This document shows positions 1 to 64,000 of a stretch of DNA of 64,000 bases, piece after piece. Both the position numbers and the translations under genes were made by a program. The notes beneath the pieces were generated by a model. That model saw nothing but the letters and a program-made list of their open reading frames with translations. It was not told the DNA's origin and ran no database searches. Position 1 is the first letter of the stretch. Every line of letters starts with the position of its first letter. Source of the DNA: Christiangramia sabulilitoris (GTDB lineage: Bacteria > Bacteroidota > Bacteroidia > Flavobacteriales > Flavobacteriaceae); the NCBI RefSeq assembly GCF_007050985.1, contig NZ_VHSF01000001.1:1302001-1366000 (forward strand). The letters run 5' to 3'.

Positions 1-1075
1 ATCCGCCACCATTAGAGGGGCTCAGAACATGCTCTGTTTCAGGAATAAGATCCTTCCAGTTCTCAGGTGCTGGATTCGATGCGTCTACCGTTACGATCCT
101 TTTGTTAGGAGCATCAAGATTCGTTACTATAAATAACTTACTTCCCTGGTTATCTATGACGAAACTGTCTGAATCGAAATTGTCCAGGATCGTTACCAGT
201 TCGGGATCTTTTTCACTTAGATCCATGAGGTATAATTCACCACCTGAGGTAGAATTTCGGGCAGAAATGATAAGAAATCTGTTATCTTCTGTGGTATACC
301 CACCAACATATCTTCTTTTCTGTTCCGGGGTATTTCCAAAGATGACCTTATCCTCGCTTTGGGCAGTCCCCAGTTTATGGAAATATAATTTGTGCTGATC
401 TGTCTTAGCTGATAGCTCACTTCCATCGGGTTTATCATAACTGGAATAATAAAAACCCTCGTTTCCTTTCCAGGAGAGTCCGCTGAATTTCACATCCCTG
501 ATCGTGTCTCCAAGGATCTCCTTGTTCTCAGCATTCATTACGATCACTTTTCTCCAGTCGCTCCCGCCTTCAGAGATGGCATAAGCCAGAGTTTTTCCAT
601 CTTCAGAAAAGCTAAGACCGCCTAGAGAGGTAGTGCCATCTTCACTGAATTTATTCGGATCAAGAAAAACCTCGGCTTCAGAGTTTTCATTCTTTTTACG
701 ATAGAGCACGCTCTGATTTTGTAATCCATCATTTTTATAAAAATAGATATGATCACCTTCAATAAAAGGAGCTCCTAATTTTTCATAATCCCAGAGCTGG
801 GTAAGTCTTTTCTTCAGTTTATCGCGGTAAGGAATATTATCCAGGTAATTAAAGGTCACCTTGTTTTGTGCAGCCACCCAGTTGCCCGTTTCTTCGCTGC
901 GATCATCTTCCAGCCAGCGATAAGGATCTTTAACATTGGTCCCGAAATAATCGGTGACGGTATCTACTTTTTTGGTTTCTGGATAATTCAAGGCGATTTC
1001 TTCGGTTTTTTTAGTGTTATCATTACAGGCAGCGATTAACCCGGCCGCAGCAACGATAGTAATCATTTTTTTCAT
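1..1075 (-). CDS. Prolyl oligopeptidase family (S9A) lipoprotein, N-terminal part only
   Basis: The gene runs off the left edge, so only about 358 N-terminal residues are present. The reading frame is open from ATG at 1075. It begins with a lipoprotein signal (MKKMITIVAAAGLIAAC, cysteine 17), so the enzyme is probably anchored to a membrane outside the cytoplasm. The mature part carries DPYRWLED about 30 residues after the cysteine, the hallmark of the S9A N-terminus, followed by beta-propeller-like sequence. Members cleave after proline in short peptides. The catalytic Ser/Asp/His domain lies beyond the window, so activity cannot be judged. The next gene upstream, asd, has its own terminator, so this is probably a separate unit. 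Confidence 0.9.
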   Translation of the reverse strand, partial: MKKMITIVAAAGLIAACNDNTKKTEEIALNYPETKKVDTVTDYFGTNVKDPYRWLEDDRSEETGNWVAAQNKVTFNYLDNIPYRDKLKKRLTQLWDYEKLGAPFIEGDHIYFYKNDGLQNQSVLYRKKNENSEAEVFLDPNKFSEDGTTSLGGLSFSEDGKTLAYAISEGGSDWRKVIVMNAENKEILGDTIRDVKFSGLSWKGNEGFYYSSYDKPDGSELSAKTDQHKLYFHKLGTAQSEDKVIFGNTPEQKRRYVGGYTTEDNRFLIISARNSTSGGELYLMDLSEKDPELVTILDNFDSDSFVIDNQGSKLFIVTNLDAPNKRIVTVDASNPAPENWKDLIPETEHVLSPSNGGG

Positions 1076-1107
1076 AATGGTAGTTTGGATTTAGCCTAAA
1101 ATAAGTA

Positions 1108-1144
1108 TAAAAAATGCCTGAAAGTTACATTCCTTCAGGCATTT
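1108..1144 (-). terminator. Intrinsic terminator of asd
   Basis: An 11-bp inverted repeat (AAATGCCTGAA / TTCAGGCATTT) is followed on the minus strand by a run of T. It lies 26 bases beyond the asd stop codon. Confidence 0.8.
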
Positions 1145-1169
1145 AAATCTATGATTATATTAAATATTT

Positions 1170-2159
1170 CTATACCAGTTTATTTTGAATGAGATATTCA
1201 GCGATCTGTATGGCATTGGTAGCAGCACCTTTGCGCAGATTATCTGCAACTATCCACATATTCAGAGTGTTTGGCTGAGAGTGATCCCGTCTTATCCTGC
1301 CAACAAAAACATCATCTTTTCCTTCAGCATATATGGGCATAGGATAAGTGTTTACCGCGGTATTATCCTGTACGGTCACTCCGGGAAATTCACTTAACAA
1401 CTTCCTTACATCAGCTTCTTCAAAATCCTTGCTGAACTCAATATTTACTGATTCTGAATGCCCTCCAACCACAGGAATTCTAATCGCCGTTGCCGTTACA
1501 TTTACAGAATCATCTCCAAGGATCTTTTTAGTTTCCAGGGTAAGTTTCATTTCTTCCTTGGTATAACCATTATCCTGAAAAACATCGCAATGCGGAAGAG
1601 CATTCCTGTGAATAGGATAAGGATAAGCCATTTCACCTTTTTCGCCGGCATATTCGTTTTCAAGCTGTTTTACTGCCTTGACTCCGGTACCGGTTATAGA
1701 CTGATACGTGGATACTACTACCCTTTTAATATTATAAACATCATGTAATGGTTTTAAGGCCATTAAAAGCTGTATCGTAGAGCAGTTTGGATTCGCTATA
1801 ATTTTATCGTTTCTATTCAGCAAACTTGCATTGATCTCAGGAATGACCAGTTTATTCTCGGGGTTCATTCTCCATGCTGAAGAGTTATCTATAACCGTGG
1901 TTCCTGCCGCCGCAAACTTCGGGGCCCATAACAACGAAGTCTCACCTCCCGCAGAAAATAAAGCAATTTCCGGTTTCATAGAAACTGCTGTTTCCAGGCT
2001 CACTACTGAATATTCATTATTTCCATATTTGACCTTCTTCCCTACAGATCTTTCGGAAGCGACAGGGATCAATTCGGTCAAAGGAAAATTCCTTTCTTCC
2101 AGTACTTTGAGCATAACATTACCTACCATCCCGGTGGCTCCTACAACAGCTACTTTCAT
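1170..2159 (-). CDS. asd: Aspartate-semialdehyde dehydrogenase
   Basis: This cytoplasmic NADP-dependent enzyme reduces aspartyl phosphate to aspartate semialdehyde, the branch point to lysine/diaminopimelate, threonine and methionine. The 329 residues match the usual length. The N-terminal GATGMVG (residues 7-13) is the nucleotide-binding loop. The catalytic cysteine is C126 in NPNCSTIQ, and R227/H234 in AIRIPVVGGHSE complete the active site. ATG at 2159 places the Rossmann loop at the expected distance. It appears monocistronic, with its own -7 box and terminator. Confidence 0.96.
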   Translation of the reverse strand: MKVAVVGATGMVGNVMLKVLEERNFPLTELIPVASERSVGKKVKYGNNEYSVVSLETAVSMKPEIALFSAGGETSLLWAPKFAAAGTTVIDNSSAWRMNPENKLVIPEINASLLNRNDKIIANPNCSTIQLLMALKPLHDVYNIKRVVVSTYQSITGTGVKAVKQLENEYAGEKGEMAYPYPIHRNALPHCDVFQDNGYTKEEMKLTLETKKILGDDSVNVTATAIRIPVVGGHSESVNIEFSKDFEEADVRKLLSEFPGVTVQDNTAVNTYPMPIYAEGKDDVFVGRIRRDHSQPNTLNMWIVADNLRKGAATNAIQIAEYLIQNKLV

Positions 2160-2182
2160 AAGTGTAATTTAAATTATTGGTC

Positions 2183-2190
2183 CAAAAATA
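2183..2190 (-). promoter_or_regulatory. Putative -7 box of asd
   Basis: TATTTTTG on the minus strand fits the Bacteroidota TAnnTTTG consensus and lies 24 bases before the asd ATG. No good TTG is seen at the -33 position. Confidence 0.5.
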
Positions 2191-2413
2191 TAGAGTTTAA
2201 ACAGTCTTACCACATTTTTATGCAAATTTCACTAAATCATTGGTTTCGTTATTTTTGATATAACATCTTTAAAACTAAGCATTTTTGAAGGGAAAAAACC
2301 TGTAGATCCTGTGGTGGCTTTTATAACCCAGGATATTGCGGGCTTGCGGAGAAAAATCCGGGTGTATCCAGGTTTCTAAGAATACGAGCAATTTTTTAAG
2401 TCTCTGGTTATTG
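2191..2413. other. Intergenic stretch with no recognised content
   Basis: This is the bulk of the 324-base gap between asd and mscL. Apart from the asd -7 box and the mscL terminator at its ends, no gene, repeat or convincing structure is seen. Confidence 0.5.
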
Positions 2414-2443
2414 TAAAAAAAGACCCCGACTTGCATCGGGGTT
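2414..2443 (-). terminator. Intrinsic terminator of mscL
   Basis: The stem CCCCGA/TCGGGG with a 6-base loop is followed on the minus strand by TCTTTTTTT, about 40 bases past the mscL stop. Confidence 0.85.
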
Positions 2444-2483
2444 TATGGTTAAAAATGAATAGTGTAGCGGTAAGCGTACGTCT

Positions 2484-2912
2484 TTATGGGTTTTGTTTTC
2501 TCAATTCGTCTCTTATCTCCAACAGAATTTCTTCCTGGGTTGGTCCTTTTGGTGCCGGAGCGTCTTCCACATTTTCTTTTTTCTTGGTTTTCTCGTAAGA
2601 TCTTAGGACCAAAAATATAAAGAATCCAATAATGATAAAATAGATAATTGCCTGAATAAGATTTCCGTAGGTGATCACGGCCGCCTCGGCTTCTTTGGCC
2701 GCCTCCAGGTTGGCATACCTCTGGCCATCAAGGGCGATAAATTTTTGAGTAAAATCTATACCACCTGTGATAACACCTATAATAGGCATGATCACGTCGT
2801 TTACCACAGAAGTAACGATCTTGTTAAATGCCCCGCCAATAACTACCGCTGTGGCCAGCATTACGATGTCCTTCTGCATTAGGAAGGTCTTAAAATCTGA
2901 AAAAAAGCTCAT
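2484..2912 (-). CDS. mscL: Large-conductance mechanosensitive channel MscL
   Basis: This inner-membrane channel opens under membrane tension to release solutes during hypo-osmotic shock. At 142 residues it is normal for the family. The N-terminal amphipathic helix ([19 protein letters not shown]) leads into TM1 (about 16-40, with the conserved glycine-rich [16 protein letters not shown]). A periplasmic loop follows, then TM2 (about 85-108), and a charged cytoplasmic tail ending in a helix ([10 protein letters not shown]). It is flanked by its own terminator and is probably transcribed alone. Confidence 0.97.
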
Positions 2913-2974
2913 TTTGATTTGTTAAAGTTAGTTGAGCTCTAATTTAGAAAAAAAAAGTTACTGGAGGTTTAAAG

Positions 2975-4084
2975 CTATTCCGGGATAACTTTTCTGGTTA
3001 CCCTGCGTTGCACACCCGTAATAAGTTCATAAGAAATAGTACCCCCGGCTTCAGCGAATTTAACCGCGTGTTGAGGTCCGCCAAATACGATCACTTCATC
3101 ACCTTCTTCACATTCAATACCGGTAACATCTATCATGATAATATCCATACAAACATTCCCTACGATGGGAGCGTATTTACCATTTACAATTACCCCGGCC
3201 TTTTGTTTGCCGTAGATCCTGTTGATCCCATCTGCATGGCCGATGGGAAGGGTGGCAATTCGCGATGGACCTTCTACTTTATAAACCCGGTTGTACCCTA
3301 CGGTGGCTCCTTTATCCAGTTTTCGTATCTGTGAAATAATAGTTTTAAGGGTCACGACCGGTTTTAGTTGAGGATCTACGGTTTTGTCATTTCCAAAACC
3401 ATACAGGCCAATTCCAGATCTAACCATGCTAAAGGCTGCTTTTGGATAATTGATGACCCCCGAGGTATTACATATATGAAGTATTGGCTCATAATTCAGA
3501 TCGGCAACCAGTTCCCAGGTCATTTTCCTGAAAAGATCTATCTGGCCTACTGTAAAATCCCGTTCCTGCCAGTCATCACTCGCGGCAAGGTGGGAAAAAA
3601 TAGAAGCGATCTTTATAGTGGAAGTATTTTTTATCAATTCCCTGATTTTGGGAATTTCGGGTTGGTCAAAACCAAGACGGTTCAGACCGGTATTGAATTT
3701 AATATGAACGGGATAGTTCTTTTGGTTTAATTTTTCTGCGGTGGAAATAAATGACCGCAGGATCTTCTCACTGTAAAGGTTGGGTTCCAGGCAGTGCTCT
3801 ATGATCTCTTCAAAATGCGTGAATTGAGGATGAAGAACCAAAATTGGTTTGATGATCCCGTTTTCCCGAAGCCTGATTCCTTCTTCCACGTAGGCCACGG
3901 CAAAATAATCGGTACCCAATTCCTGTAGTTTTTTGGCGATCACTACAGAGTCGCTTCCGTAGGCATGAGCCTTTACTACCGATAAAAACTTAACGTCCTT
4001 ATCTATTTTAGATCTTAAAAAATGATAATTATGAGCCAGGTTTCCAAGGTCGATCTCCAGAACGGTTTCTTTGGCTTCAGGCAT
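2975..4084 (-). CDS. alr: Alanine racemase
   Basis: This PLP enzyme interconverts L- and D-alanine for peptidoglycan. The 369 residues are standard. The PLP lysine is K38 in [11 protein letters not shown], and the second catalytic base is Y264 in VGYNRVYK. R222 in [10 protein letters not shown] is the expected pyridine-contacting arginine. The start overlaps the end of tdk by 8 bases, so the two are probably co-transcribed and translationally coupled. This is a monofunctional Alr; the MurF-Alr fusion found in some Bacteroidota is not present here. Confidence 0.96.
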
Positions 4085-4724
4085 TTTCTTCTTTTGGTTT
4101 AGATTTCAATTCTTCAGGGTCCTGCACATCGAGTTTTTTCACTCTTTCCTTAAGCATAGCCTTATAATATGCGGCGCGGCTTAAAGGTTCATATTCTTCA
4201 TTTTCCCCAAGGAATACCAGGTCATCATTGATCGCTTTTCTATAGCTGAACTGCGCCAGGTTTCCTGTTCTGGTGCAAACTGCATGCACCTTGGTCACAT
4301 ATTCTGCGGTAGCCATAAGATTAGGCATTGGGCCAAAGGGGTTTCCTTTAAAATCCATATCCAGACCAGCAACGATCACCCTAACCCCACGGTTAGCCAG
4401 GTCATTACAAACCGTGACGATCTCATCATCAAAGAATTGTGCTTCATCGATACCAACCACATCACAACCGTCTGCCAGGATCCTGATATTGGAGGCTGAA
4501 GGCACCGGAGTGGAACGTATTTCATTGGAATCATGAGATACCACCATCTCTTCATCATACCTGGTATCTATCGCAGGTTTAAAGATCTCTACGTTCTGTT
4601 TGGCAAATTTCGCACGTTTGAGTCTTCGGATCAGTTCTTCGGTTTTACCGGAAAACATAGAGCCGCAAATAACCTCAATCCAGCCAAATTGCTCTTCGTG
4701 ATTTACTGTATTTTCGAGAAACAT
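4077..4724 (-). CDS. tdk: Thymidine kinase (type II)
   Basis: It phosphorylates thymidine in nucleoside salvage. The P-loop is GSMFSGKT (21-28), the Walker-B-like DEAQFF is at 93-98 with E94 the likely catalytic base, and the C-terminal lasso region is [13 protein letters not shown]. At 215 residues it is slightly longer than classical members because of a charged tail. Most of the zinc-ribbon cysteines of type II enzymes are missing: the first pair is C150/T153, and the second pair has become S182 and A185. It heads the tdk-alr operon. Confidence 0.95.
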
Positions 4725-4777
4725 TTTGTATTTTTCAAGTCGAAATGGGGAAATACCTCATTCGCATAAAGGTGGAA

Positions 4778-4785
4778 CAAATTTA
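4778..4785 (-). promoter_or_regulatory. Putative -7 box of tdk-alr
   Basis: TAAATTTG on the minus strand lies about 54 bases before the tdk ATG. The -33 region is poor. Confidence 0.45.
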
Positions 4786-4914
4786 TTAAAAATACAACCC
4801 TGGTAAAGGGGGAATCCTTAAAGTTATGAAATAATGAAGGCATATTTTTCCACAAAAATCGGGAATATTGGTGCCGGCCTGCTTCTAACTTATAATCGAA
4901 AAAATTAATTACAG

Positions 4915-5661
4915 ATGAAAAAGAAAATTGAAGCAAATTTGATCAGCATTGCCGAAAAGATCCTTCAGGAAAAAGGCAATATGGACGCTGCTCAGCTTAA
5001 AGAAATGGCGAAAGATCTTTACGAGAAGCTTACCATTTTATCTTTTACAGAAAAGCATCTGGAAGAAGAACCAAAAAAGGCCAGGAAAAGTGAAGTTAAA
5101 AAAGAGCCTAAGTTTAAAGCTCAAAAAAATCTTTATGACGAATTCTATCCTGATGGAACTGAATATAATGAAGATTCTGATGCTATTACCGAGCCGAATA
5201 CAGAAAAGATCAAGGATATAGTAGCGCAGATGCCTCCGGAATCTGAAAATGTAGATTTGATCATGGAAAGTATTAATGCCGCTCCCCCGGCTCCGGAAAG
5301 GACCAGTCCTAAGAAAGATAAATCTGATTTTAGAAATATCGGCGTAGATTATGACAATCTTCCCGATTTTGAGCCGGTTAATAATGTGGAAAAAGCGAAT
5401 AAACCAAAATCACTTAATGACCGTCTTAAAAAAGGTATCAATATTGGCTTAAATGAACGTCTGGCTTATATCAAGCACTTGTTCGATGGTAATACGGCAG
5501 ATTATAACCGGGTTCTTTCTCAGTTAAATACCTTCAGCAGCCTCGAAGAGGCCAGTAAATTTATAGAATTGGTTGTAAAACCTGATTATAATCACTGGGA
5601 GGGAAAAGAGGAACATGAAGAAAGATTTATCGCGCATATCGAAAACAAGTTCGACAAATAG
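4915..5661 (+). CDS. Conserved hypothetical acidic protein
   Basis: This is a 248-residue cytoplasmic-looking protein with no signal peptide or membrane helix. The N-terminus is helical (residues 1-50). The middle (about 50-150) is charged, proline-containing and probably disordered. The C-terminal ~85 residues, from LNDRLKKGINIGLNERLAY onward, look like the folded part: this region resembles a conserved module of unknown function in other Flavobacteriia. It lies 13 bases upstream of rsmI and probably shares its transcript. No catalytic motif is visible and no function is claimed. Confidence 0.8.
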   Translation: MKKKIEANLISIAEKILQEKGNMDAAQLKEMAKDLYEKLTILSFTEKHLEEEPKKARKSEVKKEPKFKAQKNLYDEFYPDGTEYNEDSDAITEPNTEKIKDIVAQMPPESENVDLIMESINAAPPAPERTSPKKDKSDFRNIGVDYDNLPDFEPVNNVEKANKPKSLNDRLKKGINIGLNERLAYIKHLFDGNTADYNRVLSQLNTFSSLEEASKFIELVVKPDYNHWEGKEEHEERFIAHIENKFDK

Positions 5662-5674
5662 CAGCATTTAATCT

Positions 5675-6346
5675 ATGGGAAAATTGTTTCTGGTACCAAC
5701 ACCAATTGGTAACCTGGAGGATATTACTTTCAGGGCAATAAAAGTTCTGAAGGAGGTTGACCTTATTCTAGCAGAAGATACCCGCAACAGCGGTAAATTA
5801 TTAAAACATTTCGAGATCAATACCCCTATGCAAAGCCATCATATGCATAATGAGCATAAGACGGTAGATCATGTGGTTTCCAGGATTCAGTCAGGAGAAA
5901 CCATTGCATTGATTAGTGATGCCGGTACGCCGGCGATCTCAGATCCGGGATTTTTGCTAACCCGGGCCTGTGTGGAAGCAGGGTTGGAGGTAGATTGTCT
6001 TCCCGGGGCCACAGCGTTTGTGCCCGCCCTGGTAAATAGCGGACTACCTAATGACAAATTCATTTTTGAAGGTTTTCTTCCTGTTAAAAAAGGAAGACAA
6101 ACCCGGTTGAAAATCCTTGCAGAAGAAAACCGTACTATGATCTTTTATGAATCTCCTCATAAGCTTATAAAGACATTAGGCAATTTTGTAGAATATTTTG
6201 GAGGAGAACGAAAGGTATCTGTATCGCGTGAGATCACGAAAATGCATGAAGAAACCATTAGGGGTACTGCCGCTGAGGTTTTGAAACATTATACAGATCG
6301 TCCGCCTAAAGGAGAGATCGTGGTCATTGTAGAGGGAAAATCCTGA
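5675..6346 (+). CDS. rsmI: 16S rRNA (cytidine-1402-2'-O)-methyltransferase
   Basis: This SAM-dependent tetrapyrrole-methylase-fold enzyme 2'-O-methylates C1402 in the decoding centre of 16S rRNA. Signatures are VPTPIGNLEDITFRA at the N-terminus, AEDTRNSGKLL, SDAGTPAISDPG around residue 88, and PGATAFVPALVNSGL. At 223 residues it lacks the extra C-terminal domain of the E. coli protein (about 286), as I recall for other Bacteroidota members. It is followed four bases later by the UDG-family gene. Confidence 0.95.
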   Translation: MGKLFLVPTPIGNLEDITFRAIKVLKEVDLILAEDTRNSGKLLKHFEINTPMQSHHMHNEHKTVDHVVSRIQSGETIALISDAGTPAISDPGFLLTRACVEAGLEVDCLPGATAFVPALVNSGLPNDKFIFEGFLPVKKGRQTRLKILAEENRTMIFYESPHKLIKTLGNFVEYFGGERKVSVSREITKMHEETIRGTAAEVLKHYTDRPPKGEIVVIVEGKS

Positions 6347-6350
6347 TATT

Positions 6351-6917
6351 TTGAAAGACCTTTTATGCGAAATAAGGGATTGCAGGGTTTGTGCAGAACA
6401 TCTGCCACTTGGTCCCAGGCCAATCATAGAGGCCAGTGAAAAATCAAAGATTATCCTTATTAGCCAGGCCCCCGGAAGAGTGGTCCATGAGTCTGGAATC
6501 GCCTGGAAAGATCAAAGCGGAAAGAAATTGAGAGAGTGGCTGGGGGTGGATGATGATACTTTTTATGATACCTCAAATTTTGCGATCTTACCGATGGGAT
6601 TTTGCTATCCGGGGAAGGCAAAAACAGGGGATTTGCCTCCGAGGAAAGAATGTGCCCCGCTATGGCATGACCAGGTTTGGAATCAACTTTCAAACACTAA
6701 ATTAAAGATCCTGATAGGTTCTTATGCCGCAAATTATTACCTGGGAAAAAAGGAAAATCTTACTCAAAAAGTGCAGAATTTTGAAGAGTTTCTACCTGAG
6801 TACTGGACATTGCCCCACCCGTCTCCGGTGAATAGATTCTGGAGAATGAATAATCCCTGGTTTGAAGACGAAGTCGTACCCCGACTACAGAATAAAATTG
6901 CTGAAATTTTAAGTTGA
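6351..6917 (+). CDS. Uracil-DNA glycosylase superfamily protein
   Basis: This 188-residue protein has the UDG fold signatures: ISQAPGRVVHESG near residue 35 (water-activating loop) and LPHPSPVNRFW near residue 155 (DNA-intercalation loop). It resembles the short UDG-like family often annotated only as uracil-DNA glycosylase family, so the base excised is uncertain. Cysteines near the N-terminus (C5, C10, C13) could suggest a metal or Fe-S site, but this is not proven. The start is TTG at 6351, four bases after the rsmI stop; no in-frame ATG fits better. It is probably co-transcribed with rsmI. Confidence 0.8.
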   Translation: MKDLLCEIRDCRVCAEHLPLGPRPIIEASEKSKIILISQAPGRVVHESGIAWKDQSGKKLREWLGVDDDTFYDTSNFAILPMGFCYPGKAKTGDLPPRKECAPLWHDQVWNQLSNTKLKILIGSYAANYYLGKKENLTQKVQNFEEFLPEYWTLPHPSPVNRFWRMNNPWFEDEVVPRLQNKIAEILS

Positions 6918-6980
6918 GGAATTAAAATCCTGTAACTTGTTTTTGCTAATTTCGGCATCCAAAAATAATTTATCAGATCT

Positions 6981-8675
6981 ATGCGCTGGACCTTAAAACC
7001 CAAACCCGACCCTATTACTGTAAATGCCCTGGCAGACAAATTAGGAGTAGGTGTGCCGGTTGCAAAACTTCTTGTTCAGAGGGGGATTACCACTTTCGAA
7101 GAAGCTAAGAAGTTCTTCCGGCCAGACCTTAAGCTATTGCACGATCCTTTCCTGATGAAGGATATGGAGAAAGCAGTAGACCGCATAGAACTAGCCATTA
7201 AGAATGAAGAAAATATCATGGTCTACGGGGATTATGATGTGGATGGTACGACCAGTGTTGCCTTGATGTCTTCTTACCTGAAATTCAGGTATCCAAATGT
7301 GGCAACTTATATTCCAGATCGTTATGAAGAAGGATATGGTGTGTCCTACAAAGGGATAGATTATGCTGCAGATAATGATATAAGTTTAATTATTGCTCTC
7401 GATTGTGGAATTAAGGCCATTGATAAGGTGGCATATGCTAAGGACAAAGGGGTCGATTTTGTCATCTGTGATCACCACAGGCCCGGGAGCGGGATTCCCG
7501 ACGCTGTAGCAGTACTGGACCCTAAAAGGGAAGATTGCAATTATCCCTATGACGAACTTTGTGGTTGTGGTGTAGGTTTTAAACTTATCCAGGCGATCAC
7601 TCAAAAAAATAATGAACCCGAGGAAACATTATTGCCTTACCTGGATCTCGTAGCTACCGCAATAGGAGCAGATATAGTGCCTATCACCGGGGAAAACAGG
7701 ATACTTGCCTATCATGGTTTACATGTTATAAATGTGGCGCCGAGAAAAGGTATCAAAAGTTTACTGGGGGACAAGAAGAATGTAAGTATCACCGATGTTG
7801 TTTTTATCGTGGCTCCAAGGATCAATGCTGCTGGAAGAATGAAACACGGCTTGCATGCGGTAAATCTCCTTACGGAAGAGGATGAGGAAATTTCAAAAAA
7901 ATATACTGAGGAGATCGAAGTCTATAATACAGACCGCAGAAGTGCCGACAAAACTATTACCGAAGAGGCAAAGCGGCAGATCATAGAACAAAAAGAGGAG
8001 CAGAGATTAACTACAGTGGTTTATGATGAGAACTGGCATAAGGGAGTTATCGGGATCGTAGCTTCCAGGTTGACCGAAACCTGGTACAGGCCAACGCTGG
8101 TATTTACCCGGAGTGGAGAGCGACTGGCGGCTTCGGCAAGGTCTGTAAAAGGATTCGATGTGTATGAAGCACTGGAAGGATGTAAAGATCATATAGAGCA
8201 GTTTGGAGGCCATAAATACGCCGCCGGCCTTACTTTGCTGGAATCTGAATATCTTAATTTTAAGAATAAGTTTGAACAGGTAGTTGCTGAAACAATAGAC
8301 CGGAACCTCTTAACGCCGGAGATCACTATTGATGAAGAATTGAATTTAAAGGATATCACTCCTAAATTCTACAGGATACTTAAACAATTTGCGCCATTTG
8401 GTCCCGGCAATATGTCCCCGGTTTTTATGACCCGCGGTTTGACCGATACCGGTTTTGGGAAATGTGTGGGAGAAGATAAAACCCATCTTAAATGCCAGGT
8501 GAAACAGGAAGGCTCAAAGGTCACTTTTGATGTAATAGGATTCAATCTGGGAGATAAACTGGATCTAATAAAAGAGGGTAAAAAATTTGACGCGGTTTAC
8601 AGTCTCGATGAAAATACCTGGAACGGGAACACCAAAATCCAGCTGAAATTAAAGGATATCAGGGAAAGTATTTAA
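6981..8675 (+). CDS. recJ: Single-stranded-DNA-specific exonuclease RecJ
   Basis: RecJ degrades single-stranded DNA 5' to 3' in recombination, mismatch and base-excision repair. The DHH motifs are clear: YGDYDVDGTTS (D84, D86, D88), the DCG motif at 141-143, and CDHHRPG (D164-H166). A DHHA1 domain with GVIGIVASRLTE and FGGHKYAAG follows, then the C-terminal OB-like domain. The 564 residues match the family. A TAATTTCG sequence 27 bases upstream is a weak -7 candidate. It is convergent with lpxH, and the stop codons overlap by 4 bases. Confidence 0.97.
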   Translation: MRWTLKPKPDPITVNALADKLGVGVPVAKLLVQRGITTFEEAKKFFRPDLKLLHDPFLMKDMEKAVDRIELAIKNEENIMVYGDYDVDGTTSVALMSSYLKFRYPNVATYIPDRYEEGYGVSYKGIDYAADNDISLIIALDCGIKAIDKVAYAKDKGVDFVICDHHRPGSGIPDAVAVLDPKREDCNYPYDELCGCGVGFKLIQAITQKNNEPEETLLPYLDLVATAIGADIVPITGENRILAYHGLHVINVAPRKGIKSLLGDKKNVSITDVVFIVAPRINAAGRMKHGLHAVNLLTEEDEEISKKYTEEIEVYNTDRRSADKTITEEAKRQIIEQKEEQRLTTVVYDENWHKGVIGIVASRLTETWYRPTLVFTRSGERLAASARSVKGFDVYEALEGCKDHIEQFGGHKYAAGLTLLESEYLNFKNKFEQVVAETIDRNLLTPEITIDEELNLKDITPKFYRILKQFAPFGPGNMSPVFMTRGLTDTGFGKCVGEDKTHLKCQVKQEGSKVTFDVIGFNLGDKLDLIKEGKKFDAVYSLDENTWNGNTKIQLKLKDIRESI

Positions 8676-9430
8676 TCCTCAAGCTTCTTAAGGCTTAACT
8701 TTTCACCGTCGAATTCGGCATAAGTGTAAAAATTGATCCAGTCACCGGTATTCACGTAGCTGGATTTTCCATTAAGCTCAATTTCCAGGGGGAGATGACG
8801 ATGTCCAAACAGGAAATAATCATAATGCTTTTCCTGCAGTTTTCTTCGGCAATACTGAATAAGCCATTCCTTTTCTTCGCCAAGAAATTCCTGATCTTCA
8901 TCCCCGGAGATCATTTTATTCTTTACAGAAAAATATTGCGCCAGGGGTACTCCAAGGTCCGGATGCAGCCATCTATAAAGCCATTTTGACAAAGGATTTG
9001 TGAATACTTTCTTCATCCTTTTGTAACCTTTATCTCCCGGGCCCAGGCCATCACCATGGCCAATAAGAAAAGTCTTGTTATTGAACTGGAATTCTTTAGG
9101 TTGATGAAAAACGGGAATATTTAGCTCGGTTTCAAAATAATCGTTCATCCAGAGGTCATGATTGCCCACGAAAAAATAGACGGGGATGCCGCTGTCTTTA
9201 ATTTCAGCAAGTTTCCCCAGGGTTCTTACAAAACCTTTTGGAACAACGTGCTTATATTCAAACCAGAAGTCAAAAAGGTCTCCTAAAAGAAAAATAGCCG
9301 CTGCATCTTTTTTGATTTCATCCAACCACTTCACAAAAATAAGTTCCCTTTCACGGCTTTCCTCCATAGTAGGAGCGCCAAGGTGATTATCACTGGAAAA
9401 ATAGATCTTTTTGCCTTTCGGGATATCCAT
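8672..9430 (-). CDS. lpxH: UDP-2,3-diacylglucosamine hydrolase (LpxH-type metallophosphoesterase)
   Basis: It cleaves UDP-2,3-diacylglucosamine to lipid X in lipid A synthesis at the inner-membrane surface. The calcineurin-like motifs are all present: SSDNHLGAP (D14, H16), LLGDLFDFWFEY, VGNHDLWM, GHGDGLGP and FGHRHLP. DNH replaces the more common DxH spelling but keeps the metal ligands. At 252 residues it fits LpxH. Some Bacteroidota LpxH-like phosphoesterases are unassigned, so the substrate is a family-level inference. Confidence 0.88.
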   Translation of the reverse strand: MDIPKGKKIYFSSDNHLGAPTMEESRERELIFVKWLDEIKKDAAAIFLLGDLFDFWFEYKHVVPKGFVRTLGKLAEIKDSGIPVYFFVGNHDLWMNDYFETELNIPVFHQPKEFQFNNKTFLIGHGDGLGPGDKGYKRMKKVFTNPLSKWLYRWLHPDLGVPLAQYFSVKNKMISGDEDQEFLGEEKEWLIQYCRRKLQEKHYDYFLFGHRHLPLEIELNGKSSYVNTGDWINFYTYAEFDGEKLSLKKLED

Positions 9431-9729
9431 AGATGATTTGTTCGGGGTAAAGATATAAGATTTCTCGCGTTGGTTGAAATGTCAGTTATTTTTTACAAAA
9501 TTTAGTCATCGTCAACTTATTTAATGGTCCTGAAGAAAGACGAATTATTTGCAGAAAATAAGGCTCGGTAAATATTTCATTTCGAACAGAGAGAAAGGTT
9601 TAATTAAAATATGGTTCACTAAAGAGATCTCTCAGATAAATAAAAAGCGACACTTATTTCGGCAGGCTCAGAGCAACAATTAAATAAATTCAACTGCCTG
9701 CTGCGACTTAAAACTGTATACTGATATTT
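9431..9729. other. Intergenic stretch, mostly unexplained
   Basis: This is part of the 375-base gap between lpxH and queD. A sequence taaagata at 9448-9455 may be a weak -7 box for lpxH (minus strand). Around 9657-9710 there is a GC-richer segment with GGCAG...CTGCC complementarity that may belong to the adjoining repeat. Nothing else is recognised. Confidence 0.4.
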
Positions 9730-9806
9730 GCGCAAGGGATAGCAGCGGTTAGCTCCCGCATTTGCGGGACTATAAGCGCATAGCCCGACCCGTTAGGGTT
9801 GCGGCC
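9730..9806. repeat. GC-rich structured intergenic repeat, copy 1
   Basis: This GC-rich island in an AT-rich gap starts GCGCAAGGGATAGCAG. It holds a perfect hairpin TCCCGCA/TGCGGGA (9754-9769), then AAGCGCATAGCCCGACCC-GTTA-GGGTTGCGGCC. The same order of elements recurs at 41353-41448. It abuts the queD stop codon and could act as a queD 3' element. Confidence 0.6.
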
Positions 9807-10258
9807 TAATTATTATCACTAGCGTACCATTCTGCAAAAGAAGTCTCTGTCTCCTGAAGTTTCAAAGAATGAAGATTGATGTGTGTGGGTAAATGCTTTT
9901 TGATCTTTTTAGCAAAATCTATGACCATATTCTCGCTGGTAGGCTGATATTCAACGAGGATCACATGGTGGCCACGATCTTTTAATTCTTTGGCCAGCTC
10001 AACGTGGGGAGTATTTTTATTGAAGACCGTAGCGTGGTCGAATACATCCACGATCTCAGATTTCACGATCTTTTTTAGATCACCAAAATCTATCACCATC
10101 CCGAATTTTACATGATCATGATCTGTAATTGGCTGTCCAATCACGGTAACACTGAGTTTATAACTATGACCATGTACATTGCGGCATTTCCCATCATAGC
10201 CATAAAGGGCATGACCGGTTTCGAAGGTGAATTGCTTGGTGATTCTAATGTTACTCAT
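9806..10258 (-). CDS. queD: 6-carboxy-5,6,7,8-tetrahydropterin synthase
   Basis: It converts dihydroneopterin triphosphate to 6-carboxytetrahydropterin in queuosine/7-deazaguanine synthesis. The zinc ligands are H16, H29 and H31 (FETGHALYG and NVHGHSYKL), and the catalytic cysteine is C25. Further matches are DFGDLKKIV, FDHATVFNK and PTSENMVIDFA with the pterin-binding glutamate. The 150 residues are normal. It is transcribed divergently from the 2OG oxygenase gene, each with its own -7 box. No other queuosine gene is in the window. Confidence 0.95.
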   Translation of the reverse strand: MSNIRITKQFTFETGHALYGYDGKCRNVHGHSYKLSVTVIGQPITDHDHVKFGMVIDFGDLKKIVKSEIVDVFDHATVFNKNTPHVELAKELKDRGHHVILVEYQPTSENMVIDFAKKIKKHLPTHINLHSLKLQETETSFAEWYASDNN

Positions 10259-10275
10259 TCCAACTAATTTTGCTG

Positions 10276-10283
10276 CAAAGATA
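10276..10283 (-). promoter_or_regulatory. Putative -7 box of queD
   Basis: TATCTTTG (minus strand) matches TAnnTTTG 18 bases before the queD start. Confidence 0.55.
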
Positions 10284-10333
10284 ATTGAAATTTTCAGCTT
10301 GAATTTTTAACTTTTTTGAATTGAAATATAATT

Positions 10334-10341
10334 TACATTTG
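10334..10341 (+). promoter_or_regulatory. Putative -7 box of the 2OG oxygenase gene
   Basis: TACATTTG matches TAnnTTTG 18 bases before ATG 10359. It is divergent from the queD box 50 bases away. Confidence 0.55.
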
Positions 10342-10358
10342 CGAAATTTCTCCAGGCA

Positions 10359-11012
10359 ATGACTACTTGTATCCCTGAACTGTATGACCAATTAGAATTT
10401 ACTGAAAATCCGCTTTATGAGAGGATTATTGGTGAAATTATTGACAAGAAGTATAGTATCATCGATGACTTTTTCGACCTTGAAGAAGTTCAGCTTTTGC
10501 GGTCGTCACTATTGCAGAAATATGAGGAAGATGATTTTAAGAAGGCTGCCATTGGCAACCGTACCAATGAGGTAATTGCCAGGTCTGTGCGTGGTGATTT
10601 TATTCTCTGGATCAATGAAGCCAATGCAGGCCCGGCAGAAAATGTGTTCTTTAATAAGATAAATTCCCTGGTAGACTATTTAAATAAGACCTGTTTTATG
10701 GGTATTTTACATAAGGAGTTTCACTACGCGGTTTATCCAGAAGGAACCTTTTATAAGAGACACCTGGACACATTCCAGAATGACGGTAGAAGAAAACTTT
10801 CCATGGTTTGTTATTTGAATCATGAAGACTGGAAACCTGAAAATGGCGGGGAACTGGCTATTTATTTAAATAAGGATACGGGGGAAGAGCAGGTGACGGT
10901 ATATCCCTATCCCGGGAGAGTGGTCATTTTTGAAAGCCAGGAGCTAGAGCACGAGGTGAAACCGGTTAAAACACCAAGGTTAAGTATAACCGGATGGTTA
11001 AAAACGCGCTAA
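10359..11012 (+). CDS. 2-oxoglutarate/Fe(II)-dependent oxygenase (prolyl-4-hydroxylase-like)
   Basis: This 217-residue cytoplasmic protein has the jelly-roll iron site: H135-x-D137 in FYKRHLDTFQ, the distal H198 in QELEHEV, and R207, which would bind the 2-oxoglutarate carboxylate (TPRLSITGW). The order and spacing (HxD, about 60 residues, H, then R at +9) are those of the prolyl-4-hydroxylase-type 2OG-Fe(II) superfamily. The protein substrate is unknown; bacterial relatives hydroxylate elongation factor or ribosomal proteins, but nothing here identifies a target. It appears to be transcribed alone. Confidence 0.88.
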   Translation: MTTCIPELYDQLEFTENPLYERIIGEIIDKKYSIIDDFFDLEEVQLLRSSLLQKYEEDDFKKAAIGNRTNEVIARSVRGDFILWINEANAGPAENVFFNKINSLVDYLNKTCFMGILHKEFHYAVYPEGTFYKRHLDTFQNDGRRKLSMVCYLNHEDWKPENGGELAIYLNKDTGEEQVTVYPYPGRVVIFESQELEHEVKPVKTPRLSITGWLKTR

Positions 11013-11013
11013 A

Positions 11014-11124
11014 TTATTTCCTGAATTTTTTATAAGCGACCACTGCTATAAGAACTATGGCCAGGATCAACCAGAAGCCCATGCCGCTTATAAAACTGAA
11101 AAATTCCCAGGTATCCTTGTCCAT
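11014..11124 (-). CDS. 36-residue single-span membrane protein
   Basis: This is the third of three tiny genes after echA. It encodes MDKDTWEFFSF, then a hydrophobic helix (about residues 10-30: ISGMGFWLILAIVLIAVVAY), then a basic tail KKFRK. The ATG shares one base with the stop of the preceding mini-gene (TAATG), a sign of translational coupling. The negative N-terminus and positive C-terminus suggest N-out/C-in topology. I do not recognise the family. Support comes from the coupling and the clean membrane helix, not from homology. Confidence 0.6.
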   Translation of the reverse strand: MDKDTWEFFSFISGMGFWLILAIVLIAVVAYKKFRK

Positions 11125-11306
11125 TAGTTCTTAAATTTTCTGGAATTTCTAACTTTCCAGCGATGTCTTGCGTAATAGAAAAGCGCCAGTAAAATGAGAA
11201 TAGCGAGAAGATACCAAAAGTTTTCTGTGATGAATTCTTCCAGAGTCCATCCCCATTCCTGCACTTCGCTGGGATCTTTATCTTTTGGTAAATGTTCCTG
11301 CATCAT
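11124..11306 (-). CDS. 60-residue single-span membrane protein
   Basis: The protein has a charged N-terminus (MMQEHLPKDKDPSEVQEWGW), a helix at about 28-46 (NFWYLLAILILLALFYYA) and a strongly basic tail (RHRWKVRNSRKFKN). Its ATG overlaps the stop of the 54-residue gene by four bases (ATGA), and its stop overlaps the next ATG by one. The topology is probably N-out/C-in. No function is known to me; the setting suggests a small membrane complex made with its two neighbours. Confidence 0.65.
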   Translation of the reverse strand: MMQEHLPKDKDPSEVQEWGWTLEEFITENFWYLLAILILLALFYYARHRWKVRNSRKFKN

Positions 11307-11467
11307 GGTTTTGCTTTCAAATTCTTTCTCATGATCACCGCTACAATGATTCCTATGAGCAGTCCTGCCATAAGGTATATATTTTCGCCGATAAAATTTC
11401 CTATCGAATAACCAAATTCATAGGCTTCAGTATTTTGAGTAGCGAGGAATAAGCTTGTGATTTTCAT
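11303..11467 (-). CDS. 54-residue single-span membrane protein
   Basis: It starts three bases after the echA stop. The sequence begins MKITSLFLATQNTEAYEF, continues with a helix at about 24-46 (FIGENIYLMAGLLIGIIVA) and ends in basic RKNLKAKP. The first 20 residues are polar rather than a signal peptide. The stop is embedded in the next gene's start (ATGA). It is the first of three mini-genes that probably share the echA transcript. No family is recognised. Confidence 0.6.
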   Translation of the reverse strand: MKITSLFLATQNTEAYEFGYSIGNFIGENIYLMAGLLIGIIVAVIMRKNLKAKP

Positions 11468-11470
11468 CTT

Positions 11471-12238
11471 TTATTTTTTAAATTTTGCCAGTGCTTCTTT
11501 TGTAAAGTCAGACAGTACCAACTCTCCCGAAATAGAAGCCCTTTCGTCTAGAAGTTCATTCCAGTGATCTGTACCTTTCCAAAGGATCTTTTTCATTTCC
11601 ATTAATGCCTTTGGGTTATAAGATGCAAGTTTAGAAGTAAAGAGATCAAGTTCCTTATCCAGGTCTGCAATAGTTTCAAATACCCGGGCATATAATCCTT
11701 TTTCTTTAGCCCAGTAGGCATTCTTCCATTCATGGGCGGCCAGGGTCATTTCAGCGAACGCATCCACACCCATTTTACGTTCTACGGCTGGAGCAATTAC
11801 AAAAGGGCCAATGCCAATGCTAAGTTCAGAAAGTTTGACTGCAGCAGCATCTGTTGCCATCGCGTAATCACAGGCAGATACCAGCCCAACACCGCCGCCA
11901 ACAGTTTTGCCCTGAACGCGGCCTACGATTAGTTTTTTACACTTTCGCATGGCATTGATAACCTTAGCGAAACCGGAGAAAAACTCTTTTCCGGTTTGCA
12001 GATCTTCAATTTCTATAAGCTCGTTGAACGAAGCGCCGGCACAAAAAGCCTTTTCTCCTTCAGATCTAAGGAGGATGATATTTACGCTGTCGTCTTCAGA
12101 CAATTTATTGATCTCTTTCTCCAGTCGGTCCAAAAGCACCGATGGAAACGAGTTACTAGCCGGGTGACCAAATTCTATCGTAGCGATCTTGTTCGAGATT
12201 TGGGTATACAGGCTTCCGTTTTCGCGGCTGGTTGTCAT
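11471..12238 (-). CDS. Enoyl-CoA hydratase/isomerase family protein
   Basis: This crotonase-fold enzyme has 255 residues. The first oxyanion-hole segment is EKAFCAGASFNELIEI (about 68-83). The second is GRVQGKTVGGGVGLVSACDYAMAT (about 105-130). A glutamate suited to water activation sits in KLSELSIGIGPF. It resembles the methylglutaconyl-CoA hydratase-like group used in leucine breakdown, but the substrate cannot be fixed from sequence. It leads a probable operon with the three mini membrane-protein genes. Confidence 0.88.
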   Translation of the reverse strand: MTTSRENGSLYTQISNKIATIEFGHPASNSFPSVLLDRLEKEINKLSEDDSVNIILLRSEGEKAFCAGASFNELIEIEDLQTGKEFFSGFAKVINAMRKCKKLIVGRVQGKTVGGGVGLVSACDYAMATDAAAVKLSELSIGIGPFVIAPAVERKMGVDAFAEMTLAAHEWKNAYWAKEKGLYARVFETIADLDKELDLFTSKLASYNPKALMEMKKILWKGTDHWNELLDERASISGELVLSDFTKEALAKFKK

Positions 12239-12255
12239 AAAATTCAGGTTTTCAT

Positions 12256-12263
12256 CAAAGTTA
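12256..12263 (-). promoter_or_regulatory. Putative -7 box of the echA-like operon
   Basis: TAACTTTG (minus strand) matches TAnnTTTG and lies 18 bases before the start codon. Confidence 0.5.
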
Positions 12264-12300
12264 ATGATAATGATGAATAATAAAACCTGAAGTTACGGTT

Positions 12301-13629
12301 CTAAACCTCTTTCAGGAGATATTTTCTTCGGAAATATATGACCAGGGTAGTACTTCTTATAAGCATCCAGACAAAAAATGCGATCCAGATACCGTACAGC
12401 TGCAACCCAAAGTAATCTGAAATGAGAAGCACAGGCGTGAAACCCAGGAAGGTGGCGGCCAAAAGCACGTTGCGAAGGTATTTGGCCTCCCCAAGGCCTT
12501 TAAAGATCCCATCGAACATAAAAGCGATGGCATTTACCGGCTGCATTAGCAGTACGATCCAGAATACTGAAGAAAATAAAGCAAGAACACTCGCTTCTTT
12601 ATTGAAAAGCAGACCGATCTGTTCATAAAATAATGCGCAAACGGCCATTAAAATCAGCGCAATTAGTACTGCATATTTACTTATCTTTTTACTTAGTTCC
12701 CACAAATTTTTATAATCGAGTGCACCTAATAGCTTCCCGCCAATGGCATTCCCTGCATTAGCGTATCCATCTATAAAAAAGCTGAAAAACAACCAGATAT
12801 TCATTAATATACTTTGAGCGGCGATATAATTTTTACCGTAGTCTGTGGCATAGGCATTTGCCAGGTAAATGGCAAAGTTCAGCGCTGCAGTCCTGATGAA
12901 CAGGTTGGCAGCCATTAGTAACAGCCCTTTCATTCTGGGATTTATGGTAAAACTCAGTTTTAAATGGAATGGTGTTTTTTTAAAGAAAAACCATAAAGCC
13001 ATGATGAGCATGGTGGCCTGAGCGGCCAGGGAAGCATAGGCGGCACCTTTGAGATGCAATGCAGGTATTAAGCCTTCAATTCCGTAAACTAGTACATAAT
13101 CCAGGAAAACGTTCACTGCTGCACCGGTAAGACTACACTTCATAGCCCATAATGTATTCTGTAGACCTCTAAAGACTCCGAAGATGGCAAAGGTGACCAG
13201 CGTAAGAGGATAACCCAACGCCCTGATCTGGTAATAGTCTTCTGAATATTGCAGGATTAGACCATCAGCATTGTAGGCGCTAAATATTGCCCTGGCAAAA
13301 TAGGCCGTGGAAACATAGATTACGAGGCTAAAAAGAAAGTTAAAGAATATAGCCTGGGGGATAAGCGTTTTCACGGCATGCAACCTGTTAGCCCCTAAAT
13401 GTTGAGAAACGATCGCAGAGATCGCTGTTTTGGTCTGGGCAACAATCCAGATAATAGCTGAAAGGAAGGAACCTACGATCCCTGCTGCCGCTAATGCCTC
13501 GATCGAATTTTCATCTACATTGCCTATGACCGCAATATCGGTTAGAGAGATCAATGGTTCAGCAATACCCGCAATTATGGCCGGGATGGCAATTTTGTTG
13601 ATATTCCTGAAGCTAATCGAGTTGTTCAA
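12301..13629 (-). CDS. MATE family efflux transporter
   Basis: This 442-residue polytopic protein has about 12 hydrophobic segments in two homologous halves. It opens with NINKIAIPAIIAGIAEPLISLTDIAVIGN, typical of DinF-like MATE exporters; such proteins export drugs or metabolites using Na+ or H+ gradients. The start is TTG at 13629, the only start that fits the conserved N-terminus. A good promoter lies 20 bases upstream, so the gene is probably independent of the GNAT gene. The substrate is unknown. Confidence 0.93.
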   Translation of the reverse strand: MNNSISFRNINKIAIPAIIAGIAEPLISLTDIAVIGNVDENSIEALAAAGIVGSFLSAIIWIVAQTKTAISAIVSQHLGANRLHAVKTLIPQAIFFNFLFSLVIYVSTAYFARAIFSAYNADGLILQYSEDYYQIRALGYPLTLVTFAIFGVFRGLQNTLWAMKCSLTGAAVNVFLDYVLVYGIEGLIPALHLKGAAYASLAAQATMLIMALWFFFKKTPFHLKLSFTINPRMKGLLLMAANLFIRTAALNFAIYLANAYATDYGKNYIAAQSILMNIWLFFSFFIDGYANAGNAIGGKLLGALDYKNLWELSKKISKYAVLIALILMAVCALFYEQIGLLFNKEASVLALFSSVFWIVLLMQPVNAIAFMFDGIFKGLGEAKYLRNVLLAATFLGFTPVLLISDYFGLQLYGIWIAFFVWMLIRSTTLVIYFRRKYLLKEV

Positions 13630-13648
13630 TGGTGAAACGGGTGAAGGG

Positions 13649-13680
13649 CAAATATAAAGGCCAGGACATTAAAAAAGCAA
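13649..13680 (-). promoter_or_regulatory. Promoter of the MATE exporter
   Basis: On the minus strand, TTG (13678-13680), a 21-base spacer and TATATTTG (13649-13656) match the Bacteroidota -33/-7 arrangement. It overlaps the 3' end of the GNAT gene. Confidence 0.6.
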
Positions 13681-14169
13681 TTCGTAACAATAAAATGGAT
13701 GTTCGCTTTGCTTTGGGAAGTAAATATTACCCAGGCGCTGATACCCCCTGTCTTCATAAAACCTTTGGTTTCTTGAATTCCGGCTGAAGGTGTCCAGTCT
13801 TACAGATTCAAAATTATGAGTACGGGCATAGGTCTCAGCAAAATCCATAAGTTTTCGAGCATATCCTTTTCCCCAGTGATCAGGATGGGTTGCCAGCCGA
13901 TGTATATAAAGACTGTTTTCTGTTTTACTTCGCCAGTCTACATGCTCATATTCCTTGTCCTTATCTGGGGTGATAACAATAATTCCCACAATTTTCTGAC
14001 CTGTGAGCAGGACATATAATTCGTCTTTGCGAATATCTTCCCTGAGTCTTTCTAATGAAGGATAATGCTGGTTCCATTGGAAAATACCCTTATTAATCAT
14101 TGCTTCAGCACAAGCTTCCGTCAATAATTTGATGTTGGGCAATTCTTTTTTAGCTGCTTTACGGATCAT
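13669..14169 (-). CDS. GNAT family N-acetyltransferase
   Basis: This 166-residue single-domain acetyltransferase has motif A at about 93-115 (HRLATHPDHWGKGYARKLMDFAE, with the acetyl-CoA pyrophosphate loop HWGKGYA) and a motif-B region ending RNQRFYEDRGYQRLG. The acceptor is unknown. It is transcribed away from the tRNA-Ala gene. Confidence 0.9.
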   Translation of the reverse strand: MIRKAAKKELPNIKLLTEACAEAMINKGIFQWNQHYPSLERLREDIRKDELYVLLTGQKIVGIIVITPDKDKEYEHVDWRSKTENSLYIHRLATHPDHWGKGYARKLMDFAETYARTHNFESVRLDTFSRNSRNQRFYEDRGYQRLGNIYFPKQSEHPFYCYELLF

Positions 14170-14190
14170 TTTAAAGTAGAAAAATAAACA

Positions 14191-14221
14191 TTTCCAGATT
14201 TAATAAAAATTATTACATTTG
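14191..14221 (+). promoter_or_regulatory. Promoter of tRNA-Ala
   Basis: TTTC (14191-14194), 19 bases, then TACATTTG (14214-14221) place the start of transcription a few bases before the mature tRNA. Confidence 0.6.
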
Positions 14222-14230
14222 CTCCCAGTC

Positions 14231-14304
14231 GGGGGATTAGCTCAGCTGGCTAGAGCGTTTGGCTGGCAGCCAAAAGGTCATCGGTTCGACTCCGATATTC
14301 TCCA
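14231..14304 (+). tRNA. tRNA-Ala (anticodon GGC)
   Basis: A full cloverleaf is present. The acceptor GGGGGAT pairs with ATTCTCC (two G-U pairs), the D arm is GCTC/GAGC, and the anticodon stem is TTTGG/CCAAA with loop CTGGCAG, giving anticodon GGC. The T arm is ATCGG-TTCGACT-CCGAT. The discriminator base is A, and CCA is not encoded. It reads alanine GCC/GCU codons. Confidence 0.96.
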
Positions 14305-14535
14305 CAAGAAACCACTGCATCGCAGTGGTTTTTTTATTTAGGAAGGTCATCGGTTCCCCCGACGCTTCGGGGCGATATTCTCCACAAGAAACCACTGTAT
14401 CGCAGTGGTTTTTTTTATTTAAGAAGGTCATCTGGTTCCCCCGACGCTTCGGGGCGATATGTTCTACATAGACCATTGCGTCGCATCTGTTCTTATTTAG
14501 GAAGGTATTCAGATCCTTCAAAGCTTCAGGGAGAA
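14274..14535 (+). repeat. Tandem decayed copies of the tRNA-Ala 3' end plus terminator
   Basis: Units begin with AAGGTCAT or AAGGT at 14274 (inside the tRNA), 14343, 14424 and 14502, with periods of 69, 81 and 78 bases. Each repeats variable loop, T arm, acceptor 3' strand and terminator. In the second and third units the T loop is replaced by a hairpin CCCCGACGCTTCGGGG (14357-14372, 14439-14454). Decay increases with distance from the tRNA. None is a complete tRNA. Confidence 0.85.
14310..14336 (+). terminator. tRNA-Ala terminator
   Basis: ACCACTGC-ATC-GCAGTGGT is followed by seven T. A near-identical second copy stands at 14389-14417. Confidence 0.85.
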
Positions 14536-14559
14536 TGATACTTCACCATAATTTAATGC

Positions 14560-15456
14560 CTAATCATCTTCAGTTTCACCATATTCATCCCAGAGCACTT
14601 TTGAATCTGTCTTCAGAAAATCTATAGTTTTAGATATCACATGTTTGAATTCCTTTGGTAATTCCTGCTCATTCCAGGGATGACTTATTCCAAAAACATG
14701 ATCTGCATTTTCTACCAGTAATAATTTAGGAGCCGGGCTCCATTCAAAAAGATTTCCAGCCTCTCCAATAGATACACTGGTATCACTGCTCCCGTGGGCA
14801 ATAAGGTGTGGTATTTGCAGTTTTTTGGCAGCTTTTTTAATATTTAGTCTTTCCTTATTTTCCTTATAGGATTTATAGAATTGGTAGTGGTGGGGCAGTT
14901 TACGGCCGGTCCTTGTATTTAAAATATAACGCACGCCTTTTTTCTCCCAGGCTTCCAGTTCTTTTCCCTCAGGAAAACGCGAACCATAATCTGAAACCGA
15001 TGCCAGCGTAATGATCTTAGTGATCCTTTTTTCTTCTGCAGCCTTGATCAAAACGATGCCGCCTCCACGTGAATGACCTATAAGACTAATTTCATCGGGT
15101 TTTATTTGTTGCGCAAATTTAAAATCGGGCATCAGTATCCAATCCAATACCGATTGCAGATCATCCAGTTCTATGATAAAATTGTTATCCCCGAATGCTT
15201 CAATATCTCTGAATTCGGTTAAATTTTCAGGATCTGTTCCATTATGACTGAAATTGAACTTAACAAACATGAAACCGGCCTCCGCAATTTTCTCTCCCAT
15301 GACTTCCCAGGCGCCCCAATCCTTGAAGCCTTTGTATCCGTGGGTAAAAATCACGATCGGTTTTGGTTTACCGTCATCTTTAAAAATAAGATCTGCCACA
15401 ATTGGCTTATTGTGTTTACCTTCTATGACGAGGTTTAATTCTTTAGAAACTTCCAT
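14560..15456 (-). CDS. Alpha/beta-hydrolase (dienelactone hydrolase-like)
   Basis: This 298-residue alpha/beta-fold hydrolase has the nucleophile elbow GHSRGGG (S129), an oxyanion segment FTHGYKGFKDWG, an acid loop HGSSDTSVS and the catalytic His in ADHVFG. There is no signal peptide, so it acts in the cytoplasm. It may be an esterase, acyl-peptidase or thioesterase; the substrate is unknown. Its start overlaps the end of the AddB-like gene by 14 bases, so the two are probably co-transcribed. Confidence 0.88.
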   Translation of the reverse strand: MEVSKELNLVIEGKHNKPIVADLIFKDDGKPKPIVIFTHGYKGFKDWGAWEVMGEKIAEAGFMFVKFNFSHNGTDPENLTEFRDIEAFGDNNFIIELDDLQSVLDWILMPDFKFAQQIKPDEISLIGHSRGGGIVLIKAAEEKRITKIITLASVSDYGSRFPEGKELEAWEKKGVRYILNTRTGRKLPHHYQFYKSYKENKERLNIKKAAKKLQIPHLIAHGSSDTSVSIGEAGNLFEWSPAPKLLLVENADHVFGISHPWNEQELPKEFKHVISKTIDFLKTDSKVLWDEYGETEDD

Positions 15457-18199
15457 AACTTTTCTTTATTTCCTTTTCAACAAATGGAATATCCGGATCA
15501 CAGATCTCCATTATCAATTTTTTTAATTCTGCCTGGAACAGGTCCAGGGTCTCTTCGGTGATCATTGAATCCTTATTTCTACTGCCTTCTTCTTTTTTAG
15601 CAAACTTTAAAAAACCCGATTTCAGATTTTTGAAAGAAACGATTCCTGCCTCAGCCGGGAATTTAAGGTCTTTCTGCAGTGCAATCAAGCTGGTATAAGT
15701 TAAAACCTGAAAACTTTTGGAGTAATTGTCATAATCTTTTGTTATTTCACTCCAGTCGCTAACCGTGAGATGTCTGGATTCCACCTTTCCGGTCTTATAA
15801 TCTATAATACGGGGTATCCCATTTGATCTTTCAAAGCGATCTACTTTCCCGCGAAGATAGACTGAAAATGGTAATTCTTTTATAGGAAGAGCAACCTTAA
15901 GGTCTTGTTCGATCTGAATAATTTGAATTTCTTCACCGGCCTTTAAACGCTTTAATTCGAACCTAAGGAAATTGTGCAGATACCTTTTCGCTACTTCAAA
16001 TATTAAAAGGTTCTTTCCCTTTTCCAGCGGAAGTTTACTATAAGTCTCTGAAAATTCCCTGGAGATCTGAGCATCTGCCTGCTTTATAAAACTTTTTATG
16101 ATCTCCTCATTGATCAACTGGCCTTCGAAACCCTTATAAAGGTTTTCAAGAGCATTATGAACCACTGTACCCAGCGTATTGAAGGCAACCGTTTCTTCCA
16201 CCTCCTCCTGGTCTCTTACGCCTAAGACATATTGATGGTAGAAATCAAGAGGGTTCCTCACGTAGGTAGTAAGAGCCGAAGGCGAAAAACCCGATCCTGC
16301 CAGAGCCTTTAAGCGATCCAGCATAGCCGGCGTTTTTTTTATCTCCCTGAGTTTATTTTTTACCTGTGGAACTTTAGGCCCTACCAGTATCTTTTTAAGT
16401 TCGTGTTGAGGTTGCTTTTCAATTTCCAGTTGAGTAAGAAACCTGCTCTTTTCTCCTGAATTAAGTCCATCTGCCTCAGTATTATAAAGTAGATAGACAT
16501 TTTTAGCTCTTTGCAGTAATCTGTAAAAGTGATAAGTATAAACCGCATCCTTCTCACGATAGGTAGGTAATTTATATTCCTGTTTAAGATCATATGGTAT
16601 AAAAGAGTTATCAGATTTCCCTGCGGGAAGTACCCCTTCATTAAGAGAGGTGATAATCACCGTTTCAAAATCCAGGGCTCTTGATTCAAGCATTCCCATT
16701 AACTGCAATCCTTTAAAAGGTTTTCCCTGAAAATCGAGGGTTTCTGTAGATAATAGTTCCTTATAGAAATTGTACAGGGATTTGATGGATTTCAGGTGAG
16801 GATACAGATCGTTAAGATTTTCCAGCTTATTGAAAAGTACATGAAAATGATATAGAAATTCAAGGCCTATTTTATCTTCTTCCTGTTTAAGATACTTCTT
16901 TAGGATCTGGATTAATTCATGAAAATCTGAAATTAATCGCGAAACTGAATCATTCTTGGGGTCGAAGCAGGCCTTGATAATCGCCTTTTGATTTTCTGAA
17001 AAGCCCGAAATTATAGATTCGTATTTAAGATATACTAGGTTTTCTGTATTGATCTTTGCCAGGAGATCTTCCGCCTCTCGATTTAAGAGGGGATGTAATG
17101 AGGGATGATTTAAAATAGAAATAACGTCCTTATAATAATATTCTTTATTATCATTTAGGTGAACCTGGAACAAATTTTCAAATAAAGAATTCAAGGGCGC
17201 ATTTTTGACTGGGAAGCCCATCGTGATGTTAAGCTCATTAATTTCTGAAGGCAGCGAATTTAGAACAGGAAGTAAAAGTTCTTCTTCTCCAAGTACCACT
17301 GCTGTATTTTCCAACTTTTCCTGCGGCAGTGAGGTAAGGATCTCTCCAATATATTTAGCCTGGCCTATATTTTTTGGTACCCCAATAAATTGGATATTTT
17401 TTTTGGTGGAATAATTTTCTGTGAAATATTCATAGGACCTGTTTTGATAGAATTCCCAGTCCTTTAAATATTCCCTTATAAAGATAGAAGCGGCATGATC
17501 TGCATCCTCATAAAAGATTTTATCCATATCCCAGTAAACTTCGGCACATTTCTTAGCCAGCATGGCCTGGATGATATGTTGTTCAGCGGCATTAAGGGCA
17601 TTAAAACCTATGAATAAGTGCTTACGGCTATTTTCAGAGATATATTGCGGGATGTTCTGCGCAGCCCTGCGATATATAAGTCCCTGGTAACCCTGTTCTT
17701 TCCGGGTTAGACTTTGGGATAATTCCTCATAGTACGCTGGAAGGTTTTTCCAGAACTTTAGATATCGCTTAATGAGTTCGGTCTTTTCTTCCTGAACGTA
17801 CCAATGGGTAAGGTCCTGTATTCCGGAGAGGTAATCAAAGAAAGGCTTATGGTCTATTAAGTACCTGTCTATTTCGTTAAAATCCTGGATCAGGCTTTGG
17901 GCCCAGGTCACGAATGTTTCAAAGTCTTCGATATCATCCTGCGGGGTCAATCTTTTATACACCTCGTAAAACTCAAAAAGGCTGATAGTGTTGTCGATGG
18001 TCTGCAATCCCGATATTTTCTCTGTGAATTCCTCTACACTATAAATAGTTGGGGCAAAAATGTTCTTTTCAGAAATTTCAGCTAACTCCTTTATTAGATA
18101 TGAACCGGCTCTTTTACTGGGGAGAATGAAAACGATCTCTGAAAGGGGAGTGGTGGACTGCTGAAGCTTCAGCAGGACTTCGCGTATAAATGATTTCAT
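15443..18199 (-). CDS. addB: AddB-like PD-(D/E)XK nuclease subunit
   Basis: This 918-residue protein is the likely partner of the AddA-like helicase at 21164-24271, together processing double-strand DNA ends for recombination. The C-terminus carries the RecB-type nuclease: KVDRFER (D787) and IIDYKTG (D800, K802), then the QxxxY-like segment FQVLTYTSL. The N-terminus starts IVFILPSKRAGSYLIKEL where Bacillus AddB has a Walker A loop, so there is no ATP site. The cysteines that hold the AddB 4Fe-4S cluster are not apparent: the FSPSALTTYVRNPLDFYH motif has N where a cysteine is expected. The symbol is by role and domain order. Confidence 0.8.
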   Translation of the reverse strand: MKSFIREVLLKLQQSTTPLSEIVFILPSKRAGSYLIKELAEISEKNIFAPTIYSVEEFTEKISGLQTIDNTISLFEFYEVYKRLTPQDDIEDFETFVTWAQSLIQDFNEIDRYLIDHKPFFDYLSGIQDLTHWYVQEEKTELIKRYLKFWKNLPAYYEELSQSLTRKEQGYQGLIYRRAAQNIPQYISENSRKHLFIGFNALNAAEQHIIQAMLAKKCAEVYWDMDKIFYEDADHAASIFIREYLKDWEFYQNRSYEYFTENYSTKKNIQFIGVPKNIGQAKYIGEILTSLPQEKLENTAVVLGEEELLLPVLNSLPSEINELNITMGFPVKNAPLNSLFENLFQVHLNDNKEYYYKDVISILNHPSLHPLLNREAEDLLAKINTENLVYLKYESIISGFSENQKAIIKACFDPKNDSVSRLISDFHELIQILKKYLKQEEDKIGLEFLYHFHVLFNKLENLNDLYPHLKSIKSLYNFYKELLSTETLDFQGKPFKGLQLMGMLESRALDFETVIITSLNEGVLPAGKSDNSFIPYDLKQEYKLPTYREKDAVYTYHFYRLLQRAKNVYLLYNTEADGLNSGEKSRFLTQLEIEKQPQHELKKILVGPKVPQVKNKLREIKKTPAMLDRLKALAGSGFSPSALTTYVRNPLDFYHQYVLGVRDQEEVEETVAFNTLGTVVHNALENLYKGFEGQLINEEIIKSFIKQADAQISREFSETYSKLPLEKGKNLLIFEVAKRYLHNFLRFELKRLKAGEEIQIIQIEQDLKVALPIKELPFSVYLRGKVDRFERSNGIPRIIDYKTGKVESRHLTVSDWSEITKDYDNYSKSFQVLTYTSLIALQKDLKFPAEAGIVSFKNLKSGFLKFAKKEEGSRNKDSMITEETLDLFQAELKKLIMEICDPDIPFVEKEIKKSYGSF

Positions 18200-18210
18200 A
18201 CGCCTAAAAT

Positions 18211-18240
18211 AAAAAAACGCCCCGCAATGCGGAGCGTTTT
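18211..18240 (-). terminator. Intrinsic terminator of ompA
   Basis: AACGCCCCGC/GCGGAGCGTT has one mismatch, and seven T follow on the minus strand. It lies between ompA and the AddB-like gene. Confidence 0.85.
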
Positions 18241-18267
18241 CTTGTATGATTTATTAGGAATTAATTC

Positions 18268-19680
18268 CTATTCTTCAGAAGATTCTTTCATCTCTCTGTC
18301 TTTGTCTAAAGAGATTTCAACACGTCTGTTCTGTTGTCTTCCTTTTGCAGTACTGTTAGTTGCAATTGGCTGAGTTTCACCGTATCCTTCAGAAGTTAAT
18401 CTCTTAGAAGGTACACCATTCTCTTCTAACCATTTAGCTACAGAAGCAGCACGCTCCTTAGAAAGCTTCATGTTGTAAGAATCGCTACCAGTACTATCTG
18501 TATGTCCTTCAACGTGGAAGATAGTAGTAGAGTACTCATTCATGATGTCTACGATAGACTGAAGAGCTTCTTCAGATTCTTTTCTGATAGTTGCTTTATT
18601 AAGATCGAATAATACAGTTTTAGAGTATTCGTTCAATTCAGTAATTACTTCAGCAGTTGGCTCTGGACATCCGTTAGATGAAGCAGGACCAGCTTCTTCT
18701 GGACAATCATCGTCTTTATCAAGGATTCCGTCACCGTCAGTATCAGGCCAAGGGCATCCGTTGTTTTCAGCTGGACCAGCTTCTTCAGGACACTCATCAT
18801 CACCATCTCTTACACCGTCACCGTCAGCATCAGGACAACCGTTTAATTCAGCAAGACCTGCAACTTCTGGACAGTCATCATCAGGATCGGCTATACCGTC
18901 ACCGTCAGTATCAGGACATCCGTCAAATTCTGCAAGACCAGCTTTATCTGGACATGCATCCTGACGATCTTCGATTCCGTCACCGTCAGTATCAGGACAA
19001 CCGTTGAATTCAGCTAGACCTGGAGTTTCAGGACATTCGTCATCTTTATCATAAATTCCGTCACCGTCAGTATCTTTTCCTCCGAAGATGAATTTGATAC
19101 CGGCTGTGTGTTGAAAATGCTTAGCGCTTTCCGGCTCGAATGCATGCTTATATTTTGACTCTAGAGATAAAGCGATGTTATCTGAAAACCAGAAGTTTAA
19201 TCCTACTTTACCATTAAGGGTTGCAGCATCTGCGTTTGCGATATCGTCACCATCCTGGTCACCAATCCAAACATAACCACCACCAATACCAACAACAGGA
19301 TCAATCCATCCGTCGTTTAGCATTGCTCTCAGGCTATAATCAGCACTTAGATCTAAAGAGTAATAGGCTAGATCACCTACGCTTCTATCACCATACTTAT
19401 CGATCTGGTTGATAGAACCACTCAATTCACCAACAAAACCTGCTCCGATATATCTGGAAACAGAAAGTTTTGAGACCGCAGGAAGGATATTCCAGTGATC
19501 ACCAGTATTAAAGTATTCGTCGAACATACCGCCGCGAGGAGCATCCTCTCCAACCGGATAGAAATCGACTGCATTGGTACCAATACCAATTGCCCATGGG
19601 TTGTTAGCATCCTGTGCCTTAACCGAAGAAAAGCCAAATATCAGTAAGGTGGCCAACACAATTTTGTTAAGATGTTTCAT
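18268..19680 (-). CDS. OmpA family outer-membrane protein with TSP3-type calcium repeats
   Basis: The 470-residue protein has three parts. First comes a signal peptide (ends near VKAQ) and an N-terminal beta-barrel (about 22-205). Next are about six repeats of the DTDGDGIxDxxDxCP type (about 205-345), the aspartate-rich thrombospondin type 3 motif that binds calcium. Last is a C-terminal OmpA peptidoglycan-binding domain (about 355-465, [29 protein letters not shown]). It ties the outer membrane to the wall. A canonical promoter lies 35 bases upstream, and strong expression is likely. The repeats make open frames on the opposite strand that are artefacts. Confidence 0.95.
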
Positions 19681-19714
19681 ATTTAATTGTTTAGTTTTAA
19701 GTGTTAATTGTGAA

Positions 19715-19745
19715 CAAAAGTATATTCTTAATGTATATTAACAAA
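19715..19745 (-). promoter_or_regulatory. Promoter of ompA
   Basis: TTTG (19742-19745), exactly 19 bases, then TACTTTTG (19715-19722) on the minus strand is a textbook Bacteroidota -33/-7 promoter. Confidence 0.8.
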
Positions 19746-19867
19746 GGTAAAAATAATAAAGTTTTCTTAATTACAGCGCGATTCCAAAGGATTTCTAAGA
19801 CTTCTGATAACTGAATATCAATTAATTTACTAATAAATTAGTGACTTTAAAATCGCTTTTTTCTGTT

Positions 19868-21061
19868 TTAAATTACCCCAAGATCTTTCCCGACTTTTTC
19901 AAAAGCCTTGATTGCTTTATCCAGATGCGCTTTATCATGAGCAGCAGATAGTTGCACTCTTATCCTTGCTTTTCCCTTAGGAACTACCGGATAAAAGAAG
20001 CCAATCACATAAATTCCTTCTTCGAGCAATTTGTCTGCCATATCCTGTGAAAGCTTGGCATCATGCAACATTACCGGTACTATTGCAGACTCTCCATCAA
20101 TAATTTCAAAGCCTGCATCCTTAATGCCTTTTTTAAAGTATTCTGTATTTTCCTTTAATTTTTTTCTAAGGCTGTTATCGGTCTTTAGCATATCAAAAAC
20201 CTTAATAGAAGCTCCCACAATTGCCGGGGCCAGAGAGTTGGAAAAAAGGTAAGGTCTGGATCTTTGTCTTAATATTTCTATTATCTCTTTTTTTGCAGTT
20301 GTGTACCCACCCATGGCACCTCCAAGAGCTTTCCCCAGGGTACCGGTGATAATATCCACCCTGTCCAGGACACCTTTTTCTTCTAATGTTCCAATTCCCT
20401 GCTCTCCTATGAAACCTGTAGCGTGGCATTCATCGATCATTACCATCGCGTCGTATTTATCGGCGAGATCACAAATTTTATCCAGGGGAGCTACCAGGCC
20501 GTCCATAGAAAATACTCCGTCTGTGACGATAAGTATATGACGTGCGCCGTTCTCTTTGGCTTCCTTCAATTTATTCTCGAGATCTGCCATATCGCCGTTC
20601 TGGTAACGGTACCTGGCAGCCTTACATAGTCGTACCCCGTCAATGATCGAGGCATGATTCAATGAATCTGATATGATCGCATCTTCCTTGGTTAATAAAG
20701 GCTCAAAGATCCCGCCGTTAGCATCAAAACAGGCCGCGTATAAAATTGTGTCTTCTGTACCATAAAAATCAGATATCTTTTGCTCCAGTTCTTTATGTAT
20801 ATCCTGGGTTCCGCAGATAAAACGGACACTGGACATACCAAATCCGTGAGAATCCAATGTGTCTTTAGCAGCCTGAATAACTTCCGGATGTGAGGACAAT
20901 CCCAGGTAATTATTCGCACAAAAATTGATCACCTCTTCTCCTGAAGCTATTTTAATAACTGCATCCTGCGGACTTGTTATAATTCGTTCTCTTTTATAAA
21001 GACCCGCGTCCTTAATTTCTTCAATTTCTTTTTCTAAATGTTCTTTTATAGCTCCGTACAT
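19868..21061 (-). CDS. kbl: Glycine C-acetyltransferase (2-amino-3-ketobutyrate CoA ligase)
   Basis: This PLP enzyme of the alpha-oxoamine synthase family splits 2-amino-3-ketobutyrate into glycine and acetyl-CoA in threonine breakdown. The PLP lysine is K244 in [32 protein letters not shown] and [10 protein letters not shown] mark the cofactor pocket. The 397 residues match Kbl. Related enzymes such as serine palmitoyltransferase and KBL share the fold; overall similarity favours KBL. Threonine dehydrogenase is not in the window. Confidence 0.9.
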
Positions 21062-21163
21062 AATTCAATGTTGTTATTTAAAAAATAATGGTGGCACAAT
21101 AACTATCCTGGACAGGATAAAGCAAACCGGTTGCACCAAATGCATCACAAATTTATAATTCTT

Positions 21164-24100
21164 TTATACATTTTTGATGATAATAGGCTTATTCGTGTAG
21201 ATCAATAAACATTTATCAATTTCATAGCCCATATCGCGCAGGGCATTAGCATATTCTGAAACCTGCCTGGTGTGTGTATCTACAAATCCACCTGTCTTGT
21301 AATCTAAGACGCTTACTTTACCAGCCTGAATATTTATCCGGTCTGGTCGCAGCCTTTTACCTGAAGTGGTGATGATTTCCTTTTCGTTTAAATTCTGAAC
21401 TCCCCGGGCAAAATATTTTGCCAACTCGGGATGCATAATAATATCTGCAATAAGACCTTTGATTTCCTGCCTGGAGTCTTCTGTAATGAGGCCATAATTT
21501 ACGGCCCAGTCTATGGCCGAATCCAAATTAGAAGCATCATTGATTCTGGCCAGAATTTCGTGTGCGATCTCTCCCTTTTCGATCGCTTCCTGTTGCCTGG
21601 AATCCCAAAGACTACCAGACCTGGTCACAATGTTTACCGCCTGGTTTCGTGTGTTTGAGGAATAATAGCGGGAAGGCTCTATGCTGGAATTTTCAGAAAT
21701 TTTGCCCGGAAATATATTATTAGAATCTCCAAATTCATAAGTGAAACCGTCATTCCACTTTTCTGCAGATCTCAGGTAATCGCATAAAATATCAGATACA
21801 TTAGCAGACTTTTTAGGTTTTTCATTGAAATTGGAAATTATATAAAGCTGTTGTGCTGCCCTGGTACAGGCGACGTATAAAACGTTTAACGTATCCAATT
21901 CATTTTTATAAAGAAGTTCCTGGTATTTGTTCGCAGCATTCTCATTCCAGTTTAGCATCTTTTGAGATGCGCTTACATATGCAATGGGGATATGTTCGTC
22001 ATTTATTTCCAGCCAAAGGTTGTCATTCCTCGTGTCCTGCAGGTCTGAATTCGCGAATGGGTAAATCACTACCGGGAATTCCAGGCCTTTAGATTTATGG
22101 ATCGTCATGATCTGTACCGCATCATCTGCATCTGGTATCACAATGCTTAAGCTGTCCTTTTTCTGATCCCATTTAATAAGAAAATCATTGAGGCCATTGG
22201 ATGTCTTTTGCGCAGTTTCAAATACAAAATCCAGGAAGAACTGTATATATGCATTAGAATCCTCAACCAGATGAAATGATCTTATAATATATTCCACAGA
22301 TTCATACAGGGAAAGCTTTTTCAAGGCATTAAGATCGAATTCAAGACCATACTCTCCCAACCATTCCAAGAATGCCGCCCCGTTATTTGGTAAAAATTCC
22401 ACCAGGGTTTGATGCGTTGAAGCTTCATCCAGAAACCTTTCAGATAGATAATCAAAGATGCTCAGTTTTAACTGATCATCCTGCGAATTAAGAGAATAGG
22501 AAAGAACGTCCACGATGAACCTGACTTCCGGTGATTGGGATAATAAAAGGGTTTCAGAAGAAATAACAGAAACAGAATTTTCACTTAAAAATTCTGCAAT
22601 GGCGACTCCTTCACTACGTTTTCTGGTAAGTATGCAAAGGTCTTTTCGCCGGAATCCCTTTTTATCCAGATCATATATTGTTTCCAGAATCTTTTTTGGG
22701 TATATCTCAAATTCTTCTTCGCGGTTATCGGCTTCAATAAATTGAATATTTACGTATCCAAAATCACCTTTTTTAGGATTCTGGGCAGAATTTTTAAAAA
22801 GGTCTGCATATTCAGGATAGTTAAGCGATAGTGCGGCGAATTTGAAAAAGCTGTTGTTGAAGTTTACTACCTCAGAGCCACTTCTGAAATTATCGGGTAA
22901 GTTTACCACATTCTGGGCGGTTTGAAACGGGACGGTTTTTAAATTGCTAAGATCTATTAACTGCTCGGCCCTCCCGCCGCGCCACCTGTAAATACTTTGT
23001 TTTGCATCTCCCACGATAGTGAGTCCTCCCGGCTCTGCAGAATCCAGTTTATTTCCAACCAGGGGAATCAGGTTTTCCCATTGCATGGTAGAAGTATCCT
23101 GGAATTCATCTATAAAATAATGCTGATAGCGTTCCCCGAGGCGTTCGTAAATAAAAGGAACCGGCTGGTCTTTCACCTGTTCGCTGATCCTGGGATTGAA
23201 TTCTGAAATAAGAACAAGGTTGCGGTCTTTCTTTATAAGCTCGACTTCGCGGTTGATCTCGTTTAGAAGCGAGAGCTGTACAAGGTTCTTTTTTACCTCT
23301 CTGAAAAATTCAATATTAAAATAGGCTCGTTTCGTCGTCTCAAATAATTCTGCGATCTCTGGCTGAAGGCTATCCATTATAGATTTACCTGCATCATCGA
23401 GAGATTTATTATAAAGGGGAGCCTCGGCAATTTGCAGAGCCCAGTTCGTGGAATAATTAATGTTCTGATCGCCATTCTTTATTTTTTTAAAATAACCCGG
23501 AACAGATCCTCTGCTGAACCATTTTTCATCTACTGCGTTCGTTTGGATAAGTTCAAAAAAATAATCTGAGGAAACTTTTAGAGTTTCTTCTGCGGCTTTG
23601 ATATCGGCATTAAGTTTTCTGCCAAATTTCTCAAAATCCTCTAAAGTTTTTGTCTTTAGCGTTTGAACCGCCTTTTGGTGGTTCTCATTTATCAACAGTC
23701 TCGCGATCTGGAAAAGATCCCGACTTATATCCCAGCTTTTATCGTCATCTGTTTTCGACAGGGTATAATCGATTAAAACCCGGGTTAGTTTTTTATCTTT
23801 TCCTGCTTTACCTATAAGGCTTTCCACCGCTTCCATCAAAACTTCATCTGCACTTAATTCTACCTCAAAATTCATTGGGATTCCCAGATCCCTGGCGAAG
23901 GTGCGCAGTACTCTATGGGTAAATCCATCTATGGTAGAAATTTCAAAAGCTGCATAGTTGTGAATGATACTTTTTAAAATTTCCCTGGATCTACTTCTTA
24001 TCTCCACCTCAGAAATGCCTGTTTCTTTGGAAATTGCCATTAGCATCGCATTTTCTGAAGAATCATCTTCTTCCCTGGAAAATTCTGCCAGGCTATCGAT

Positions 24101-24271
24101 AATCCTTTTCTTCATCTCACCAACAGCTTTATTGGTAAAGGTAATGGCGAGTATATTTTTATACCGGTCCCTTTTAGGAGATGTAAAAAGAAGACTAAGG
24201 TATTCTTTCACAAGGGTAAAGGTCTTGCCAGATCCGGCAGAAGCATTATAAATATTGAAGGAATTTTTCAA
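21164..24271 (-). CDS. addA: AddA-like UvrD/RecB helicase-nuclease
   Basis: This 1035-residue SF1 helicase is fused to a RecB-type nuclease. Walker A is NASAGSGKT (9-17), Walker B is HYFIDEFQDTS, motif III is VGDAKQSIYRWRGGR and motif VI is VLYVACTRAAQQLY. The C-terminal nuclease has VLDYKTGGF (D990, K992) and a downstream QVSEYANAL. With the AddB-like protein it would form an AddAB/RexAB end-resection complex; kbl and ompA separate the two genes. The start appears to be TTG at 24271; no in-frame ATG precedes the Walker loop. Confidence 0.9.
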   Translation of the reverse strand: MKNSFNIYNASAGSGKTFTLVKEYLSLLFTSPKRDRYKNILAITFTNKAVGEMKKRIIDSLAEFSREEDDSSENAMLMAISKETGISEVEIRSRSREILKSIIHNYAAFEISTIDGFTHRVLRTFARDLGIPMNFEVELSADEVLMEAVESLIGKAGKDKKLTRVLIDYTLSKTDDDKSWDISRDLFQIARLLINENHQKAVQTLKTKTLEDFEKFGRKLNADIKAAEETLKVSSDYFFELIQTNAVDEKWFSRGSVPGYFKKIKNGDQNINYSTNWALQIAEAPLYNKSLDDAGKSIMDSLQPEIAELFETTKRAYFNIEFFREVKKNLVQLSLLNEINREVELIKKDRNLVLISEFNPRISEQVKDQPVPFIYERLGERYQHYFIDEFQDTSTMQWENLIPLVGNKLDSAEPGGLTIVGDAKQSIYRWRGGRAEQLIDLSNLKTVPFQTAQNVVNLPDNFRSGSEVVNFNNSFFKFAALSLNYPEYADLFKNSAQNPKKGDFGYVNIQFIEADNREEEFEIYPKKILETIYDLDKKGFRRKDLCILTRKRSEGVAIAEFLSENSVSVISSETLLLSQSPEVRFIVDVLSYSLNSQDDQLKLSIFDYLSERFLDEASTHQTLVEFLPNNGAAFLEWLGEYGLEFDLNALKKLSLYESVEYIIRSFHLVEDSNAYIQFFLDFVFETAQKTSNGLNDFLIKWDQKKDSLSIVIPDADDAVQIMTIHKSKGLEFPVVIYPFANSDLQDTRNDNLWLEINDEHIPIAYVSASQKMLNWNENAANKYQELLYKNELDTLNVLYVACTRAAQQLYIISNFNEKPKKSANVSDILCDYLRSAEKWNDGFTYEFGDSNNIFPGKISENSSIEPSRYYSSNTRNQAVNIVTRSGSLWDSRQQEAIEKGEIAHEILARINDASNLDSAIDWAVNYGLITEDSRQEIKGLIADIIMHPELAKYFARGVQNLNEKEIITTSGKRLRPDRINIQAGKVSVLDYKTGGFVDTHTRQVSEYANALRDMGYEIDKCLLIYTNKPIIIKNV

Positions 24272-24376
24272 TGGGGCTATGATTATTAGGTTTAGCGGTA
24301 ATGGGAAACTTTAAAAGTAAAATAAAAATGAGTTTCACATCTGCAATGCTTTTAAGTATTTTATAACACGAAATAA

Positions 24377-24407
24377 TTTCCATTAAATGCCCTAATAGCT
24401 AAATTTG
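24377..24407 (+). promoter_or_regulatory. Promoter of sodA
   Basis: TAAATTTG (24400-24407) fits the -7 consensus, and a weak TTTC lies 19 bases upstream. The start codon is 40 bases downstream. Confidence 0.6.
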
Positions 24408-24446
24408 GGACAGTTTAAGTACTAATCACTAAAAAATCAGATAATT

Positions 24447-25055
24447 ATGTCTTTTGAGTTACCAAAATTAAAATATGCTTTTGATGCATTGGAACCACAT
24501 ATTGATGCTAAAACTATGGAAATCCACCATGGAAAACATCATGCGGGTTATACTAAAAAATTAAACGACGCCATTGAGGGAACGGATATGGAGGGTAAAA
24601 ATATCGAGAACATTCTTAAAAATCTTGATATGTCCAATAAAGCTGTTCGAAATAACGGTGGTGGATTTTATAACCACAGCTTATTCTGGGAAATCATGTC
24701 TCCGGAAGGCGGTGGTAAACCTGAAGGTGAATTGGCCGAAGCTATCAATAGCGCTTTTGGATCTTTTGAGGCATTCAAAGAAGAATTCTCAAATGCTGCA
24801 GCAGGCCAGTTTGGATCTGGATGGGCGTGGCTATGTGTTCATGAAGGTGGTAAGGTAGAAGTATGTTCTACTCCAAACCAGGATAATCCAATCATGCCGG
24901 AGGTAGGATGTGGAGGAACTCCAATTTTAGGTCTGGATGTTTGGGAGCATGCATATTACCTGAACTATCAAAATAAGCGTCCGGAATATATCGATGCATT
25001 TTTCAATGTTATAGACTGGACAGAAGTTTCCAGCCGTTACGCGAAAGCAAAATAA
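24447..25055 (+). CDS. sodA: Superoxide dismutase (Mn or cambialistic Fe/Mn)
   Basis: It disproportionates superoxide in the cytoplasm. At 202 residues there is no signal peptide. Metal ligands are H27, H77, D164 and H168 ([26 protein letters not shown]). The glycine-rich segment before NHSLFW and the glutamine in NQDNP are the pattern expected of Mn-type rather than Fe-type enzymes, though cambialistic use is possible. It has its own promoter and terminator. Confidence 0.95.
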
Positions 25056-25075
25056 TTTTATTTGCAACATATACT

Positions 25076-25104
25076 AAAGGCCGCTTTATGCGGCCTTTTT
25101 TTTT
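25076..25104 (+). terminator. Intrinsic terminator of sodA
   Basis: AAAGGCCGC-TTTAT-GCGGCCTTT is followed by a run of nine T, 21 bases past the stop. Confidence 0.9.
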
Positions 25105-25133
25105 GTGATGATCACGATATTTCAATTTACAGC

Positions 25134-25210
25134 ATAAAAAAAGGCGGAATAAATTCCACCTTTTTTTGCCCCAAATCTACCATGAACTTAACCTACTTAT
25201 GCTATGGTAG
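25134..25210 (-). ncRNA. Candidate small RNA, array copy 1
   Basis: The 5' hairpin pairs CTACCAT with ATGGTAG across a 20-base loop containing GCATAAGTAGGTTAAGTTC. A linker ATTTGGGGC and a terminator stem GGTGGAAT/ATTCCGCC flanked by A7 and T7 follow. On this strand the stem is complete with one U-G pair; on the plus strand the same position is a C-A mismatch, so the minus strand is favoured. The terminator loop is two bases shorter than in copies 2-4. Confidence 0.65.
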
Positions 25211-25212
25211 GT

Positions 25213-25277
25213 TGAATATAAAACGAATTTTTGTAGCAGCTTTAATTATTAGACGAACTACCTGTAAAATAGTTAAA
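25213..25277 (-). promoter_or_regulatory. Promoter region of array copy 1
   Basis: The -7-like TATATTCA (25213-25220) lies 3 bases before the RNA body. The 29-base box at 25249-25277 (TTTAACTA... GGTAGTTCGTCTAA) begins 28 bases further upstream. No TTG at -33. Confidence 0.55.
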
Positions 25278-25310
25278 ATACTATAAAACAGTATTTTATG
25301 ATTTATTTCC

Positions 25311-25389
25311 ATAAAAAAAGGCGGAATAAAAATTCCACCTTTTTTTGCCCCAAATCTACCATGAACTTAACCTACTTATGCTATGGTAG
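25311..25389 (-). ncRNA. Candidate small RNA, array copy 2
   Basis: The body is the same as copy 1 with a 7-bp 5' stem and a terminator loop of AATTTTTATT form. It is the best-preserved unit together with copy 1. Confidence 0.65.
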
Positions 25390-25391
25390 GT

Positions 25392-25456
25392 TGAATATAA
25401 AACGAATTTTTGTAGCAGTTTTAATTATTAGACGAACTACCAGTATAATTGTTAAA
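25392..25456 (-). promoter_or_regulatory. Promoter region of array copy 2
   Basis: -7-like TATATTCA is at 25392-25399 and the upstream box at 25428-25456, again 28 bases apart. Confidence 0.55.
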
Positions 25457-25488
25457 CGGCTATAAAAGAGTATTTTACACTTATTTCC

Positions 25489-25567
25489 ATAAAAAAAGGC
25501 GGAATAAAAATTCCACCTTTTTTTGCCCCAAATCTACCATGAACTTAACCTACTTATGCTATGGTAT
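25489..25567 (-). ncRNA. Candidate small RNA, array copy 3
   Basis: The body is identical to copy 2 over the 49-base block. The 5' stem is shortened to TACCAT/ATGGTA. Confidence 0.6.
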
Positions 25568-25569
25568 AG

Positions 25570-25634
25570 TGAAGATAAAACGAATATCTGAATCAATTTT
25601 ATTTATTAGACAAACTACCTGTAAATTAGTTAAA
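25570..25634 (-). promoter_or_regulatory. Promoter region of array copy 3
   Basis: -7-like TATCTTCA is at 25570-25577 and the box at 25606-25634; the 28-base spacing is kept although the spacer sequence has changed. Confidence 0.5.
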
Positions 25635-25690
25635 CTGCTGAAATACAGATTTTTGTAGTATTTTTTAACTTTACGTTTTAAATTGTTGAC

Positions 25691-25768
25691 ATAAAAAAAG
25701 GCGGAATAAAAATTCCACCTTTTTTTGCCCCAAATCTACCATGAACTTAACCTACTTATGCTATGGTA
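25691..25768 (-). ncRNA. Candidate small RNA, array copy 4
   Basis: It has the same body and terminator as copy 3. The sequence upstream has diverged strongly, yet the control elements remain in place. Confidence 0.6.
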
Positions 25769-25771
25769 TCT

Positions 25772-25836
25772 TAAAGATAAGAAGAAATTTCAGGGAAAAT
25801 TAATTTTTTAGATGAACTACCGGTTAAATGGTTAAG
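25772..25836 (-). promoter_or_regulatory. Promoter region of array copy 4
   Basis: -7-like TATCTTTA is at 25772-25779 and the box at 25808-25836, 28 bases apart. Confidence 0.5.
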
Positions 25837-25903
25837 ATACTGAAAATCAATATATTGATAGTTTTCGAGTAATCTAATACAACATTATAGTGACCGGCGG
25901 GAC

Positions 25904-25978
25904 ATAAAAAAAGGCGGAATGAATTCCACCTTTTTTTGCCCCAAATCTACCATGAACTTAACCTACTTATGTTATGGT
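25904..25978 (-). ncRNA. Candidate small RNA, array copy 5
   Basis: This is the most diverged unit and sits directly downstream of purF. The 5' stem is reduced to ACCAT/ATGGT. The terminator stem is intact with a changed loop (AATTCATT). It could serve as the purF terminator or be processed from the purF 3' end. Confidence 0.55.
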
Positions 25979-25982
25979 GATA

Positions 25983-26047
25983 CTAATGTATATAGAATTA
26001 TAGGCTATACAAAGAATAATAGACCAAGTGCAGAAATATCTGTTAAA
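25983..26047 (-). promoter_or_regulatory. Degenerate promoter region of array copy 5
   Basis: TACATTAG (25983-25990) stands in the -7 place. The box at 26019-26047 matches copy 2 at 19 of 29 positions at exactly the same 28-base spacing. Confidence 0.4.
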
Positions 26048-26056
26048 GTGTAAACT

Positions 26057-27955
26057 TTAGTAAGCCCTGTCCGTTTTGCCTTCGTAAAAATTCATAAAAG
26101 CGCGATTCACAACCCTGTTCCCTCCTGCAGTTGGATAATCACCGGTAAAATACCAGTCGCCAAGATTTTTCGGACATGCTTTATGCAAGTTATCAACCGT
26201 TTGGTAAATAACCTTTACCTCTGCCTTCACATCTTTATCGCAAAGCAACTCAGAAATCTTATCTGAGATCTGCTCATTGGTAAATGGTTCATAGATCTCC
26301 TTGACAAAATTCTGTACTTCGCTATCACGCAGATCTACCTGGTCTCTACATTTTTTGTAGACTTTCTCGATAATGTCGTATTTGCCGCAATCCCTCAAAA
26401 GGTCCAGCGCTGCCCTAAAAGCTACCAGATCTTCCAGCCGGGCCATGTCAATACCATAACAATCTGGATATCTTATTTGTGGAGCAGAGGATACCACCAC
26501 AATCTTTTTAGGTTTTAGCCTGTCCATCATTTTTATGATACTTTTCTTGAGGGTAGTTCCCCTAACAATACTATCATCGATAATGACCAGGTTATCATCC
26601 GGTTTTACCACTCCGTAGGTTACATCATACACATGGGCAACAAGATCGTCGCGGCTACTGTCTTCAGTGATGAAGGTTCTCAGCTTAACATCCTTTATAG
26701 CGATCTTTTCTGTTCTTAGTCGATGAGATAGGATCTCTTGCAGCCTTGCATCGGTTAAAGTTTCCTTTTCGTCGAGGATGGCTTCATTTTTTTGTTTGTT
26801 CAATTCATCCTGGGCAGCTTCTACCATTCCGTAGAAGGATGTTTCCGCAGTATTAGGAATAAAGGAAAAAACAGTCTTTAAAGTATCGTGTTCTATAGAC
26901 TTTAAAACATCTGGCATTAAAAGGCGCCCCAGCATTTTACGCTCCTGGTATATTTCTGCATCGCTGCCTCGAGAAAAATAAATACGCTCAAAAGAACAGG
27001 CCTTCCTTTCCAGAGGTTCAATAATCTCAGTGATAGAGACCTCCCCGTTCTTTTTAGTAATGATAGCATTTCCCGGAGGTAATTCATGCACGTCATTAAA
27101 GTCTACGTTGAAAACCGTTTGAATAACCGGTCTTTCTGAGGCAACCACGACCACTTCATCATCCTTATAATAATAGGCAGGTCTTATCCCCGCAGGATCA
27201 CGTAATACAAAAGAATCACCATGACCAATTAAGCCGGCCATAGCATACCCACCATCCCAGTTCTTGGAAGATTTCTTCAGGATCTTCGCGACATTTAATT
27301 TTTCTGCAATTATAGGTGAGGCTTCAACTTTGGAGTATCCTTCGTTTTTCAGCTTTTTGTAAAGTTTTCTAACTTCAGAATCTAAAAAATGACCAATCTT
27401 CTCCATTACGGTCACCGTATCTGCTCGCTCTTTAGGATGCTGCCCGAGTTCGACCAGATTATTGAACAGCTTATTTACATTGGTCATGTTGAAGTTTCCG
27501 GCAACAATCAGGTTTCTGTGCATCCAGTTATTCTGTCTCAAAAAAGGATGTACACTTTCGATACTGTTCTTGCCAAAAGTCCCGTATCTCACGTGGCCAA
27601 GAAAAACCTCGCCCAGGTAAGGGATATATCTTTTTTGCAAATCTGTATTGTCTGCATACTCAGGATTTGCTTTTATTTCATCATTGATCCTTTGATTTAT
27701 CTGTTCAAAAATATCCTGAATTGGCTGAGCCTGGTTGGAACGCACCCGGCTTATATAACGCTCCCCGGGAATTGTATTGAGTTTGATACTTGCAAAACCG
27801 GCACCATCCTGCCCACGGTTATGTTGTTTCTCCATGAGGAGATACATCTTGTTTACTCCATAAAATGCGGTACCGTATTTTTCTTTATAATAGTCAAGAG
27901 GTTTTAAAAGCCTAATATGCGCAATTCCACATTCGTGTTTTATAGCATCACTCAT
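26057..27955 (-). CDS. purF: Amidophosphoribosyltransferase (PurF-type class II glutamine amidotransferase)
   Basis: It would transfer glutamine nitrogen to PRPP, the first step of purine synthesis. The Ntn nucleophile is probably C9 in HECGIAHIRLL, which needs removal of an eight-residue leader. EKQHNRGQDGAGF and LGHVRYGTFG follow as in class II amidotransferases. The phosphoribosyl site is NLVIIDDSIVRGTTLKKSI. At 632 residues it is longer than the ~500 of E. coli PurF, with inserts and a C-terminal extension. A divergent member of the family is possible, but the PRPP loop supports PurF. Confidence 0.88.
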   Translation of the reverse strand: MSDAIKHECGIAHIRLLKPLDYYKEKYGTAFYGVNKMYLLMEKQHNRGQDGAGFASIKLNTIPGERYISRVRSNQAQPIQDIFEQINQRINDEIKANPEYADNTDLQKRYIPYLGEVFLGHVRYGTFGKNSIESVHPFLRQNNWMHRNLIVAGNFNMTNVNKLFNNLVELGQHPKERADTVTVMEKIGHFLDSEVRKLYKKLKNEGYSKVEASPIIAEKLNVAKILKKSSKNWDGGYAMAGLIGHGDSFVLRDPAGIRPAYYYKDDEVVVVASERPVIQTVFNVDFNDVHELPPGNAIITKKNGEVSITEIIEPLERKACSFERIYFSRGSDAEIYQERKMLGRLLMPDVLKSIEHDTLKTVFSFIPNTAETSFYGMVEAAQDELNKQKNEAILDEKETLTDARLQEILSHRLRTEKIAIKDVKLRTFITEDSSRDDLVAHVYDVTYGVVKPDDNLVIIDDSIVRGTTLKKSIIKMMDRLKPKKIVVVSSAPQIRYPDCYGIDMARLEDLVAFRAALDLLRDCGKYDIIEKVYKKCRDQVDLRDSEVQNFVKEIYEPFTNEQISDKISELLCDKDVKAEVKVIYQTVDNLHKACPKNLGDWYFTGDYPTAGGNRVVNRAFMNFYEGKTDRAY

Positions 27956-27990
27956 AAGTTGTATTCTTAGGTATTTGTTGTGTTTGTCAC

Positions 27991-28016
27991 AAAAAAAGCC
28001 CTGTAATTACAGGGCG
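27991..28016 (-). terminator. Intrinsic terminator of the PfkB kinase gene
   Basis: GCCCTGTAATTACAGGGC, followed by seven T on the minus strand, stands just after the kinase stop. Confidence 0.85.
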
Positions 28017-28021
28017 TTATA

Positions 28022-28945
28022 TTAATCAAGTTGTGTTTCGAATTGAGTTAATTTCCTGAACTCGTCAAGTCTCTTGTTTACTTCATCACCGGTTAGCGTT
28101 TGCATTCTTTCAGTTCCAAATTTCTCTACGCAGAAGGAGGCCAGGTTGGAACCATAGATGATGGCACTCTTCATATTTTCAAAAGAGATATTTCCTGTTC
28201 TGGCTAAGTATCCAATAAATCCGCCGGCAAATGTATCACCTGCTCCAGTAGGATCAAAGACTTCTTCCAAAGGAAGCGCCGGGGCAAAAAACACCTGGTC
28301 CTTGTGAAATAACAAGGCTCCGTGTTCACCTTTTTTAATCACAACATATTTTGGACCCATTTCCTCGATTTTTCTGGCGGCCTTAACCAAAGAATATTCA
28401 CCGGATAGTTGCCTGGCTTCCTCATCATTGATCGTTATCACATCTACTCTGGCAATAACTTTCATTAGATCTTCCAGGGTATTGTCCATCCAGAAATTCA
28501 TGGTATCCAGAACAACCAGTTTTGGATTTTTTACCTGATCCAGAACACTTAACTGTACTAAAGGATGCAGGTTACCCAGCATTACAAATTCTGAGTCCTT
28601 ATGCGAATCTGGCACCACCGGTTTAAAATCTGCCAGTACATTTAACTGGGTGTCCAGGGTGTCTCTGGTATTCAGATCGTTATGATACTTTCCGCTCCAG
28701 AAGAAGGTCTTGCCTCCTTTAACAACTTCCAGTCCTTCTATATTTACATTGTTCTTTTCTAGCAGGTCAAGATATTCCTTTGGGAAATCTTCACCAACAA
28801 CAGATACCACGGCACTTTCCACATCAAAGTTTGATGCCGAAAGACCGATGTAGGTAGCAGCACCACCAAGGATCTTGTCAGTTTTTCCAAAAGGAGTTTC
28901 AATAGCATCAAAGGCTACGGTTCCAACAATAAGTAATTTGCTCAT
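28022..28945 (-). CDS. PfkB family carbohydrate/nucleoside kinase
   Basis: This is a ribokinase-fold kinase of 307 residues starting MSKLLIVGTVAFDAIETP. The catalytic signature DPTGAGDTFAGGFIGYL (about 240-256) holds the base aspartate and anion hole. GGAATYIGLSASNF is the N-terminal substrate region. A longer reading from 28990 would place the -7 box inside the gene, so the ATG at 28945 is chosen. The substrate may be a sugar or adenosine-like nucleoside; sequence does not decide. Confidence 0.9.
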   Translation of the reverse strand: MSKLLIVGTVAFDAIETPFGKTDKILGGAATYIGLSASNFDVESAVVSVVGEDFPKEYLDLLEKNNVNIEGLEVVKGGKTFFWSGKYHNDLNTRDTLDTQLNVLADFKPVVPDSHKDSEFVMLGNLHPLVQLSVLDQVKNPKLVVLDTMNFWMDNTLEDLMKVIARVDVITINDEEARQLSGEYSLVKAARKIEEMGPKYVVIKKGEHGALLFHKDQVFFAPALPLEEVFDPTGAGDTFAGGFIGYLARTGNISFENMKSAIIYGSNLASFCVEKFGTERMQTLTGDEVNKRLDEFRKLTQFETQLD

Positions 28946-28967
28946 AATAGATTTTAAAATTACGCTG

Positions 28968-28975
28968 CAAATATA
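28968..28975 (-). promoter_or_regulatory. Putative -7 box of the PfkB kinase
   Basis: TATATTTG (minus strand), a perfect TAnnTTTG, lies 23 bases before the chosen ATG. Confidence 0.6.
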
Positions 28976-29019
28976 CAGTTTGTTTTTCAAGGTATAAACC
29001 TCAATTTCTCTACGAAATG

Positions 29020-29484
29020 TTAAGCTTTGTATCCTACATCTTCCGGAAGATTATTTCTTTTTGAGGCGCTAACCGCCAGGGCATCGCAACGCTCATTCTG
29101 GGGGTGGTCATTGTGCCCCTTGATCCACTGAAACTGTACTTCGTGTTTTCTAAGCTCTTTTAGAAGTTCTTTCCAGAGATCACTGTTCTTCCTGTTGATA
29201 AAGTTCTTTTTCTCCCAGCCATACAGCCAGCCCTTATTGACGGCATCTGCCACATATCTGGAATCTGTAAAAACCTTTACTGGCGTTCCGGGATTTTTTA
29301 ATTGTTTCAGTGCGACAATAACCGCGAGTAGTTCCATGCGATTATTAGTGGTTTTTTTATAGCCATAGGAAAATTCCTTTCTGTAAGGTTTTCCAACCCA
29401 TTCCATAACGATACCATAACCGCCGGGTCCCGGATTGCCACGAGCGGCACCATCGGTGTAAATATGAACTTTTGGTGTCTGCAC
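29020..29484 (-). CDS. rnhA: Ribonuclease HI
   Basis: It cuts the RNA strand of RNA-DNA hybrids. The 154 residues carry the DEDD set: D11 (YTDGAARGNPGPGGYG), E51 (NNRMELLAV), D74 (FTDSRYV) and D134 (NERCDALA), with H124 in the flexible loop. The start is GTG at 29484, sharing one base with the purN stop (TAGTG), which indicates translational coupling. Confidence 0.95.
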   Translation of the reverse strand: MQTPKVHIYTDGAARGNPGPGGYGIVMEWVGKPYRKEFSYGYKKTTNNRMELLAVIVALKQLKNPGTPVKVFTDSRYVADAVNKGWLYGWEKKNFINRKNSDLWKELLKELRKHEVQFQWIKGHNDHPQNERCDALAVSASKRNNLPEDVGYKA

Positions 29485-30080
29485 TAATTATTTTTTTCGA
29501 GGATTTGCTGAATTACCTCCGGGAAGTGGCGGTATTCAAGCTCATGTATTTTACTGGCAAGGCTTTCTGCGGTGTCATTTTCATCTACGGGTGTAGTAGC
29601 CTGAAAAATAATCTGCCCATCATCATATTTTTCGTTGACATAGTGAATACTAATCCCGCTTTCCTTCTCTTTGTCTGCAATTACAGCTTCGTGGACCTTA
29701 GATCCATACATTCCTTTTCCTCCAAATTTTGGCAGAAGGGCTGGATGTATATTGATTACCCGGTCTGGAAATTCTTTGATGATCTTGGAAGGGAACAACC
29801 AGAGGAATCCGGCCAGAACGATCAGGTCGGGATTAATGTCTTTAATAATGTTCAAAACATCGTTGCTTTGGTAAAAAGCTTCCTTATCAAAAAGTAAGGC
29901 TTTCACGTTATGATTATGGGCTTTTTTCAAGGCACCTGCAGATCTGCGATTAGAAAATACCGCTACGACCTCTGTATTATCTGACTTTTGGAAGAATTTG
30001 ATGATATTTTCGGCATTAGTACCGGAACCTGAGGCAAAAATTATAATCTTATTATTTCTTGCATTCTCTTTCTTACTCAA
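29484..30080 (-). CDS. purN: Phosphoribosylglycinamide formyltransferase
   Basis: It formylates GAR with 10-formyl-THF, the third step of purine synthesis. The N-terminal ASGSGTNAENIIKFF binds phosphate. NIHPALLPKFGGKGMYG carries the catalytic Asn and His, and YDDGQIIFQ the catalytic Asp. The 198 residues are normal. The start appears to be TTG at 30080, since no ATG precedes the conserved start. It is in an operon with rnhA and is divergent from acpP. Confidence 0.93.
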   Translation of the reverse strand: MSKKENARNNKIIIFASGSGTNAENIIKFFQKSDNTEVVAVFSNRRSAGALKKAHNHNVKALLFDKEAFYQSNDVLNIIKDINPDLIVLAGFLWLFPSKIIKEFPDRVINIHPALLPKFGGKGMYGSKVHEAVIADKEKESGISIHYVNEKYDDGQIIFQATTPVDENDTAESLASKIHELEYRHFPEVIQQILEKNN

Positions 30081-30190
30081 AATAAGGCTGTTAACATTTA
30101 TTAGGATGTAAAATTAAAGGCTTTCAACGAATTTTATGTAAATTACCGCCACATTTTTAGAGTAAAAATCGGTTTTAAAATAAAGTTTTT

Positions 30191-30198
30191 TATTTTTG
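30191..30198 (+). promoter_or_regulatory. Putative -7 box of acpP-fabF-rnc
   Basis: TATTTTTG matches TAnnTTTG 30 bases before the acpP ATG. Confidence 0.65.
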
Positions 30199-30227
30199 CC
30201 ACCTAATCAAAATTAAAATAAAAAATT

Positions 30228-30464
30228 ATGTCAGACATTGCATCAAGAGTAAAAGCTATTATCGTTGACAAATTGGGAGTTGACGAGAATGAAGTTGTAA
30301 ACGAAGCCAGCTTCACCAACGACTTGGGTGCTGATTCACTAGACACAGTAGAATTGATTATGGAGTTTGAGAAGGAATTTGACATTCAGATCCCAGACGA
30401 TCAGGCAGAAAACATTGCTACTGTAGGTCAGGCAATTTCATATATCGAAGACGCTAAGAAATAA
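30228..30464 (+). CDS. acpP: Acyl carrier protein
   Basis: The 78-residue acidic four-helix carrier has the phosphopantetheine serine S37 in [10 protein letters not shown]. It carries growing acyl chains in fatty-acid and lipid A synthesis. It is followed 14 bases later by fabF, the usual acpP-fabF arrangement, then rnc. Confidence 0.98.
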
Positions 30465-30478
30465 AATCAACACACCAT

Positions 30479-31732
30479 ATGGAGTTAAAGCGAGTAGTAG
30501 TTACAGGCCTTGGTGCCTTAACCCCAATTGGTAACAATTTAGAGGAATATTGGGATGGACTAAAAAACGGTAAAAGTGGTAGCGCGCCTATCACTTATTT
30601 TGATACCGAAAAGTTCAAAACTAAATTCGCTTGCGAACTCAAAAATTTCAATCCCCTCGATCATTTTGACCGTAAAGAGGCAAGAAAACTTGATAGATTT
30701 GCTCAGTATGCCATGGTGGCTGCAGACGAAGCTATAGAAGATTCTGGCCTTGACCTGGATGCTGTAGATAAATACCGCGTTGGTGTTATCTGGGGTGCAG
30801 GTATTGGTGGATTAGAAACCTTTCAGAATGAGGTAATCAATTATGCTGAAGGTGACGGTTCTCCCAGATTCAATCCCTTTTTTATTCCAAAGATGATTGC
30901 AGATATTGCTCCTGGTAATATTTCTATCAAACATGGATTTATGGGGGCGAATTATACCACAGTATCTGCGTGTGCCTCCTCGGCTAATGCAATGATAGAT
31001 GCCCTGAACAATATTCGGTTGGGCCACTGTGATGTAATTGTATCTGGAGGATCTGAAGCTGCGGTTACTATCGCTGGGATGGGTGGATTCAATGCAATGC
31101 ATGCCCTGTCTACCAGAAATGATAGTCCCGAAACTGCTTCGAGACCATTTGATTCTACCCGTGATGGGTTTGTGCTGGGTGAAGGTGGAGGTGCTCTTAT
31201 CTTAGAAGAATATGAGCATGCCAAAGCCCGTGGTGCAAAAATCTATGCCGAGGTGTTAGGTGGAGGATTATCTTCAGACGCTTACCACATGACGGCGCCG
31301 CATCCTGAAGGAGACGGAGTTGTAGCGGTCATGAAAAACTGCCTTAAGAACGCCAACTTGAAACCAGAAGATGTTGATGCGATCAACACTCATGGAACAT
31401 CTACTCCTCTTGGAGATGTGGCAGAACTTAAAGCGATTACCAAAGTTTTTGGGGATCATGCCAAGAATATCAATATCAACTCGACCAAATCGATGACCGG
31501 TCATTTACTTGGTGCCGCAGGAGCGATAGAAGCAATAGCTGCTATACTTTCCATGAAGCACGGTTTAGTGCCGCCAACGATTAATCATGAGCATATTGAT
31601 GAAAACATTGATCCACAGCTTAACCTTACCCTGAACAAAGCTCAAAAGAGAGATGTCAAGGTAGTGATGAGTAATACCTTTGGATTTGGCGGGCATAATG
31701 CCTGCGTGGTGTTTAAGAAACTTGACGAATAA
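30479..31732 (+). CDS. fabF: 3-oxoacyl-[acyl-carrier-protein] synthase II
   Basis: This condensing enzyme elongates acyl-ACP with malonyl-ACP. The catalytic cysteine is C165 in VSACASSANA. The two histidines are in NTHGTSTPLGD and TGHLLGAAGA, and FGFGGHNACVVF closes the active site. The 417 residues are standard. It lies between acpP and rnc with only 3 bases to rnc. Confidence 0.97.
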   Translation: MELKRVVVTGLGALTPIGNNLEEYWDGLKNGKSGSAPITYFDTEKFKTKFACELKNFNPLDHFDRKEARKLDRFAQYAMVAADEAIEDSGLDLDAVDKYRVGVIWGAGIGGLETFQNEVINYAEGDGSPRFNPFFIPKMIADIAPGNISIKHGFMGANYTTVSACASSANAMIDALNNIRLGHCDVIVSGGSEAAVTIAGMGGFNAMHALSTRNDSPETASRPFDSTRDGFVLGEGGGALILEEYEHAKARGAKIYAEVLGGGLSSDAYHMTAPHPEGDGVVAVMKNCLKNANLKPEDVDAINTHGTSTPLGDVAELKAITKVFGDHAKNININSTKSMTGHLLGAAGAIEAIAAILSMKHGLVPPTINHEHIDENIDPQLNLTLNKAQKRDVKVVMSNTFGFGGHNACVVFKKLDE

Positions 31733-31735
31733 ACG

Positions 31736-32467
31736 ATGAGCGTTATTCGTAACATATTAAATTCCCGTTCTGGACAAGGCGGGAATTTTTTTAATATACT
31801 TACTCAAATACTTGGATTTAAACCTAAATCCATTACTTACTATAAAAAAGCTTTTACCCACCGTTCCTTAAACCGAAAGGACGAAGAAGGGAATGCCATT
31901 AATTTTGAGCGCATGGAATTCCTAGGGGATGCTATGTTAAGTGCCGTGGTGGCTTCGCATCTTTATAAAGCTGTTCCGGGTGGCAACGAGGGTTATCTTA
32001 CCAAGATGAGATCTAAGGTGGTAAGCCGTAAGCACCTGAATGAGCTTGGGAAAGACCTTGGACTTATAAAGCATGTTCAAACCAATATTCCCAAAGACCA
32101 GTTTGGGGTAAATATTCATGGGAATTTATTTGAAGCTCTGGTAGGCGCTATATATCTTGATCGTGGATATAAATATTGTAAGCGTTTTATTTACGAACGG
32201 GTAATTGATCCTTACGTAGACATTGAGCAGCTTGAAGGTAAGGTGATCAGCTATAAAAGCCTGGTGATAGAATGGTGCCAGAAGGAAAAGAAAGAGTTTG
32301 ATTACGAGGTTTATGAAGACACCGGGAATGATGAATTAAAACATTTTGCGGTTAAACTAAGGATCAACAACCGGGTGGTGGCAAAAGCCAGGGCTACCTC
32401 CAAAAAGAAAGCCGAGGAAAAAGCATCGAAAAGAGCCTATTATGCCCTTCAGAATAAGATCGATTAA
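31736..32467 (+). CDS. rnc: Ribonuclease III
   Basis: It cleaves double-stranded RNA in rRNA and mRNA processing. The 243 residues comprise an N-terminal extension, the RNase III domain (HRSLNRK, signature FERMEFLGDAML around residue 60, FEALVGAIYLD) and a C-terminal dsRNA-binding domain (AKARATSKKKAEEKASKRA). The start lies 3 bases after fabF. Codons about 9-19 contain a terminator-like hairpin (31760-31792). The next internal Met is inside the catalytic signature, so the start is kept. Confidence 0.95.
   Translation: MSVIRNILNSRSGQGGNFFNILTQILGFKPKSITYYKKAFTHRSLNRKDEEGNAINFERMEFLGDAMLSAVVASHLYKAVPGGNEGYLTKMRSKVVSRKHLNELGKDLGLIKHVQTNIPKDQFGVNIHGNLFEALVGAIYLDRGYKYCKRFIYERVIDPYVDIEQLEGKVISYKSLVIEWCQKEKKEFDYEVYEDTGNDELKHFAVKLRINNRVVAKARATSKKKAEEKASKRAYYALQNKID
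31760..31792 (+). terminator. Terminator-like hairpin inside the 5' end of rnc
   Basis: AATTCCCG/CGGGAATT (8 bp, 12-base loop) is followed by seven T, 28 bases past the fabF stop and inside rnc codons. It may limit rnc expression or be an RNase III self-cleavage site. Confidence 0.5.
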
Positions 32468-32581
32468 ATTTTAAGGAATTGTCGCAAACTACAACGTTTT
32501 CGTAGAAAATTGTGAATTTTAGGGCCTTTAAATCTTCATTTTGTTAATCAAATAGTATCTTTAACCTTAAAGTGATAGTTT

Positions 32582-33064
32582 ATGCAATCGCATAAAATTC
32601 TGGAAGTTGAAGATGATAACTTTAATTTAATCGCCATTTATTCCTCTTTGGAAGGATATAAGCTGGCGTATTTTTTAAATAAGCATCTTAAAATAAAACT
32701 CGAAAGAGAACCGCGGGATATAGACTTTAATCACACAGAATATGATGCTTTTTATGCATTGTTTTCTCATAAGGACCCCAATTCATATTATAGCCTTGAC
32801 CTTGTTTGTAATAAATTTAAAGGGAAGCCAAAAAAGATCCTGAGTTCGGGATCGCTTTTCGCAGAGGAAGAATTGAGTCCGCAGGAAGTATATCTTATTC
32901 CTGAATATGATAAAGTGGATTATTTCCTTAAAATAAGTGAAGAGATCCAGCCCAGAGAATTTATGAAAGTACTTAACAAGATCGGGCAAATTCCCGGTGT
33001 TCAGGCTGCTTATGCAATTGATGTTGATAATCTGAAATCCAAACAAAATCTAATTTTCGAATAA
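32582..33064 (+). CDS. IPExxxVDY family protein
   Basis: The 160-residue Bacteroidota-specific protein is named for its motif, here IPEYDKVDYFLKI (about residues 105-117). It has no signal peptide or membrane span. The final base of its stop is the first base of the pyk ATG (TAATG), so the two are translationally coupled. The biochemical function is unknown to me; the coupling to pyruvate kinase is the main clue. Confidence 0.9.
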   Translation: MQSHKILEVEDDNFNLIAIYSSLEGYKLAYFLNKHLKIKLEREPRDIDFNHTEYDAFYALFSHKDPNSYYSLDLVCNKFKGKPKKILSSGSLFAEEELSPQEVYLIPEYDKVDYFLKISEEIQPREFMKVLNKIGQIPGVQAAYAIDVDNLKSKQNLIFE

Positions 33065-34494
33065 TGCCTACCAACAAGAAAACAAAAATAGTCGCTACAC
33101 TGGGCCCTGCAACCAGTAGTAAAGATGTCTTAAGAAAAATGTTGCAGGAAGGTGTAAATGTATTCCGAATCAATTTCTCCCATGCCGATTACGAGGATGT
33201 AAAGGAGAGAATCCAGATGATTCGTGAATTAAATGAAGAAGATGGATTTAATGCAGCTATCCTGGGAGATCTTCAGGGTCCTAAACTAAGAGTTGGGGTC
33301 ATGAAAGAGGAGGTGGTTGTTAGCGAAGGTGATGAGATCGTTTTTGCGACCGGAGAAGAATTTAAAGGAACTGCAGAAAGGGTTTATATGAATTACGATT
33401 CGTTTCCCAGGGATGTAAAAGCAGGTGAAAGGATACTTCTTGATGATGGAAAATTAATCTTCGAGGTGGTTACTACCAATAAGAAGAATGAGGTAAAGAC
33501 CAAAGTGATCCAGGGAGGACCGTTGAAGTCCAAAAAAGGAGTAAACCTGCCAAATACAAATATCTCTCTTCCTGCTTTAACTGAAAAGGATGTTAGAGAT
33601 GCCATCTTCGCCTGTGAAATAGGAGTAGACTGGATGGCCTTATCCTTTGTAAGACATGCTGAAGATCTTATCGAGCTTCAGAATCTTATTAAAGAGCATT
33701 CAGAATACAAGATCCCAATCGTTGCCAAAATTGAGAAACCAGAAGGGGTAGAGAACATAGATAAGATCGTTGCTTATTGCGACGGATTAATGGTTGCACG
33801 TGGAGATTTGGGTGTAGAAATTCCTGCGCAGGAAGTTCCTTTAATTCAGAAGAAACTTGTTTTAACGGCCAAAAAAGCCAGAATACCGGTAATTATTGCT
33901 ACCCAGATGATGGAAACCATGATCACCAGTCTTACCCCTACCCGGGCAGAGGTAAATGATGTGGCGAATTCTGTAATGGACGGTGCAGATGCGGTGATGT
34001 TGAGTGGTGAAACTTCTGTTGGACAGTATCCGGTACAGGTAATCCAGAAAATGTCGCAGATCCTGGAAAGTGTAGAAAATTCTCCTTTGATCAAGGTTCC
34101 GCATGAACCTCCACACGTTAAGACAAAAAGATATATCACCAAGGCGGTTTGTTATCATGCAGCGCATATGGCTAACGAGATCAAAGCCAAGGCTATTTGT
34201 ACACTTACCAATAGTGGATATACAGCTTTCCAGATCTCTGCATGGAGACCGGAGGCTCATATTTTAGTATTTACATCCAACAGAAGGATACTTAATCAAT
34301 TAAGCCTGCTGTGGGGAGTTAAAGCTTTTTATTATGATAAGTTTGTAAGTACAGATGAAACCATCGATGATATTAACGATATGGCGAAAAAATATAAATT
34401 CGTGGAAGTTGGCGATTTCGCTATCAATCTTGCGGCTATGCCTATTACCGCAAAAGGGATGGTAAATACCTTAAGAGTATCTGAAATAGAATAG
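33064..34494 (+). CDS. pyk: Pyruvate kinase
   Basis: It makes pyruvate and ATP from phosphoenolpyruvate, the last step of glycolysis. It starts KTKIVATLGPATSS. VFRINFSHADYED binds substrate, and IPIVAKIEKPEGVENID carries the catalytic lysine. GDLGVEIPAQEVPLIQKK and MDGADAVMLSGETSVGQYP bind metal and nucleotide. The 476 residues include a C-terminal allosteric domain. It is co-transcribed with the IPExxxVDY gene and ends at a strong terminator. Confidence 0.98.
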   Translation: MPTNKKTKIVATLGPATSSKDVLRKMLQEGVNVFRINFSHADYEDVKERIQMIRELNEEDGFNAAILGDLQGPKLRVGVMKEEVVVSEGDEIVFATGEEFKGTAERVYMNYDSFPRDVKAGERILLDDGKLIFEVVTTNKKNEVKTKVIQGGPLKSKKGVNLPNTNISLPALTEKDVRDAIFACEIGVDWMALSFVRHAEDLIELQNLIKEHSEYKIPIVAKIEKPEGVENIDKIVAYCDGLMVARGDLGVEIPAQEVPLIQKKLVLTAKKARIPVIIATQMMETMITSLTPTRAEVNDVANSVMDGADAVMLSGETSVGQYPVQVIQKMSQILESVENSPLIKVPHEPPHVKTKRYITKAVCYHAAHMANEIKAKAICTLTNSGYTAFQISAWRPEAHILVFTSNRRILNQLSLLWGVKAFYYDKFVSTDETIDDINDMAKKYKFVEVGDFAINLAAMPITAKGMVNTLRVSEIE

Positions 34495-34516
34495 TACAAT
34501 TAAATTTAAGTATAAT

Positions 34517-34557
34517 AAACCGGGGACATATCAAAGGATATATTCCCGGTTTTTTTA
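34517..34557 (+). terminator. Terminator of pyk
   Basis: AAACCGGGGACATATC pairs with GATATATTCCCGGTTT, with seven T after it. It reaches the stop of the convergent lipoprotein gene and may serve both. Confidence 0.8.
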
Positions 34558-35058
34558 ATGGTGAAAATAACGGTCACCAATATCAAGATCTTCGCGTACT
34601 AAAATATCGGTTATCCTGCGATAAGTATCTCCATACTGCTTGTGCTTGAAAGAGATCTTTAAAGTGTCTTCGGTAAGTTTCAGGACCTTAAAATATTTGT
34701 AATCCTTCTCTGTATTTAAAAGTTTAGGTATGTCCGGACTGCTTATTTTTATAAATGAATTTCCTTCCGGACCTTTTTTAAAATTCCATTTCCCGGTCAA
34801 ATTAGGGCCGCAGTCTCTGGTATCTTCATTATTGTCCTGTACAAGATGGTCTACCTTAAAGGTCTGGCGGTAGGCCATAAAACAAGGCCCCATATTCATG
34901 CGGATATCATCATTATAACGCCGGGCTATCTTCCAGGTTTTCGTACTGTCCCCATGTAAAAGCTGGTTGGCATTATCTGGAAGATGAAATGGTTTTTGGG
35001 AATCGCTGCAAGAAATAAAAGTAAACGCAAGCTGGAGAAAAAATAAACGGTATTTCAT
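34555..35058 (-). CDS. Putative lipoprotein, lipocalin-like
   Basis: The 167-residue protein has a lipoprotein signal (cysteine 17 in LAFTFISC). The mature part (KTWKIARRYNDD... GKWNFKKG ... LKLTEDTLKISF) has the strand pattern of lipocalin-like domains seen in many Bacteroidota lipoproteins. Cysteines at about 59 and 83 could pair. It lies 6 bases downstream of dinB and shares its transcript. Function is unknown. Confidence 0.75.
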   Translation of the reverse strand: MKYRLFFLQLAFTFISCSDSQKPFHLPDNANQLLHGDSTKTWKIARRYNDDIRMNMGPCFMAYRQTFKVDHLVQDNNEDTRDCGPNLTGKWNFKKGPEGNSFIKISSPDIPKLLNTEKDYKYFKVLKLTEDTLKISFKHKQYGDTYRRITDILVREDLDIGDRYFHH

Positions 35059-35064
35059 GAAAAT

Positions 35065-36156
35065 TTAAAACCTGAACTTTAATTGTACAGAGATCTCTTT
35101 ATCGATCTCTTTTGAAACTGCTTTTTCTGTATTTAAATTAGATAAACTGATTCCCAGAAGTCTTACTGAATTCTTCATTTTCTCCTGATATAATAGCTCT
35201 TTTGCAATTTCCAGGATCAGTTCTTTGCGGGCAATATAATAATTTACGGTCTTACTGCGCGTTTGGAGGGTGAAATCACTGTACTTTATTTTAAGAGTAA
35301 CGGTTTTTCCGGCCACTTTACTTTTTTCGAGTCGACGTTCAATCTCTTCTGCTATATTTTTGAGTTTTTCGAGCATAAAAACTTCAGAAGAGATATTCTC
35401 ATTAAAGGTTCTTTCTGCGCCCAGGGATTTTCTTGTTCGGTGAGGTTTGACTTCACTGTGGTGAATGCCGCGTACCACATTATAGAAATGCGAACCGCTT
35501 TTTCCAAAATGTTCGCTCAGGTATTCCTCGGTCTTTTCTTTGAGGTCCTTTCCGCTGAAAATACCCAGCCGATACATTTTTTCTGCTGTCACCTTTCCCA
35601 CCCCGTAAAACTTCCTGATATCGAGGTCTTCAAGGAACTGTAAAACTTCTTCCGGAGGTACTGTTTTTTGTCCGTTAGGTTTGTTCACATCACTGGCGAC
35701 CTTGGCTATAAACTTATTGATAGAAATTCCCGCAGAAGCATTCAGGCCGGTCTTTTCCTTTATCCTGTTACGAATCTGTTTTGCGATAAGCGTGGCGCTG
35801 GGAAGACCCTTTTTATTTTCAGTAACGTCTAAATAGGCCTCATCCAGAGACAAAGGTTCAACCAGGTCTGTATATTCATAGAACACTTCTCTTATCTGCC
35901 CGGAGATCTCCTTATATCTCTCAAAACGTGGTTTTACAAAGATAAGGTCAGGACAGTTCCTTTTTGCAATGACGCTGCTCATTGCACTGCGCACACCAAA
36001 CTTTCTGGCTTCATAACTAGCAGCACTCACTACTCCTCTTTGAGAACTACCTCCAACCGCTACGGGTTTACCCCGAAGTTCCGGGTCATCTAGTTGTTCT
36101 ACTGAAGCGTAAAAAGCATCCATATCGATATGGATAATTTTGCGAAGTTTTTCCAC
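35065..36156 (-). CDS. dinB: DNA polymerase IV (Y family)
   Basis: This translesion polymerase has 363 residues. The catalytic acidic residues are in HIDMDAFYASVEQ (about 9-21) and SLDEAYLDVT (about 103-112). A helix-hairpin-helix thumb (RKFYGVGKVTAEKM) and a little-finger domain follow. The C-terminus QLKFRF could be a clamp-binding-like tail. The start is GTG at 36156. No LexA box is recognised. Confidence 0.95.
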   Translation of the reverse strand: MEKLRKIIHIDMDAFYASVEQLDDPELRGKPVAVGGSSQRGVVSAASYEARKFGVRSAMSSVIAKRNCPDLIFVKPRFERYKEISGQIREVFYEYTDLVEPLSLDEAYLDVTENKKGLPSATLIAKQIRNRIKEKTGLNASAGISINKFIAKVASDVNKPNGQKTVPPEEVLQFLEDLDIRKFYGVGKVTAEKMYRLGIFSGKDLKEKTEEYLSEHFGKSGSHFYNVVRGIHHSEVKPHRTRKSLGAERTFNENISSEVFMLEKLKNIAEEIERRLEKSKVAGKTVTLKIKYSDFTLQTRSKTVNYYIARKELILEIAKELLYQEKMKNSVRLLGISLSNLNTEKAVSKEIDKEISVQLKFRF

Positions 36157-36236
36157 CTTGTAAATTTAGTGAAACTAATTTTCTGCTATATCTGTGGTAG
36201 CAAAATATGCATGCTGGTTTTCAAAAACATAAAACT

Positions 36237-36244
36237 TATCTTTG
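36237..36244 (+). promoter_or_regulatory. Putative -7 box of the NAD(P)-binding protein operon
   Basis: TATCTTTG matches TAnnTTTG 22 bases before ATG 36266. Confidence 0.6.
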
Positions 36245-36265
36245 ATAGAGAAGATATTCACGGCA

Positions 36266-36928
36266 ATGGAACATAAAACGGCAATTATTCTGGGAGCTAC
36301 CGGTTTAACAGGAAGTATACTGTTAGATAAGCTGCTTCGGGATGAAAGATATAGAAAAATAAAAGTATTTACCCGGAACCATGTAGCCCAGAAACATGAA
36401 AAGATCGAGGAGTACCTTATCGATCTTTTTGAACTTCATCAATTTAGTGAACTATTTCAGGGTGATGAGGTATACTGCTGTATAGGGACCACCCAGAGTA
36501 AAACACCAGACAGAGAAATGTACCGGAAGGTTGATTACTGTATCCCGGCCACAGCGGCAAAATTAGCACGTAAGAACAACATTAATACTTTCCAGGTGAT
36601 CTCGGCTATGGGGGCAGATGAGCACAGCAGGATCTTTTATAACCGTGTTAAAGGCGAGATGGAAGGTGCAGTCATGGAACAGGGAATATTGAATACCTAT
36701 ATTTTACAACCTTCTCTAATTAGCGGAGACCGGGAGGAAAGGCGCCCTTTTGAATTTATTTTGAAGAAGATTATGAGTGTTGGTGATCATTTACTGGTTG
36801 GAAATTTGAAAAAATACAGAAGTATTCATCCTGAAACTATTGCAAATGCCATGATCATCCTTGCTAACAGGGAATATCAAAGCGGAAGAATTCAGAATGA
36901 TGAGATTAAAAAAATAGCAGATAGTTAA
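36266..36928 (+). CDS. NAD(P)-binding atypical SDR (TIP30/YbjT-like)
   Basis: This is a 220-residue Rossmann protein. ILGATGLTGS near the N-terminus is the dinucleotide loop. CCIGTTQSKTPD, VISAMGADEHS and FYNRVKGEME resemble the HTATIP2/TIP30 and YbjT-type atypical SDRs, with a YxxxK-like element in YNRVK. A start at 36242 is excluded because the -7 box lies there. Substrate unknown. It leads a run of four genes (CYTH, YciI lipoprotein, DUF5996) with tight spacing. Confidence 0.85.
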   Translation: MEHKTAIILGATGLTGSILLDKLLRDERYRKIKVFTRNHVAQKHEKIEEYLIDLFELHQFSELFQGDEVYCCIGTTQSKTPDREMYRKVDYCIPATAAKLARKNNINTFQVISAMGADEHSRIFYNRVKGEMEGAVMEQGILNTYILQPSLISGDREERRPFEFILKKIMSVGDHLLVGNLKKYRSIHPETIANAMIILANREYQSGRIQNDEIKKIADS

Positions 36929-36935
36929 CTTGATA

Positions 36936-37409
36936 ATGATAGAAATAGAAAGAAAGTTTTTAGTAAAGTCTGAGGATTTCAAGAAGGAGGCTTATAAAAA
37001 GACCTTTTTTGTTCAGGCCTATTTGAATACAGACCCGGAAAGGACAATTAGAATAAGGATTACAGACGATCATGCTTTCATGACCATTAAAGGCAGATCT
37101 ACAGAAAACGGACTTAGCAGATTTGAATGGGAAAAGGAAATACCGGTGAGCGAAGCTAAGGAGTTACTTAAATTATGTGAGCCGGGAAAGATCGAAAAAT
37201 ATCGTTATCTCATTAAGCAGAACGATCATCTGTATGAGGTTGATGAATTCCTTGGAGATAACCAGGATCTTATCCTTGCAGAGGTGGAACTTCAGCAGGA
37301 AGAGGAAGAATTTTCCAGGCCACAATGGCTAGGCGAAGAAGTTACCGGAGATATAAATTATTATAATTCTAATTTAATTAATAACCCTTATAAGAATTGG
37401 AAACAATGA
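36936..37409 (+). CDS. CYTH domain protein (triphosphate tunnel metalloenzyme)
   Basis: The 157-residue protein opens with MIEIERKFLV, the ExExK signature that lines the triphosphate tunnel. It continues with alternating charged strands (RTIRIRITDD, AFMTIKGRS, FEWEKEI, EKYRYLI, YEVDEFLGD, LILAEVEL), as in small bacterial CYTH proteins, many of which hydrolyse inorganic triphosphate. Cyclase activity is unlikely. A TTG start two codons earlier is possible; ATG is preferred. It overlaps the next gene by 4 bases. Confidence 0.9.
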   Translation: MIEIERKFLVKSEDFKKEAYKKTFFVQAYLNTDPERTIRIRITDDHAFMTIKGRSTENGLSRFEWEKEIPVSEAKELLKLCEPGKIEKYRYLIKQNDHLYEVDEFLGDNQDLILAEVELQQEEEEFSRPQWLGEEVTGDINYYNSNLINNPYKNWKQ

Positions 37410-37906
37410 GAAATGTATTAATACTGATAGGTGCTTTGTTTGTTATAGGCTGTGGGGATGAATCTAAACAGGAAAATACAGATTTAATCAGTGCTGAGGT
37501 TAAGAAAGAAACACCAGATAAAGAGGATATCGCCTCTCTGGAAGCGCGGTTAAAAAAGGAGGGATACCAGACTTTTAGTTATAAATCTGGGGATACCACC
37601 TATTTAATGCAGCAATATTTTATGGTATTTTTAAAATCGGGTACCACCCGAAGTCAGGATTCAACAGAAGCTGCTGAATTGCAAAAGAAACATCTGGAGC
37701 ACCTCTCGAGGCTTTATGAAGATGGATATACCAGCCTTACAGGACCTATGGGGGATGATGGTGACATAAGAGGAATTGTTGTTTTTAATACGGCAACTCA
37801 GAAAGAGGCAGATAGTCTGGCCAGGCTGGACCCTATGGTGAAGGCAGGCAGGCTGGAAGTCGAAGTGCATCCCTGGTGGGTTGCTAAGGGCGGCAAATTA
37901 AAATAA
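37406..37906 (+). CDS. Lipoprotein with YciI-like domain
   Basis: The protein is 166 residues from ATG 37406, which overlaps the CYTH stop (ATGA). It starts with a lipoprotein signal (MRNVLILIGALFVIGC). The mature domain has the YCII-related pattern: KKHLEHLSRLYEDGYTSLTG, GPMGDDGDIRGIVVF, EADSLARLDPMVKAGRLEVEVHPWW, including the His and the DP. YciI proteins are usually cytoplasmic, so an exported lipid-anchored form is unusual. Role unknown. Confidence 0.78.
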   Translation: MRNVLILIGALFVIGCGDESKQENTDLISAEVKKETPDKEDIASLEARLKKEGYQTFSYKSGDTTYLMQQYFMVFLKSGTTRSQDSTEAAELQKKHLEHLSRLYEDGYTSLTGPMGDDGDIRGIVVFNTATQKEADSLARLDPMVKAGRLEVEVHPWWVAKGGKLK

Positions 37907-37911
37907 ATATT

Positions 37912-38838
37912 ATGGCTACACATGTATTACCAGATCTAAAGTATACCGGGCACGAAAAGAATAAGCTAACTCTGCATCTGTTTTTTCAGATTATGGGAAA
38001 GATAAGAATGAGTTTTGCGCCCAGGAAAAATCACTGGTGGTACATAACCCTGTATGTGAATGAAAAAGGCTTTACCACCGGCCCGATTTCTATAAATGAA
38101 GGCTTTGATAGCTTTTCTATCACGATGAATATTCCTGAGCATAGGGTGGAAGTATTCCATAGTGCCGGCGATCTAAGGTCTTTTCGCCTGGAAAAGAATT
38201 TAAGTGTGGCAGATTTTTATAACTACCTGTGTAGTATTCTGAAAGAACTTGATATTGTGGTAGGTATTAAAGCCGAACCTTATGAATTAAATATGAAGAA
38301 AAGGTTTTCAGAAATTGTAGAATATGAACATTACCATAAAAAATATACAAATACCTATTGGAAAACTTTTCTATGGATAAGTTCAGTATTTAAGGAATTT
38401 AGCGGAAGGTTTTATGGTAAAACCTGTCCTGTCCATTTATACTGGCATTCTATGGACCTTGCCGTAACCAGGTTTTCCGGGAAAAAGGCGCCAGCAATGG
38501 ATGCAGATGCCAGTATTCCCAATAAAGATGCCTATAGCCATGAATGTATAAGCTTTGGATTCTGGGCCGGAGATGAAAATATGCCCGAACCTGCTTTCTA
38601 TTCCTATACCTTCCCATCACCCGAGGGTCTTGAAGAACAAAAATTAGAGCCGGAAAGTGCAAATTGGATCATGAATAATGGAAGTCCCATGGCAGTACTC
38701 ACCTATGCAGAGCTTCAAAAACAGGATGAACCGAAAAAGGTTTTACTGGAATTTCTGGAATCTGCTTACCAGGCAGGTGCCTGGCTGGCAGGATGGGATA
38801 TTGAGCATTTCAATGTACCCGGTTTAAAAGAGCTTTAG
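37912..38838 (+). CDS. DUF5996 family protein
   Basis: This 308-residue soluble protein begins with a segment typical of DUF5996 (LHLFFQIMGKIRMSF, NHWWYITLYV, GFTTGPI). It later has PVHLYWHSMDLAVTRFSGK and a C-terminal helical region. No catalytic function is established. It is 5 bases after the YciI lipoprotein and convergent with trx (4-base stop overlap). Confidence 0.82.
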   Translation: MATHVLPDLKYTGHEKNKLTLHLFFQIMGKIRMSFAPRKNHWWYITLYVNEKGFTTGPISINEGFDSFSITMNIPEHRVEVFHSAGDLRSFRLEKNLSVADFYNYLCSILKELDIVVGIKAEPYELNMKKRFSEIVEYEHYHKKYTNTYWKTFLWISSVFKEFSGRFYGKTCPVHLYWHSMDLAVTRFSGKKAPAMDADASIPNKDAYSHECISFGFWAGDENMPEPAFYSYTFPSPEGLEEQKLEPESANWIMNNGSPMAVLTYAELQKQDEPKKVLLEFLESAYQAGAWLAGWDIEHFNVPGLKEL

Positions 38839-39131
38839 ACAGATTCGATCATATTTTTGATCTCCTCTTTCGGCAAAACTCCAGATTTTCGCCACATTTG
38901 ATTTCCATTCTTAAAAAGGATCATGGTGGGAACTCCGCGAACCTGATATCTCGAGGCCAGTGTCTGGTTCTTATCAACATCTATTTTAACAATTTTCACT
39001 TTATCACCAAGATCTTCCTTCACCTGTTTGAGGATTGGAGCCAGGGATTTGCAAGGTCCGCACCAATCAGCATAGAAATCTATGAGCACAGGTGTTTCGC
39101 TATTAATTATTTCGTTGAAGCTACTTTTCAT
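38835..39131 (-). CDS. trxA: Thioredoxin
   Basis: The 98-residue single-domain protein has the redox motif WCGPCK (around residue 28-33) in DFYADWCGPCKSLAPIL and the cis-proline in VRGVPTMILF. There is no signal peptide, so it is cytoplasmic. A TATCTTTA element at 39152-39159 is a weak promoter candidate. Confidence 0.94.
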   Translation of the reverse strand: MKSSFNEIINSETPVLIDFYADWCGPCKSLAPILKQVKEDLGDKVKIVKIDVDKNQTLASRYQVRGVPTMILFKNGNQMWRKSGVLPKEEIKNMIESV

Positions 39132-39193
39132 AGGTACTGAATTTTGAATTCTAAAGATAATAATTAGCCATGAGGATAATATTTAAAGGCTGG

Positions 39194-40042
39194 TTAAAAA
39201 GTACCGGTAATCCCTATTCTTCCCAGGCCTACATTCATTTTCCAGCTGATGGGCTTCTTTTTCTCATAACCATAATCCCGTTCAAAACTTAAATACTTAT
39301 CTATAGTGTCTACCACAACCACACTAATGGCGAGGCTCAGCCCAACATCTGTAAGCCAGTGAGCACCATCCCAGAGTCGGGAAACCGGGGAGATCAATCC
39401 AACACCAATTAAACCGGCCCGTAAGAAAGGATTTTCGAATTGTTTGGATAAGGCATATAAAGTGGTAAAAGCAAGAATGGTATGCCCAGAAGGGAAAGAA
39501 TGAAAATCACCTTCATTGCTGAATGGTTTAAAACTACCTTTTCCTTCCCCGGCTCCTGGCCGGGCGCGACCTACAACAGTTTTGGAGATAGACTGAATTA
39601 TGCCGGAAGCTGTGGCAGCAGAAATCATTAATACCCCAGTCTTCCTGATTTTTTCATTTTTGGTAAATAGCCCGGTGAGGTAAACCGCTCCGGTAATACC
39701 GTAATTATTCTGTGGACTACCAAAATACCAGCCAAAATCACGCACCACTCCAGGTACATCTTCTTTCTGATCTATAAAGTAATCACTGGTTTCCTCATCA
39801 AATATATAAAGAAAGGCAGTTCCTGCAACTACAGCTCCCGCAGTAATAAAATCGTCTTTCTGCCATTTCAATGGCGCAGTATAGGTTCTTTTAATTCCAC
39901 CCAAAGCGCTGGAGCCATCATACTTTAAAAGCTCCCATGTAGTCGGGATGCTGTCCTGCTCAACCAGGCCCTGGGCTAGTAACGGGCGCGATAAAACAAG
40001 ACTTAGAATTAAGAATATGCAGAGCAGTAATTTTTCTTTCAT
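39194..40042 (-). CDS. PAP2-family phosphatase
   Basis: The 282-residue protein has a signal peptide (ends near PLLAQG) and several hydrophobic segments. The lipid phosphatase triad is complete: KTVVGRARPG, FPSGHTILAF and SRLWDGAHWLTDV (His nucleophile with Asp). The motif side should face the periplasm. It may dephosphorylate undecaprenyl-diphosphate or other lipid phosphates; not resolved. Confidence 0.9.
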   Translation of the reverse strand: MKEKLLLCIFLILSLVLSRPLLAQGLVEQDSIPTTWELLKYDGSSALGGIKRTYTAPLKWQKDDFITAGAVVAGTAFLYIFDEETSDYFIDQKEDVPGVVRDFGWYFGSPQNNYGITGAVYLTGLFTKNEKIRKTGVLMISAATASGIIQSISKTVVGRARPGAGEGKGSFKPFSNEGDFHSFPSGHTILAFTTLYALSKQFENPFLRAGLIGVGLISPVSRLWDGAHWLTDVGLSLAISVVVVDTIDKYLSFERDYGYEKKKPISWKMNVGLGRIGITGTF

Positions 40043-40240
40043 ATTAGATATTCAGGCAAATATTTGGGACGATGGGTCATTTCGAGCCCACGTCTGTAGA
40101 TTTTTGTTATATCCAATTCATCATTGTCAGGCATCCAGACCCTTTTTTATAATTATCACTAAAATAAAGTGATTTGAGAATTTTACTTGCCCAATATTGA
40201 TCTCTCCCAAATCCACATGTGAGAAATCACAGAAAGCAGT

Positions 40241-41305
40241 TTACTTCTTTTCGTTTTCGCTGTATAATCCCATGGTAAGTTCTCCATTTTTGTTCATGGC
40301 AGCGCGGTACATGCCAGAGGTATTGAATTCCATAGCCACATTCCCCTGGTGATCTATCGCAATGATACCTCCATTTCCGCCAAGTTCAGGCAATTTTTTC
40401 TGAATGACTTCCTGTGCCGCTTCCTGCAGAGTAACACCTTTGTACTCCATCATTGCTGAAATATCATAAGCAACCACACCCCTGATAAAGAACTCTCCCC
40501 AGCCGGTGCTGGAAACCGCACAGGTTTTATTGTTGGCATAAGTGCCTGCGCCAATAATCGGGGCGTCTCCAATGCGATTATATTTCTTGTTGGTCATCCC
40601 TCCGGTGGAGGTGCCGGCAGCCAGGTTTCCATATTTGTCCAGGGCAGCGCATCCTACTGTTCCAAATTTCTCGTCTTTGATAAATGGATCGTAAAAAGCA
40701 GTTTTGTTATTTTTTTCTTGCTCACGATCCCTTACCCTTTCCATGGATTTGTAGCGGTTTTCGGTATAGAAATATTCAGGATCTACGATCTCCAGACCCT
40801 GTTCCTCTGCAAATTGCTCTGCTCCCTTACCTGCCAGCATCACGTGTTCTGAATTTACCATCACCTCATAGGCCAGGTTTATTGGGTTTTTTACGTTAGT
40901 TACCCCGGCGACCGCACCGGCATTTAAAGTTTTACCTTCCATAATGGAGGCATCCAGTTCATTTTTTCCTTCATTGGTAAAAACAGCTCCTTTAGCCGAA
41001 TTGAACAACGGGCTGTCTTCCATGATATTGATGGTTCTTTGCACGGCTTCTAGGGCTGTGCCACCATTTGCAAGAATTTCATGCCCGGTTCTTATGGCTT
41101 CCTCCAGTTTTATCTTATACGCCTGTTCCAGCGAGTCGCTCATATTTTCCTTCTTTATATTACCGGCGCCGCCATGCAGAACAATTCCAAAATCAGGCAG
41201 GCTATCCTCCTGAGTGGCAATCTCCGGTTGATTCGCAGATAAATCCCGGTTTTCTTTACATGCAAGCAATAAAAGTAGGCTGAATAGGTAAAATATGTTT
41301 TTCAT
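40241..41305 (-). CDS. Isoaspartyl peptidase/L-asparaginase (Ntn hydrolase), lipoprotein
   Basis: The 354-residue plant-type asparaginase family member has a lipoprotein signal (LLLLAC, cysteine 16). The precursor self-cleaves before T216 in FGTVGCAALDKYGNLAAGTSTGG, which becomes the nucleophile. IVLHGGAGN at 41-49 and IGDAPIIGAGTYANN are further signatures. It would degrade isoaspartyl dipeptides outside the cytoplasm. It appears to be transcribed alone. Confidence 0.93.
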   Translation of the reverse strand: MKNIFYLFSLLLLLACKENRDLSANQPEIATQEDSLPDFGIVLHGGAGNIKKENMSDSLEQAYKIKLEEAIRTGHEILANGGTALEAVQRTINIMEDSPLFNSAKGAVFTNEGKNELDASIMEGKTLNAGAVAGVTNVKNPINLAYEVMVNSEHVMLAGKGAEQFAEEQGLEIVDPEYFYTENRYKSMERVRDREQEKNNKTAFYDPFIKDEKFGTVGCAALDKYGNLAAGTSTGGMTNKKYNRIGDAPIIGAGTYANNKTCAVSSTGWGEFFIRGVVAYDISAMMEYKGVTLQEAAQEVIQKKLPELGGNGGIIAIDHQGNVAMEFNTSGMYRAAMNKNGELTMGLYSENEKK

Positions 41306-41352
41306 GTTGGATTTTTTGAAACCTGAAGGTACTAAAAAGTTTAAATTTAACT

Positions 41353-41448
41353 GCGCCAGCGATAGAAGTGGAAAGCCCGCAGGAGCCTTTAGGCGACGAG
41401 GACTTGCAACAGATAGCGCGGTACCCTTATTTAAGGGTAGGCGCCCCC
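41353..41448. repeat. GC-rich structured intergenic repeat, copy 2
   Basis: It has the same order as the element at 9730-9806: GCGCCAGCGATAGAAGTGG, an internal arm, then GATAGCGCGGTACCCTT with AAGGGTAGGCGCCCC, where TACCCTT/AAGGGTA pair. Intergenic, between the asparaginase and 3-hydroxyanthranilate dioxygenase genes. Confidence 0.6.
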
Positions 41449-41516
41449 ATAGATATTAAGATTATACTTGGACTTTTCTAAAAAGTAATGATTAATTTTA
41501 GTGAAAATTAGAATAT

Positions 41517-42059
41517 ATGCCGGTTAATGAGCCTTTTAATTTAAACAAATGGATTGAACAGAATCGTGATTCTTTGAAACCTCCTGTGGGAAACAGGAAT
41601 CTTTATAAGGAATCTGGAGATTATATCGTGATGGTCGTAGCAGGCCCAAATGCCCGCAAAGATTACCATTATAATGAAACCGAGGAGCTGTTCTATCAAC
41701 TGGAGGGTAATATAAAGGTTCATATACAGGAAGATGGCAAGAAGAAAACCATGCATTTAGGTCCCGGTGATATGTATTTGCACCCGGGAAAGATGCCGCA
41801 TTCGCCAGAAAGAGGAGAGAATTCAATAGGACTGGTGGTAGAGCGAAAGCGAATAGGAGAATCTGGCAAGGACGGGTTATTATGGTTCTGTGATAATTGC
41901 AATCATAAATTATACGAGGTGTACTTCCCGCTGCAGGATATTGAAACCGATTTTTTAAAACATTTCAGGCACTTCTACAATAGTGAGGAACTACGAACCT
42001 GCGATAATTGCGGGGAGGTCATGCCGGTTGATCCAAGATTCATTTCTAAAGAGGAATAG
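41517..42059 (+). CDS. 3-hydroxyanthranilate 3,4-dioxygenase
   Basis: This cupin enzyme opens the ring of 3-hydroxyanthranilate in the kynurenine pathway (quinolinate/NAD or tryptophan breakdown). Iron ligands are H51, E57 and H95 (DYHYNETEELFYQ, GKMPHSPERG). A second rubredoxin-like iron site uses C125, C128, C162 and C165 (FCDNCN, TCDNCGE), typical of the bacterial enzyme. The 180 residues fit. Other kynurenine genes are not in the window. Confidence 0.94.
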   Translation: MPVNEPFNLNKWIEQNRDSLKPPVGNRNLYKESGDYIVMVVAGPNARKDYHYNETEELFYQLEGNIKVHIQEDGKKKTMHLGPGDMYLHPGKMPHSPERGENSIGLVVERKRIGESGKDGLLWFCDNCNHKLYEVYFPLQDIETDFLKHFRHFYNSEELRTCDNCGEVMPVDPRFISKEE

Positions 42060-42073
42060 CGGTTTATTTTTCC

Positions 42074-42081
42074 TATTTTCG
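42074..42081 (+). promoter_or_regulatory. Possible -7 box of the ALDH7 gene
   Basis: TATTTTCG, one base off TAnnTTTG, 46 bases before the ATG. Confidence 0.35.
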
Positions 42082-42119
42082 CAACAACTACACAAATTAA
42101 TCGATAAAAACGCAAATTA

Positions 42120-43673
42120 ATGAGCAAAATTGCTGAAGAATTCGGGATTAAACAAGCCCTGAAAGATTTAGGATTGAACGAGATCAATAATGGTACTTCC
42201 ACCGGAACCGATTGGTTTAGTAATGGAGAAATTCTTGAATCATATTCCCCTGTGGACGGTGCTTTAATTGGTAAAGTAAAAGCCACAACAAAAGAAGATT
42301 ATGAAAAAGTGATCACTACCGCTGAAAAAGGTTTTAAAGAATGGAGAACCTGGACGGCACCACAGCGTGGCGAAGTAGTGAGACAATTTAATGACGAGTT
42401 AAGAAGATTAAAAGAGCCACTGGGTAAACTTGTTTCTTACGAGATGGGAAAATCTTACCAGGAAGGTCTTGGAGAAGTTCAGGAAATGATAGATATCTGT
42501 GATTTTGCGGTTGGACTTTCGCGCCAGTTATATGGTTTGACCATGCATAGCGAACGCCCGGGACACAGAATGTATGAGCAATACCATCCCCTTGGAGTGG
42601 TTGGAATCATTTCTGCATTTAATTTCCCGGTAGCGGTCTGGGCCTGGAATACGGCTCTGGCCTGGGTATGTGGTGATGCCTGCATCTGGAAGGGATCTGA
42701 AAAAACCCCGCTTACTTCTGTTGCCTGCCAGAATATTGCAGAAAGAGTATTTAAAGAGAATGATGTGCCGGCAGGGGTTTCCTGTTTGATCTCCGGCGAC
42801 TATAAGGTTGGCCAAATGATGACCACAGATGATCGTGTGCCTTTGATCTCTGCAACCGGATCTATAAGAATGGGTAAAATCGTAGCCCAGGCTGTAGCAG
42901 CCAGACTTGGTAAGACGCTTCTGGAGTTAGGCGGAAATAATGCAATTATCGTTACCCCAGATGCTAATATTAAAAATACAGTAATTGGAGCTGTTTTTGG
43001 AGCTGTAGGTACCTGCGGGCAACGATGTACCTCTACCAGAAGGTTGATTGTACACGAAGATATTTACGATAAGGTAAAAGATGCTATCGTGAACGCATAC
43101 AAACAAATAAGAATTGGAAATCCGCTTGATGAGAATAACCATGTAGGACCACTTATAGATAAAGATGCCGTGAAAAATTACCAGGCTGCTCTAGATAAGG
43201 TAGTTGAAGAAGGTGGAAAAATACTGGTTGAAGGTGGAGTGCTTGAAGGTGAAGGTTACGAAAGTGGATGCTACGTAAAACCTGCCATCGCTGAAGCTGA
43301 AAATCATTTCGAGATCGTTCAGCACGAGACTTTCGCGCCGGTACTTTATATCATGAAATATTCAGGAGATGTAAGTGATGCATTAAAACTTCAAAACGGA
43401 GTTAAACAGGGACTATCTTCTGCGATCATGACCAATAACCTTAGGGAGGCTGAAAGGTTCCTGTCTGCAGAAGGTTCAGATTGCGGTATTGCCAACGTAA
43501 ATATTGGTACATCGGGAGCTGAAATCGGCGGAGCCTTTGGTGGCGAAAAAGAAACCGGCGGAGGTCGCGAAAGTGGATCTGATGCCTGGAAGGTTTATAT
43601 GAGAAGACAAACCAATACCATTAATTATACAACCGAATTACCGCTGGCACAGGGAATCAAATTTGACCTGTAA
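42120..43673 (+). CDS. Aldehyde dehydrogenase, ALDH7 family (alpha-aminoadipic semialdehyde dehydrogenase type)
   Basis: The 517-residue NAD-dependent enzyme has catalytic C303 in GTCGQRCTSTRR and E269 in LLELGGNNA. The N-terminus (FGIKQALKDLGL) and ISAFNFPVAVWAWNTALAWVCGD are ALDH7 (antiquitin) features, which point to lysine breakdown through piperideine-6-carboxylate. Its place behind the 3-hydroxyanthranilate dioxygenase gene raises aminomuconate semialdehyde as another substrate; ALDH7 similarity is stronger. Confidence 0.88.
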   Translation: MSKIAEEFGIKQALKDLGLNEINNGTSTGTDWFSNGEILESYSPVDGALIGKVKATTKEDYEKVITTAEKGFKEWRTWTAPQRGEVVRQFNDELRRLKEPLGKLVSYEMGKSYQEGLGEVQEMIDICDFAVGLSRQLYGLTMHSERPGHRMYEQYHPLGVVGIISAFNFPVAVWAWNTALAWVCGDACIWKGSEKTPLTSVACQNIAERVFKENDVPAGVSCLISGDYKVGQMMTTDDRVPLISATGSIRMGKIVAQAVAARLGKTLLELGGNNAIIVTPDANIKNTVIGAVFGAVGTCGQRCTSTRRLIVHEDIYDKVKDAIVNAYKQIRIGNPLDENNHVGPLIDKDAVKNYQAALDKVVEEGGKILVEGGVLEGEGYESGCYVKPAIAEAENHFEIVQHETFAPVLYIMKYSGDVSDALKLQNGVKQGLSSAIMTNNLREAERFLSAEGSDCGIANVNIGTSGAEIGGAFGGEKETGGGRESGSDAWKVYMRRQTNTINYTTELPLAQGIKFDL

Positions 43674-43697
43674 TCCAGTTTTTTTGAGTGTTAATCA

Positions 43698-43727
43698 AAG
43701 CCCCGGAACTATCCGGGGCTTTTTTTA
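43698..43727 (+). terminator. Terminator of the ALDH7 gene
   Basis: AGCCCCGGA-ACTA-TCCGGGGCT is followed by a long T run. Confidence 0.9.
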
Positions 43728-43834
43728 TTTTCTGATTATCATGTTACTACGTTAAATTGGACTTAAATAGGCCGAAGAGATTTGTCCTGAGGGATAACAT
43801 TCTTTATTTTCGGCAAAGATTAAAATTTAAGAAA

Positions 43835-44236
43835 ATGAACGAGATTTCCAGAGAACAGGCCGAGGAAGAGCTTTCCAGAAGGACCGAGAAATTTGAAAAG
43901 GATGATGTAAAAAAGGTTATTGATAAAGAAGAGAAGATCCTCGATAAATTTGAGAATAAAGGGAAATTAAAAAGATATTTTGATGATGCAATGCTGTTGT
44001 TTTCTTTGGTAAAGGATTATGCCAGCGGTGAATACAGGGAAATCCCATTCAATATAGTCGCTGCTGCAGGTGCAGCACTGCTATATGTGTTATCACCTAT
44101 AGATCTTATTCCTGATTTTATCCCGATTGTAGGATATCTTGATGATGCTGCCGTAGTAGCATTTTGCCTTAACCTGATGGAGAAAGACCTGGTTACCTAT
44201 AAAATATGGAAAGATAGCAGGACCAGTAATGCTTAA
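43835..44236 (+). CDS. DUF1232 (YkvA-like) membrane protein
   Basis: The protein has 133 residues from ATG 43835; the longer frame from 43757 runs through a likely promoter (TATTTTCG at 43805-43812) and is rejected. The N-terminal half is a charged helix. The C-terminal DUF1232 core is AALLYVLSPIDLIPDFIPIVGYLDDAAVVAF with two short membrane segments. Function unknown. Confidence 0.88.
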   Translation: MNEISREQAEEELSRRTEKFEKDDVKKVIDKEEKILDKFENKGKLKRYFDDAMLLFSLVKDYASGEYREIPFNIVAAAGAALLYVLSPIDLIPDFIPIVGYLDDAAVVAFCLNLMEKDLVTYKIWKDSRTSNA

Positions 44237-44247
44237 ATATCTAACAT

Positions 44248-44284
44248 AAAAAAACCCGCTACATTAAATAGCGGGTTTTTTTAT
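44248..44284. terminator. Bidirectional terminator
   Basis: AAAACCCGCTA/TAGCGGGTTTT has A and T runs on both sides, placed between the convergent DUF1232 and beta-barrel genes. Confidence 0.85.
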
Positions 44285-44299
44285 GTTTTTATTTCAATA

Positions 44300-44857
44300 T
44301 TAGAACCTGTATCCAATATTGAATCCGGCATTGAATTCTATCGCAGAAAACCTGTCTTTAACCTCATCGCTAAAGTTTCTGCCCACATTAACAAAGGGAC
44401 CTAAAACGAAAGTGTCGTTAAAATTCCATTTATAACCTGACCCTATACCTATAATAAAAGAATTCATATCTGTTACCACATTGTTATTTGGTGCTGGCTC
44501 CTGGAGGTTACCGGCATCCTCTGTAAATTCACCAGTACGATACTTAAAAAAGGGATTAATATATAGTCCGGATGCATCATACTCATCCCCGAAATAATAA
44601 TTATAACCTAACTTAAAACTATTGGTATCAAATTTACGGCTGCCTTTTTCTGAATGATAATTTATCCGGTCATTAATAAGCACCACTCCCTCAATAGACT
44701 GGTGATCATCTATAAATCTTTCATAACCAAATTCTACAGAGGCTATCGCGATGGTATTAATGATATTCAATTTTATTTCATTTTGTTTATCTCCACTTTG
44801 AGAATATCCCACTTTAAAAGTGGCAATAAGGATCAGGGCAAATAATATTTTTTTCAT
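44300..44857 (-). CDS. Outer-membrane beta-barrel protein (DUF3575-like)
   Basis: The 185-residue protein has a signal peptide (ends near GYSQ) followed by alternating amphipathic strands and a C-terminal GFNIGYRF ending in phenylalanine, the usual outer-membrane insertion signal. The family resembles DUF3575. Function unknown. Confidence 0.8.
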   Translation of the reverse strand: MKKILFALILIATFKVGYSQSGDKQNEIKLNIINTIAIASVEFGYERFIDDHQSIEGVVLINDRINYHSEKGSRKFDTNSFKLGYNYYFGDEYDASGLYINPFFKYRTGEFTEDAGNLQEPAPNNNVVTDMNSFIIGIGSGYKWNFNDTFVLGPFVNVGRNFSDEVKDRFSAIEFNAGFNIGYRF

Positions 44858-44896
44858 AAGAATTTGTTAGTCAGTTTGTTCAATTTAAAAGGTACA

Positions 44897-44930
44897 TCAA
44901 AAAACCCTGCGGTGATATAGCAGGGTTTTA
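44897..44930 (-). terminator. Terminator of the acyl-ACP desaturase gene
   Basis: AAACCCTGC/GCAGGGTTT, with T6 on the minus strand, 28 bases past the stop. Confidence 0.8.
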
Positions 44931-44957
44931 TTATATGTTCTAATATAAAGTAAATTA

Positions 44958-45962
44958 TTAAACCACTCCGTTGGCTTCCACCCATTTAAATTTATGTTGA
45001 TCCTGAGGGATGGAAATCCTGTCGGCAATCCTGATCATCCTATCGGGCAGGGCCATTAGATAATCACGGGCTTTTTCAGCTTCATCTGTTAACGCACGCA
45101 TTTTATCTATTTCCCAGTAATCATTGAGTTTTTTCAGAATGTCGATATAGTCGTAAGTCGTATAAACACCCAGCCTTTGAGCGGCATTTGAGAAATTCTC
45201 AAAAGCTGCAGCTATATCATCTCCAGATTCCCTGATGAATTGTGCCGGCATAACGATCTTCTTTTTCATCATATCATGGAAGGCCAGCATCATCTCGCTG
45301 GGATCATGCTCAAAAATAGTTTTTACAAATTCCCTGTAAGCCATGTAGTGTCTCATCTCGTCACCGGCGATGATATTACACATTTTGCTCAGCATTTTGT
45401 TTCCTTTTTTCTTTGCCAGCTGTCCTACACGCTTATGGGAGATATTCGTGGCCAGTTCCTGGAAACTTGTGTAGATGAAATTACGATATGGATCCCTGCC
45501 CGTACCAATATCAAATCCATCATTGATAAGGTGTTGGGTGGTTTTCTCTATCTCCTTCATATCCACCCTTCCAGAAAGATAAAGATATTTGTTCAGCGTA
45601 TCACCATGCCGGTTTTCTTCCCCGGTCCAGTGGCGAACCCATTTCGCCCAGCCATTCTGCTCTCCTCTTTGTGCCCCATGTTGCTCAACACCTTCCATAT
45701 CCATTAGCCAGGATTCATAGGTAGGTAAAGCTTCTTCGGTAACCATATCTGCAACCAGGACCACCCAGAAGTCATAACCAAGTTCCTTGGCTTCTTCTCT
45801 AATCTGGTGTACGTCTTCAAAACCTGATTCATCCTGAAGATTAGGCAGCAGGTCTGTAGGTTGCCATATTTCTTCTACGGGGATCAGGTATTTTTCGATA
45901 AAACCCTGCACAGATTTCTCCACCGTCTGCATTACTTCTAATCGTATATTGTTTAAGGCCAT
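44958..45962 (-). CDS. Acyl-[acyl-carrier-protein] desaturase (ferritin-like di-iron)
   Basis: The soluble 334-residue enzyme introduces a double bond into acyl-ACP, like plant stearoyl-ACP 9-desaturase. Di-iron motifs are EENRHG (E116, H119) and DEMRHY (about 198-203), with E77 (TEEALP) as an extra ligand. FQELATNISH is also typical. Regiospecificity cannot be told from sequence. Confidence 0.92.
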   Translation of the reverse strand: MALNNIRLEVMQTVEKSVQGFIEKYLIPVEEIWQPTDLLPNLQDESGFEDVHQIREEAKELGYDFWVVLVADMVTEEALPTYESWLMDMEGVEQHGAQRGEQNGWAKWVRHWTGEENRHGDTLNKYLYLSGRVDMKEIEKTTQHLINDGFDIGTGRDPYRNFIYTSFQELATNISHKRVGQLAKKKGNKMLSKMCNIIAGDEMRHYMAYREFVKTIFEHDPSEMMLAFHDMMKKKIVMPAQFIRESGDDIAAAFENFSNAAQRLGVYTTYDYIDILKKLNDYWEIDKMRALTDEAEKARDYLMALPDRMIRIADRISIPQDQHKFKWVEANGVV

Positions 45963-46130
45963 TTATTTTTCTTATTGTTATTATTCTTAAAGATGTTAAT
46001 TCTCAAAAACCAGGCTTATCCTTAAAATACGATAAACATGCAGTCTTTCAAAATTCTGTTTTTGAAACTATTGGAATCAAATACTGATCAAATATAGGAA
46101 TAGTCTTTTACAGCACGTAACAATTTAAGG

Positions 46131-46859
46131 CTAATTTCTACCTTGTTCATCAGGGTAAAAAGTATATACGGGATCGCTTTGATAGACCTCCTTGGTAGCT
46201 ACATCTATAGCCGATACAGGTCCCTTAAAGGCAGCACCCGTATCCACGTTCCAGATATTTGCTTTATTTACCGGTGTGGTTTTACCTATTCTGGTTACCG
46301 GGGTGTGACCAATATAAATTTCTTCAAAATGTTTCAGTCGTTGGGGATAGTAATCATCTTCCGGCTGCAGGTTTGGGTTCATAGCCATAGCCATTTCCCA
46401 TAAGGTCCTGTCCCAATAAAACCCGGTATCATAATATTCATATTCAGGTCCGTGGAGATTGGTAAAACCGGCGTGAACATATAACCGGCCATCATTATCT
46501 TTATAATAATTCACCATTTCACTGAAAAATTTCTTGTGCCTATCCTTAGCTTCTTCGTCAAATTTACGATAAGCATTCAGGCTTGACTGGCCTCCGTGCT
46601 CCAGCCATTTTTCATTCATTTCTCCTGTTTTAAGCCATTTATGAGCCAGATCATCATGATTGCCTCTTATGAAAACACAGGAATTTTGCCTGGCCAGCTC
46701 TATGAGATAGTTCACCGTATTTGCTGAATCACTCCAGCCATCGACATAATCTCCTAAAAAGATCAGTTCGTCACTTGGACACAGGTCGATTCTTTCAAGT
46801 AGTTGGATCAATGCTTTTAAACCACCATGCAAATCTCCCAGCACTAGTTTTCTCGCCAT
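46131..46859 (-). CDS. Calcineurin-like metallophosphoesterase (PP2A/ApaH-like)
   Basis: The 242-residue protein has the full motif set: VLGDLHGG, FLGDYVDGWSDS, IRGNHDDLAHKW, YVHAGF and YIGHTPV. This set is shared by bacterial serine/threonine phosphatases and diadenosine tetraphosphatases, so it may dephosphorylate proteins or dinucleotides. It starts two bases after the stop of the AlbA_2 gene, so they are probably co-transcribed. Confidence 0.88.
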   Translation of the reverse strand: MARKLVLGDLHGGLKALIQLLERIDLCPSDELIFLGDYVDGWSDSANTVNYLIELARQNSCVFIRGNHDDLAHKWLKTGEMNEKWLEHGGQSSLNAYRKFDEEAKDRHKKFFSEMVNYYKDNDGRLYVHAGFTNLHGPEYEYYDTGFYWDRTLWEMAMAMNPNLQPEDDYYPQRLKHFEEIYIGHTPVTRIGKTTPVNKANIWNVDTGAAFKGPVSAIDVATKEVYQSDPVYTFYPDEQGRN

Positions 46860-46860
46860 A

Positions 46861-47997
46861 TTAATTGTATTTCACCTTTCTTAAAATTCGCATACTTTCT
46901 TTATAAGAATGATACACTTCTTTACTGAAGGCCTTAAGATAAGGTTTGGCTTCCTCGAGTTTGGTTAAAGCTTCGGTAAAATTATTTAAATAACATAATA
47001 AATATGTGGAAGGCAGGTTCTTTAAGTCTTTCTTTTCCACCGCATTCAGTTCATATCCTTTTTTCAGTTTATTTATAAGGGCTTTATTGGTGTTATAAAT
47101 ATGATAAAGGGTTTTCCGGTCGAATTTAGGAGGCACGAAAAGAAGTTCACTGTTAATATCATAATTGCCATTATCACGAAACTTAATAACCACTTCCTCT
47201 AATGGATAATACTGAAACTGGTCATGTAATCCTAAATGCACGTATTCTATGATTTTAAACTGGTCGTTATCCTGTTCTATACTTACTTCGTCCAGATCTG
47301 AATAGAATAATTTTACCTGTTCATTGATCAGTTCAATATCCACGCGGGAGAAATAAATTTCATTTTTAATTCTTTTTTCCTTCCCGGCCCAGCAGACCAC
47401 GAAATATTCTTTGAATACCTTGTATCTTGGATTATAATCCCTTCTCTTTTTCATGAAATCGAAAACACCGTCCAGGGTATATTCAATATTATTGTGTGAG
47501 TGATTTTCTATGGATGAAACAATCGCTGAATTTACGTCCTTGATCTCGATATCGAAAACTTTGGGCATACTGATGCTTCCGTCTCTCAAAAACACAGAGC
47601 CACCATAATATTTCCAAATGTTTTTCCGGAAAGAACAGATCTTTCCATAATTAGGCCTTATCGTTACCAACCCTACCACCAGGTTATCAGAGAGGTGTGG
47701 AAAAGGAATGTTTTCATAAGAAATGACCGGTGGATTGCTGAGGTATGCGTTTACCAGGTTCTGGATCTTGCTGTCATCAAAAAAGTCTATGCCTACGATT
47801 TTACTGTCTTCGTCTTCAACTCCAATGACTATGTAAGAATTATTCTCGGGATTGGAATTAGATAAAGCACAGATATGTTTCAGGAATTTTGCCTTGCCTT
47901 CCTTTTCGCCAATGTTCAACTGTCTCTTTTTATCATAGAAGCTGTTCTCATCATTGTGAGCAAGCAGGTTTTTGATAAGCAGGCGTTTGTTGATCAT
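46861..47997 (-). CDS. AlbA_2 (Schlafen-type) domain protein
   Basis: The protein is 378 residues from ATG 47997; a start at 48039 would overlap the SDR gene by 17 bases. The N-terminal 150 residues have the AlbA_2 pattern: an acidic start around EKEGKAKFLKHICALSNS, then YIVIGVEDEDSKIVGIDFF and a late GSVFLRDGS. The C-terminal 200 residues (strands, then helices) are not recognised. AlbA_2 proteins may bind nucleic acid or act as nucleases or regulators. It lies between an SDR gene and a phosphoesterase gene. Confidence 0.8.
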   Translation of the reverse strand: MINKRLLIKNLLAHNDENSFYDKKRQLNIGEKEGKAKFLKHICALSNSNPENNSYIVIGVEDEDSKIVGIDFFDDSKIQNLVNAYLSNPPVISYENIPFPHLSDNLVVGLVTIRPNYGKICSFRKNIWKYYGGSVFLRDGSISMPKVFDIEIKDVNSAIVSSIENHSHNNIEYTLDGVFDFMKKRRDYNPRYKVFKEYFVVCWAGKEKRIKNEIYFSRVDIELINEQVKLFYSDLDEVSIEQDNDQFKIIEYVHLGLHDQFQYYPLEEVVIKFRDNGNYDINSELLFVPPKFDRKTLYHIYNTNKALINKLKKGYELNAVEKKDLKNLPSTYLLCYLNNFTEALTKLEEAKPYLKAFSKEVYHSYKESMRILRKVKYN

Positions 47998-48022
47998 TTT
48001 TTTATGCTTTAAGCTTAAGGCT

Positions 48023-48772
48023 CTAAGCTTTATCCACAATAGTACTTGATGCCTGGGCCGTTGGCATTACTGTAAGATCTGCGATATTCACGTGATAAGG
48101 CCTGGTGACCACGAAATGTATGATATCTGCGATATCCTGTGGTTGTAATGCTTTGAATCCCTGGTAGACTTTTTCTGCCTTATCTGAATCTCCCTTAAAT
48201 CTTACTTTACTAAATTCGGTCTGGGTGAGTCCGGGGTTTACAGCGCCTACACGAATTCCATTGCCATTAAGGTCTATTCTCATGCCCTGGTTGATAGCAT
48301 CTACGGCATATTTACTGGCGCAGTATACATTACCATTCGGATAGACCTCTTTACCGGCAGTTGAGCCGATATTAATGATGTGTCCCGATTGTCTTTCCAG
48401 CATTCCGGGAATTACAGCCTTACTTACATATAGAAGACCTTTTACGTTAATATCCAGCATGGCATCCCAGTCATCTATATTTCCTGACTGTATGGGATCA
48501 AGGCCATGAGCATTGCCCGCATTGTTCACCAGGATATCGATCTTTTTGAATTCTTCGGGAAGGGAACCAATTTTCTTTAGAACATCCTCGTGGTTCCTCA
48601 CATCAAAGTTGAGGATATGTACCGAAGTTTCTACAGATAGCTCGTTTTGCAGTTGTTCCAGTCTGTCATTTCTTCTACCACATAAAACGAGTTTGAACCC
48701 GTCAAGGGCAAACCTGATCGCCGTAGATTTTCCTATACCGCTCGTAGCGCCGGTTATTATGGCAGTTTTCAT
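48023..48772 (-). CDS. Short-chain dehydrogenase/reductase (YdfG-like)
   Basis: The 249-residue classical SDR has TGATSGIG (NADP loop), NNAG, the catalytic serine in INIGSTAGKEV and YCASK (Tyr, Lys). GRRNDRLEQL favours NADPH. It resembles the YdfG group that oxidises 3-hydroxy acids and serine, but the substrate is open. First gene of a probable SDR - AlbA_2 - phosphoesterase operon. Confidence 0.93.
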   Translation of the reverse strand: MKTAIITGATSGIGKSTAIRFALDGFKLVLCGRRNDRLEQLQNELSVETSVHILNFDVRNHEDVLKKIGSLPEEFKKIDILVNNAGNAHGLDPIQSGNIDDWDAMLDINVKGLLYVSKAVIPGMLERQSGHIINIGSTAGKEVYPNGNVYCASKYAVDAINQGMRIDLNGNGIRVGAVNPGLTQTEFSKVRFKGDSDKAEKVYQGFKALQPQDIADIIHFVVTRPYHVNIADLTVMPTAQASSTIVDKA

Positions 48773-48840
48773 AAACTTTTATTTTATTTCTAATGTAAGA
48801 AAGTCCGGAGTATTTGTAGATATCAGACTATTAATACATG

Positions 48841-48870
48841 GTTAAGTTCCGTTAAATTTCGTTAAATAAA
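48841..48870. repeat. Three 10-base GTTAA direct repeats
   Basis: GTTAAGTTCC, GTTAAATTTC and GTTAAATAAA follow each other at exact 10-base period, 65-95 bases before the DUF4382 gene. One helical turn per repeat suggests protein binding on one face. Confidence 0.45.
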
Positions 48871-48934
48871 AAGGCAAACATAAAATGTTGCATAAACATT
48901 GACGTTATCCTGCCTGAACCAATAAAATCTATCT

Positions 48935-49777
48935 ATGAAATATTTGAAAAATGTAACCTTGAAAGGTTTGATGATGGCAACTTTCATATCCCTTGGCTTA
49001 ACAAGTTGTAGTGATGATGACACCAATCCCGGCGATGGAACCTCAAATCTTACCGTTAGAATGACCGATGCTCCGGGTGATTATGATGCCGTCTTTGTTG
49101 ATGTACAGGATATTGAGATTCATGTAGATGCTGAAAGTGAAACCCAGGTGGAAACCGATGTAGATGGTGACGGCTGGATAAGTGTGGGCGATGTTAATGC
49201 TGGGATTTATGATCTTCTGGAATTAACCGGTGGTGTATCACAGTTACTGGCAGATACTGAGGTTCCTGCCGGCTATGTTAGCCAGATGCGCCTTGTCTTG
49301 GGAACAGAAAATTCTGTGGTGGTTGACGGAGTTAAAAAACCCTTGAATACTCCCAGTGCACAACAATCTGGACTAAAATTACAATTGAACCAGGAATTTA
49401 TTGCTGGTGAAAACTATGCTTTCCTGCTGGATTTTGATGTAGATAAATCTATTGTAACCACAGGAAATGGCAGTTATAATTTAAAACCGGTAATTAGACT
49501 CTCTGCCGAAGCCAATGCAGGAGCAGTAGTAGGTAAGGTTGTGATGCCGGTGGATATTCAGGTAGCCGTTCAAAGCCTGGTAGTATTAACCGATGGCAAT
49601 GTAACCATCTCTGCTTATACAGATGCCGATGGTAATTTTTCCCTGAATGGAGTTCCGGCTGGAATTTATAGCTTACAGGTCATTCCAGATGCAGATGCCA
49701 ATTTAAATACTTATGCAATTGGTACCGTTGAAGTAAAACGTAACGAAACTACAGATCTTGGAGAACTGAATTTATAG
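48935..49777 (+). CDS. DUF4382 domain lipoprotein with carboxypeptidase-regulatory-like tail
   Basis: The 280-residue surface lipoprotein has a signal with LGLTSC (cysteine 25), then the DUF4382 domain (LTVRMTDAPGDYDAVFVDVQDIEIH ... YNLKPVIRL, about 35-190). A beta-sandwich repeat follows (VVGKV ... TDADGNFSLNGVPAGIYSLQVIPDA) of the carboxypeptidase regulatory-like type. Acidic overall. Probably binds carbohydrate or peptide at the surface; unproven. A hairpin terminator follows. Confidence 0.88.
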   Translation: MKYLKNVTLKGLMMATFISLGLTSCSDDDTNPGDGTSNLTVRMTDAPGDYDAVFVDVQDIEIHVDAESETQVETDVDGDGWISVGDVNAGIYDLLELTGGVSQLLADTEVPAGYVSQMRLVLGTENSVVVDGVKKPLNTPSAQQSGLKLQLNQEFIAGENYAFLLDFDVDKSIVTTGNGSYNLKPVIRLSAEANAGAVVGKVVMPVDIQVAVQSLVVLTDGNVTISAYTDADGNFSLNGVPAGIYSLQVIPDADANLNTYAIGTVEVKRNETTDLGELNL

Positions 49778-49802
49778 ATTTTCTGAAGATCAAATAATTA
49801 CT

Positions 49803-49834
49803 AAAAGGCAGCACCTAACGGGGTTGCCTTTTTA
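49803..49834 (+). terminator. Terminator of the DUF4382 gene
   Basis: AAAAGGCA and TGCCTTTT form the stem around an imperfect inner arm, and T-rich sequence follows. Confidence 0.7.
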
Positions 49835-49877
49835 TTTTAACCTTTTTTTAACGACTCCAAATCCAATAAATTTTCAA

Positions 49878-49909
49878 TTTGCGACGCTTACAACTAGTGC
49901 GTATATTCA
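49878..49909 (+). promoter_or_regulatory. Promoter of the moxR-bat operon
   Basis: TTTG (49878-49881), 20 bases, TATATTCA (49902-49909). The -7 is the same variant as in the small-RNA array. ATG follows 21 bases later. Confidence 0.65.
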
Positions 49910-49930
49910 CGACATCAAAATCTGAAAATC

Positions 49931-50935
49931 ATGTTGGAAAACGATTCATCTGTTGATATCGCCAGTATTAACGAGAAAATTGAAAAGGAAAGTGCTTTTG
50001 TAGATGTGCTCACCCGCGAAATGAATAAAGTTATCGTAGGGCAAAAACACATGGTAGAACGTTTGCTTATAGGATTGCTTGGCCAGGGACATATTCTTTT
50101 GGAAGGTGTGCCGGGACTGGCGAAAACCCTGGCAATTAACACTCTGTCGCAGGCCGTTCACGGTAGTTTTAGCCGGGTACAGTTTACACCAGATCTGTTG
50201 CCCGCAGATGTTATAGGGACTATGATCTATAATATGAAGGTGAACGATTTCAGTATTAAAAAGGGACCTATATTCGCAAATTTCGTACTGGCAGATGAGA
50301 TCAACCGGGCTCCGGCAAAAGTGCAATCGGCGTTACTGGAAGCTATGCAGGAGAAGCAGGTAACCATTGGTGATGAAACCTTCAAATTAGATAAGCCATT
50401 CCTGGTAATGGCCACCCAGAACCCGGTAGAACAGGAAGGTACTTACCCGTTACCGGAAGCCCAGGTAGACAGATTTATGTTAAAAACTGTGATCGATTAT
50501 CCTCAAATGGCAGAGGAGCAAATGATCATCAGGGCGAACCTCAAAGAAAGTTTTGAAAAAGTTAACCAGGTGGTAAGTCTTGAGCAGATCCTTAGAGCCC
50601 AGGAAGCCGTAAGGGAGGTTTATATGGACGAAAAGATCGAGAAATATATTCTTGATATCGTTTTTGCCACTAGGAATCCTGAAAAATATAACCTGGAAGA
50701 CATTAAACCGCTTATAAGTTTTGGTGCTTCCCCGCGAGGTAGTATTAACCTGGCCGTGGCCTCAAAATGCTATGCATTTATCAAGCGCCGGGGTTATGTG
50801 GTGCCCGAGGATGTTCGCGCTGTAGTGCACGATGTATTGCGCCACAGGATAGGAATTACCTATGAGGCTGAAGCTGAAAATATTACTTCAGTAGATCTTA
50901 TCAATAAGATCGTGAATGAAATAGAAGTGCCATAA
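49931..50935 (+). CDS. MoxR-type AAA+ ATPase
   Basis: The 334-residue chaperone-like ATPase has Walker A GVPGLAKT (59-66) and Walker B VLADEINRAPAKVQSALLEAMQE. A sensor segment MATQNPVEQEGTYPLPEAQVDRF follows, then a C-terminal lid. MoxR proteins assemble metal centres or complexes together with VWA-domain partners, here BatA/BatB. It is the first gene of an eight-gene operon. Confidence 0.95.
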   Translation: MLENDSSVDIASINEKIEKESAFVDVLTREMNKVIVGQKHMVERLLIGLLGQGHILLEGVPGLAKTLAINTLSQAVHGSFSRVQFTPDLLPADVIGTMIYNMKVNDFSIKKGPIFANFVLADEINRAPAKVQSALLEAMQEKQVTIGDETFKLDKPFLVMATQNPVEQEGTYPLPEAQVDRFMLKTVIDYPQMAEEQMIIRANLKESFEKVNQVVSLEQILRAQEAVREVYMDEKIEKYILDIVFATRNPEKYNLEDIKPLISFGASPRGSINLAVASKCYAFIKRRGYVVPEDVRAVVHDVLRHRIGITYEAEAENITSVDLINKIVNEIEVP

Positions 50936-50998
50936 CAATGAACAGTTATCAATTAGCAGTATTTGTTTATTGATCATTGAAGATTGTTTATTAGAAAT

Positions 50999-51865
50999 AT
51001 GGATACAAAGGAACTCCTTAAAAAAGTTAGAAAAATAGAGATAAAAACCCGCAGGCTGAGCGATCATGTCTTCGGCGGGGAATATCATTCTACTTTTAAA
51101 GGCCGGGGGATGACCTTTAGTGAAGTAAGACAGTACCAGTTTGGAGATGATGTAAGAAGTATAGACTGGAATGTAACCGCGCGTTATAACGAACCTTTTG
51201 TAAAGGTCTTTGAGGAAGAAAGGGAATTAACCATGATGTTGCTGGTAGATATATCCGGATCTGAAATGTTCGGTACCCAGGAGCAATTTAAAAAGGACGT
51301 GATCACTGAGATCGCGGCCACCCTTGCATTTTCAGCAACCCAGAACAATGATAAGATAGGTCTGATGCTATTTTCAGACCGAATAGAATTATATATTCCA
51401 CCCAAAAAAGGCAGGTCGCACGTACTGCGTATCATCAGGGAGCTATTGGAGTTCAAACCGGAAGGCAGGAATACCGATATTGCTGGAGCCTTGAGATACC
51501 TGTCTAATGTCATTAAAAAGAAAGCCATTGTTTTCCTGCTTTCAGATTTTATGGCAGATGATTATCAGCATACCTTAAAAATTGTTTCCGGAAAGCATGA
51601 TGTCACCGGGATCAGGGTTTTTGATAAGATGGAAGAAACCATTCCCAACCTGGGAATTGTCCAGATGCAGGATGAGGAAACGGGTGAATACATTGCCGTA
51701 GATACAGGTTCCAGGGCAGTAAGAAGGGCTTATTCCAAATATTACCAGGAGCGTCTTGATTATTTTCACCAGAGCTTTTCGGTAAGTGGTGCCGGCACGA
51801 TAAATAATCGTACCGATGATAGTTATGTAAAAAAATTATTGGGCTATTTTAAAAGAAGGGCTTAA
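50999..51865 (+). CDS. DUF58 domain protein
   Basis: The 288-residue protein starts MDTKELLKKVRKIEIKTRR; the ATG at 50999 is preferred over a non-ATG start further up. VFGGEYHSTFKGRGMTFSEVRQYQFGDDVRSIDWNVTAR is the DUF58 hallmark. The following part is VWA-like (LLVDISGSEMFG). It lies between moxR and the bat genes, as in many Bacteroidota, and probably works with MoxR. Confidence 0.93.
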   Translation: MDTKELLKKVRKIEIKTRRLSDHVFGGEYHSTFKGRGMTFSEVRQYQFGDDVRSIDWNVTARYNEPFVKVFEEERELTMMLLVDISGSEMFGTQEQFKKDVITEIAATLAFSATQNNDKIGLMLFSDRIELYIPPKKGRSHVLRIIRELLEFKPEGRNTDIAGALRYLSNVIKKKAIVFLLSDFMADDYQHTLKIVSGKHDVTGIRVFDKMEETIPNLGIVQMQDEETGEYIAVDTGSRAVRRAYSKYYQERLDYFHQSFSVSGAGTINNRTDDSYVKKLLGYFKRRA

Positions 51866-51871
51866 AAGTAA

Positions 51872-53518
51872 ATGTTCAGAAAAACCAAAAACATATATTC
51901 AAATTCAAAAAACTCCGTTGGGCTGGGATTTCTGTTTTTGTTATGCTCAATTTTATTTCCAGTTGAAGTGAACGCTCAGGAGGTATCTGCTACGGTAGAT
52001 TCTACGACCATTAAAATAGGTGAGCAGATAAAATATAAAATCGAAGTAAACACCTCTGCAGAAGACCTGGTTGTTTTTCCAGAAGGAAATACTTTTTCAC
52101 CATTGGAGGTTGTGGAATCCCCAGAGGTAGATACAGTTCGGGAAAATGGCAATTACAGGCTGCTGAAGGAATATTTTCTAACCCAGTTCGATTCAGGAAA
52201 ATATATAATTCCGCGGCAGGAAGTAATTATAAAAAGCACTTCCTTTTTTACCGATTCTATCCCTGTACAGGTCAATGATGTACTGGTGGATACGACCAAA
52301 CAAAAATTATATCCAATCAAACCTTCAGTTGAGGTGCCTCCGCGATTTAGTATCCCGGAATGGATTTGGTGGTTGTTGGGAATATTCCTCCTCGCAGGTT
52401 TGGTGGCATTCCTTGTTATTAGAAAGAAAAAGAAAGATGCAAAGGAACCGGAATTACCTCCTTATGAAGAGGCAATGGCCGAACTTGAAAAGCTGGATAA
52501 AGCTCATTATCTTGAAAGAAGAGAGATCAAGGAATATTATTCCCAGCTCAGTTTTGCGGTAAGAAAATATCTGGACCGCAAGATCTATGACCACGGTCTG
52601 GAAAGAACCACCGGGGAATTAATTATGTATCTCGAAGATCAGAAAAAGCAGGGGAAATTAAAGCTTACTGATGAAACCATCAGGGATTTTGAAAGGATCC
52701 TCAAAAGGGCAGATCTCGCGAAATTTGCCAGGTCCAAGCCCGATATTATCACCGCAAAAGAAGACAGGTCCAAAACCCAGCATGTCATTGATGACCTTAG
52801 AGCTTCTGTACCTGAACCTACCGAGGAAGAATTATTGCAGGATGAAGCTTTCAGGGAGGAGCAATTGAGAAAAAGAAAGAAAAGAAGGATCATCTTAGGG
52901 GTTGCTGCGGGGATCGCAGTGATCATAATTGGGATAACCGCTTTGATTGCTACCAAGGGTTATACTTACGTAAAAGATACCTACCTGGGCCATCCAACGA
53001 AAGAATTGCTGGAAGGTGAATGGATAAGAAGTGAATATGGGAATCCTTCAGTTGCGGTAACCACTCCCGAAGTGCTGGTACGGGGCGAGATCGATATGCC
53101 CAGGGATGTGGAACAAATGATGGTAGGCTCTGAGACTTTTATCTACGGAAGTTTCCTGAGTAATTTCTATGTTACGCTAAATACGATCAAATTCCAGGGA
53201 GAGGTAAAGTTCGATGCGCAGAAAGCTATTGACGGCATTTATGCTAATCTTGAAGCACAGGGCGCCCGGAATATTATCATGAAACAGGAGGATTTTACTA
53301 CGGTAAACGGTACTGAGGGTGTAAAGATCTTTGGAACCCTGGAAGCTCAAAATCCTGTGACCGGAGAATCTATACCTAATGAATACGAGATCCTGAATTT
53401 TGCTGAAAGAGGAGGTTTTGAGCAAATTATGGTCATCTATAACGAAAATGACGAATACGCCAGGGAAATTACTCAGCGCATCATCAACTCTGTAGAGATA
53501 AAAAATATAAACGAATAA
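51872..53518 (+). CDS. BatD-like membrane protein of the bat operon
   Basis: The 548-residue protein has a signal peptide (ends near EVNAQ), a periplasmic beta domain (about 37-155, ATVDSTTIKIGEQIKYKIEV) and a first membrane span (about 165-187, WIWWLLGIFLLAGLVAFLVI). A cytoplasmic helical region, a second span (about 335-358) and a C-terminal exported-side domain follow. It resembles BatD/DUF4381-type proteins. It overlaps batA by one base. Confidence 0.8.
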   Translation: MFRKTKNIYSNSKNSVGLGFLFLLCSILFPVEVNAQEVSATVDSTTIKIGEQIKYKIEVNTSAEDLVVFPEGNTFSPLEVVESPEVDTVRENGNYRLLKEYFLTQFDSGKYIIPRQEVIIKSTSFFTDSIPVQVNDVLVDTTKQKLYPIKPSVEVPPRFSIPEWIWWLLGIFLLAGLVAFLVIRKKKKDAKEPELPPYEEAMAELEKLDKAHYLERREIKEYYSQLSFAVRKYLDRKIYDHGLERTTGELIMYLEDQKKQGKLKLTDETIRDFERILKRADLAKFARSKPDIITAKEDRSKTQHVIDDLRASVPEPTEEELLQDEAFREEQLRKRKKRRIILGVAAGIAVIIIGITALIATKGYTYVKDTYLGHPTKELLEGEWIRSEYGNPSVAVTTPEVLVRGEIDMPRDVEQMMVGSETFIYGSFLSNFYVTLNTIKFQGEVKFDAQKAIDGIYANLEAQGARNIIMKQEDFTTVNGTEGVKIFGTLEAQNPVTGESIPNEYEILNFAERGGFEQIMVIYNENDEYAREITQRIINSVEIKNINE

Positions 53519-54522
53519 TGTTTGCTAATTTCACATTCGAAAATCCGGAATTCTTCTGGTTGTTCCTGCTGCTTCCGCCGGCTATAGCCTGGTATTTCTG
53601 GAAGAGGAATAAGCAAACGGCTGAATTAAAAATTTCATCTACAAAAGGTTTTAAGGCAAGATCTGGTTTACTTCCAAAATTAAGACCGCTTTTGTTCATA
53701 CTGCGTTTGCTCGCGCTTTCCTTTATCATCATCGCTATGGCGAGACCAAGAACGGTTGATATTTCTACAGAAACCAGTAGTTCGCAGGGAATAGATATTG
53801 TAATGGCCATAGATGTCTCAGCGAGTATGCTGGCCCGGGATCTGCAACCAAACCGCCTCGATGCTTTAAAAGCGGTGGCTGAAGAATTCGTGGAAGGAAG
53901 GCCGGGGGACCGGATTGGTCTCGTAGCCTATGCCGGTGAAAGTTTTACCAAAACACCCATCACCAGCGATAAATCTATCGTTTTAAAAGCCTTGGAAGAT
54001 ATCGAGTATAATAACGTTCTGGAGAATGGTACGGCCATAGGCTCCGGTCTGGCGACTGCGGTTAATAGGTTAAAAGACAGTCAGGCTGAAAGTAAGGTTA
54101 TTATCCTGCTTACAGATGGGGTTAATAATTCCGGGTTTATAGACCCCAATACTGCGAGTGAACTAGCCGTGGAGTTTGGTATCAAGGTTTATACTATCGG
54201 GGTGGGAAGCAATGGAATGGCACTTTCGCCGGTAGCGATGTCTCCAAGCGGGAGAATGCAGTTTGGAAGAGTGCAGGTAGAGATCGATGAAGACCTGTTA
54301 AAAGATATTGCAGCTGCTACCGGTGGTCAGTATTTCAGGGCTACAGATAATAAAAAATTGGAAGCCATTTACGAGGAGATAGATTCACTGGAGAAAACAG
54401 AAATAGAAGAATTTCGTTATTATAATTATGATGAAAAATACAGGCCGCTGGTTTTACTGGCCGGAGGATTACTTTTATTTGAAATATTATTAAGACTCAC
54501 TTTATTCAGAGGATTTATATAA
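53518..54522 (+). CDS. batA: VWA domain protein BatA
   Basis: The 334-residue membrane protein has spans near 10-28 and 58-75 and at the C-terminus (about 305-325). The VWA domain has the MIDAS motif DVSAS (D99, S101, S103) and ILLTDGVNNSG. BatA is part of the aerotolerance complex. It sits one base from batB. Confidence 0.93.
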   Translation: MFANFTFENPEFFWLFLLLPPAIAWYFWKRNKQTAELKISSTKGFKARSGLLPKLRPLLFILRLLALSFIIIAMARPRTVDISTETSSSQGIDIVMAIDVSASMLARDLQPNRLDALKAVAEEFVEGRPGDRIGLVAYAGESFTKTPITSDKSIVLKALEDIEYNNVLENGTAIGSGLATAVNRLKDSQAESKVIILLTDGVNNSGFIDPNTASELAVEFGIKVYTIGVGSNGMALSPVAMSPSGRMQFGRVQVEIDEDLLKDIAAATGGQYFRATDNKKLEAIYEEIDSLEKTEIEEFRYYNYDEKYRPLVLLAGGLLLFEILLRLTLFRGFI

Positions 54523-54523
54523 G

Positions 54524-55588
54524 ATGGTGGTACTGGAACAAGAAATATGGTTTTGGCTTTTACTGGTGATCCCGGTGATCATCTTGTTATTTCTTATCCT
54601 GATTCTCTGGCAAAACAAAACCCGGAAAAAATTTGCCAGCAGCACTTTAATGCAGCACCTGGCACCAAATAGATCCCGGTCTAAACCCATACTAAAATTA
54701 GTACTAATATTACTTGCTTTCGCCAGCCTGGTGGTCGCGATGGTAAACCCGAAAATGGGTACTAAACTAAAGACGGTCAAAAGAGAAGGGGTAGACATCG
54801 TTTTCGCCATAGACGTTTCCAAAAGCATGGATGCTGAGGATATTGCCCCTAGTAGAATAGAAAAAGCCAAACAACTGGTTAGCCAGGTTCTTAATAATCT
54901 TGGCAGCGACCGGATAGGTTTAATTGCATATGCCGGCGGGGCATACCCGCAATTACCAATTACTACAGATTATTCTGCAGCGAAAATGTTTCTGCAGGCT
55001 TTGAATACAGATATGATCTCTTCCCAGGGAACCGCCATTAGTGACGCCATAGAACTCGCTACCACCTATTATGACGATGCCCAGCAAACCAACCGTGTCC
55101 TTTTTATTATCAGCGATGGGGAAGACCATGAAGGTAATGTTGAGGAGATCACCGAGCAGGCTTCAGAAATGGGAATCCGTATTTTCACCATTGGAGTAGG
55201 GACAGAAAAAGGTGGTCCTATCCCAATTAAGAGAAACGGGGTGATCCAGAATTATAAAAAAGATAACCAGGGAGAAACGGTAATTACTAAACTGAATCCT
55301 GAAACCTTAAAAGAAATAGCGAATTCTGCCAAAGGCAGCTATATAGAGGGTAATGTTACCAGTGAAGTCACTGAAAAAGTTACCTCTGAACTTCAGGATA
55401 TTGAGAAAACAGAGTTTGAAGCGAAACAGTTTGCCGACTTTGAATCTCACTTTCAGTTGTTTCTGGGAATTGCTTTGGCATTATTATTTCTTGATATCTT
55501 TGTATTGGAACGCAGTACCGCCTGGTTGCAAAAATTAAATCTTTTCAATGAACGTAAGAAGAAAGGAGTAAAAGATGAAACCTTATAA
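54524..55588 (+). CDS. batB: VWA domain protein BatB
   Basis: The 354-residue paralogue of BatA has two N-terminal spans, MIDAS DVSKS (D97, S99, S101), IISDGEDHEG and a C-terminal span (about 310-330). It overlaps batC by 14 bases. Confidence 0.93.
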   Translation: MVVLEQEIWFWLLLVIPVIILLFLILILWQNKTRKKFASSTLMQHLAPNRSRSKPILKLVLILLAFASLVVAMVNPKMGTKLKTVKREGVDIVFAIDVSKSMDAEDIAPSRIEKAKQLVSQVLNNLGSDRIGLIAYAGGAYPQLPITTDYSAAKMFLQALNTDMISSQGTAISDAIELATTYYDDAQQTNRVLFIISDGEDHEGNVEEITEQASEMGIRIFTIGVGTEKGGPIPIKRNGVIQNYKKDNQGETVITKLNPETLKEIANSAKGSYIEGNVTSEVTEKVTSELQDIEKTEFEAKQFADFESHFQLFLGIALALLFLDIFVLERSTAWLQKLNLFNERKKKGVKDETL

Positions 55589-56447
55589 AGCTTTAAAAGT
55601 TTGTATTGCTGGTGTTTTTGGCCTTTTCTGGGTTCTAAATATGAATGCACAGGAAAAACCTGAAAAACTGGCCAGGGAATCTAACAGGTATATTGCCGAT
55701 GCCCAGGATGCCTTAGCCGAAGATGATTTTGCAGTCGCGGAGGCTTACTATCGTAAGGCTATAGCTACAGACCCTTCCAATACAACTGCCAAGTATAATA
55801 TGGGGAATCTGTATTATACTAAAGAAAAGTCCTTAAATGCTGAGGACAGGCTTAAAGAAGCTGCCGAAATTGCTCAGACCAAAACTCAGAAACACCGCAT
55901 TTTTCATAATCTGGGTAATTCCTATATGCAGCAAAAGAATTATCAGGCTGCAGTAGATGCTTTTAAAAATGCCCTTCGTAATGATCCTACAGACGAAGAA
56001 ACCAGGTATAATCTTGCTTTAGCTAAAAAAATGCTGGAAAAAGAACAGCAAAATGAGCAGGGGGATCAGGATCAAAAAAAGCAGGATCAGGAAAATAAGG
56101 ATCAGAATCAGGATCAGCAGAATAGAGACCAGAACCAGGATGGTGAAGGGGGTGAAGATGAAAAGGAAGATCAAAAGCCTAAGGACCAGGGCGATAACGA
56201 AAAAGATAAAAAAGAGGGAGATCAGAACGAAGATAAGCAGAAGGATAAGGGAGATGAGCAGAAAGAAGATCAGCAAAAAGGTGATAAGGAGAAACAGCAA
56301 CAGCAAAGACCTACCCAGGGACAATTATCTCCACAGCAAATCCAAAGTCTTCTTGAAGCTATGAATAATGAAGAAAAGAAAGTGCAGGATAAGATTAATG
56401 CTCAGAAAGCCAAAGGAGTAAAAGTAAAAACTGAAAAAGATTGGTAA
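55575..56447 (+). CDS. batC: TPR protein BatC
   Basis: The 290-residue protein has a signal peptide (ends near MNAQ) and three to four TPR helices pairs (about 30-150: AEAYYRKAIATDPSNTTAKYN, AAVDAFKNALRNDPTDEETRYN). A low-complexity tail of Q, D, E, K and N (about 155-255) follows. The tail is probably disordered and creates false open frames on both strands. The TPRs should bind other Bat proteins. Confidence 0.92.
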   Translation: MKPYKALKVCIAGVFGLFWVLNMNAQEKPEKLARESNRYIADAQDALAEDDFAVAEAYYRKAIATDPSNTTAKYNMGNLYYTKEKSLNAEDRLKEAAEIAQTKTQKHRIFHNLGNSYMQQKNYQAAVDAFKNALRNDPTDEETRYNLALAKKMLEKEQQNEQGDQDQKKQDQENKDQNQDQQNRDQNQDGEGGEDEKEDQKPKDQGDNEKDKKEGDQNEDKQKDKGDEQKEDQQKGDKEKQQQQRPTQGQLSPQQIQSLLEAMNNEEKKVQDKINAQKAKGVKVKTEKDW

Positions 56448-56499
56448 CATTTTTGAGGGTCTTGCGACAAAAAAGATTGAGTTTACAGGAGGGAAAAAG

Positions 56500-58257
56500 A
56501 TGAAATTGAAGTATTTAATTTTAAGTTTTTTATTATGTGCCACCGGTATCATACAGGCCCAGGTAAGATTTGAGGCCAAGGTGAGCAGGGAAAAGCTGGG
56601 AATTAATGAACGGCTCAGGGTTGATTTCGAAATGAATGAAGATGGAGATAATTTTGAACCACCTTCATTTGAAGGTTTTACGGTTGTAGGCGGGCCTAAC
56701 CAAAAAGTGAGTCAGAGCTTCTTTAACGGGAAAATGGAATATTCTAAAACCTATAGCTTTTACCTTCAGCCTAAAAAAACCGGGAAGCTAACCATTGGCC
56801 AGGCCGAGATCATTATTGACGAAAAGGTTTATAAAACCTCTCCGTTGCGTGTAGAAATTACCTCTGCCGTAGATAAGCCAACAGATGGTGACAATACAGA
56901 ATTAATCGCCGAGGATAACCTGCATCTGGTCGCCGAGGTTTCCAACGCTAATCCATATCTTAATGAAGCACTTACGGTGGTTTATAAACTGTATGTAAGT
57001 CCGCGGGTGAGTGTAAGTAACTGGCGCGAACTGGATAGTCCGAAGTATAATGACTTCTGGAGTCAGAGTATAGATATTCAGCAATTAAGAGTGGAAAACG
57101 GTGAATATGATGGCGAACCTTACCGCTATGTGACCTTAAGAAAAACCATTTTGTACCCTCAGAAGACCGGGGAGTTAAATATAGAACCGCTTACACTTTC
57201 CATTGCGGTGGATGTTCCAAGTGAAAGAAGAGATATTTTTGGTAGCAGGATCTATAAAACGGTTAACAAAACCGTGGCCGCAAGTAATAAAAAGATCAAG
57301 GTCAAGGCTTTACCCGATGGTAAACCTGCAGATTTTACCGGGGCCGTGGGGAAATTTAGTTTTAATGTTACCACCAGTAAAAATGAGCTGAATGCCGGAG
57401 AAAGTTTTCAGGCAAAAGTTGAGGTGAGAGGAAACGGAAATTTAAAATTATTCGATCTTCCTGAGCTTACCGCGCCTCCATCGCTGGAAATGTATGATCC
57501 TGAACGACGTGAAAATGTGAATACCAATCTTGGTGGGATGCAGGGAAGTATTTCCCAAACCTATACCGTAGTACCCACCAAAAAAGGGAAATACCCAATC
57601 CCCGCCCTTAATTTCTCCTATTTTGATCCATCTACAGAGACCTATAAATCACAAGCTTCTGAGGAAATCCTGATCAACGTAAACAGTGGTCCCTTAGCAG
57701 GCAATGAGCCTTCTGGTATGTCTTCCAGCAACAAACAACCATTGTCTATAGAGGGCAATCAGTTCAGGTATATAAAACTGGATACAAATCTAAAACCAAT
57801 TGGCAGCGGTGATTTCCTAGGGTCGGTGGCTTTCTGGAGTGCCCTGGTACTTCCGCTGGCGGCTATCCCTCTGTTTATTTTATTCGGAAAGAAAAGGGAA
57901 GAAAGAGCTAACGACATAAGAGGAAACAGGATTAGAAAAGCAGACAGGCTTGCCCGGAAATACCTTTCTGAAGCTAAAAAGAACCTTGGAGATCAAAAGG
58001 AGTTTTATTTGTCTCTGGAAAAATCCATGCATAACTATCTTAAGGCAAAGCTGCACATTCAAACCAGCGAAATGAGTAAAGAAAGGATCAATGCATTTTT
58101 AAAGGAAAAAGGAGCAGATGATCAAACCATCACTGAATTTATTTCCTTGCTGGAAAGTTGTGAATTTGCAAGATATACTCCTGCATCTTCAGATGCTATG
58201 CAGCAGGATTATGAGAAAGCGGTTAGTGTTATTTCAACCCTGGATAAACAATTATAG
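56500..58257 (+). CDS. batD: BatD family oxygen-tolerance protein
   Basis: The 585-residue protein has a signal peptide (ends near IIQAQ). Repeated beta-sandwich domains follow (RFEAKVSREKLGINERLRVDFEM at the start, FSFNVTTSKNELNAGESFQAKVEVRGNGNLK in the middle), then a membrane span (about 445-465) and a cytoplasmic helical tail. This is the BatD arrangement. Confidence 0.93.
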   Translation: MKLKYLILSFLLCATGIIQAQVRFEAKVSREKLGINERLRVDFEMNEDGDNFEPPSFEGFTVVGGPNQKVSQSFFNGKMEYSKTYSFYLQPKKTGKLTIGQAEIIIDEKVYKTSPLRVEITSAVDKPTDGDNTELIAEDNLHLVAEVSNANPYLNEALTVVYKLYVSPRVSVSNWRELDSPKYNDFWSQSIDIQQLRVENGEYDGEPYRYVTLRKTILYPQKTGELNIEPLTLSIAVDVPSERRDIFGSRIYKTVNKTVAASNKKIKVKALPDGKPADFTGAVGKFSFNVTTSKNELNAGESFQAKVEVRGNGNLKLFDLPELTAPPSLEMYDPERRENVNTNLGGMQGSISQTYTVVPTKKGKYPIPALNFSYFDPSTETYKSQASEEILINVNSGPLAGNEPSGMSSSNKQPLSIEGNQFRYIKLDTNLKPIGSGDFLGSVAFWSALVLPLAAIPLFILFGKKREERANDIRGNRIRKADRLARKYLSEAKKNLGDQKEFYLSLEKSMHNYLKAKLHIQTSEMSKERINAFLKEKGADDQTITEFISLLESCEFARYTPASSDAMQQDYEKAVSVISTLDKQL

Positions 58258-58259
58258 TG

Positions 58260-59009
58260 ATGAGAAAGTTAATCTTAATTTGTTTTCTATTTATTAGCTT
58301 CTCAGGATTTTCCCAAAATGATGATATTTTTGAGGAAGCGAATACTGCCTACCAGCAGGGGAATTATCAGGAAGCTGTAAAGGGCTATGAAGCGATCCTT
58401 GCGAATGGTGAAACTTCTGCAGAGTTATATTTCAATCTTGGGAATGCTCATTATAAACTTAACCATGTAGCCCCGAGCATTTATTATTATGAAAAGGCGC
58501 TGCAGCTGGATCCTACAGATGAGGATATTCAAAATAATATCGAATTTGCCAGGAATATGGCTATAGATGATATAGAATCTATCGAGAAAACAGGATTTGA
58601 CCAGTGGTTGATTAGCTTCACTTCATTTTTCAACTATACTACCTGGGCGGTTATGGCGATCATATTTTCAATATGCTTTGTTAGCCTCTTTTTGTTGTAT
58701 TATTTCTCCGGGCGACCCCTGTATAAAAGGTTATTTTTCGGAGGTGCAATGCTTTCAGCTCTATTAAGTGTATTATCTGTAATATTTGCTTTTCAGCAGC
58801 AGGATTTTATTCAGGATAATCAATATGCAATTATTTTTAAGGAAGAAATTGAAGTCAGGGATGAGCCTAACTTAAGAGGTGAGGCCAGCTATGAACTTCA
58901 CGAGGGTACCAAAGCCAGGGTTCTGGAAGATTACCAGGAATGGTCCAGAATTGAGCTTGCTAATGGCGCCCAGGGATGGGTAAAGAGTGCAGATATCAGG
59001 ATGCTATAA
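58260..59009 (+). CDS. batE: BatE: TPR and SH3 domain membrane protein
   Basis: The protein is 249 residues from ATG 58260 (a GTG one codon earlier overlaps the batD stop). It has a signal peptide (ends near GFSQ), TPR repeats (about 20-95), two spans (about 120-145 and 155-178) and a C-terminal bacterial SH3 domain (IEVRDEPNLRGEASYELHEG ... AQGWVKSADIRML). It closes the bat operon. Confidence 0.92.
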   Translation: MRKLILICFLFISFSGFSQNDDIFEEANTAYQQGNYQEAVKGYEAILANGETSAELYFNLGNAHYKLNHVAPSIYYYEKALQLDPTDEDIQNNIEFARNMAIDDIESIEKTGFDQWLISFTSFFNYTTWAVMAIIFSICFVSLFLLYYFSGRPLYKRLFFGGAMLSALLSVLSVIFAFQQQDFIQDNQYAIIFKEEIEVRDEPNLRGEASYELHEGTKARVLEDYQEWSRIELANGAQGWVKSADIRML

Positions 59010-59051
59010 GATCGTTCTATATTAGATTTAATATACGATATGGATGATTTA

Positions 59052-59081
59052 TTGAGTTTCTAATTAAATATCTTATTTTTG
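59052..59081 (+). promoter_or_regulatory. Promoter of the small secreted protein gene
   Basis: TTG (59052-59054), 19 bases, TATTTTTG (59074-59081): both elements and spacing are canonical. Confidence 0.7.
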
Positions 59082-59087
59082 CCTTCT

Positions 59088-59378
59088 GTGAAAAATTTTG
59101 CATACATACTTTCTTTTGTATTTATTAGTTTTCTGTTCACGCCTAGCATCATCGCTTTAGTAGACAGTTCTATAGATATTTCCATTGCCTATAATGTCAA
59201 TGAGGAAGAAAGTTCTTCAAAGAATCAGATTACATTTGAGTATACAATTGAAGAAATGGATTCAAATTATGAAAGCATTCATTTCTTGCAGACCAGAGGG
59301 ACAGACGGACATTATTATAAAGAGAATGTTTATGATGTCTTTCTTAGTGTTACTTCTCCCCCTCCAAAAAGAGCATAA
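59088..59378 (+). CDS. Small secreted or membrane-anchored protein
   Basis: The protein is 96 residues from GTG 59088. A start at 59079 would lie inside the -7 box and is excluded, leaving a very short or absent leader. An N-terminal hydrophobic segment (NFAYILSFVFISFLFTPSIIAL) is a signal peptide or anchor. The mature part is acidic and polar (NVNEEESSSKNQITFEYTIEEMD) and ends SPPPKRA. No family recognised. It precedes the SulP transporter gene. Confidence 0.6.
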   Translation: MKNFAYILSFVFISFLFTPSIIALVDSSIDISIAYNVNEEESSSKNQITFEYTIEEMDSNYESIHFLQTRGTDGHYYKENVYDVFLSVTSPPPKRA

Positions 59379-59503
59379 TACTGCAGATTTAAGCGATCAT
59401 TCTGTGATCTATGGTGTTTCCGAAATTCCGGATTAGCCTTTCCCAATTTTTAAAATTTAATAGCAGGTTCGAATGTGTTGAGCCTGGATAATAATATTGT
59501 ATT

Positions 59504-61081
59504 ATGTTTAAACATCTTAATAAAGATTTTCCGGCAAGTATTGTCGTGTTTTTTGTCGCTCTACCTTTATGTCTGGGTATCGCTCTAGCCAGTGGAGCGC
59601 CACTTTTTTCAGGTTTAATTGCCGGGATTGTTGGTGGTATTGTAGTTGGATCTCTTAGTGGCTCCAGCCTTGGGGTAAGTGGTCCTGCAGCAGGTCTTGC
59701 TGCAATTGTGCTAGCTGCTTTAGCAACACTTAGTTACCAGGATTTTTTACTGGCTGTAGTTCTCGCCGGAATCCTCCAGATCCTTTTTGGGGTTCTTAAA
59801 GCCGGTATTATAGGTTATTACTTTCCCTCTTCGGTTATAAAAGGAATGCTTACCGGTATCGGGATCATAATTATTCTAAAACAAATCCCGCACTTTTTTG
59901 GTTATGATAGTGATCCGCTGGGAGATTGGGCCTTTTTTCAGGTAGATGGAGAGAATACTTTTTCAGAGATCTTTAATATCGTAAATAATATTAGCCCAGG
60001 GGCAACGATCATAGCGTTTATAGGTATGGCCATACTTGTATTATGGGAAAAAGTATTATCTAAAAAAGGTAAGATCTTTAAATTGATCCAGGGACCTTTG
60101 GTTGCCGTTGCAGTAGGGATCATTTATTTCCTTTTAACCAGGGATTCAGAAAATTTATCTATCTCCCAGGAACACCTTGTTAATGTTCCAGTTCCAGATA
60201 GTTTTGATTCCTTCGTGGGGCAGTTTACCTTTCCATCCTTTAAAATGATAGGAACTTCCCAGATCTGGATCACCGCCTTTACCATGGCTCTGGTTGCCAG
60301 TCTGGAAACCCTTCTTTGCGTGGAAGCAACAGATAAGCTGGACCCTCATAGAAGAACAACTCCAACTAACCGTGAGCTATTTGCCCAGGGAACCGGAAAT
60401 GTGGTTTCAGGATTAATCGGGGGTCTGCCAATTACCCAGGTAATTGTAAGAAGTTCGGCGAACATACAGTCTGGAGGACAAACCAAGCTTTCGGCTATTA
60501 TGCATGGTTTCTTATTATTGATCTCGGTAATAATTATTCCTCGTGTTTTGAATTATATTCCGCTATCAGTATTAGCAGCTATATTATTCCTGGTTGGATA
60601 TAAACTGGCCAAGCCGAAATTATTCGTACAAATGTACCAGGCAGGATGGAAGCAATTTGTTCCATTTACCGTGACCGTAGTAGGTATTGTTTTTGGAGAC
60701 CTTTTAATAGGTATTAGCCTTGGTCTTATTGTAGGGATCTTTGTGATTCTTATTAAGAGCTACCAGAATTCTTATTTTCTACATATTGAAAATATTGACA
60801 ATGGCGGAAAAACCGTTAAAATGAGACTTGCTGAGGAAGTTACTTTTATAAATAAAGGTGCGATTTTGAAGGAATTGAATAATCTTGAAGAAAACTCTTA
60901 TTTAATCCTTGATACCAGACAAACCAGATACCTTGATAATGATATTATCGAAATCCTGGATGATTTTAAAATTAAAGCTGAAGAACGAAATATCGATATC
61001 AAATTAGTTTCTGAAAGAGGTATCGTGGAAAATCCTGACAGCTATCAGCAGTTTTTTAATTTAGATAAGAAACCAGCTTAA
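59504..61081 (+). CDS. SulP family anion transporter
   Basis: The 525-residue inner-membrane carrier has about 12-14 spans. It starts DFPASIVVFFVALPLCLGIALASGAPLFSGLIAGIVGG, the SulP signature, and has VSGPAAGLAA and a C-terminal STAS domain (about 440-525, EEVTFINKGAILKELNNL, ILDTRQTRYLDNDI). The neighbouring carbonic anhydrase suggests bicarbonate rather than sulfate uptake, as in BicA-like systems. Confidence 0.92.
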   Translation: MFKHLNKDFPASIVVFFVALPLCLGIALASGAPLFSGLIAGIVGGIVVGSLSGSSLGVSGPAAGLAAIVLAALATLSYQDFLLAVVLAGILQILFGVLKAGIIGYYFPSSVIKGMLTGIGIIIILKQIPHFFGYDSDPLGDWAFFQVDGENTFSEIFNIVNNISPGATIIAFIGMAILVLWEKVLSKKGKIFKLIQGPLVAVAVGIIYFLLTRDSENLSISQEHLVNVPVPDSFDSFVGQFTFPSFKMIGTSQIWITAFTMALVASLETLLCVEATDKLDPHRRTTPTNRELFAQGTGNVVSGLIGGLPITQVIVRSSANIQSGGQTKLSAIMHGFLLLISVIIIPRVLNYIPLSVLAAILFLVGYKLAKPKLFVQMYQAGWKQFVPFTVTVVGIVFGDLLIGISLGLIVGIFVILIKSYQNSYFLHIENIDNGGKTVKMRLAEEVTFINKGAILKELNNLEENSYLILDTRQTRYLDNDIIEILDDFKIKAEERNIDIKLVSERGIVENPDSYQQFFNLDKKPA

Positions 61082-61142
61082 ACCAATAAACATATCAAAT
61101 CGATGTGATTTGCACATCGATTTGAATTAAACAACCATAATT

Positions 61143-61766
61143 ATGATCAAAGAAATAATAAACAAAGAAAAACAGGATTCCTTAACTCCAGATGCTGTAC
61201 TACAAAACCTGATGGACGGTAATAAAAGATTTACCGGGAAGAAAATGGAGGCGAGGGATTATTCTTCTCAGATAGAGAAAACCAGTGGTGGACAGTGGCC
61301 TCAGGCCGTGGTTCTTGGATGTATAGATTCCAGGGTTGCCGTAGAAACGGTCTTTGACCAGGGAATTGGAGATATTTTTGTAGCCAGGGTTGCGGGTAAT
61401 TTTGAAAATACAGATATTCTAGGAAGCATGGAGTATTCCTGTAAGGTCGCCGGTAGTAAATTAGTACTTGTACTTGGCCATGAAGGTTGTGGAGCGGTAA
61501 AAGCTGCCTGTGACAATGTGGAATTGGGCAATATTACTCACCTACTCAGCAATATTAAACCGGCTGTGGAAGCCACGAAAACAGAGGGTGAAAGAAACTC
61601 TCAAAATGATTCTTTCGTTGCTGATGTAGTAGAGAATAATGTTAGACTCACTATGGACAGGATAAGAGAAAAATCTCCTATTCTAAAGGAAATGGAAGAG
61701 AATGGAGAAATAAAGATCGTAGGAGGAGTTTATTCTATTTCTACCGGGAAAGTAAGCCTTTTATAG
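61143..61766 (+). CDS. Beta-carbonic anhydrase
   Basis: The 207-residue zinc enzyme interconverts CO2 and bicarbonate. Zinc ligands are C60, H113 and C116, and the catalytic dyad is D62/R64 (LGCIDSRV, LGHEGCGAV). ARVAGNFENTD is also typical. No signal peptide, so cytoplasmic. It lies 61 bases after the SulP gene, probably one transcript. Confidence 0.95.
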   Translation: MIKEIINKEKQDSLTPDAVLQNLMDGNKRFTGKKMEARDYSSQIEKTSGGQWPQAVVLGCIDSRVAVETVFDQGIGDIFVARVAGNFENTDILGSMEYSCKVAGSKLVLVLGHEGCGAVKAACDNVELGNITHLLSNIKPAVEATKTEGERNSQNDSFVADVVENNVRLTMDRIREKSPILKEMEENGEIKIVGGVYSISTGKVSLL

Positions 61767-61798
61767 AATTTTACAGGCATAACAATTTTTAGAATCAA

Positions 61799-61842
61799 AA
61801 GATCCGGGGAGGTGACTTTTTAGTTATGTTCCCGGATTTTCT
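61799..61842. terminator. Likely bidirectional terminator
   Basis: ATCCGGG/CCCGGAT, with a long loop and flanking T or A runs, sits between convergent carbonic anhydrase and cvpA genes. Confidence 0.55.
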
Positions 61843-62377
61843 ATTTGGTAGAATAACGGTCGTCTTCGCCATCATTCAAAAGATCTTTTTCTTTCACTTG
61901 TTTGATGATAGAAGGTAAGATCACCGGGGCTATTACTGCCACAGGATCATATAAGATGGATTCCTGTAAGGTCTGGCTTTCCACTATTTCGATACGCTCG
62001 TTCGTGGCATTAAAGAACATTATAATAACACTGGCGATAAAAGCCATTTTCAATAATCCGAATACCCCGCCTAACAGCTTATTCACGATTCCCAGGGCGG
62101 CAAAAGCTGCGATTTTGGTCAGCATTTTCCCCACCAGGGAGACAAGAACTACTATGATCACGAAAGTGACTGCAAAACTGATGAGATTAATGTATTGAGG
62201 TTGCCAGTCGACTCTTAAGGAAAGGAAATCTCCGAAGAAATGGGAGAGGTGTATTGCGCCGTAAATTCCGGCTATGATCCCTACCAGCGAAGCAAGCTCT
62301 GCAAGCAAACCTCGAAAAAAGCCCCGTACCAGCCCATATAATAGCACCAGGCTTAAAATAATATCCACAGTATTCAT
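61841..62377 (-). CDS. cvpA: CvpA family membrane protein
   Basis: The 178-residue protein has about four membrane spans. It starts VDIILSLVLLYGLVRGFFRGLLAELASLVGIIAGIYGA, the CvpA signature. The family is linked to colicin V production and envelope/efflux functions. Its -7 box lies only five bases before the ATG. Confidence 0.9.
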   Translation of the reverse strand: MNTVDIILSLVLLYGLVRGFFRGLLAELASLVGIIAGIYGAIHLSHFFGDFLSLRVDWQPQYINLISFAVTFVIIVVLVSLVGKMLTKIAAFAALGIVNKLLGGVFGLLKMAFIASVIIMFFNATNERIEIVESQTLQESILYDPVAVIAPVILPSIIKQVKEKDLLNDGEDDRYSTK

Positions 62378-62381
62378 AAAT

Positions 62382-62389
62382 CAAATATA
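62382..62389 (-). promoter_or_regulatory. -7 box of cvpA
   Basis: TATATTTG (minus strand), five bases before the start codon, implies a leaderless or nearly leaderless mRNA. Confidence 0.55.
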
Positions 62390-62410
62390 ATAATTATTAA
62401 ATCTAGATGG

Positions 62411-62418
62411 TATCTTTG
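62411..62418 (+). promoter_or_regulatory. -7 box of the 62423 gene
   Basis: TATCTTTG, four bases before the ATG, divergent from the cvpA box 21 bases away. Confidence 0.55.
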
Positions 62419-62422
62419 CGGC

Positions 62423-62779
62423 ATGGCAAGAGACGAACAATTAAAAGAAAGATGGGAGAGAGTCCAGAAAAAACTTTCAGACCAGTTTGCAGACGGGGAG
62501 TTAATGGAGCTGGATGCTATAATATACCTTATTGGAGTACAGGAATTAGGACAGCCACACCGGCGTTTCAAGAAAGATCATAAACTGGATCTGATGCATA
62601 TCGCTATTTGTACGTTGCTGGAACCTTACGGATATTACGAATTCGACTTTTTTGATGATGATGGCTGGCCGCATTTTAAAGTAAAGGAGCAATTGCCCAC
62701 CCTAAAAGCCGGGGAACAGTCTGTCCTTATGAAAGAAGCCATCGTACAATATTTTATGGAAAAAGAATATATCTCTTAA
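62423..62779 (+). CDS. Conserved hypothetical protein
   Basis: The 118-residue soluble acidic protein starts with a helix (MARDEQLKERWERVQKKLSD), then has ELDAIIYLIGVQELG, LMHIAICTLLEPYGYYEFDFFDDDGWPHF and a C-terminal helix. It appears conserved in Bacteroidota but has no function I can name. Its stop is directly followed by the ATG of the next gene. Confidence 0.82.
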   Translation: MARDEQLKERWERVQKKLSDQFADGELMELDAIIYLIGVQELGQPHRRFKKDHKLDLMHIAICTLLEPYGYYEFDFFDDDGWPHFKVKEQLPTLKAGEQSVLMKEAIVQYFMEKEYIS

Positions 62780-63505
62780 ATGAACTGGCGGGCACTTTTA
62801 CTCGCGTTTCCTTATGATAGCGGTCCGGTTTACCAGGAAACAATGGCCGGCAGACTGCCTGTAGAGCCATTTAATACTTATAGTAATATTCTTTTTCTCT
62901 GCATAGTCATTTACTATTCGCTAAAAGTCTATAAAGACTATAATAATCACCGGTTTCTGGCCTGGAGCATTCCGGTCCTCTTTTTAGGTTTTATTGGTGG
63001 GACCGTATATCATGCCACCCGGAGCCATGATATCTGGATGTATATGGATTGGCTGCCTATCGTTTTACTTTGCCTGGCAGTTTCGGTGTATTATACCATT
63101 AAGCTAAAAATGACCCGGAAAAGCAGAACGACCCTGATCCTTGTCGTTCTTTTCCTGGTCTTCGGAATCAGAATGCTGCCGCTTCCAAGGGGGTTGGAAA
63201 CTTCCATAGGTTATATCGCCACGGCCATCGGGTTACTGTTGCCCCTCGTTACTTATTTCTATACCACGAAACTACACAATTGGGGATATGTACTTCTGGC
63301 TTTTCTTAGTTTTGGTTTTGCCATCGGGTTCAGGATCCTGGACGGATTTTATTATATAATTCCAATGGGAACCCATTGGTTATGGCATGTATTTGGAGCC
63401 TTATCGGTCTTTTTCCTGATAAAGTATATCTATAAGGATAAGCTGCCGGTACAACAAGCCGGGCTTGAGATTAAACCGAATAAGCCTTTAAAAGAAGAGG
63501 TTTAG
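62780..63505 (+). CDS. Ceramidase-like (CREST family) membrane protein
   Basis: The 241-residue protein has about seven membrane spans. Polar residues sit where CREST hydrolases keep theirs: EPFNTYSNILFL (about 28-39), GTVYHATRSHDIWMYMDWLP (about 73-93, Ser/His/Asp) and THWLWHVFG near residue 212 (HxxWH-like). This suggests a zinc-dependent lipid amidase such as alkaline ceramidase. It is inference from motifs; overall similarity is low. Confidence 0.65.
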   Translation: MNWRALLLAFPYDSGPVYQETMAGRLPVEPFNTYSNILFLCIVIYYSLKVYKDYNNHRFLAWSIPVLFLGFIGGTVYHATRSHDIWMYMDWLPIVLLCLAVSVYYTIKLKMTRKSRTTLILVVLFLVFGIRMLPLPRGLETSIGYIATAIGLLLPLVTYFYTTKLHNWGYVLLAFLSFGFAIGFRILDGFYYIIPMGTHWLWHVFGALSVFFLIKYIYKDKLPVQQAGLEIKPNKPLKEEV

Positions 63506-63518
63506 GTTTAAATTTTAT

Positions 63519-63526
63519 TAAATTTG
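63519..63526 (+). promoter_or_regulatory. -7 box of pheS
   Basis: TAAATTTG matches TAnnTTTG 23 bases before the pheS ATG. Confidence 0.6.
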
Positions 63527-63548
63527 CGCTTCCGAAACGAAATCACCT

Positions 63549-64000
63549 ATGATCGATAAAATTAAAGAGCATATCGCTGATGTTGAAAGCTTTAATGCTA
63601 AAACGAAAGACGAGATCGAAGCTTTTCGAATTAAATATCTTGGTAAAAAGGGATTGCTGAACGAATTTTTTGCGGAATTCAGGAATGTTCCTAATGAGGA
63701 AAAGAAAGCTTTTGGGCAGGCAATAAATGAATTAAAGACGGCTGCACAGGAGAAAGTAAATGCTTTAAAAGAGGAGCTGGAGAATAATGAAGAAGAAAAA
63801 GGTGTTTACGGTGATCTCACGCGACCGGCAGAGCCTGTGGAGATCGGTTCCCGTCATCCAATTTCCCTGGTAAAAAACCAGATTACCGAGATATTTTCAA
63901 ATATTGGTTTCAATGTTTCTGAAGGACCGGAAATGGAAGATGACTGGCATAATTTTACCGCCCTGAATCTTCCAGAGTATCACCCCGCAAGAGACATGCA
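63549..64000 (+). CDS. pheS: Phenylalanyl-tRNA synthetase alpha subunit, N-terminal part
   Basis: The gene runs off the right edge with about 150 residues present. An N-terminal coiled coil (1-90, IKEHIADVESFNAKTKDEIEAFRIKYLGKKG) is followed by the start of the catalytic domain: GSRHPISLVKNQITEIFSNIGFNVSEGPEMEDDWHNFTALNLPEYHPARDM. The last part is class II motif 1 and the approach to motif 2. Confidence 0.97.
   Translation, partial: MIDKIKEHIADVESFNAKTKDEIEAFRIKYLGKKGLLNEFFAEFRNVPNEEKKAFGQAINELKTAAQEKVNALKEELENNEEEKGVYGDLTRPAEPVEIGSRHPISLVKNQITEIFSNIGFNVSEGPEMEDDWHNFTALNLPEYHPARDM

Follow-up and report, generated by a model that had tools for sequence, protein, structure and literature searches.

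Between a purF-like gene and sodA, the window (the whole 64,000-nucleotide stretch of Christiangramia sabulilitoris DNA that was analyzed) carries five minus-strand units (25136-25978), each laid out in the same order as a promoter, a 39-nt core RCCATARCATAAGTAGGTTAAGTTCATGGTAGATTTGGG and an intrinsic terminator, such that every copy has, by sequence only, a promoter and a terminator of its own (Table 1). A 49-base block (plus strand, ATTCCACCTTTTTTTGCCCCAAATCTACCATGAACTTAACCTACTTATG) that the first-pass annotation had reported as common to the units is indeed identical in 5/5; the unit length of ~145 bases given there is replaced by a repeat period of ~180-210 bases (start-to-start distances of the five direct-repeat copies, 179, 178, 202 and 211 bases). 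A DNA search of the organism's own genome returned the five copies of the array and none elsewhere. The gene upstream of the array encodes a 632-aa protein whose NCBIfam purF score, 127 bits, is below the cut-off of 350 and whose Pfam domains are those of a glutamine amidotransferase only; its product is therefore described as PurF-like and not as a standard PurF.

Table 1. Features of the array and its flanks, in window coordinates; transcripts and promoter elements are predicted.
Feature	Position	Strand	Basis or remark
sRNA unit 1 (purF-proximal), predicted transcript	25906..25978	-	5' end 25978, inferred from the TAnnTTTG-like box at -12..-5; covariance model (CM) R1 102.7 bits
sRNA unit 2	25693..25767	-	5' end 25767; CM R1 98.8 bits
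sRNA unit 3	25491..25565	-	5' end 25565; CM R1 98.8 bits
sRNA unit 4	25313..25387	-	5' end 25387; CM R1 98.8 bits
sRNA unit 5	25136..25208	-	5' end 25208; CM R1 103.3 bits
-7 box TACATTAG of unit 1	25983..25990	-	sequence; consensus
TTTG (-33 type element) of unit 1	26010..26013	-	sequence; TTTG at -35..-32 conserved in 24 first units
-7 box TATATTCA of unit 5	25213..25220	-	equivalent in units 2-4
20-bp-spaced direct repeat, unit 2 promoter	25808..25836	-	pattern match, 2 mismatches; lag-20 self-identity
20-bp-spaced direct repeat, unit 3 promoter	25606..25634	-	pattern match, 0 mismatches
20-bp-spaced direct repeat, unit 4 promoter	25428..25456	-	pattern match, 1 mismatch
20-bp-spaced direct repeat, unit 5 promoter	25249..25277	-	pattern match, 0 mismatches
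Amidophosphoribosyltransferase-like gene ('purF')	26057..27955	-	upstream flank of array, same strand; context only
Superoxide dismutase gene sodA	24447..25055	+	convergent flank of array; context only

The 5' end of each predicted transcript was set at the purine preceding CCATA, 5 bases past a TAnnTTTG-like box, because that box then sits at -12 to -5. TAnnTTTG is the consensus at this position over 160 loci with 313 distinct upstream regions (almost all in other genera, with Christiangramia loci L185 and L187 still included), and according to the accessible part of PMC9723704 it is, at that position, the published sigma-A promoter box of F. psychrophilum. The sequence between units, which had been described as unrelated, proves not to be wholly so: units 2-5 have a common promoter with a spaced direct repeat, and throughout the genus units 2 onward have the half-sites CAGY..TTTAACTA and GGYA.TTCRTCTAA in common. 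Self-identity of the upstream regions peaks at a lag of 20 (0.49 for 54 later units and 0.59 for 24 first units), and over the 313 regions identity at lag 20 is 0.47, compared with 0.25-0.35 at all remaining lags between 8 and 30 and with 0.38 in a cross-unit control. The pattern would correspond to two direct half-sites 20 bp apart, lying just upstream of the core promoter in units 2-5 and, more weakly, in unit 1. At up to 2 mismatches it occurs in the organism's own genome in four array units and at one other place, which falls between two minus-strand genes, has the opposite orientation and resembles a chance match; a search of the same genome for a direct-repeat regulon gave 13 hits in all, including eight at 3 mismatches, and the control also gave 13. 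One dedicated regulator probably acts on the array promoters, and would switch the array on, with copy number setting the dose.

Each predicted RNA is 73-75 nt long (a length read from the DNA alone) and comprises a 30-nt 5' hairpin, a linker AGATTTGGGGC and the terminator. The 5' hairpin had been drawn earlier as CTACCAT/ATGGTAG; a hairpin is indeed predicted, as RCCAT/ATGGT plus an inner stem, but the outer CTA belongs to the promoter, upstream of the start. The 5' 30 nt are predicted to fold with -5.9 to -6.2 kcal/mol over 8 RNA bodies, and in a set of 108 distinct rows (taken from loci L034-L093, where 150 of 155 matches were used and 55 loci contribute) the pairs of this hairpin are kept at 99.4-99.7%, paired cells overall amounting to 98.7%. 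In the same rows 12 of the 14 terminator pairs have changed on both sides, giving 202 two-sided cells compared with a mean of 48.6 after shuffling (0/500 shuffles as high), in an alignment that was fitted to the model and so leans towards it, and whose cells count sequences and not events. The two 5' helices have two-sided changes in 0 of 11 pairs, and their variation consists of A-U/G-U and C-G/U-G exchanges only, plus six unpaired cells. Covariation, which the first-pass annotation had proposed as a check, thus supports the terminator well, whereas the 5' hairpin is no more than compatible. The strand assignment drawn from terminator wobble pairs (minus strand U-G, plus strand C-A) also stands: the alignment column pair 51-66 is U-G in 19 of 24 distinct genus rows and U-A in the other 5, and in these rows the wobble pairs of the terminator form on the minus strand only.

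All 24 Christiangramia genomes searched carry the RNA, in 2-5 copies each. A search with the 32-nt core at 0-1 mismatch gave 79 copies in 24/24 genomes and 0 for a reversed control pattern, which excludes chance; 78 units were extracted at one locus per genome (one truncated by a contig end), the 79th core copy being on a second contig of genome G001. The covariance model R1, built from 24 genus sequences, matched 251 of 299 family genomes and 203 of 236 genera at E<=0.01 with strict filters, and 237 of 299 genomes at E<=1e-8, where 14 with weaker best E values drop out. In a sample of 296 genomes from the order, again with strict filters, all 40 matches at E<=1e-6 fall within Flavobacteriaceae; ten genomes of the same family had no match, and the other families in the sample had none. 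The proposal of a multicopy family of ~75-nt minus-strand RNAs is borne out by these predicted relatives in 237-251 of 299 family genomes. Named genomes with the 32-nt core account for at least 115 stretches and include Aquimarina, Winogradskyella, Salegentibacter, Lacinutrix, Formosa and Flavobacterium; the number of units per locus runs from 1 to 7 (loci L034-L089), mostly in tandem. A 22-nt piece of the core had 0 exact matches among viral contigs. In loci L067-L080 and L082 the last unit of each array is a distinct paralogue with the core TTTATGG..GGGAC or GGGAT, in whose promoter a AATACCAGTA stretch is conserved and no spaced repeat is visible by eye; this last unit may be separately regulated.

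When the own genome was pattern-searched for a 13-nt stretch complementary to the core, the array itself was the only match. Shuffled cores bind start-codon windows less well than the core does (z about -2.1 to -2.2), a difference that does not extend to windows elsewhere; in 369 start regions this signal comes from TTCATGG against ATG alone and the flanks add nothing, so general start-region enrichment, a positional signal due to TTCATGG alone, was set aside as evidence of pairing. SusC-type receptors were not supported as targets, the 13 parsed start regions (from 30 receptor-family loci of which 13 were parsable, 9 of those in ORFs over 700 aa) having a median of -15.7 compared with a background of -16.0 (389 regions). 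Likewise not supported was pfkB, which adjoins purF and ranks second in the scan (-29.0), and which is not complementary in 9 other loci. Sampled start regions of four other genomes yielded no recurrent target. One start region in genome G171 (locus L375, start codon near base 7873), preceding an 846-aa protein MSVNLQTPIDYLKGVGPNRA, has a tsaE-like arrangement CCCTAAAT..ATG..TTAACCTTC at -25.7 kcal/mol.

The duplex with the start region of tsaE (-29.5) is first of the 389 own-genome start regions sampled, with close runners-up at -29.0 and -28.9. The gene, whose identity is confirmed by Pfam and NCBIfam, follows porX, with alanine dehydrogenase one gene further on, and was matched in 23 of 24 Christiangramia genomes. 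In 23/23 of those found, complementarity between the leader and sRNA nt 13-40 spans the start codon, and the leader outranks every other window of its locus in 23/23. Mean duplex energy for 21 leaders is -32.6, compared with -14.2 (sd 2.1) for shuffled cores (0/200 as low), and -32.8 when the own species is left out. Although tsaE was first chosen from that species, its duplex there is weaker than in 20 of 22 other species, contrary to what would be expected of a chance pick. Cofolding paired sRNA nt 13-40, omitting one or two bases, in 6/6 species tried, with a gain of -16.6 to -22.5 kcal/mol and one larger mRNA bulge of ~ten bases in all six. The leader block occurs among the 23 as CCCAAATCT (13), CCCGAATCT (7), CCCAATCT (2) and CCCCAATCT (1), and codons 3-4 are TTA ACC in 23/23; changes in the leader block and codons 3-5 are pairing-compatible (A to G, C to T), a one-base bulge being needed in three species, and the spacer between the two has 14 variants. 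Because 8 of 51 degenerate tsaE sites use a single codon, the invariance of codons 2-4 is only moderately unusual. The two-block score of the own-genome tsaE match is equalled by 22/300 shuffled cores, so the choice of tsaE rests on its conservation, among leaders of one genus that share ancestry. In stretches roughly opposite the array in four genomes, tsaE was found in G117 only and not in those of G146, G171 and G458, and the leader in G117, the one other genus examined, is without the site (-7.5 kcal/mol). Further targets must therefore exist, as the near-invariance of the core across the family also implies, and tsaE is a probable lineage-limited target. The own-genome tsaE promoter (locus L249, 15100-15230) holds GGTAGTTTATCCAA, which resembles one sRNA promoter half-site and by eye is not conserved in most other species.

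These results are consistent with a reading, given a probability of roughly 0.6, in which the array encodes five near-identical trans-acting sRNAs that pair with mRNA start regions, tsaE being one target in Christiangramia. Each sRNA of 73-75 nt would be made from its own minus-strand promoter and ended by its own terminator, and its core (nt 13-40) would pair with translation starts through an apical loop GUAGGUUAA, an anti-start segment UUCAUGGU and a linker AGAUUUGGG. At tsaE the linker would pair with CCC[A/G]AAUCU near the putative mRNA 5' end. The AUG itself would be covered by the anti-start segment, and codons 3-5 would pair with the loop, leaving about ten leader bases bulged out; such pairing would block tsaE initiation and presumably lower t6A synthesis. 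The hairpin loop and linker had been put forward earlier as candidate pairing regions, and the predicted tsaE pairing uses both plus the bases between them. More tentative, and as a whole somewhat doubtful, is the larger picture of a Flavobacteriaceae-wide sRNA regulon outside Rfam, in which the tandem array would multiply one regulator's output, the 28-nt core would clamp mRNA starts by pairing over the start codon and to either side of it, and tsaE and t6A would come under its control in Christiangramia.

CsrB-type RNAs titrate an RNA-binding protein, and by analogy the invariant core might act as a protein-binding decoy, with tandem copies raising the dose and mRNA pairing being incidental. 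Such a role, which is considered unlikely, would suit both the near-invariance of the core across the family, at paired and unpaired positions alike, and the finding that start regions in bulk are without flank complementarity. However, a conserved match to the tsaE leader in 23/23 loci would not be expected of a decoy, and the core by eye lacks a run of repeated motifs, though TAAGT is present in it twice. Nor was an RRM_1 protein (RbpB type) found in the genome at E<=0.001 (0 matches, with the control Bacteroides ihuae positive, in a search of the RRM_1 class alone).

At gathering score, Rfam models find only tRNA in the window. Window positions 24900-26150 gave 98 matches at E<=10, and Flavo-1, a flavobacterial motif like this RNA and the one that the first-pass annotation had named for comparison, is absent from them. 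These lenient matches look terminator-driven, with the exception of the anti-start motif of FopS and BTnc231. It is nevertheless improbable that the array represents a distant branch of Bacteroides FopS, repressing susC-type receptors with RbpB as partner. The Rfam alignment does have TTCATGG then TAGATTT common to both, and both are multicopy ~70-nt RNAs with a conserved 5' part and a terminator (as FopS is described in the accessible part of PMC11697453), but the FopS model (RF04319) scores only 18.4-21.3 bits, its gathering score being 56, and other weak matches in the own genome are as good. Furthermore, similarity of this degree is reached by 95 of 5000 shuffled cores for FopS and by 480 for BTnc231, the genome has no RRM_1 match at E<=0.001, and the 13 receptor starts do no better than background. 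UUCAU followed by AGAUUU is common to FopS, BTnc231 (RF04319, RF04180) and this RNA (window 25900-25975), and perhaps represents a convergent anti-start seed in three Bacteroidota sRNAs.

Action in cis on the neighbors, as an attenuator or a terminator buffer between the purF-like gene and sodA, seems hardly likely. It would account for the gene order in 175 loci (L034-L208, in which some genomes are repeated and many loci stop short of the neighbor position), where purF and sodA both lie beside units in 129, at least one of them in 162 and neither in 13, the last group including the weak loci L090-L093, which hold no core. It would not account for the standalone copies, which keep the core and their own terminators in various gene contexts, and which answer the check, proposed earlier, for the same RNA without purF or sodA. 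Every unit moreover has its own promoter box, and the complementarity of neighboring start regions (purF in 78 loci, sodA in 125, addA in 50, kbl in 32 and pfkB in 9) stays within the range of shuffled cores (7 to 40/60 shuffles as low), so the neighboring genes are not supported as targets. Standalone or paired copies in loci without purF or sodA lie at L191 1828, L095 4549, L112 1209, L158 7459, L170 630, L101 135 and L085 1542 and 1665, where L191 and L095 each represent a second site, the main locus being present in their genomes too (L141, L181); by eye, the genes adjoining standalone copies include rhodaneses, a PriA, a PRPP synthetase and others. That the units encode a tiny peptide beginning ATGGTAGATTTG can practically be dismissed: ATG GTA GAT TTG GGG CAA does run in frame through the core, but an extra A directly after ATGGTA shifts the frame in 54 of 108 distinct family rows, terminator loop lengths differ by single bases among family rows, and third positions are as invariant as the others.

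The preferred reading, that of trans-acting sRNAs pairing with mRNA starts, comports with the earlier reading of the units as a regulatory RNA family, which the present predictions support. Few flavobacterial sRNAs have a studied function, and this RNA is present in about four of five sampled family genomes (237/299); its near-unchanging core and wide spread single it out as a candidate for a core regulator in a large bacterial group of marine and soil habitats. A predicted transcript, promoter and regulator site and a testable first target are all defined, and the family model could be proposed to Rfam. If control of tsaE is true, sRNA regulation would be linked to tRNA modification, with an sRNA setting t6A capacity.

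Among known systems, LhrC of Listeria and Qrr of Vibrio exist as several near-identical copies with separate promoters and exert a dose effect. This RNA resembles them in its near-identical copies and separate promoters, and would also share with them a dose effect and, probably, control by one regulator; they belong to a different phylum, and we know of no sequence relation between them and this RNA. Both are named as multicopy sRNAs in the accessible part of PMC11697453. FopS, to judge by the same portion of that paper, is likewise multicopy and about 65-75 nt long, with a conserved 5' part holding the anti-start-codon UUCAUGGU, its own sigma-A type promoters and a terminator, and it pairs with susC start regions. 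It differs in that its 5' part is described there as single-stranded, whereas a hairpin is predicted for this RNA, and in that it is present in 12-15 copies per genome, compared with 1-7 per locus, mostly in tandem, in the present case. No homologue of its partner RbpB (RRM_1) turned up in this genome at E<=0.001, and the susC-type receptors that are its targets are not predicted targets of this RNA (13 start regions).

Within the flavobacteria, the Rfp RNAs of F. psychrophilum (PMC9723704) and the F. columnare candidates (PMC5395568) are sRNAs of which some are conserved beyond one species, as far as the accessible parts of these papers describe them. Rfp18 is presented there with a third stem-loop as its pairing region (PMC9723704), compared with two predicted stem-loops here, a comparison made by description only, and one of the Rfp RNAs (PMC9723704) or F. 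columnare candidates (PMC5395568) may be an orthologue of this RNA. In the accessible portions of the openly licensed literature on flavobacterial, FopS-like and tandem sRNAs, on the purF/sodA setting and on tsaE with sRNA, this RNA is unnamed. The best reading is that the array would represent a new family of a known kind, the multicopy trans-acting sRNA.
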